DNA of 22,085 nucleotides from a virus (IMGVR_UViG_3300009034_000226:1-22085); one strand, 5' to 3'. Counted from the stretch's first letter, positions 1-22,085 are shown. Notes: a model not told the origin generated them from the letters alone. Made by a program: numbers and translations.

Positions 1-354
1 TATTAACCATTCTCTTGTTGTAGCTTCTTTTCCTAAGTCAGAATCAGGTGGCTTAACAACAGTACCAAATTTCATTATAGCTAATGTTGTCCCACTTTTA
101 TCAATAACAGTAACAGGTATAGTAACCTTTGTTGCTTCATAACCACTTAATATTAAATTTTCAGATGCAGCTTGCGGATATGTCAAAGTAATCGTACCAA
201 GTTTATTATGATTTATTGCCCTTGTAACTTCACCAGAGGTCCCAGCAGTAAAAGATACCCCATCTTCTTCACGAGATAATCTAACAGTATCCCATCCAGT
301 AAGAAGAGTAAACCAAAATACTACAGAAACTTTTGATGGATCATATGTCCTCAT
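1..354 (-). CDS. Tail tube protein, DUF3277-like (3' end outside window)
   Basis: The 118 codons present begin MRTYDPSKVSVVFWFTLLTG and continue with a pattern I recognise from DUF3277 phage tail tube proteins: a short N-terminus, then alternating beta segments (GTITLTYPQAAS, KVTIPVTVID) and KFGTVVKPPDSDLGKEATTR. The full family is about 140-150 residues, so roughly the last 30 residues lie beyond the left edge. The tube forms the inner channel of the contractile tail and is surrounded by the sheath encoded immediately upstream, which supports the call. The start ATG has a GGAGAAAACT ribosome site and follows the sheath stop by 23 bases, so both are co-transcribed. Family assignment is from recalled sequence character, not a search. 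Confidence 0.8.
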   Translation of the reverse strand, partial: MRTYDPSKVSVVFWFTLLTGWDTVRLSREEDGVSFTAGTSGEVTRAINHNKLGTITLTYPQAASENLILSGYEATKVTIPVTVIDKSGTTLAIMKFGTVVKPPDSDLGKEATTREWLI

Positions 355-377
355 AGTTTTCTCCTTTTATTATATTT

Positions 378-1739
378 TTATGAAGTAGTAATTTTTCCTG
401 TAATTCCAATTTTATGTAAAGCACCAGCATATTTAGCAGTAAAAGTTATTCCACTTAAATATCTTATGGCTTTTTCTGCCGGATCAACATCTTCTATATC
501 TGGAGTTGTTATAGTTGATTCATTTGGTACAAGTAAACCTCTATCAATCGATTCACCTTCGTTTAACCAATATTTAATAATACCTTCAATCAAACCTATC
601 CCAGCAGCAGTAAATGGTATTTTATCATTGTTTACCAATGCTGTAAAAATACCTTCCGACATTCTGGTTTGTAACCAATCAGTCCCACGTATAATATCTA
701 TGAATTCATCATTAACAACTATCGCTTCAGCAGAAATCATACTAACTCCACCAATTGTTTCATATATATTTCCTTTATCAGCTTTAATAGTAGCAACTTC
801 AGTTGTAGTTAACTCATCAGCAATAATACCAGTAAGAGATTTAAATTTCCATGTAAGTGATCCTGGATCTTTGGGTGCCTGACCACCAACCCAAGCTGCC
901 TCTGGAAAATTAGCATAATCCCCACTGTATAGATATACTGTTCTATCATAAGAAAGAGCTGTTAAACTTTTTAATGTATTGTCAGCTACTCCATTTTTAA
1001 CATCAGCTTCACCAGTACAAACAAAATATATCTTTAATTTAGTTTCTATTACAGCAGCCAATAACAATATATCGGCTTTTGTTCTTGTTGTTCCAATAAG
1101 AAAATACCAATTATCATCAGCAGCAATAATAGCATTAAGACCAACAGTCCAAGTTTCAACCGCTGATCCATATTGAGTCATTGTTGCTGTAGCAGCAGTA
1201 ACACCCGTTAAGCTAGATACATCAATTACAGTTACTCTGAAATCAGCAGCAGCATCTACGCCAGTAAATTCTATTGTATAACCAGTGCTATATAAACCCG
1301 TAACTGTAACTTCGGTTATACCAGATAAAGCTTCAATTGCGGTTTCTATGAGTGCCGTATCGTCATCTGCTGCATAGGTTATATTACCAGTTGTAACAGG
1401 AGTAGCATCACCAATACCAATATCTAACGTCCAAGTACCAGCAGAAGGTGTCCCTGTAAACGCCAATGTTGCTTTTGAGTTTACATCTTCAAGTTTTCTT
1501 CCAACTTTAAATTGAGGTGGTGATAATTCCTGACCCATAATTTTCAAAGCGGCTTTATAAAGATCATCCGTTATTAAAAAACCATCTGTTAACATATCCG
1601 CTGGATCAGTATAAGCGCGGACTCTATCTGGAAAATAGTAATGATCTCCCATCAAAAGAGGAGTTCCAAATCCAGTCCTAGTTATTTTAGCAGTCTCTCT
1701 TGTAATTGAAACATCTACAAAATCAGAAATTTGACTCAT
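378..1739 (-). CDS. Tail sheath protein, DUF3383 family, with inserted beta module
   Basis: The 453-residue protein starts MSQISDFVDVSITRETAKIT and continues RTGFGTPLLMGDH, the typical N-terminus of DUF3383 sheath-like proteins of contractile-tailed phages. Sheath subunits polymerise around the tail tube and contract on infection. The stretch from about residue 88 to 196 (KATLAFTGTPSAGTWTLDI to GSAVETW) is Thr/Ala/Gly-rich and beta-like; homologs can run straight from the KVGRK region to the IIAADDNWYFL region, so I read it as an inserted domain, similar in style to segments in two other virion proteins here. The C-terminal half (DYANFPEAAWVGGQAPKDPG, then GITFTAKYAGALHKIGITG) is the usual core. 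An AAGGAG site precedes the ATG. The gene lies between tail terminator and tube genes, the usual order. Confidence 0.9.
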   Translation of the reverse strand: MSQISDFVDVSITRETAKITRTGFGTPLLMGDHYYFPDRVRAYTDPADMLTDGFLITDDLYKAALKIMGQELSPPQFKVGRKLEDVNSKATLAFTGTPSAGTWTLDIGIGDATPVTTGNITYAADDDTALIETAIEALSGITEVTVTGLYSTGYTIEFTGVDAAADFRVTVIDVSSLTGVTAATATMTQYGSAVETWTVGLNAIIAADDNWYFLIGTTRTKADILLLAAVIETKLKIYFVCTGEADVKNGVADNTLKSLTALSYDRTVYLYSGDYANFPEAAWVGGQAPKDPGSLTWKFKSLTGIIADELTTTEVATIKADKGNIYETIGGVSMISAEAIVVNDEFIDIIRGTDWLQTRMSEGIFTALVNNDKIPFTAAGIGLIEGIIKYWLNEGESIDRGLLVPNESTITTPDIEDVDPAEKAIRYLSGITFTAKYAGALHKIGITGKITTS

Positions 1740-1800
1740 AATTTTTTCTCCTTTATATTATTATATATTTTTCTAACTTTGATAATTAATAGTATTATTA

Positions 1801-1809
1801 GTTATATCA
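1801..1809 (-). promoter_or_regulatory. Possible extended -10 promoter upstream of sheath gene
   Basis: Read on the minus strand this is TGATATAAC, one base from the TGATATAAT extended -10 elements seen at 15.95 kb. It lies in the 79-base gap before the sheath gene, the only sizeable gap among the tail genes. No convincing -35 is visible and the region is so AT-rich that chance matches are common. Confidence 0.25.
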
Positions 1810-1818
1810 TAATCTATA

Positions 1819-2322
1819 TTATGGTATTTCAATATCAATCCCATTTAATTCAATCTTTTGTATTTCGCCTGGAATATCATCGAACGCTTCTCCATAACTC
1901 ATGAATACATCTATATGAGATCTAAATTCCCATTCTGTCTCTATTAACGCACTTAAATCTGCTGGTCCATCATATCCCCAAAGAGCTAAACCTTTCAATT
2001 GTAATATTTCTAATTTACTTTCTAAATAAAAAGAATTTATTATTTTTTGCATTAGATTAAGATGATTATCATCTGCATATATATTTATACTTAATGTAAA
2101 TTTTTTAACAAAATTATATTCCCACGTATCGAGTGTTTTATATTGATGTTCCGCTCTATCACCAACAAGTGACGGCCCACCTAATATATTTAAAGTTACA
2201 TACGGTTTTGCAGGTCTCGGACTTCCAGGTTTATCCCATATAGCATTAACACCAACTCCTAAAGAGGCAACAGCCCAATCATAAATTGCATCTTCTTTTA
2301 CTTGATCTAGTCTATAACCCAT
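1819..2322 (-). CDS. Tail/neck terminator protein (LIC_12616 / gp12-like)
   Basis: This 167-residue protein has an N-terminal helix (VKEDAIYDWAVASLG), then IWDKPGSPRPAKPYVTLNIL, then alternating strands and helices (FTLSINIYADDNHLNLMQKI), ending in IDVFMSYGEAFDDIPGEIQ. This resembles the phage neck or tail terminator proteins annotated as LIC_12616 / gp12-like, where a 'pRP..pYv' segment and a late 'DV.f.y' strand are typical. Such proteins form the ring that caps the tail and joins it to the head. The position directly before the sheath gene fits. The ATG has an AGGAAAA site and the gene starts 1 base after the stop of the preceding head-closure-like gene, so translation is probably coupled. 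Confidence 0.7.
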   Translation of the reverse strand: MGYRLDQVKEDAIYDWAVASLGVGVNAIWDKPGSPRPAKPYVTLNILGGPSLVGDRAEHQYKTLDTWEYNFVKKFTLSINIYADDNHLNLMQKIINSFYLESKLEILQLKGLALWGYDGPADLSALIETEWEFRSHIDVFMSYGEAFDDIPGEIQKIELNGIDIEIP

Positions 2323-2323
2323 T

Positions 2324-2935
2324 TTATTTTCCTGTTAAAAAACCATATGCTTTATAATGAGAAAGACTATGAACGCTATAATCTTTGTCTTGTAATGCTT
2401 TATATTCTTTCGTAATATTCTCAACATCTTCAACTATACTTTGATTGACATCGACTGTTATTGTAAATGGAGTTCCTATTACATCCGCCATTATAGTATA
2501 CGTTCCATCAAGATTATCAGTTACTATTATTGGTTCTAATCCAGCCGATATTTGAGAAACCAATCCAGCAGCTATTAATATTGGATCTGTATTACTACCT
2601 GAATTATATGTAAATATTGTTCCATTAATGGTACACGTATAATCAGTGCTGGCCAATCCAGTATCTATTGTACAGGTATTTTGTTGAGCCGAATTATATT
2701 CTTTTCTTCTTAAAAAATCATCTGTTTTTATTTCACTCTCGGAATAAAATTTTAATGTCCCAGCCTTTCTGTTTCCTTCAGATAACAACAATAATTCATC
2801 ATCATTAATTGGTTGGACACTAGCATCTATAGTTGTTATAGAAGGACTTGATGCAATATAATGTCCTTTAACATAATCTTCATTGCCACCTGTGGGTCTT
2901 ATTAATACAACTTCTTCGTTTTTTATTAATCCCAT
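2324..2935 (-). CDS. Probable head-closure (stopper) protein with inserted beta module
   Basis: The protein (203 residues) can be read as a small head-closure fold split by an insert. The N-part (residues 1-75) has VVLIRPTGG, then TTIDASVQPINDDELLLLSEG and KFYSESEIKTDD, matching the pattern of SPP1 gp16-like stoppers: a hydrophobic strand, a 'QP.....L...G' turn, and a 'y.....i' strand. The C-part (about 173-203, EYKALQDKDYSVHSLSHYKA) supplies the usual last strands. Between them, residues about 79-172 form a Thr/Ile-rich module (TCTINGTIFTYNSGS) closely like the one in the cement protein at 5296-6069. No good ribosome site is visible; the ATG lies 1 base after the upstream stop, suggesting coupling. 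The function is inferred from position and pattern. Confidence 0.55.
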   Translation of the reverse strand: MGLIKNEEVVLIRPTGGNEDYVKGHYIASSPSITTIDASVQPINDDELLLLSEGNRKAGTLKFYSESEIKTDDFLRRKEYNSAQQNTCTIDTGLASTDYTCTINGTIFTYNSGSNTDPILIAAGLVSQISAGLEPIIVTDNLDGTYTIMADVIGTPFTITVDVNQSIVEDVENITKEYKALQDKDYSVHSLSHYKAYGFLTGK

Positions 2936-2936
2936 T

Positions 2937-3443
2937 TTATATTTTTGTAGTCATCGTTGGTTTAGGATTACCTTTACCAATTTTGTATGTTAAAGTACTA
3001 ACTATTTTCCCAGTTTCAATTAAAGGATGATCATGTTTCTTTCTTTTTATAGTTATTGGATGATTAGGTTTCGCTCTTTTATAAAAATCACTTAAAATAA
3101 ATTTTTTAATTCTTTCTGTCAATAAAATACCCATTTCATCTAATTTTTCATTCATTTTTATTTTTCCAAGAAGTACATCTCCAGCTCCATCTAGCATTTT
3201 TTTTATAATTAATTTAAGATCTTTATCAAAAACATATCTCATAAAAGATCTTTCTGGAATTGGATACAGTCTATTGCTTCTCGGTGGATCTCCAAATTCA
3301 TTTTCTTTTGCAATTGAAATTAATCCAATATCTTTAAATAATCCAATTTCGACAGTATTCCCATCAGTAACACTCATTTCCTTAATTCTTTTTACAAGAT
3401 TGATCCATTGAGTTTTTTGATCTATTAATGTTATGTCATACAT
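2937..3443 (-). CDS. HK97 gp10-like / virion morphogenesis protein (tail completion)
   Basis: The 168-residue protein shows the hallmarks of the gp10-like / Mu virion-morphogenesis group: 'EIGLFKD......AKENEFGDPPRSNRLYPIPERSFMR' in the first half, a helical middle, and 'FYKRAKPNHPITIKRKKHDH' followed by 'PLIETGKIVSTLTYKI' near the end. In that family the 'E.G....iP.RsF.r' and 'pLidTG.l..si.y.i' segments are conserved. These proteins complete the tail or head-tail joint. Its start overlaps the last 8 bases of the upstream DUF4054 gene and its stop lies 1 base before the next start. The sequence shows no insertion or truncation. Confidence 0.75.
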   Translation of the reverse strand: MYDITLIDQKTQWINLVKRIKEMSVTDGNTVEIGLFKDIGLISIAKENEFGDPPRSNRLYPIPERSFMRYVFDKDLKLIIKKMLDGAGDVLLGKIKMNEKLDEMGILLTERIKKFILSDFYKRAKPNHPITIKRKKHDHPLIETGKIVSTLTYKIGKGNPKPTMTTKI

Positions 3444-3810
3444 TAGGAATCACCGTAGAAACTTTTATAAGTATTTTATTTCTAATAGAAAGAAAAGTTC
3501 TTCCGTATCCAGTTCTATTATAATCAGCCTCAGATCCTCTGAGTTTCTGAGGCTGTGCATATTCTTTCATCACATCTCCAACTTTATCTTTAACAATTGG
3601 ACCACTGGCACTACTGAGGGTTTTATCGCTAATCAATGTAAGATGATGGGCTGCCAAATACCTAGCAGCTATTTCAGTTTTTAAACCAAAAACAGAAGTG
3701 CTAATTAAATTATCTACATCTGATAATATTATATTCCATACATTATCATCAGTTATACTTGATAATTCAGGAGCTATAAGTAAAATATTGGCTTTAGTAG
3801 TTAATGCCAT
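3436..3810 (-). CDS. DUF4054 head-tail adaptor protein
   Basis: The 124-residue protein fits DUF4054, a small helical head-tail connector of the gp6-like kind: an N-terminal 'ILLIAPELSSITDDNVWNII' region (family: pEF....d..i...i..a), a helical 'AARYLAAHHLTL' segment, then 'SGPIVKDKVGDVMKEYAQP' and 'RTGYGRTFLSIRNK' (family: 'G.v.sekvGdvsvsYa' and 'tpYGr.fl.lr'). Such adaptors form a ring beneath the portal and recruit the stopper. It begins 4 bases after the preceding gene and its end overlaps the next gene. The recognisable motifs and the gene order make the call fairly sure. Confidence 0.8.
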   Translation of the reverse strand: MALTTKANILLIAPELSSITDDNVWNIILSDVDNLISTSVFGLKTEIAARYLAAHHLTLISDKTLSSASGPIVKDKVGDVMKEYAQPQKLRGSEADYNRTGYGRTFLSIRNKILIKVSTVIPNV

Positions 3811-3814
3811 AATT

Positions 3815-4243
3815 TTAATTTTTTTCTTTTTTCTCTAAAGCCGCCTCAACTTCAGAAATTTCTTCTAATTTTGAATTTAATAATCGTGTTATTGCTGTTC
3901 TTGGTTTGTCTCTCTGTTTTTCTAATTCATAATACTCTTCAAGTTTTTTTCTTTCCATAGTATTTTCAATTAATTCACTCATTTCAGCAACTCTTAATTT
4001 AGAAATATCAACCTCATTTTCTTCTTCACCTATTTCATTTTTGGTTTCAAGATCAATCTTCGGCTGAAATACTTTAAGAAGAGTTTTGTAATAATCCATA
4101 TCATCACCGGCTGTTTTAATTATTGCAAGCCAAACTTCTTTCGATATATGATTTATTCCTGGTATAAATTTAAATAATTCTTGTTTCTTTTTGATTTTAT
4201 AAGGTAATGTTAAAGTATTTGGTTTATTATAAAAAATTATCAT
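3815..4243 (-). CDS. Small phage protein between capsid and connector genes, function unknown
   Basis: I do not recognise a characterised family. The first 50 residues include 'LFKFIPGINHISKEVWLAII', reminiscent of short phage modules with 'f.PG.neVp.evW', often found near capsid genes. From residue about 70 on it is strongly charged and helical (EIGEEENEVDISKLRVAEMS, then ELEKQRDKPRTAITRLL and EEISEVEAALEKKEKN), probably a coiled coil. The start has a GGGAG site 7 bases upstream. The position between the major capsid protein and the DUF4054 adaptor makes a role in head assembly or head-tail joining plausible, but this is inference from place only. Confidence 0.7.
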   Translation of the reverse strand: MIIFYNKPNTLTLPYKIKKKQELFKFIPGINHISKEVWLAIIKTAGDDMDYYKTLLKVFQPKIDLETKNEIGEEENEVDISKLRVAEMSELIENTMERKKLEEYYELEKQRDKPRTAITRLLNSKLEEISEVEAALEKKEKN

Positions 4244-4266
4244 TATTTTTCTCCCATCATTTTTGT

Positions 4267-4310
4267 TAAAATATTGGCAGGAATATTATATAATTCCCGC
4301 CAATATTTTA
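4267..4310 (-). terminator. Stem-loop after the major capsid gene
   Basis: Two 18-base arms (4267-4284 and 4293-4310) pair with one mismatch (a possible G-U pair in RNA) around an 8-base loop. The stem contains the only GC-rich run in the gap. On the coding (minus) strand it is followed by AACAAAAATG rather than a long T run, so it may act as a partial terminator or a 3' end stabiliser lowering or protecting transcript after the capsid gene. Confidence 0.65.
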
Positions 4311-4317
4311 GATTAAA

Positions 4318-5262
4318 TTATATACCAGTCATTATTAACATTGCAAGAGGATAACGAATTACTACTCCACCATTTCTTGCTTCTACAGGAACTACATATT
4401 CAAGATTTCTTTCTTGAATTGGATGAGTAATCATTTCAAGAGGAATCCTATTTTGAATTACCTCTTCATCCATTTCATAAAAAATCATACCATCTTTGGT
4501 TCCACCGACAAAAGCGGCCGTAAGTTGGTCAGATAACCAATCTATAGTTGTTAATCCAAATGCATTCCCAGGTTTAGTTATATATTCTAAAATAGTAAGG
4601 TCAGAAGTAGAAGCTCTTGGTGTGGTAGCTATTATATTATATTGTGGAATAGGAAGTAAAAGAGTATTGGCGGCATGAATTCCTTTACTTTGTGTTCTAA
4701 TTTGTCCAGTTCCAGTAGAAATATCAGCTATAATCTCATCAGGAGTTTTTAAAACCCAGGTCGTACCACCAACACCAGCAACTACAGCTTGGATAGGAAT
4801 ATTAGCATTGTTAAGGAAACCTATAATTCCATAAGTAGCATTACCATTCCATGCTATTTGACTTTCTTCTTCTCTTACAGCTCTTCTTGTAGCATCAGCT
4901 TTAATTTTATCTAATGGTTTATTGGCTAGGGCAGCAGCCCTAACTTCCTGTGTATTATATCCGAAAGAAGTACCAATAGTTTTAACTTTTTGAGAAAATT
5001 CTTGTGTAATTGCATCTGCTCTTGGAAGGTCGTCGGCATAATTAGCTATAATTTTAGCCATACCGAGTTTGGTTATCATACGATATGTAATAGTTTCTGC
5101 TCCAGGACTGTCTTCATTACTTACTGGTATTAATCTTCGATATTTTAATTCTTTAACTTTATATTCATAAAGCTTTGTCTCAATAGACTCTAATTCTCTT
5201 GCAAGAAATAAAGTTTCATTGGCATCTAAACGATGTTTTATTGCATCTAAACGAATAGACAT
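4318..5262 (-). CDS. Major capsid protein, DUF2184 type
   Basis: The 314-residue protein follows the DUF2184 major capsid pattern: N-terminal 'LFLARELESIETKLYEYKVK' followed by 'RRLIPVSNEDSPGAETITYR', then 'GMAKIIANYADDLPRADA', 'VKTIGTSFGYNTQEVRAAAL', 'ADATRRAVREEESQIAWNG', and 'YGIIGFLNNANI'. The family forms the icosahedral shell with an HK97-like fold. The length (about 310) is normal. A GGAGAAATAAATT ribosome site precedes ATG. It follows the cement and protease-scaffold genes and is followed by a stem-loop, consistent with high-level expression. No inserted module is seen here, unlike in three neighbours. Confidence 0.92.
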   Translation of the reverse strand: MSIRLDAIKHRLDANETLFLARELESIETKLYEYKVKELKYRRLIPVSNEDSPGAETITYRMITKLGMAKIIANYADDLPRADAITQEFSQKVKTIGTSFGYNTQEVRAAALANKPLDKIKADATRRAVREEESQIAWNGNATYGIIGFLNNANIPIQAVVAGVGGTTWVLKTPDEIIADISTGTGQIRTQSKGIHAANTLLLPIPQYNIIATTPRASTSDLTILEYITKPGNAFGLTTIDWLSDQLTAAFVGGTKDGMIFYEMDEEVIQNRIPLEMITHPIQERNLEYVVPVEARNGGVVIRYPLAMLIMTGI

Positions 5263-5295
5263 AATTTATTTCTCCTTTTTTATTAATCTATTCCA

Positions 5296-6069
5296 TTATG
5301 GAAGATTTAATTCAACAATTGATATACCAGCGGCAGAAGTTGTTTTTCTAAATGCTGCCCCAGGCAATATATCTGCATCGGAACCATCGGCATCACTTCT
5401 TACGGAACCTAAAGTTTCACCAGCACCCGCAACATGTCTAACATATACGGAACCACCATCAGCTACGGCATCCTCTGTTTGAACATAAATTCTACCTTTT
5501 CGCATAACGCTCATTGCAGATTCAAGAACATATCCACTACTTCCAGCACTTCCATAATTTTGTTCAATTGCTTGAGTCATTACAGTAAAACCCAAAGCAA
5601 TTTTTGCATCAGTAATATCAGCAGCAGCTATAGGTAATCTTGCTTTTTGATCATCCATCTGATCCCTAGAAACTACTATTCCAAATCCAATAGCGGCAGC
5701 ATTAGCAATTTGATTAGCTACAGTACAATTAGCAGTACCTACAACAGTAGCTGCTGTTCCAGGAGTATTACTTTCTACTGTAAAATATGTATTGGTTGCT
5801 GTATAATATGCTGTTACTGGCTCAGACCCAGCATTAATCAATGTTGCTACCGCATCAGCAATAAAAGCTTCATCTTGAGATCCACCAATTTCTGTCCAAG
5901 TAAAAGCAGTACCATTAATAGTACAAGTAGTCGTTGTATCAGCAGTAGTAACAGTAACTTTATCTAGCTGTTTAGAATAATTAGCTTTACTAATAATGTC
6001 GTTATTTACAAGATCAGCTAATTGTCCTGGTAATCCAACATCCATAAAATTTTGAACAGTTGTTTGCAT
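5296..6069 (-). CDS. Structural cement (capsid decoration) protein, gp24-like, with inserted beta module
   Basis: The N-terminus (MQTTVQNFMDVGLPGQLADL) and the C-terminal half ('GFGIVVSRDQMDD', then 'YVLESAMSVMRKGRIYVQTE', 'GGSVYVRHVAGAGETLGSVR', 'ILPGAAFRKTTSAAGISIVE') match the phage structural cement protein type. Cement proteins bind outside the mature capsid and stabilise it. Residues about 36-124 ('VTVTTADTTTTCTINGTAFT' to 'GTANCTVANQI') form a Thr/Ala-rich beta module closely resembling the insert at 2324-2935. Homologs often carry such a segment between the N-terminal arm and the core. A strong AGAGGAGG site precedes ATG. The gene lies between scaffold and major capsid protein, as usual. 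Confidence 0.85.
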   Translation of the reverse strand: MQTTVQNFMDVGLPGQLADLVNNDIISKANYSKQLDKVTVTTADTTTTCTINGTAFTWTEIGGSQDEAFIADAVATLINAGSEPVTAYYTATNTYFTVESNTPGTAATVVGTANCTVANQIANAAAIGFGIVVSRDQMDDQKARLPIAAADITDAKIALGFTVMTQAIEQNYGSAGSSGYVLESAMSVMRKGRIYVQTEDAVADGGSVYVRHVAGAGETLGSVRSDADGSDADILPGAAFRKTTSAAGISIVELNLP

Positions 6070-6113
6070 TTTAAGCCTCCTCTAATTTATTGATTTATAA
6101 TTTATTATTAATT

Positions 6114-6743
6114 TTATTCCTTTTTTCTTGATTCTTTATCTTTCTTAAGGAATTCTTCTCTCGGAGAAAGTTTAGTTTTTCCTCCACTAGCATCTTTAGC
6201 TCTTACTATGAATTGACCAATGGCATTACTTCCATCTTGTTTTTGTGAATTAATAAGACCTTCTCGAATACTATCAAAACGCCCGTTAATATATGTATCG
6301 TTTTTACCTTCAGCATCAAATTTTTCACTAACAGCTTTAATACAATCAATTTTAATAGACTTAAAATCTTTTCCATTAATATCAACTTTAAGTTTATTTG
6401 CAATTTCCATTATATCATTTTTAACTTTAATCATATTTGTAATTCTTTCAGAATTGACATCACTTAATTCAACAATATCTTTCTTTTGTTTTTCAACTGT
6501 TTCAGAAAGTTGGTCAACTTTTCCTTGAAGTTCATCTTTCTTACTAGTGAAATCTTTTATAGTTTTAACAGCTTCATCTTCTTTACTAGTAAGATCTTTT
6601 ATAATATCAACAGCTTCATCTAGCTTATTAGACAAAATGTCAAAAATATTCATATTATCTTCAGGAATAAGCCCAGAAAGGGCATCCATCTTAAAAGAAT
6701 CGAGATTTATTGATTTCCTATTGAATTTAACTATATCTGGCAT
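6114..6743 (-). CDS. Candidate nested scaffold protein from internal start
   Basis: Codon 254 of the protease-scaffold gene is an ATG preceded by AAAGGGAATATA, a good ribosome site 5 bases away, inside an Asn/Lys-rich linker (NNNLNKNKKGNI). Starting there gives a 209-residue protein beginning MPDIVKFNRKSINLDSFKMD with the whole coiled-coil part. Nested scaffold genes in frame with a protease are established in lambda (C/Nu3). That this one is used is inference from the ribosome site and the domain boundary. Confidence 0.55.
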   Translation of the reverse strand: MPDIVKFNRKSINLDSFKMDALSGLIPEDNMNIFDILSNKLDEAVDIIKDLTSKEDEAVKTIKDFTSKKDELQGKVDQLSETVEKQKKDIVELSDVNSERITNMIKVKNDIMEIANKLKVDINGKDFKSIKIDCIKAVSEKFDAEGKNDTYINGRFDSIREGLINSQKQDGSNAIGQFIVRAKDASGGKTKLSPREEFLKKDKESRKKE

Positions 6744-7502
6744 TATATTCCCTTTCTTATTTTTATTAAGGTTATTATTATATTTATTTTGATTTTTATC
6801 TAAAATTCTAACATTTGACCCAGCTCTTCCATTATCTACTATTCCAACATGATTATATTTTATATCTTTTTGTTTAAAAGTGTAATATCCATCTTGGCGA
6901 TGTTCACCAATTTCAGGAATAACTTTACAAGAATAACCACAGCTTAATTCTGTATTTAATCCCATCTTTTTTCTGGCAATAACAGTTTCAATCATATTTT
7001 TATCTGTTATTATCATACTTCCTTTTACATAAGTATCCTCCCTTGTTAAGTTTTCACCAATAGTTCCTATTTGAAAATCTTTAATATTTTCAATTGTTAT
7101 TTTTTTATCAGGGTGATCTTCTACAATAGGTTTTAATTTTAAAGAATCCAAAGATTCACTAGAAAAAACTTCATCTTCTGGTCTTAGTTCTCTTAATAAA
7201 TTTCCATTTTCATCATAATAATCAAATACACCAGTACGAGTAAAATATGCTTCACAATGAAGAAAACCAGTATCTTTATCAATAAAAAATTTTGATTTTT
7301 TTCTATTATTATCAATTTTAAATATAAAAGTTCTATTCTCAATATTGTCAGCAGAATCTTTTTTACCTATATGTTTTCTCCATTGAGAAAAACATATACC
7401 AGATCGTTGTTCTTCTTCAGGATATTCTTTATTAAGTATAGATTGACAACGACCTATATAGGTTTGCTGATCTTCCCCTTTTACCGGTGTTGGAATTGGC
7501 AT
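6114..7502 (-). CDS. Prohead protease (DUF2213) fused to scaffold domain
   Basis: The 462-residue protein has three parts. Residues 1-45 (MPIPTPVKGEDQQTYIGRCQ, then 'EEEQRSGICFSQWRK') are a leader common on phage maturation proteases. Residues about 55-235 are the DUF2213 protease-like domain, with 'LKPIVEDHP' (His130), 'NTELSCGYSCKV' (Ser187) and 'IKYNHVGIVDNGRAGSNVRI' (His218), the expected His/Ser/His set of the herpes-protease-like fold. Residues about 254-462 are charged and coiled-coil (repeated 'DEAVKTIKDFTSKKDELQG'), the scaffold. It would cleave scaffold and capsid arms during prohead maturation. An internal in-frame ATG with ribosome site at 6743 may yield the scaffold alone. AAGGAG precedes the main start. 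Gene order (portal, protease-scaffold, cement, capsid) agrees. Confidence 0.88.
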   Translation of the reverse strand: MPIPTPVKGEDQQTYIGRCQSILNKEYPEEEQRSGICFSQWRKHIGKKDSADNIENRTFIFKIDNNRKKSKFFIDKDTGFLHCEAYFTRTGVFDYYDENGNLLRELRPEDEVFSSESLDSLKLKPIVEDHPDKKITIENIKDFQIGTIGENLTREDTYVKGSMIITDKNMIETVIARKKMGLNTELSCGYSCKVIPEIGEHRQDGYYTFKQKDIKYNHVGIVDNGRAGSNVRILDKNQNKYNNNLNKNKKGNIMPDIVKFNRKSINLDSFKMDALSGLIPEDNMNIFDILSNKLDEAVDIIKDLTSKEDEAVKTIKDFTSKKDELQGKVDQLSETVEKQKKDIVELSDVNSERITNMIKVKNDIMEIANKLKVDINGKDFKSIKIDCIKAVSEKFDAEGKNDTYINGRFDSIREGLINSQKQDGSNAIGQFIVRAKDASGGKTKLSPREEFLKKDKESRKKE

Positions 7503-7603
7503 TTTATTCTCCTTTAATTATTATTACAAATATATCCAATCAATACACAATATAACACTTATAAAAAAAAATGTCAAAAAAAATATTCTTTTTATCATTT
7601 ATG

Positions 7604-7612
7604 TGGTATAAT
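7604..7612 (+). promoter_or_regulatory. Extended -10 promoter for the plus-strand cassette
   Basis: TGGTATAAT is a perfect TGnTATAAT extended -10 element, 40 bases before the first gene of the rightward cassette. No good -35 is visible 17 bases upstream. A 12-base perfect palindrome TATATGCATATA (7612-7623) lies at the expected transcription start and could be an operator. Confidence 0.6.
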
Positions 7613-7651
7613 ATATGCATATAATAAATAAATTAAATAGGAGATTAAAAT

Positions 7652-7855
7652 ATGTCTTTAGATTCAAATGTATTATCAGAATTATCGATAAAACAAATAG
7701 TTGAAGAAAAAGAAAAATTAGAAAAAAATATAGAAAAAATTTTAGAAAATTTTGAAGAAAAAACAAAGATAGGAGTAATAAAAATATTAATATATAAACC
7801 AAATAATTTGAGAGGAGAAAAAAGTATAAAAATTAATATAGATGTTGGTATTTAA
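7652..7855 (+). CDS. Small charged protein of unknown function
   Basis: The 67-residue protein has a helical, probably coiled-coil first half (IKQIVEEKEKLEKNIEKIL) and a more mixed second half (IGVIKILIYKPNNLRGEKSI). I recognise no family. The ATG has a TAGGAG site and lies 40 bases after an extended -10 element, so it heads a three-gene rightward unit set against the direction of the surrounding structural genes. The opposite strand also has an open frame of similar length here, but it has no ribosome site and encodes a Leu/Phe/Ile run typical of antisense noise. Confidence 0.65.
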   Translation: MSLDSNVLSELSIKQIVEEKEKLEKNIEKILENFEEKTKIGVIKILIYKPNNLRGEKSIKINIDVGI

Positions 7856-7867
7856 GAAGAAAAAAAA

Positions 7868-8077
7868 ATGAAAATTAAAGTAAGAGATAAAATATATGAT
7901 GGAGAAAAAGAACCCGTAATGGTTATTCTTATGAAACAAGATAAAAAAAATATTAAAAATATGATATCAAGAGCAACAAAATATTGTATGTATCCTGAGA
8001 CATTTTCAATAGAGGAAATTGAAACATTTATGAAAATCGAAGAAAAAGAAATTGTTAGAGAGAAAAAATGTTATTAA
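7868..8077 (+). CDS. Small conserved-looking phage protein, unknown function
   Basis: The 69-residue protein begins MKIKVRDKIYDGEKEPVMVI and continues 'LMKQDKKNIKNMISRATKYC'. This 'kvrDkiYDgekePVMvIL...Dk.nI.nM' pattern recurs in my recollection among uncharacterised small phage and bacterial proteins, often near a DNA-binding regulator. It follows the previous gene after 12 bases, with an AAGAAG site, and its last 10 bases overlap the next gene, so the three are one operon. A role is not known; association with the following excisionase-like protein suggests a joint regulatory job, which is inference. Confidence 0.75.
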   Translation: MKIKVRDKIYDGEKEPVMVILMKQDKKNIKNMISRATKYCMYPETFSIEEIETFMKIEEKEIVREKKCY

Positions 8078-8274
8078 CTACAAAACAAGTAGCAGAAAAA
8101 TTAAAAATTACACCAAATCGAATTTTAAAATTAATATATGATAAACGCTTACCAGCAAAAAAACAAGGTAGAGATTGGGTCATAAAGGAAAGAGATCTTA
8201 AAAAAATAGAATATAGAAAAACCGGCAGACCTTGTAAAGTAGTACCAAAAATTATTTTGAAATATGGAAAATAA
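8068..8274 (+). CDS. Excisionase/MerR-like helix-turn-helix DNA-binding protein
   Basis: The 68-residue protein reads 'LLTTKQVAEKLKITPNRILK' then 'LIYDKRLPAKKQGRDWVIKE', the HTH_17 / excisionase winged-helix pattern: 'l.t..eaAe.Lgit..rv..li..grlpa.k.Gr.w.i...dl'. The helix-turn-helix spans about residues 4-25 and the wing about 30-45; the tail (RKTGRPCKVVPKIILKYGK) is basic. It would bind DNA as a small regulator. It need not be a true Xis: no integrase or att site is seen in this window. Its start lies within the end of the preceding gene. It ends 4 bases before the convergent portal gene stop. Confidence 0.85.
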   Translation: MLLTTKQVAEKLKITPNRILKLIYDKRLPAKKQGRDWVIKERDLKKIEYRKTGRPCKVVPKIILKYGK

Positions 8275-8278
8275 TAAA

Positions 8279-9718
8279 TTATTCTTTTTTATTATTTTTT
8301 ACATTATTTAAATTATTTGGATTATCAAAAGTACCTTGCGATTTTGTTTTAAAAAAAGCACCAAGTCTATTTTTGAGATCTATAGTTGTATCAAAACTAT
8401 ATCCATCTGGTCCGAATCTTGCTTTAGCAACTTCTTCAGGAGTTAAAATCTTATGCTTAACATATTCCACATCAACTTGACCTTGCATTTTTCTTGCTGT
8501 AGTAATCTCTTTATTTGTTTCATCCCATAAAGAATTGAATTTAATATCCCAAGTTTCTGGTTCTTTACCTTTAGTTAAACAACTTTTACTATTTAAAATT
8601 AATTTAATAAGATAAGTAATGGGTTCCAATATATGTTCATCTTGATATGATCTAACAATGTCATAGTAAGTCCTAGTTGTTTCAGTTGCACCGGCTAACG
8701 TTCCCAATGACTGACCAAAAAATCTTGCTCGTGGGATTTCAAAAGCAGCACATACTTGATCTATATATTTATCCATTAAATCTGCTAACCCCGATATCGG
8801 AGTTTGCGTCTTGTTAAATTCTTCATCTTCACCTAATAAAACAAAACCGAGTGATGACATATTTGCTATAGCATATTGAATTCTTAAATCTAATTTACTT
8901 TTACCTTCATCAGACATTAATAAATCACCTAAATCTGGAAGCTTAAGAATCTTAGTAATGAAATCTTGAAACAATATTGCCCCTGCTTGGATTGAAGTTC
9001 CGTATTGTTTTAATGTTAAATTTATTGAATTTAATATACTATCATGCCATTCTTTATTTAGTCTTCTTGAATATTCAGGTAAGTATGCACCATCAAAACG
9101 TATAATTCTACTTTCATGAATTTTCATATTATATGGAACTTCTTCATCTTTTAATAAAGTATTTAATTTATAAAATTCAGGTTCACCATATTTTTCTTTA
9201 AGTGGATTTTTGTATAAACTTCCAACTTCTAATCCCCATCTATCTATTATATTTAAATGAGTAATATCATTAAGATTATCAATATCTATTGGTTTATCTG
9301 GTTTTTTACCATCTGCTGCACCTATAACAATTACTGAACCACCATAAAGTCTTCCGTTAAACATACCATGTTTAAATTTTAATTTAGCTTTAAGTTTTCT
9401 TAATTTTTCATTAACGTTTCTAATTAAATCTTCATTTCCGAGATTTAAACTTATCCATTTTCTGGTTGCATCACTAGGAATAGCTTGTATTCCTTTTCTT
9501 GTTGTCCAATCTTGTCTATAAAGTGTTTCCAATGTTGACCTATCTAACGGAGTTTCAATTTGATATTGCAATCTATTAATAGGGTCATAAGTTCCACCAA
9601 ACCCTGACCGTACATTATAAAAAGCATCTGTAGTATAATTCTTTTTATGATTTTTGTAATTATTAGAACTGTCATAATTTGTTTTATTGTATTTATGTTG
9701 TTTTGTTTTTTTAGACAT
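8279..9718 (-). CDS. Portal protein, DUF1073 family
   Basis: The 479-residue protein matches DUF1073 phage portals: 'LETLYRQDWTTRKGIQAIPS', 'DATRKWISLN', 'MFNGRLYGGSVIVIGAADG', 'IHESRIIRFDGAYLPEYSRR', 'WHDSILNSINLTLKQYGTSI', 'TPISGLADLMDKYIDQVCAA' and 'FEIPRARFFGQSLGTLAGAT'. The portal dodecamer sits at one capsid vertex, binds the terminase and passes DNA. The N-terminal 30 residues are Lys/Asn/Tyr-rich and probably disordered. Length is normal. The ribosome site is weak (ATAGG). Downstream lies the plus-strand cassette on the other strand, then the protease gene. Confidence 0.93.
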   Translation of the reverse strand: MSKKTKQHKYNKTNYDSSNNYKNHKKNYTTDAFYNVRSGFGGTYDPINRLQYQIETPLDRSTLETLYRQDWTTRKGIQAIPSDATRKWISLNLGNEDLIRNVNEKLRKLKAKLKFKHGMFNGRLYGGSVIVIGAADGKKPDKPIDIDNLNDITHLNIIDRWGLEVGSLYKNPLKEKYGEPEFYKLNTLLKDEEVPYNMKIHESRIIRFDGAYLPEYSRRLNKEWHDSILNSINLTLKQYGTSIQAGAILFQDFITKILKLPDLGDLLMSDEGKSKLDLRIQYAIANMSSLGFVLLGEDEEFNKTQTPISGLADLMDKYIDQVCAAFEIPRARFFGQSLGTLAGATETTRTYYDIVRSYQDEHILEPITYLIKLILNSKSCLTKGKEPETWDIKFNSLWDETNKEITTARKMQGQVDVEYVKHKILTPEEVAKARFGPDGYSFDTTIDLKNRLGAFFKTKSQGTFDNPNNLNNVKNNKKE

Positions 9719-9777
9719 TGTAGACCTATATTTTATTCGATAATAATATTAACTTTATCTCTTTATATATTATCATA

Positions 9778-9906
9778 TTATTTAGTTTTAAACAATTCAT
9801 TAAATAATTCTTCTATTATTGAAGATATTAAACAATCAACATATATTCTCATATTTGTACGTCTTTTTAATGCCATTAATAATTTATTTTCTGGATGTAA
9901 TTCCAT
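9778..9906 (-). CDS. Small protein between terminase and portal (second half of a TAG-split frame)
   Basis: A 42-residue frame, MELHPENKLLMALKRRTNMR followed by 'IYVDCLISSIIEELFNELFK', is helical and amphipathic. It begins at the ATG directly after the TAG stop of the 21-residue frame upstream and is in the same reading frame, so the pair could represent one 64-codon gene with a single amber codon. It has no ribosome site of its own other than by coupling. Phages of this kind often have a small gene between large terminase and portal; I know no function. Confidence 0.5.
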   Translation of the reverse strand: MELHPENKLLMALKRRTNMRIYVDCLISSIIEELFNELFKTK

Positions 9907-9972
9907 CTACAATCTATCTAATAAATTATTCCTTATATTTTCTTTTATTTCTATTTGTTTTTTATTAAGCAT
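9907..9972 (-). CDS. 21-residue frame ending in TAG, first half of split gene
   Basis: The frame MLNKKQIEIKENIRNNLLDR plus Leu starts 12 bases after the terminase stop with an AAGGAAA ribosome site and ends with TAG immediately followed in frame by ATG. Either it is a short leader that couples translation to the 42-residue frame, or an amber mutation split a 64-residue gene. No other gene in the window contains in-frame TAG, so code reassignment is unlikely. Confidence 0.4.
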   Translation of the reverse strand: MLNKKQIEIKENIRNNLLDRL

Positions 9973-9983
9973 TTTGTATTTCC

Positions 9984-12449
9984 TTATTTTTGAGCTAAAG
10001 CATCAGATATTGATGTTGTTTTTTCCATATGTTGAGCATAAGCAGTACAATCAGCATCTTCATCTTCTGCACCAGATGGAAAAGTAGTTAAATTTCTTTC
10101 GTATACAGCTAAATATATTGCATTTTTCGGAAAAAAGACTCTTTCATTTTCACAATAACTAGCCATTGGAGTAGCTCTTATAAATTTATCTTGTCCTTTA
10201 CTTGGAACTTCTTTAAAGGGGATTTTAATACCTCCAATTTCATCATTTCCTTCTGATTGTTTTTTTAAAACTTTTCCTAATTTTTCATTTTCAATTAAAA
10301 TTTCTTTGGCATTATTTTTAAATGCAAAATTTAATATTATAGATAATGCTCTTTGATGAGGAATTCTATCATTAAAACGATCTAATAATAACCAAATTTT
10401 ATGTTTTTTTGAATATCCCCAGGCCAACATTCCGGTCGGATCATTTTTTTTCTTTTCTTCGAGAGCTGGATCAACCGTTACCGCTATTCTTAAACTATTT
10501 TTATATATTCTTATTGGTTCTTTTTGTTCAAACCTATAACAAAGAAAATCATATGTTCTTTTATCTCTTTCATAATATCTAAAAAATTCTTTCTTAAAAA
10601 GATTTCCACCTCTCGCCATTGGATTGCCTTGAAAAAGAGCTGTCCACCAATATGGTCCACTTATTCTTTTTTTATATTCAAGTCTTTTAACATTATATTC
10701 TTTAGGCCATAATGCTTCTCCTGGTTTTCTTCCCAATGGGTCATTTTTTTCAGCTATTGCTGGTAAATTAATATATTCATATTCAAATGGAAAATCTTCT
10801 TTTTCTCTATCAGCCTGTGCTACTAATCTTCCTATTAGATCATCGTCGTTCCATCTTGTATTATGACTTACAAGTCCATCTGCTATAAAACATTCTGTAT
10901 TATCAACTGTTACATCGTATACAAAATCTTTTTCTATTTTATTTATTTTTCTTATTTTAGATATAATAAATTCAGATTCAATTCTTTTTTTTGAAAAATG
11001 AAAGGTATAAGATTTTGACTCTATAACAGTCTTACTATGTGGTGGTTTATTTTTTTGAGTTCGTTTATATACATTTGTAACTTTATAGCCGCATGATCTT
11101 GCTAAATGTCTTAAATCTTCTAATAAATATTCATTACATAATTTAATACCATATCCTTCAAATCCTCTTTTTTTTATTTCCCAACCATCAGCAGTGCAAA
11201 ATCCTTTAATAAAAGAAAGTCTATTTTCTAGACATTCTTCAAATATAAAATCTGGTAATCTTTTTGTATGAGAATTTCCCTTAAGTCCATAATTTAAAAA
11301 CCATCTTCCAATATTTTGAATTTCAGTTCTGTAATAACCATAACCATAACTTTTTAAACTTTTATTAAATAATTTTAAAAATAATATTTTTGTAACGAAA
11401 TTTTTGTATTCTGATTTTTTTATTGCAACACAAGTTATTTTAGTATTTCTTTTATAATATTTATTTCTTTTTTTATCATACTGGGGACTTTTGTTAATAG
11501 TAATCCATCCATCACCAAACATAAATCCAAGTAATAATGCTTCTGTTTTAGTTATTTTATTATTTTTAAAATTATTATTTTGTAATATTGATATTAATTT
11601 ATCACCAGGCATTAATTCTCTAACACATTTCCATATTCTTTTTCCATTATCAAGTTCTACCAAGAAAGGATGCTTAGCATTTGCTTTTACAGTGTTATTA
11701 CCAGTTTTTATTTCATATATTTCATCTTTTTCATATTTAATCCAATTAAGAATTTTTCTTTTTACTATTTTATTTTTTTTATAAGTTAATATTTCATCAT
11801 TAATTTTAATATTTTTTAAATATTCCCATCTTCCATTAGACATTAAAATTTTAGTATCACCGGTCATACAAGCCAAAATCACTGTTAAAGAATTCGGATG
11901 TAATCTAGTTGCCACAATTGATTGCCACTTACTCCATATCTTATCTCTATAAGCTTTTGATTCAGCTTGCTCATCTCCTTTCATATAATCATCAATTACA
12001 AAAAGATCAGCACCAAAACCAGTTATACTTCCATCAATTCCAGCAGATCTAACACCACCACCAAGACTTGTATTCCAGGCAGCCCTATTATATAAATTTG
12101 GGTTGGGGTCTGCTCCAAATAAAATTGGACCCCATTTAGCAAATATGTTTTTTGCATAATCAGAATTTTCATCAGAAAGTTCCGCCGAATAAGAAGTTAA
12201 TATAACTCTATTTCGAGGGAAGTTTCCTAGATACCATGGAATGAAATGCTTTGATATTAAAAGAGTTTTACCATGTTGTGGTGGGATTGAAACCATTAAT
12301 AATTGAAATTTTTCACTTTTTACATTTAGTTTAGATTGTATTTTGTCAGCGATAAATTTTATATGTGGTGGACACTGCAAATTTGAACATATTTTTGGAA
12401 ATGCATAAAGATATTTTTTTGCTGTAGCTGAAAGTTGTTGCGGGGTCAT
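9984..12449 (-). CDS. terL: Large terminase subunit with in-frame intein
   Basis: TerL is the ATPase-nuclease that packages DNA. From the ATG at 12449 (GGAAAG site 7 bases upstream; an upstream in-frame TTG at 12464 is less likely) the product is 821 residues. Walker A is PPQHGKT (56-62), Walker B 'LFVIDDYM' (Asp153, Asp154), motif III 'TRWNDDDLIGRLV' starts at residue 531, and the RNase-H-like nuclease has 'VTVDPALEE' (Asp660), 'LLLDRFND' (Asp690) and 'GAEDEDADCTAY' (Asp798, Asp800). Residues 194-530 are an intein, listed separately; removing it leaves 484 residues, a normal TerL length, and joins 'TVILA' to 'TRWNDDD', the expected intact motif. A candidate small terminase lies upstream and the portal downstream. 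Confidence 0.95.
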   Translation of the reverse strand: MTPQQLSATAKKYLYAFPKICSNLQCPPHIKFIADKIQSKLNVKSEKFQLLMVSIPPQHGKTLLISKHFIPWYLGNFPRNRVILTSYSAELSDENSDYAKNIFAKWGPILFGADPNPNLYNRAAWNTSLGGGVRSAGIDGSITGFGADLFVIDDYMKGDEQAESKAYRDKIWSKWQSIVATRLHPNSLTVILACMTGDTKILMSNGRWEYLKNIKINDEILTYKKNKIVKRKILNWIKYEKDEIYEIKTGNNTVKANAKHPFLVELDNGKRIWKCVRELMPGDKLISILQNNNFKNNKITKTEALLLGFMFGDGWITINKSPQYDKKRNKYYKRNTKITCVAIKKSEYKNFVTKILFLKLFNKSLKSYGYGYYRTEIQNIGRWFLNYGLKGNSHTKRLPDFIFEECLENRLSFIKGFCTADGWEIKKRGFEGYGIKLCNEYLLEDLRHLARSCGYKVTNVYKRTQKNKPPHSKTVIESKSYTFHFSKKRIESEFIISKIRKINKIEKDFVYDVTVDNTECFIADGLVSHNTRWNDDDLIGRLVAQADREKEDFPFEYEYINLPAIAEKNDPLGRKPGEALWPKEYNVKRLEYKKRISGPYWWTALFQGNPMARGGNLFKKEFFRYYERDKRTYDFLCYRFEQKEPIRIYKNSLRIAVTVDPALEEKKKNDPTGMLAWGYSKKHKIWLLLDRFNDRIPHQRALSIILNFAFKNNAKEILIENEKLGKVLKKQSEGNDEIGGIKIPFKEVPSKGQDKFIRATPMASYCENERVFFPKNAIYLAVYERNLTTFPSGAEDEDADCTAYAQHMEKTTSISDALAQK
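10860..11870 (-). mobile_element. LAGLIDADG intein inside the terminase
   Basis: The 337-residue insert begins with Cys (CMTGDTKILMSNGRWEYLKN), has a block B-like 'VKANAKHPFLV' with the His but Asn in place of the usual Thr three residues before it, and ends with 'FVYDVTVDNTECFIADG' then LVSHN, followed by Thr as first C-extein residue. The catalytic Cys1, penultimate His and terminal Asn are all present, so protein splicing is expected. Two LAGLIDADG motifs, 'LLLGFMFGDG' and 'SFIKGFCTADG', keep their acidic residues, so the homing endonuclease is probably active or recently so. It spreads by cutting intein-less terL alleles. Its very Lys/Asn/Ile-rich composition matches the phage. Confidence 0.93.
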
Positions 12450-12450
12450 A

Positions 12451-12510
12451 TCATATCTTTCCAATATTTTTTATATATTTTTTTTCTAATGATTTAGCAA
12501 TTAATAACAT
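12451..12510 (-). CDS. 19-residue coupling frame before terminase
   Basis: MLLIAKSLEKKYIKNIGKI starts 6 bases after the upstream stop and its TGA lies 1 base before the terminase ATG. It has no ribosome site. It may only keep ribosomes on the message between the two genes, or be chance. Confidence 0.2.
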   Translation of the reverse strand: MLLIAKSLEKKYIKNIGKI

Positions 12511-12516
12511 AATTAT

Positions 12517-12912
12517 TTATATTCCAAGTTGTTTTCGAATAGTATCTAATCCAATTGACGATGATTTTTCTTTATCCATTATTATTTTTGTTTTAAAATC
12601 AATATTTTTATTAATTTTATCATTATTTTCTTTGTTAATTTTATCATTAATTTCTAATATATCACTATTTTCTTTTGATATAATAATTGAGCATTTAAAT
12701 TCATTAGTAAAATTTTCAATTGTATTAATTTCTTCAACAATTTTATTTTTATCTTCATCACTTAATTCTTTTTTTTCTTTTTTCTTTAAATTTAAAAAGA
12801 GCCATTTATGCCGTCTACTATAACAATTACAATGATAATAAACATTTGCTTGTAAAATTAATTCTAATGGATAAAAAAGAAATAAAAAATTGGGTAGAAA
12901 ATGAATGTTCAT
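12517..12912 (-). CDS. Candidate small terminase subunit or unknown packaging-region protein
   Basis: The ATG at 12912 overlaps the stop of the preceding gene as ATGA, typical of coupled translation, and gives 131 residues. The N-part reads 'FYPLELILQANVYYHCNCYS' then RRHKWLF; the middle is charged and helical (EKKELSDEDKNKIVEEINTI), and the Lys/Asn/Ile-rich tail ends 'SIGLDTIRKQLGI'. I recognise no named family. Its place directly upstream of the large terminase, its size and its helical charged character fit a small terminase, which recognises the packaging site, but no clear helix-turn-helix is visible, so the role is inferred. A longer frame from GTG at 12936 exists but is less likely. 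Confidence 0.6.
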   Translation of the reverse strand: MNIHFLPNFLFLFYPLELILQANVYYHCNCYSRRHKWLFLNLKKKEKKELSDEDKNKIVEEINTIENFTNEFKCSIIISKENSDILEINDKINKENNDKINKNIDFKTKIIMDKEKSSSIGLDTIRKQLGI

Positions 12913-13124
12913 TTTTTTATATGTTGAACTCCACAATGAAAATCTTTACATACTTTAAGTTTATCTTTCTGTAAAAAACAGACAAAAAGATTGTCATTCA
13001 TCAAAGATTGGCATAAAAAATAGCATATTTTAGTAAACATAAATCTTTTAGTATGCCAAGATATTTTTAATTTTTCATCCCAGCATAATTGTCTGCAATA
13101 TTCACCACATTTAATACATTCCAT
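12909..13124 (-). CDS. Cys-rich small protein, probable zinc binder
   Basis: The 71-residue protein begins MECIKCGEYCRQLCWDEKLK and ends 'KLKVCKDFHCGVQHIKK'. Nine or so Cys and several His, with C-x2-C and paired Cys near both ends, suggest one or two zinc sites. It has an AGGGG site 7 bases before ATG and its stop overlaps the next start. I recognise no family and cannot assign a role. Confidence 0.65.
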   Translation of the reverse strand: MECIKCGEYCRQLCWDEKLKISWHTKRFMFTKICYFLCQSLMNDNLFVCFLQKDKLKVCKDFHCGVQHIKK

Positions 13125-13134
13125 TTAAATACCC

Positions 13135-13425
13135 CTAAATATCTAAATCATGAAGATTAGGTATTGTAAATTCAAAATTATTAAATAATTCAAAAGCGAA
13201 TCTATTAGTTAAAATGTGACCTTGATATAAAATTTTTCTTTCTTTTTCTTTTATTAATTCAATAATCCATATTTTGTTTTTTTTTTGAGTTAAATGATAT
13301 ATTTTATGATTATTATTAATAAATAAATTAAAACGACTATCTTTAGTTGTTATAATTGAATTAATATTCCATTTTTCAAATCCAAATTTTTCTGGAATAA
13401 ATATTTCTTCCTTTTTTTTCTTCAT
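13135..13425 (-). CDS. Small protein of unknown function
   Basis: I chose the ATG at 13425 because a GGAG site lies 5 bases upstream; a longer frame from 13467 exists, but its AAGGG lies immediately against the ATG. The 96-residue product starts MKKKKEEIFIPEKFGFEKWN and appears beta-rich in the middle ('SRFNLFINNNHKIYHLTQKK', 'WIIELIKEKERKILYQGHIL'). Such a pattern could form a small beta barrel, but I recognise no family. It lies 10 bases before the Cys-rich gene in the same direction. Confidence 0.6.
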   Translation of the reverse strand: MKKKKEEIFIPEKFGFEKWNINSIITTKDSRFNLFINNNHKIYHLTQKKNKIWIIELIKEKERKILYQGHILTNRFAFELFNNFEFTIPNLHDLDI

Positions 13426-13484
13426 TTTTTCTCCATTTTTTATTAAATTATTATTTGCTGGTTCCATCCCTTATCTTTATTGCT

Positions 13485-13574
13485 CTATTCATACGATATA
13501 CGTGATAGCAATCCCCAGGGTTCATTATGCTTAATCACATTGCCAGTCATCAGCCAACCATCCCTCAAGAGCAT
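13485..13574 (-). CDS. 29-residue peptide in a GC-richer island
   Basis: A GGAG ribosome site (13582-13585) lies 7 bases before an ATG that opens the frame MLLRDGWLMTGNVIKHNEPW, ending LLSRISYE. The DNA is visibly richer in G and C than all neighbouring sequence and the peptide is Trp/Gly-containing, unlike the Lys/Asn-rich neighbours. It may be a real small gene, a leader peptide, or a remnant of acquired DNA. No family is recognised. Confidence 0.45.
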   Translation of the reverse strand: MLLRDGWLMTGNVIKHNEPWGLLSRISYE

Positions 13575-13607
13575 ATTTTTTCTCCATTTTTTATTATAAA
13601 TATAATA

Positions 13608-13796
13608 TTAAAACATTATTTTTTCAAAATCTTCTTGTTTTATATCTTTCCAAGGAATACCAACAACAAGTAATTTATGTTCTTTTTTGCATTTATCACA
13701 TAAAAATTTTTTTAATAATATTGTTGGTATATCAGTTTTATTAATATTAACTTTTTCACAATCTGGACACTGCCAATATAAATCGATTTCTTTCAT
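13608..13796 (-). CDS. Zinc-ribbon miniprotein
   Basis: The 62-residue protein has two C-x2-C knuckles, 'YWQCPDCEKVN' and 'KKFLCDKCKKEH', 22 residues apart, the layout of a zinc ribbon. Such small proteins often bind nucleic acid or protein partners, but the target cannot be read. GGAGG lies 7 bases before the ATG and includes the end of the upstream gene, whose stop is 3 bases away, so the two zinc-ribbon genes are translated together. Confidence 0.75.
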   Translation of the reverse strand: MKEIDLYWQCPDCEKVNINKTDIPTILLKKFLCDKCKKEHKLLVVGIPWKDIKQEDFEKIMF

Positions 13797-13799
13797 AGA

Positions 13800-14030
13800 C
13801 TAACCTCCGGTTTTCAAACATTCATCTATTAATTCATCGGCAACATCATTAATTATAGATATTGTATTAAATTTTTCAAGATCTCCAAAGTGTATAGAAC
13901 AATTACTACATTCATAATATGTTCTTGTAGAAAATCCTAAATCATCAATTTGACTCATTATTTGCATTTCTTTATATTCAGTTGATTGACATATTGGACA
14001 TATCCATTTAATATTTTTATTTGTATTCAT
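13800..14030 (-). CDS. Zinc-ribbon miniprotein
   Basis: The 76-residue protein has 'WICPICQSTEYKEMQIM' and 'TYYECSNCSIHFGDL', a C-x2-C pair 29 residues apart, again a zinc ribbon, followed by a helical acidic tail (NDVADELIDECLKTGG). Similar short phage proteins with 'CP.C......Y.C..C...FG' are common and uncharacterised. The start is 1 base after the upstream stop; the ribosome site is weak, so coupling is probable. It may be a diverged duplicate of the next gene, though sequence likeness beyond the Cys is slight. Confidence 0.75.
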   Translation of the reverse strand: MNTNKNIKWICPICQSTEYKEMQIMSQIDDLGFSTRTYYECSNCSIHFGDLEKFNTISIINDVADELIDECLKTGG

Positions 14031-14031
14031 T

Positions 14032-14271
14032 TTATTTTTCTTTCAATTTTTTAATATCTGTTTTTAAAGTTATTTCAGCTATATCATAAAATTTTTGTCT
14101 TTCATTTTTATTTGCAATTTTCCATAATTTTAATATATCGTTGGGTTTTTGACTAATATGATCAGCACAAAATATACTAAAAGCTATTTTTTCTTTCATT
14201 TCATCTCTTGCATTATTAAAAATTTTGATTAATCTATTTTCTATTTCATTTGTATCATTGTTAACTTTCAT
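14032..14271 (-). CDS. Small helical protein of unknown function
   Basis: The 79-residue product (MKVNNDTNEIENRLIKIFNN onward) is predicted helical throughout, with 'IAFSIFCADHISQKPNDILK' in the middle. No family is recognised and no membrane segment is seen. An AGGAAA site about 9 bases upstream supports the ATG. It is one of a run of small co-directional genes between the pyrE-like gene and the terminase genes. Confidence 0.6.
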   Translation of the reverse strand: MKVNNDTNEIENRLIKIFNNARDEMKEKIAFSIFCADHISQKPNDILKLWKIANKNERQKFYDIAEITLKTDIKKLKEK

Positions 14272-14291
14272 ATGATTATTTTCCTAATTTT

Positions 14292-14441
14292 TTAATTGTA
14301 ATTTAATTGATTAGTAAAAATTACACGTAATTTCATTGCTACTAATTCATTTAAAATTAATACCATAATAACATCTGGAATTTTTTCTTTCTTTTGAAAT
14401 TCTTTAAGTACAATAGATAATTTTGATATATACTTTTCCAT
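14292..14441 (-). CDS. 49-residue protein of unknown function
   Basis: The frame MEKYISKLSIVLKEFQKKEK continues 'IPDVIMVLILNELVAMKLRV' and ends LNYN. It has an AGGAA ribosome site 9 bases upstream and begins 1 base after the pyrE-like stop, filling what would otherwise be a 170-base gap. The amphipathic helical character suggests a small regulator or structural peptide, but nothing specific can be said. Confidence 0.55.
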   Translation of the reverse strand: MEKYISKLSIVLKEFQKKEKIPDVIMVLILNELVAMKLRVIFTNQLNYN

Positions 14442-14442
14442 T

Positions 14443-15003
14443 TTATTTTTTTCCTATTTTTTTTAATTCTTTCATTGTAAACAAATTATATAAATTTAAT
14501 TTAACTTTTTTCAAATTTTCTTTACCACCTTGTTCTCTATCTATAACACAAAAAACATCTTTTATCACTGCCCCCTCTTTTCTTAATTTAATAACTGATT
14601 CTATAACCTGCCCACCAGTAGTAATGACATCTTCAATTATTATTAATTTTTCACCTTCAACAAGTGGTCCTTCGGCTAATTTTTGTGTTCCATATTCTTT
14701 TTTTTGTTTTCTAACAAAAACACATTTTAATCCAGTTAAATAAGATAACATAGTTGCTATTGGGATACCACCAGTTTCCAAACCAGCAAAAAGAGCAGGA
14801 TGAAAAATATGTCTTCTTTGTATTTCTCGTAATAAAAGTCTTGAAATAGAATATAATAAAAATGAATTTGTTTCAAATTGATATTTATCGAAATATTCAT
14901 TAGAAATAAGGCCTGATCTTAATTTAAATTCCCCGATAATATAACACTCTTTAAATATTATTTTTCCTATTTCTTCTTTTGTTAATAAACAATCTTCTTC
15001 CAT
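14443..15003 (-). CDS. pyrE: Orotate phosphoribosyltransferase
   Basis: This enzyme joins orotate to PRPP to make OMP, the fifth step of pyrimidine synthesis. The 186-residue protein has 'GEFKLRSGLISNEYFDKYQF' (residues 24-43, the orotate-binding 'F.L.SG..S..Y.D'), 'GLETGGIPIA' (74-83), the flexible loop 'VRKQKKEYGTQKLAEG' (97-112) with its lysines, and the PRPP loop 'LIIIEDVITTGGQV' (120-133). Length and motif order are those of bacterial PyrE, so it should be active. The start has a GGGAAAAT site. It stands alone among unknown small genes, so it is probably an auxiliary metabolic gene that raises UMP supply during infection. A different phosphoribosyltransferase specificity cannot be excluded. 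Confidence 0.88.
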   Translation of the reverse strand: MEEDCLLTKEEIGKIIFKECYIIGEFKLRSGLISNEYFDKYQFETNSFLLYSISRLLLREIQRRHIFHPALFAGLETGGIPIATMLSYLTGLKCVFVRKQKKEYGTQKLAEGPLVEGEKLIIIEDVITTGGQVIESVIKLRKEGAVIKDVFCVIDREQGGKENLKKVKLNLYNLFTMKELKKIGKK

Positions 15004-15029
15004 TTTATTTTCCCATCTTTGAAATTGTT

Positions 15030-15263
15030 TTAATTTACTTTTTCTTCTAATACCATAAATGCTTTACCATTATTTATTGATTTAAATAATTTATATGGTT
15101 CAGGATAATTATTAATTTTAATCATATTTCTCATCAATTCAAGTTCGTTTTCTTCTATATAATCACTTAAATAATCAATATCAGGTAAAAACATCGTTCC
15201 ATAAATTTTAACATATGCTTTTTCGCTAACTAAATATTTAATTTTTACTTTCCATTTATTCAT
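15030..15263 (-). CDS. Small protein of unknown function
   Basis: The 77-residue product begins MNKWKVKIKYLVSEKAYVKI and includes an acidic helix 'DYLSDYIEENELELMRNMIK'. The mix of short strands and one helix suggests a small alpha/beta fold. The ribosome site is weak (AAGAAAGA). It is the second gene of the leftward run that leads to pyrE, 26 bases before that gene. No family is recognised. Confidence 0.55.
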   Translation of the reverse strand: MNKWKVKIKYLVSEKAYVKIYGTMFLPDIDYLSDYIEENELELMRNMIKINNYPEPYKLFKSINNGKAFMVLEEKVN

Positions 15264-15310
15264 TTAAAAATCTTTCTTTATGTTATGTTATTTTTATCAA
15301 ATTTTATTTT

Positions 15311-15586
15311 TTATTCAAAAAAAAATTTATTTACAACCTGATTAGCATCATTGTAAATACCTATTAATAAATTTATTACTGTCTGAACCTCTTCTTTATT
15401 ATGCAAATAAAAACTATCATTAACAAAACCATTTGATTTTTTAGGATCTTTATAACTAACTTTTAATGAAAAAGAAACATTTTTTTTATCTCCATCACAA
15501 ATATGTTGTATAAGAGAAAAAATTCTATCTTTTATATTGATTTTTGTTGATTCTATATTTTTTATTGGAAGTATTTTATTTTTCAT
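15311..15586 (-). CDS. Small protein of unknown function
   Basis: The 91-residue product has a central beta-like section 'KNVSFSLKVSYKDPKKSNGF' and 'VNDSFYLHNKEEVQTVINLL' near the end, with a final helix. An AGGAAC site lies about 6 bases before the ATG. I recognise no family. It is the first clear gene of the leftward unit downstream of the divergent promoter region at 15.95 kb. Confidence 0.6.
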   Translation of the reverse strand: MKNKILPIKNIESTKINIKDRIFSLIQHICDGDKKNVSFSLKVSYKDPKKSNGFVNDSFYLHNKEEVQTVINLLIGIYNDANQVVNKFFFE

Positions 15587-15694
15587 TTATTTGTTCCTAT
15601 TCAAAATAATATAAAATGGCCCATATTTGTGTTTTATAACTCATTTTAGAGTTAGGTAATATGATTATATATTTTAAGTATAAAATTAATGATT

Positions 15695-15895
15695 TTAGAG
15701 CTCTGAAGTGCTATTTTCTTTCTTTCTATAAAAACTATAACTAAAATTATCTAAATATTTGCCTTTTATAAAAATTCTTTTATTCATACATAATATTTTA
15801 TATAAAATACAACATTCTGCTTCTTTAATATTAATAATAGTTGGATAAGTAGTATTTTTATTAAAATTTTCACAATTATTACAACATTTTTTTAT
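15695..15895 (-). CDS. Possible Cys-containing small protein with ATA start
   Basis: An open frame of 66 codons reads KKCCNNCENFNKN after its first codon and continues 'AECCILYKILCMNKRIFIKG', with paired Cys near the N-terminus like other miniproteins here. A GGAGAG site lies 5 bases before the codon ATA, which would be the start; no ATG, GTG or TTG is in frame upstream of the Cys motif. The next in-frame ATG gives only the last 30 residues. Either a rare start is used, a base is missing in the A-run, or the gene is decayed. Confidence 0.35.
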   Translation of the reverse strand: MKKCCNNCENFNKNTTYPTIINIKEAECCILYKILCMNKRIFIKGKYLDNFSYSFYRKKENSTSEL

Positions 15896-15925
15896 TTTTT
15901 CTCTCCAATTTTATAATATTCATTC

Positions 15926-15957
15926 TATATTATATCATAAAATTGTGATATAATATA
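15926..15957. promoter_or_regulatory. Inverted repeat with back-to-back extended -10 promoters
   Basis: Arms 15926-15937 and 15946-15957 are perfect 12-base inverted repeats around an 8-base spacer. Each arm read outward contains TGATATAAT, an extended -10 element, so one drives the leftward genes and one the rightward genes. There is no clear -35. A dimeric regulator bound to the repeat would cover both promoters. Confidence 0.6.
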
Positions 15958-15975
15958 ATTTATAAATGATAATTA
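15948..15975 (+). repeat. Direct repeat, copy 1 (promoter/leader)
   Basis: This 28-base stretch matches 16373-16400 at 27 of 28 positions. Copy 1 spans the rightward -10 element and the start of the leader before the 117-residue gene. Confidence 0.6.
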
Positions 15976-16006
15976 TTTTTTTATTAACAAACAAGAGAGA
16001 AAAAAA

Positions 16007-16360
16007 ATGGAAATTGAAATAATTACAACAAAAACGAAATTAACAAAATTTATTCTTAATCAAATGTTTTCTAGAGAAAACAAAGAAATACTTAATCATT
16101 ATAATGTCCTGGGTTATATAGTAAATATAGTAAAAAATAAATTTAAAGCGGTTATAATAGAACAAAAAGGAGAATATTATATTTTAGCTACCAATTGGAA
16201 AAAAGGAGAAAAATCAATTTCTCGTAAAACAGGGCAATTTTCTCATAAAGTTGAGTATTTTCATCAATATATAAAGTTTACCACTGCCACTGAATGTGAT
16301 GATTTTTGGAAACTTCTACAAAATACTTTAAGTAAAGCTACTGAGCATATTTATATATAA
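16007..16360 (+). CDS. First gene of rightward unit, unknown function
   Basis: The 117-residue protein (MEIEIITTKTKLTKFILNQM) has a beta-rich middle 'NVLGYIVNIVKNKFKAVIIE' then 'GEYYILATNWKKGEKSISRK' and a helical end. The pattern 'VLGYiv.v.k..yk.iLIe..GeYy......W.k' recurs among uncharacterised small phage proteins as I recall. AAGAGAG lies before the ATG. As the first gene after the divergent promoters it should be expressed early. Function unknown. Confidence 0.75.
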   Translation: MEIEIITTKTKLTKFILNQMFSRENKEILNHYNVLGYIVNIVKNKFKAVIIEQKGEYYILATNWKKGEKSISRKTGQFSHKVEYFHQYIKFTTATECDDFWKLLQNTLSKATEHIYI

Positions 16361-16599
16361 AATAAAACTATAATATAATATAATTTATAAATAATAATTA
16401 ATTTTTTAAATAAAAGAAAATAGAATAATATCGATATCAATGATTAGAAATAAAATTGAAAATAAAAAAAAAGATGATGATACAATGTTGTAAATGTGGA
16501 AATTGGCGATTTGACATTCCTATGTCATCTTGTTCAATTATAATTAATAATTATATATTAACTAATTATAATAAACAAAAAAAAAGAAGAATATTAAAA
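16361..16599 (+). other. Spacer with second promoter-like repeat and a short Cys frame
   Basis: It contains repeat copy 2 (16373-16400), a 17-codon frame at 16440, and a frame from ATG at 16474 reading MMIQCCKCGNWRFDIPMSSC that stays open into the next gene. That frame has no ribosome site; it may be an alternative N-terminus of the next gene or the remains of a zinc-binding gene. Confidence 0.45.
16373..16400 (+). repeat. Direct repeat, copy 2 (possible second promoter)
   Basis: This stretch is nearly identical to 15948-15975. It includes TATAAT-like sequence but lacks the TG of the extended -10 and lacks the inverted-repeat partner, so it may be an unregulated or inactive duplicate of the rightward promoter. 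Confidence 0.5.
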
Positions 16600-16920
16600 A
16601 TGAAAATAGAAGAATTACATAAAAAAATTATTGAAATACAACAAGAATATAAAAGAAGAATAGAACCATTAAGAGAGAAATTAAAACAATTTAATGAAAT
16701 ATCTGCTAAAATACCGTATGGAGAATATAAAGGCCGGTGGGGAAAAATTTCGGGGACAAATTGGTCTGATGGTGAAATAGGAGCCCTAATACAGCCGTAC
16801 AGATTAATAGGAGATCGTGTAAAATTAGGTGACGTATTAAATGATAGACCTGACGCAAGAACATATTGGAAATTAAGTGATATAAAGGAAATAAAAGAAA
16901 TAAAGGAAATAAAGGAATAA
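16600..16920 (+). CDS. Small protein with coiled-coil N-part, unknown function
   Basis: From the ATG at 16600 (AAGAAGA about 9 bases upstream) the product is 106 residues. Residues 1-32 are a charged coiled coil (MKIEELHKKIIEIQQEYKRR), then 'IPYGEYKGRWGKISGTNWSD', 'GEIGALIQPYRLIGDRVKLG' and 'DRPDARTYWKLSD', a Gly/Trp-containing globular part, ending in four Ile-Lys-Glu repeats. The frame is open upstream to 16456, so a longer form of up to 154 residues with a CCKC motif is possible, but it lacks a ribosome site. No family is recognised. Confidence 0.65.
   Translation: MKIEELHKKIIEIQQEYKRRIEPLREKLKQFNEISAKIPYGEYKGRWGKISGTNWSDGEIGALIQPYRLIGDRVKLGDVLNDRPDARTYWKLSDIKEIKEIKEIKE
16882..16917 (+). 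repeat. Four 9-base tandem repeats at gene end
   Basis: The unit ATAAAGGAA occurs four times (one unit has an A for G), coding Ile-Lys-Glu each time, directly before the stop. Each unit contains an AAGGAA ribosome-site-like core, which could add to translation of the next gene. Confidence 0.8.
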
Positions 16921-16934
16921 TCAGGGAAATAAAT

Positions 16935-17162
16935 ATGACAAAAATAGTATACTATGAAATAATAAAAAGAATAGAGAGCAGCACACCAATTGATACACCC
17001 GATAGTTATTATTCTTGCGGATGCTTTGAGCGTGATAAAGATGCTGAAAAAGAAAAAGAAAGATTATTAAAAGAATTATTGATTTTAATAAGAAAAGATC
17101 CTAGTTTTTATAATCTTCATACCGATTATTTTATAAAAGAAAAAGAATTAAGACTTAAATAA
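16935..17162 (+). CDS. Small protein of unknown function
   Basis: The 75-residue product starts MTKIVYYEIIKRIESSTPID, has 'TPDSYYSCGCFERDKDAEKE' and a long charged helix to the end. The layout (short strand, polar loop, helix) is that of many small phage proteins. An AGGGA site precedes the ATG 8 bases away, 14 bases after the previous stop. No family is recognised. Confidence 0.65.
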   Translation: MTKIVYYEIIKRIESSTPIDTPDSYYSCGCFERDKDAEKEKERLLKELLILIRKDPSFYNLHTDYFIKEKELRLK

Positions 17163-17182
17163 TTTTTTAAAATTTTTAGAAG
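17163..17182 (+). repeat. A/T-tract intercistronic motif
   Basis: TTTTTTAAAATTTTTAGAAG lies between the stop of the previous gene and the ribosome site of the next. It is one of at least six similar tracts in this unit. Confidence 0.5.
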
Positions 17183-17188
17183 AATCAA

Positions 17189-17464
17189 ATGATAATTGAA
17201 AATTTAACAGATAATAATGTAAATGAATTAAAAAATAAACTTTCAAAAATGCAAGAAGACAATCCTGAAATAAAACATCAGGTAGTATCTGAAATAGCTT
17301 TGCAAAAAGCAATTAAAAATACTCAAAAAAACTTAGAAAGTGAGAGAATATATAATTATTTATATAAAATTATAGATAAAATAGATAATTTAGATAGGAA
17401 AATAGATTTAATGTTTAATAAACACGTATTAATTGATGGGAAAATGGTAAAACTCAATATTTAG
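17189..17464 (+). CDS. Coiled-coil small protein, unknown function
   Basis: The 91-residue product is almost wholly helical, with heptad-like charged stretches 'VNELKNKLSKMQEDNPEIKH' and 'YNYLYKIIDKIDNLDRKIDL', ending in a short strand 'KHVLIDGKMVKLNI'. It probably forms a dimer. The ribosome site is AGAAG. It starts 26 bases after the previous gene and ends 11 bases before the next. No function can be assigned. Confidence 0.65.
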   Translation: MIIENLTDNNVNELKNKLSKMQEDNPEIKHQVVSEIALQKAIKNTQKNLESERIYNYLYKIIDKIDNLDRKIDLMFNKHVLIDGKMVKLNI

Positions 17465-17475
17465 GAGAGAATAAA

Positions 17476-17985
17476 ATGATATTTAGAATTCAAGTTGAAT
17501 ATCAAGATAAAAGCAAAGATCCTTGGTGGGAAATATATGATAATCCAAGAGTAATTAATCCTACAAAATGGGGACAAGATACGGTTGAACGGTTTAATAA
17601 TACTTTACATCCAGGGGAAAGATCCAGAAGATTTCTAAAGGCAGAAAAAGTTACACGGCTATTTCTTCCAGTTACATTTGAAGTATTCTCTTGGTATTAT
17701 AAAAAAATAAAAAACTTTGAGTTAAAAAGATATGGACAAAAATGGACCGAAAAACATATATACAGAGGACGACCAGTTGAAATAAGTCGGGGATATAATA
17801 AAAGAAATCGAATGTGCGGCAAAATTGGCAAAGTTGTTATTGGTTCTATGGAAAAAATATTTATAAAAATTCCCTTTAAAGAAATTATTCCAATAGCCAA
17901 AACAGAGATATTTGCTTTAAGTATAATTAATAAAACTACTCCCATTTCAGAAAGATATATTGCTTTTGAAATAACATATTTATAA
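17476..17985 (+). CDS. Basic protein of unknown function
   Basis: The 169-residue product is basic and aromatic-rich: 'DPWWEIYDNPRVINPTKWGQ', 'TVERFNNTLHPGERSRRFLK', then 'KIKNFELKRYGQKWTEKHIY', 'NRMCGKIGKVVIGSMEKIFI'. The 'W....FN.TL.pGE..R' segment is found in some uncharacterised phage proteins as I recall, and the middle section could be a short transposase-like or nucleic-acid-binding surface, but I see no catalytic motif. A TAGGAGAG site precedes the ATG. An antisense frame exists at 17697-18005 but looks like a shadow. Confidence 0.7.
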   Translation: MIFRIQVEYQDKSKDPWWEIYDNPRVINPTKWGQDTVERFNNTLHPGERSRRFLKAEKVTRLFLPVTFEVFSWYYKKIKNFELKRYGQKWTEKHIYRGRPVEISRGYNKRNRMCGKIGKVVIGSMEKIFIKIPFKEIIPIAKTEIFALSIINKTTPISERYIAFEITYL

Positions 17986-17995
17986 GAAAAACAAA

Positions 17996-18142
17996 ATGAG
18001 AACACCTGAAAAACTAATAAAAAAAATTGATATAGCTGATGAAATTTTAATTCTGAATGTTAATGGATATATAGGGAAATCTACGAGAAATGAAATAAAT
18101 TATGCTACTAAACAAAATAAATATATTAGGTATTTAGAATAA
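17996..18142 (+). pseudogene. C-terminal fragment of a nucleoside-deoxyribosyltransferase-like / DUF4406-type protein
   Basis: The 48-residue frame MRTPEKLIKKIDIADEILIL continues 'NVNGYIGKSTRNEINYATKQ' and ends NKYIRYLE. This equals the C-terminal half of small phage and bacterial proteins with 'KID.aDEilviNv.GYIGeSTr.EIeYA...gK.irYLE', whose full length is about 110-130 residues with an N-terminal 'cGS..F' nucleotide-binding part that is missing here. The upstream gene is unrelated, so the N-part has been lost. The fragment still has an ATG but no good ribosome site (AAGAAAAACAAA). It may be decayed or retained as a minimal domain. Confidence 0.65.
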
Positions 18143-18153
18143 TCTTATAAGAA

Positions 18154-18711
18154 ATGAATGATTTTCTTGAATTTTATAATAAAATTATAAATAAAGATAA
18201 AAAAACCTGGGATATCTTTATTTTTGAATACAGTAATCTTATTTATTATTATATTAGAAATACTTTTAGAAAATATAATTTTTCTCCCAGAAATGATGAA
18301 GCCAAGGAAATATTTAATGAAATAATTATTCGTCTTTTAAGAAAAAATTGTTTTACTTTAAAAAAACTTAAAAAAAAGAATAATCGTTCATTTATAAGTT
18401 ATTTAGACATAATAAGTTCTCATTTAACTATTGATTTTTTAAGAAAACAAAGAAAAAGTATTAATTTAAAAGATATTGAATACATTCCGGATTCTTTTGA
18501 TTTTATTAAAAATATTGAAAATGAAGAATTAATAAAAAAATTAGTAAAGAAAATACCCAATCAGCAACGCTATTTGTTTAAATTAATTTTTAAAAAAAAT
18601 TTTTCTCTTGACGATATTACTAAAATAATGTCTTTAAATAAAAATGCCATTGGACAATTAAAATTTAGAATGATTCATAATTTAAGAAAAATAAAAAAAG
18701 ATTTAATTTAG
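18154..18711 (+). CDS. RNA polymerase sigma-70-family factor (ECF-like)
   Basis: The 185-residue protein has the two-domain layout of ECF sigma factors. Region 2 spans about residues 20-102, with 'NEIIIRLLRKNCFTLKKLKK' and 'SFISYLDIISSHLTIDFLRK' then QRK, the characteristic 'f..yL..i..n...d.lRk..r' helix. Region 4 spans about 124-182, with 'EELIKKLVKKIPNQQRYLFK' and 'FSLDDITKIMSLNKNAIGQL' then 'KFRMIHNLRKIKKDL', a helix-turn-helix that reads -35 DNA. It would direct host RNA polymerase to a phage promoter class, plausibly the structural genes, which lack clear -35 boxes. Divergent sequence; a different regulator of sigma type is possible. The ribosome site is weak. Confidence 0.8.
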   Translation: MNDFLEFYNKIINKDKKTWDIFIFEYSNLIYYYIRNTFRKYNFSPRNDEAKEIFNEIIIRLLRKNCFTLKKLKKKNNRSFISYLDIISSHLTIDFLRKQRKSINLKDIEYIPDSFDFIKNIENEELIKKLVKKIPNQQRYLFKLIFKKNFSLDDITKIMSLNKNAIGQLKFRMIHNLRKIKKDLI

Positions 18712-18721
18712 GGGAATAAAA

Positions 18722-18928
18722 ATGAAAGCATTATTTAAACAAAATTTAGAAGACTGTAGCGATTGTTGTTTTTATTTTTATGAGAAATATTGGGGTAGTG
18801 ATTGTCATCATCCTGATAGACCAGATGAAAATGATACAGAAACATTAGGAGATGAGCCGTTAGCAAAAAACAGAATAGATGATTTTCCAAAATGGTGTCC
18901 TTTTTTAAAGGAAGAGAGGCAAAAATGA
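18722..18928 (+). CDS. Cys-rich small protein, probable zinc binder
   Basis: The 68-residue product contains 'LEDCSDCCFYFYEKYWGSDC' followed by HHPDRP, and near the end 'DDFPKWCPFLKEERQK'. The cluster C-x2-CC-x10-C-HH plus the last WCP suggests a single zinc site. The 'C..C.fY.......C.hP.r......P..CPl' layout is common in uncharacterised small phage proteins as I recall. GGGGAATAAAA precedes the ATG 10 bases after the sigma gene. Its TGA overlaps the next start. Confidence 0.75.
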   Translation: MKALFKQNLEDCSDCCFYFYEKYWGSDCHHPDRPDENDTETLGDEPLAKNRIDDFPKWCPFLKEERQK

Positions 18929-19113
18929 TTAATCAAGATATACGTTTAATTAGAATATTACGTAATATGAAATGGCAAGAATATAAAGGAAACCTTAATG
19001 CGTTATTAGAAGCTTGTAGTATTATGGAAATATCGAGAAAAGAATATAGTGTTATTTATAAAACAATAAATGATTTTATAACAGTAATGGAAGAAGAGTG
19101 TTTAAATGTATAA
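18925..19113 (+). CDS. Small helical protein of unknown function
   Basis: I start at the ATG at 18925, which overlaps the previous TGA (ATGA) and has a GAGAGG site 8 bases upstream; a longer frame exists but runs inside the Cys-rich gene. The 62-residue product MINQDIRLIRILRNMKWQEY continues 'NLNALLEACSIMEISRKEYS' and 'IYKTINDFITVMEEECLNV'. It is all-helical, with no known motif. Confidence 0.65.
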   Translation: MINQDIRLIRILRNMKWQEYKGNLNALLEACSIMEISRKEYSVIYKTINDFITVMEEECLNV

Positions 19114-19170
19114 TAAAATTAAAAAAGAAAAAGTAGAAGTAAAATAAACAATGAAAAATAATAATACACA

Positions 19171-19311
19171 ATGAAAAAAATAGAAAAGAAATTATATAAA
19201 AAACCGATTATTAAAAAAGAAGAAAAAATGAAATTTCCTATTGAAATTATTAATACAAAAAATAAAAAAACAATTTGTAAACAATGTTCGGGTTGCCATA
19301 GTTGTAGATAA
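19171..19311 (+). CDS. 46-residue peptide with C-terminal Cys cluster
   Basis: The frame MKKIEKKLYKKPIIKKEEKM, 'KFPIEIINTKNKKTICKQCS', ends GCHSCR. The tail C-x2-C-x2-C-x2-C (CKQCSGCHSC) is compact and could bind a metal or be modified. The N-terminal half is very Lys-rich and leader-like. There is no strong ribosome site (AATACACA). Small peptides with a charged leader and a Cys core resemble RiPP precursors superficially, but no modifying enzyme is visible in the window. Confidence 0.5.
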   Translation: MKKIEKKLYKKPIIKKEEKMKFPIEIINTKNKKTICKQCSGCHSCR

Positions 19312-19338
19312 TTTCAAAAAGAATTTTAGGAGAATAGA

Positions 19339-19386
19339 ATGAACATAATAGCTATTTGTTGTAAGAAATATGAAAATTTATATTAG
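19339..19386 (+). CDS. 15-residue frame behind a strong ribosome site
   Basis: TTTTAGGAGAATAGA precedes an ATG opening MNIIAICCKKYENLY, then TAG. A strong site in front of so short a frame suggests a truncated gene or a leader peptide for the gene at 19398. The function is unknown. Confidence 0.35.
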   Translation: MNIIAICCKKYENLY

Positions 19387-19397
19387 TAATTTTTGAA

Positions 19398-19607
19398 ATG
19401 AATATTAAGAAAATAAAAAAATTTAAAGAATTATATAAAAAAATTAATAATAAAATAAAACGCAATATTGGTATACATTCAATCTGTCTTTATGAATGCG
19501 AATTTTGGAATAAAGATACTGATATCTGTGATTTATGGGGATTTTCTATTAAAATAAGACCAGATAATATGTGTGAAAAAGTTTTTCCAGAATTATATAT
19601 TTTTTAG
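19398..19607 (+). CDS. Cys-containing small protein, unknown function
   Basis: The 69-residue product starts MNIKKIKKFKELYKKINNKI, highly basic and helical, then 'GIHSICLYECEFWNKDTDIC' and 'DLWGFSIKIRPDNMCEKVFP'. Four Cys in the second half suggest a small metal-binding or disulphide fold. The start ATG follows the 15-residue frame by 11 bases without a good ribosome site; coupling is possible. It ends 3 bases before the nuclease gene. Confidence 0.6.
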   Translation: MNIKKIKKFKELYKKINNKIKRNIGIHSICLYECEFWNKDTDICDLWGFSIKIRPDNMCEKVFPELYIF

Positions 19608-19610
19608 CTT

Positions 19611-20078
19611 ATGAATGCATTAGATATTGAAACAGCAATAGCAAGATTTATAAATCCACGTATAAATATAATCGTACCTAATATTCATTGGGGATTTGGT
19701 TTGAATTATGAATGTGATTTATTAATAATTCGCCCCAGTTATTGGGCACATGAAATTGAAATTAAAATATCTATAGCAGATATAAAAAAAGAAAAGTTAA
19801 AACGATCTACCGCACATGGAAGTAATAAAATTCAGAAATTTTCTTATGCAGTACCAGAGGCAATAAATCATTATAAATATCTACCGTTAGATTGTGGTTT
19901 AATTGTAGTTAGAAACAATGGACATTGCAAAACAATACGACCCCCGAAAATAAATAAAAGTGCTAGAAAATTAAGAGAAGATGAAGTCCGTAAAATATTG
20001 CATTTGGGATGTATGAGAATATGGAGTTTAAAAGAAAAAATTATCAATCAAAAAAGAAAAAAAAATAAAAATTTTTAA
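19611..20078 (+). CDS. PD-(D/E)XK nuclease, MmcB-like
   Basis: The 155-residue protein carries a PD-(D/E)XK core: 'NYECDLLIIRPSYWAHEIEI' then KIS, giving Asp36, Glu50 and Lys52, followed by 'KIQKFSYAVPEAINHYKYLP' and 'CGLIVVRNNGHCKTIRPPKI'. This arrangement, 'D.l....gy.hEiEIK.s..D...d', then 'n.fyyavP....' and 'GLi.v', is that of MmcB-like phage and bacterial proteins implicated in DNA repair. The likely role is cutting or repairing DNA during phage replication or host DNA breakdown; the exact substrate is not known. It has a Lys-rich tail. No ribosome site is seen; the start is 3 bases after the previous stop. Confidence 0.8.
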   Translation: MNALDIETAIARFINPRINIIVPNIHWGFGLNYECDLLIIRPSYWAHEIEIKISIADIKKEKLKRSTAHGSNKIQKFSYAVPEAINHYKYLPLDCGLIVVRNNGHCKTIRPPKINKSARKLREDEVRKILHLGCMRIWSLKEKIINQKRKKNKNF

Positions 20079-20093
20079 AATTTTTAAGATTTT
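20067..20093 (+). repeat. A/T-tract intercistronic motif
   Basis: Runs of five A, five T, four A, five T and AAGATTTT follow the nuclease coding end, the same pattern as before other genes of this unit. Confidence 0.5.
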
Positions 20094-20114
20094 ATTTATT
20101 AATAAATTAATATA

Positions 20115-20330
20115 ATGAAAATAATATTAAAAGATTTAAAGGAAAGAATATTAGAATTAGACAAATGTCTTAAAGAATTAAATATTAAATTAGATAATGT
20201 TAGTATAGAATTTGCACAAGGTACAATGAATGTATATTTACCTGAGAAAGTTCACAGTATAGAAATAACTGGGAAATTTTGTCAAAATAAAAGTGATATA
20301 GAAATATTAAGAGAATATGGAATTATATAG
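20115..20330 (+). CDS. Small protein of unknown function
   Basis: The 71-residue product begins with a helix MKIILKDLKERILELDKCLK, then 'KLDNVSIEFAQGTMNVYLPE' and 'VHSIEITGKFCQNKSDIEIL'. It could be a small alpha/beta fold. The ATG lacks a ribosome site but follows the A/T-tract motif and TTAATATA. It ends in TAG, showing that TAG is a normal stop here. No family is recognised. Confidence 0.6.
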   Translation: MKIILKDLKERILELDKCLKELNIKLDNVSIEFAQGTMNVYLPEKVHSIEITGKFCQNKSDIEILREYGII

Positions 20331-20337
20331 TTTATTT

Positions 20338-20363
20338 AAAAATTTTTAAAATTTTTTTAGGAG
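20338..20363 (+). repeat. A/T-tract intercistronic motif with ribosome site
   Basis: The clearest copy: five A, five T, four A, seven T and AGGAG, directly before the 62-residue Cys gene. Confidence 0.55.
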
Positions 20364-20370
20364 AAATAAA

Positions 20371-20559
20371 ATGAATCAAGTTATTAAAATTGATGAATGT
20401 AACAATTGTTCCGTAAAAGGTAATTATGAAAAATGTTTATCTACAGAATGTTGTATCCATGATAATTGGTTTTCAAAACAAAACATAAAAAAAATAAAAG
20501 AAACAGAAGACAAGTTACGAAATATATTTTATTATGTTGAGCAAAAATATAAAAAATAA
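20371..20559 (+). CDS. Cys-rich miniprotein, probable zinc binder
   Basis: The 62-residue product has 'IDECNNCSVKGNYEKCLSTE' followed by CCIHDNW, that is five Cys and a His in the first 36 residues, then a charged helix 'KIKETEDKLRNIFYYVEQKY'. The layout suggests one small zinc knuckle in front of a helix. TTAGGAG lies 7 bases before ATG, one of the best sites in the unit. No family is recognised. Confidence 0.7.
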   Translation: MNQVIKIDECNNCSVKGNYEKCLSTECCIHDNWFSKQNIKKIKETEDKLRNIFYYVEQKYKK

Positions 20560-20560
20560 A

Positions 20561-20592
20561 TTTTTTAAGATTTTTAAGATTTTTTTAGAGAG
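20561..20592 (+). repeat. A/T-tract intercistronic motif
   Basis: Three successive T-runs separated by AAGA/AAGA lead into AGAGAG before the membrane protein gene, a variant of the motif at 20338-20363. Confidence 0.5.
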
Positions 20593-20599
20593 AAGAAAA

Positions 20600-20764
20600 A
20601 TGGAAATATTTGAAATAATACTGATATATATTCTTATTACAGGTTTTACAATTTTCGGAAACGCAATTTCACTAGCTGAATCAAAACATCTTTTTTTATG
20701 GATTCTTGGAATATATATATTGTGGGGTATTATAATTACAATAATATATTATTCTATATACTGA
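20600..20764 (+). CDS. Two-helix membrane miniprotein
   Basis: The ATG at 20600 has an AGAGAG site; a longer frame from 20534 overlaps the previous gene and is unlikely. The 54-residue product has two strongly hydrophobic segments, residues about 5-22 (EIILIYILITGFTIFGNAIS) and 31-51 ('LFLWILGIYILWGIIITIIY'), joined by a short polar loop. It should insert in the host membrane. A holin-like or superinfection-exclusion role is conceivable for a phage protein of this kind, but no lysis gene stands beside it, so this is only speculation. Confidence 0.65.
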   Translation: MEIFEIILIYILITGFTIFGNAISLAESKHLFLWILGIYILWGIIITIIYYSIY

Positions 20765-20850
20765 ATTTGATAATTAGATTGATTATAAAAAAAGTGAAAT
20801 TATTGGAAATAAATTTTTGAATCCGAATTCTTTATTAAAAGATAAGAAAA

Positions 20851-21081
20851 ATGAAAAAGATATATTGTAAAATTCATGGTTATATTGAAACACCTAAAAT
20901 AAATAAAGAAATATTAAAAGCAATAAAAAGTATTTTAAAACATGGGGATGATAGGCATATTAAATCTAAAAAATGGAATAAAATTAAAATTGATTTATAC
21001 CATTTAGGTTATTTAGAACGTAGAATCGGTGACTGGGCTTGGATACCAACTCAAAAAACATTGAAGAATATAAAGAAATGA
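20851..21081 (+). CDS. Small basic protein of unknown function
   Basis: The 76-residue product starts MKKIYCKIHGYIETPKINKE with 'IYCKIHGY', a short Cys/His knuckle-like start, then 'KAIKSILKHGDDRHIKSKKW' and 'LYHLGYLERRIGDWAWIPTQ', which looks like a compact helical domain with Trp. It may bind nucleic acid by its charge. A weak AAGATAAGA site precedes ATG. Its stop overlaps the next start. Confidence 0.65.
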   Translation: MKKIYCKIHGYIETPKINKEILKAIKSILKHGDDRHIKSKKWNKIKIDLYHLGYLERRIGDWAWIPTQKTLKNIKK

Positions 21082-21320
21082 CAATATTTGAATTAAAAAC
21101 ATTTGAAATTTTGATATTAGATACGTTATCTAATTTAAGAAAAATGAAATTATATAAAGAATTTGATGAAAAAAATCCATTTTTATTTTGGAGGAAATCT
21201 AAATTATGTAGAAAATTTATAAACATTAATGATAAAACAGATGAGGTATTATTTACAAAGGAAAAAGACAATTTTGAATTAGAACTAATTGATGATTGTT
21301 GGCGTATAAAAAAAATTTAA
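21078..21320 (+). CDS. Small helical protein of unknown function
   Basis: The ATG at 21078 overlaps the previous stop as ATGA, so I prefer it to a longer TTG frame starting at 21039. The 80-residue product begins MTIFELKTFEILILDTLSNL, continues 'KLYKEFDEKNPFLFWRKSKL' and ends 'DNFELELIDDCWRIKKI'. It is mostly helical with a short beta tail. No known motif is seen. Confidence 0.65.
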   Translation: MTIFELKTFEILILDTLSNLRKMKLYKEFDEKNPFLFWRKSKLCRKFININDKTDEVLFTKEKDNFELELIDDCWRIKKI

Positions 21321-21342
21321 AAATTTTAATTTTTTTTAGGAG
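21316..21342 (+). repeat. A/T-tract intercistronic motif, orphan ribosome site
   Basis: TTTAAAAATTTTAATTTT continues with T-run and AGGAG, but no proper frame follows: the next ATG (21360) encodes only four residues. It resembles the start of a gene that has been lost before the zinc-ribbon gene at 21396. Confidence 0.5.
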
Positions 21343-21395
21343 AATATTATTGTAAAAAATATGCCGAGAAAATAATAAAAGGAAAAATTATTTAA

Positions 21396-21593
21396 ATGAA
21401 AAATAAAAATATACAATATAAAAAAGAATGCTTAGAAAGTGGAATATGTCCTGAATGTGGTGATAAATTAAGATTATTAATTAATAATTCTTTATATACT
21501 GAATTTCAATGTGATTATTGTGTTGAAATATATCATCCTTTTGAAGATCCTTACAATATAGATTTTGATAAAGTAGATTGGTTTAATTTTTAA
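21396..21593 (+). CDS. Zinc-ribbon miniprotein
   Basis: The 65-residue product has 'SGICPECGDKLRLLINNSLY' and 'EFQCDYCVEIYHPFEDPYNI', two C-x2-C knuckles 21 residues apart, a zinc ribbon like those at 13608 and 13800 on the other strand. The tail is acidic. A GGAAAAA site lies about 13 bases upstream of ATG. The function is unknown; zinc ribbons of this size are often bound to host polymerase or nucleic acid. Confidence 0.75.
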   Translation: MKNKNIQYKKECLESGICPECGDKLRLLINNSLYTEFQCDYCVEIYHPFEDPYNIDFDKVDWFNF

Positions 21594-21608
21594 AAATTTT
21601 TTAAGAAA
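21587..21608 (+). repeat. A/T-tract intercistronic motif
   Basis: TTTTTAAAAATTTTTTAAG and AAA span the end of the zinc-ribbon gene and precede the last rightward gene. Confidence 0.45.
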
Positions 21609-21614
21609 ATAAAA

Positions 21615-21890
21615 ATGGAATTAATAATAACTAGTTTAATTACTTTTCTGCTTAGAAGAATAAAAATAATGTATGTAATTTTTACAGATAATCATATATT
21701 TGAAGAAGTCGAAGCTTTGGGTTTTGAAGTTAACAATATGGAAAAATTAAAAAAATATATTTTTAAAAAAATGAATGATGAGTGTGAAGAAACGGGAACA
21801 ACTTATTTTTGTACATTTATTCAACAATTAATTAATTTAGCTTACGAAGACGGAGAAGATTTTATAGAAGACAATAAATTAAAAAAATAA
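21615..21890 (+). CDS. Small protein of unknown function
   Basis: The 91-residue frame begins MELIITSLITFLLRRIKIMY; an internal ATG at 21669 with an AGAAGAA site would give 73 residues starting MYVIFTDNHIFEEVEALGFE. The first 18 residues are hydrophobic then basic, which could be a signal-like stretch or simply untranslated upstream sequence. The body is acidic and helical ('YIFKKMNDECEETGTTYFCT', 'QLINLAYEDGEDFIEDNKLK'). No family is recognised. It is the last gene of the rightward unit in the window. Confidence 0.6.
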   Translation: MELIITSLITFLLRRIKIMYVIFTDNHIFEEVEALGFEVNNMEKLKKYIFKKMNDECEETGTTYFCTFIQQLINLAYEDGEDFIEDNKLKK

Positions 21891-21989
21891 GATTATAAAT
21901 TATTATGTATACGATATTTATACTGCTTACATTATAGTTGTTTTACAAATATAAAAATTATAATTCTTATGTTACAATTGTTTTATTTT

Positions 21990-22085
21990 TTATATTAACG
22001 ATTTCGTTTTGTGTCTAACAACCCAAATTGGAAATTCTTGACGAGGAGGGGGCCCCACTAACATTCTTTTCATCCTTAATATATC
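21990..22085 (-). CDS. Short frame, possibly gene end, in a GC-rich spot at the right edge
   Basis: Read leftward from the edge, the frame contains MKRMLVGPPPRQEFPIWVVR then HKTKSLI and stops. It may start at ATG 22064 (AAGG 9 bases upstream; 24 residues) or be the end of a gene outside the window. The Pro/Arg/Trp-rich peptide and a GGGGGCCCC run at 22049-22057 are unlike the AT-rich neighbours. The stretch 21891-21989 holds nothing I can name. Confidence 0.3.
   Translation of the reverse strand, partial: DILRMKRMLVGPPPRQEFPIWVVRHKTKSLI

Follow-up and report, generated by a model that had tools for sequence, protein, structure and literature searches.

The available text of PMC12846349 describes the lateral domain of the tail sheath in Pseudomonas phage Adele, phiTE and Sf14 as a seven-stranded beta-sandwich with a flanking helix, which has no direct part in contraction and recurs in nozzle, auxiliary capsid, FliD and flagellin proteins. 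Since this distribution is already listed there, neither the domain nor its promiscuity is new. The accessible part of Evseev 2022 (PMC9230969) sorts sheaths into types ('type 2' being two-domain) and hypothesises adhesion or stabilisation for added domains; it also cites Fraser et al. 2006 for the proposal that Ig-like phage domains bind cell-surface carbohydrates weakly. The Pam3 sheath has two domains, and the larger sheaths of E217 and Pa193 have an additional flexible one (PMC11042391).

We analysed a 22,085-nucleotide stretch of viral DNA (IMGVR_UViG_3300009034_000226:1-22085), hereafter the window, for which a preliminary description had proposed that one beta-type module is inserted in three virion proteins, a tail sheath, a stopper and a cement protein, as a portable surface domain. 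Our main reading, to which we assign a probability of roughly 0.7, is that the three segments represent one structural class, a portable, outward-facing lateral domain placed in exposed loops and having a generic role at the particle's exterior.

The three host proteins and their modules

The three reading frames proved to be correctly placed, all on the minus strand, and the proposed module boundaries were good to within about 10 residues (Table 1). The sheath belongs to DUF3383 (PF11863, 78 bits against a curated cut-off of 34.9) and has a solved homologue, 9zdk_S (E 1.4e-56). The stopper was assigned to the head-completion/stopper proteins by a phrog_939 match spanning residues 9-73; a Foldseek search with its model returned, among others, the phage 812 stopper (8qgr) and the Pam3 neck (8hdr), with a low overall TM because of the insert. 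The third protein is a member of Phage_cement (PF22758, 71.1 bits against a cut-off of 27), the best stretch, 101-255, lying mostly past the insert. A scan of close relatives with the window cement as the sole query gave no match, tblastn with the cement module alone matched no phage record, and phmmer with the protein and with its module matched no chain in the PDB. The end of the window falls inside the tail tube gene.

Table 1. Virion proteins of the window and the modules within them
Feature	Coordinates	Strand	Basis
Tail sheath, DUF3383 / phrog_205, 453 aa	378..1739	minus	PF11863 E 8e-22, phrog_205 E 8e-89
A-type module of sheath, residues ~88-192, lateral-domain site	1164..1478	minus	AF2; N-type there in relatives
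Tail terminator, 167 aa, module-free in window	1819..2322	minus	PF23961 E 3e-18
Stopper / head-completion protein, 203 aa, N-type module inside	2324..2935	minus	phrog_939 head protein E 8.9e-10
N-type module of stopper, residues ~84-172	2420..2686	minus	AF2 model elements, hhalign
Capsid cement protein, 257 aa, N-type insert after N-terminal arm	5296..6069	minus	PF22758 E 1.4e-19
N-type module of cement, residues ~36-120	5710..5964	minus	Pairwise and profile comparison

Elsewhere in the window, the terminase large subunit frame (9984-12464, minus strand, 826 aa) has an intein-like stretch in its ATPase region, running from 'CMTGDTKILMSNG...' to '...ECFIADGLVSHN'; the frame at 14443-15003 (minus) looks, from its sequence ('VIIEDVITTGGQ'), like an orotate phosphoribosyltransferase-type enzyme; and the frame at 18154-18711 (plus, 185 aa) appears sigma-factor-like by eye. 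GC and AT skew flip sign at about 15600-16000, where gene direction turns from minus to plus.

We define three module types here: N, that of the stopper and the cement; A, that of the window's sheath; and B, a third type that occurs in relatives. The stopper and cement modules, about 80 residues each, had been said to share a common pattern, and they are beyond doubt homologous. Their Smith-Waterman score was 111, against 34 +/- 6 for shuffled sequences (z 12; 0 of 2000 shuffles as high), and hhalign of clade profiles gave P 2.7e-14, a value reached by none of 100 column shuffles, a somewhat generous null that keeps composition and loses beta-strand periodicity. Against the sheath modules of relatives the stopper module scored P 5e-30, and profile-profile comparison with the N modules of sheaths, stoppers and cements placed both the stopper and the cement module in the N-type family.

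AlphaFold2 modelled the whole stopper with a pLDDT of 92.1 (95-98 in the module blocks) and the sheath A module with a pLDDT of 88.9. In the stopper module, the model places strands at 85-90, 98-103 and 106-111, a helix at 118-131, and further strands at 136-140, 145-150 and 165-171. Both models have this layout, i.e., a strand pair, a short third strand, a helix and three strands (beta-beta-beta-alpha-beta-beta-beta), with one extra C-terminal strand in A. The two modules are predicted to be alike in element order, and the 'beta-type' label of the preliminary description is better replaced by beta-sandwich plus one helix.

Foldseek against the PDB linked the stopper model to sheaths (8kee, 101 columns at 2.7 A; 9cba, 8fop, 9khy), to T7-like nozzles (6r21/8i4m/8e4g), to 7ey9 and, lower in the list, to flagellin (8erm). 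The A-type model found a capsid protein (8giu), FliD (5h5v/5h5w), sheaths (8fop/8foy/9mt4/9hz7) and the Bxb1 tail tip (9d93), as well as major and minor tail proteins when compared with viral models. Targets common to both models were the Milano sheath (8fop, 8foy), 9d93 and the sheaths of Bas63 and 7-7-1, all at moderate scores (best A-type E 9e-3). The element order and the matches to 8kee, 9khy, 8i4m, 7ey9, 8erm, 8giu and 5h5w place the modules with the lateral beta-sandwich-plus-helix domain as it is described in the available text of PMC12846349.

Relation of the sheath module to the N type

When compared directly in pairs with the stopper and cement modules, the sheath module scored like shuffles, and its profile-profile comparison with the N type gave P 0.036-0.05, with 2 of 200 shuffles as high, leaving it outside that type. 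This lack of a significant direct match is what one would expect if the sheath module were unrelated to the other two and had merely converged on a similar fold. We consider such an origin rather unlikely, given that homologous sheaths hold an N-type module at exactly the place of the window's A-type, that the element order in the models is identical, that structural neighbours are held in common, and that the B type bridges A and N.

The bridge was found in both directions: B-type modules matched N-type sheath modules at P 2.7e-5 and A-type modules at P 1e-4, each in register and with none of 200 column shuffles reaching the score. Since B matches both the A type and the N-type sheath modules, it links A with N; and as B did not match the N set of the stopper (28 of 100 shuffles scored as high), the A-N tie passes through the sheath N modules. 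A B-N value of P 1.4e-15, obtained from an iterated B profile, was discarded as circular, N rows having been pulled in out of register, and was replaced by that of a clean B set. Common descent of A and N is not proven against the alternative that both converged on a common small fold. The kinship earlier proposed for the sheath module therefore stands on the shared site, the B bridge, the element order and the common PDB targets, and not on a direct sequence link; of the profile comparisons suggested for the three segments, that between stopper and cement succeeded and that of the sheath with N did not.

Distribution and history among relatives

Relatives were gathered by iterative searches of fetched loci, the loci being collected via the modules themselves. 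N-type modules turned up in sheaths, stoppers, cements and tail terminators, and also in a fibre-like protein of 1023 aa, in a phage nozzle and in the baseplate wedge of a Vibrio phage. Beyond the window, A-type modules occurred in further sheaths and in a terminator, as well as in a major tail protein (Rhodococcus), a minor tail protein (Mycobacterium) and a head-region protein (Microcystis). B-type modules were seen in relatives, in the cement, stopper, sheath and wedge. The class as a whole, a beta-sandwich with one alpha-helix and 80-105 residues, occurs in otherwise unrelated myophage virion proteins. On L031, 5482-8277 encodes a podovirus-type nozzle of 931 aa (Pfam model 794), residues 167-217 of which match the N-type profile.

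In the stopper and the cement, the module is indeed an insert. Stoppers without the N insert are mostly 105-138 aa long in the relatives, and they align on both sides of the insert with the 203-aa form of the window; module-free cements (L021, L023) have 163-164 aa, against 257 aa in the window. The L032 stopper (220 aa) has a B-type module elsewhere, at residues 31-121. Among cements, those of L016 and L032 have a B-type module after the N-terminal arm, at the position of the window's N, and the C-terminus is a second module site (N in L025, B in L028). Terminators with a module were found in L021, L023 and L025 (N) and in L043 (A); other relatives have, like the window, a terminator that lacks one. 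In L043, the terminator (531-1385) and the sheath (1405-2814) are adjacent and both A-type, and the neighbouring stopper is module-free.

For the sheath, however, the claim of an insert was not supported in the form proposed. All DUF3383 sheaths classified here have a module at the lateral site, N or A; the solved sheath 9zdk_S has an N-type module at 88-164, the site at which the window sheath has its extra domain of ~105 residues (with a placement relative to the tube taken from homologues); and the smaller Pam3 sheath (384 aa) aligns only from residue 227 of the window sheath onward. The sheath module is thus an old lateral domain of the family and not a private acquisition, and the proposed survey of homologues, which yielded module-free stoppers and cements, found no module-free DUF3383 sheath among those classified. 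L032 and a group of sheaths of 624-627 aa have three N/B domains in a row. In L057, L058, L059, L085, L089, L091, L092 and L093, the lateral modules of the 624-627-aa sheaths stand in tandem as N, B, N, and some of the contigs with such triple-module sheaths were binned in Chlamydiota or Verrucomicrobiota MAGs.

The baseplate wedge is a fourth carrier. In longer relatives (G001-G004), an A-type module lies in a protein of 505-522 aa, encoded about 7-8 kb past the sheath and identified as a baseplate J-like wedge (phrog_6); G005-G007, with N-type sheaths, have A in the wedge too. N-type wedges occur in L103 and in Vibrio phage eugene 12A10, and the wedge of the L032 phage has both N and B modules. 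L032 thus gives another virion in which cement, stopper, sheath and wedge all carry modules, its cement and stopper being of type B, not N. The modules of this distantly related phage lie in L032 4069-4731, 1008-1817 and 5278-7194 and in L105 1022-3022. Sheath, cement and baseplate wedge exchange types N, A and B at homologous sites; in stopper and terminator, different types occupy different sites. Across the relatives, the domain has been inserted, lost and swapped at a few fixed sites of the outer particle.

In a tree of sheath cores (modules removed), the A-type sheaths, including that of L043, formed one clade (100/98), and the group nearest to it was N-type (L018/L019/L024/L028; 94/96). 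The simplest reading would be a single change from N to A in the lineage of the window's sheath, with an unsure root. The stopper insert is limited to the window's clade and is missing in that clade's deepest branch, L043. In the module tree, the stopper modules all fell in one clade (97/98), as did the N-arm cement modules in another (100/97), with L019 and L024 included in the latter; hence the cement insert predates the stopper insert, and neither was recently copied from the other. Each goes back to one event, that of the stopper being confined to the window's clade and that of the cement being older.

A recent duplication inside this phage was rejected, since the two inserts each form an old clade of their own. 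A joint stopper-plus-cement module clade was not rejected (AU p 0.27), and support in the A-module tree was too low to place the sheath A-type as derived from the wedge A-type. Some type swaps could be divergence in place instead of replacement. Within the window's clade, the stopper insert and the A-type sheath co-occur; as this co-occurrence amounts to a single event in evolution and the sampling of loci went through the modules, no frequency or correlation is to be drawn from it.

Possible roles and comparison with known systems

We favour a generic exterior domain. The modules would be spliced into exposed loops of virion proteins and, by analogy with described lateral domains, would face outward in many copies on head, neck and tail, and probably on the baseplate (the last from relatives). 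They would likewise have no direct part in assembly or contraction, and the contacts they make, whether with surfaces or among themselves, may be weak and multivalent. That one site tolerates a swap of types fits such a generic domain, and the acceptance of three types there argues against a tight specific interface.

The main rival is particle stabilisation, in which the modules would act as a structural clamp, contacting neighbouring subunits of the capsid lattice, the neck ring and the sheath lattice and toughening the particle. We hold this to be possible, though short of likely. According to the available text of Evseev 2022 (PMC9230969), stabilisation is a possible role of added domains, and the extra sheath domain of phage 812 contacts its neighbours; the cement module adjoins the N-terminal arm, and the arm of E217 gp24 packs on a neighbouring subunit (PMC10329688). 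Purifying selection on the modules also agrees with a clamp. However, three sequence types replace each other at one site and relatives do without the module, which suggests that no specific conserved interface has been maintained.

Domains that bind receptors or glycans, and so fix or broaden the host range, could draw on many copies per virion, which would permit multivalent binding, and the weak carbohydrate binding proposed for Ig-like phage domains (via the available part of PMC9230969) offers a precedent. Nevertheless, we regard this role as unlikely. Mean identities within the window's clade, module against host part, were 57/52% for the stopper, 62/56% for the cement and 71/62% for the sheath, though in the closest stopper pairs the module was more variable than the host part, contrary to the average. 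On average, the modules evolve no faster than their carriers, which argues against a fast-evolving host-range or receptor-binding domain. Moreover, the most conserved columns across N-type modules are strand and turn residues, and curated carbohydrate-binding families gave no convincing match to the modules. Module conservation is compatible with weak generic adhesion or stabilisation. That the modules are mostly neutral passengers, an insertion-tolerant fold of little benefit that recombination has spread among virion genes, is very doubtful: their patchiness in stopper, cement and terminator and their repeated insertion at several sites would suit it, but wherever the stopper and cement genes of the window's clade are complete, their inserts are intact, and the close pairs show dN < dS.

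The generic exterior domain may be extended, tentatively, to virion-wide interchangeable cassettes, i.e., lateral domains at fixed permissive sites (cement, stopper, terminator, sheath, wedge) that are swapped by recombination of virion genes. An example would be the sheath passing from N to A while the stopper gained N, with A already in the wedge of the sister group. If this were true, the outer chemistry of the particle would change as a set, with the assembly core untouched. Whole-domain insertion is tolerated at the stopper loop, the terminator, the cement arm and C-terminus, the sheath and the wedge, and one domain class in several types fills these sites. The shared module also affects the annotation of phage structural genes; the tblastn matches of the stopper to 'tail sheath' records are due to the module alone. 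Since for one and the same protein there are natural relatives that have the module and others that lack it, the role of such extra domains becomes testable.

Pfam, NCBIfam and PHROGs hold no entry dedicated to the module, and no curated Pfam or NCBIfam domain covers it. Phage Ig-like domains (Fraser 2006, via the available part of PMC9230969) are likewise small beta-sandwiches promiscuously added to structural proteins; unlike them, the present modules have a helix and no Pfam Ig-like match above cut-off, bacterial Ig-like families (Big_2 and others) falling below the Pfam gathering score (best Big_2 E 0.0025, in 2 of 43 members; none for the window stopper). The outer domains of flagellin and FliD (Flagellin_IN, PF07196) are alike in their Foldseek matches (FliD 5h5v/5h5w, flagellin 8erm) and in faint profile matches to 2 of 43 members (best E 0.029, below the gathering score; no match in the window at E up to 10), but belong to a different biological machine. 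The Bxb1 tail tip cage protein gp23 (9d93) has A-type-like repeats (sequence E 1.2e-3, structure TM 0.65), yet it is a siphophage tail tip protein with three tandem copies, as opposed to the single insert here.

The lateral domain of Adele, phiTE and Sf14 shares with the present modules the beta-sandwich plus helix at the lateral site of the sheath, and several of the entries listed for it (9khy, 8i4m, 7ey9, 8giu, 5h5w and 8erm) also appear in our Foldseek results. It differs in its carriers, since stopper, tail terminator, cement and J wedge are not named among them in the available text of PMC12846349. That text and the accessible part of PMC9230969, consulted in a literature that covered few subscription journals, make no mention of stopper or terminator carriers, of carriage by several proteins of a single virion or of an exchange of types at homologous sites. 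To our knowledge, what is added here to the described lateral domain is its carriage by stopper and terminator, the exchange of three types at homologous sites, and a head-to-baseplate carriage that has been reached twice.
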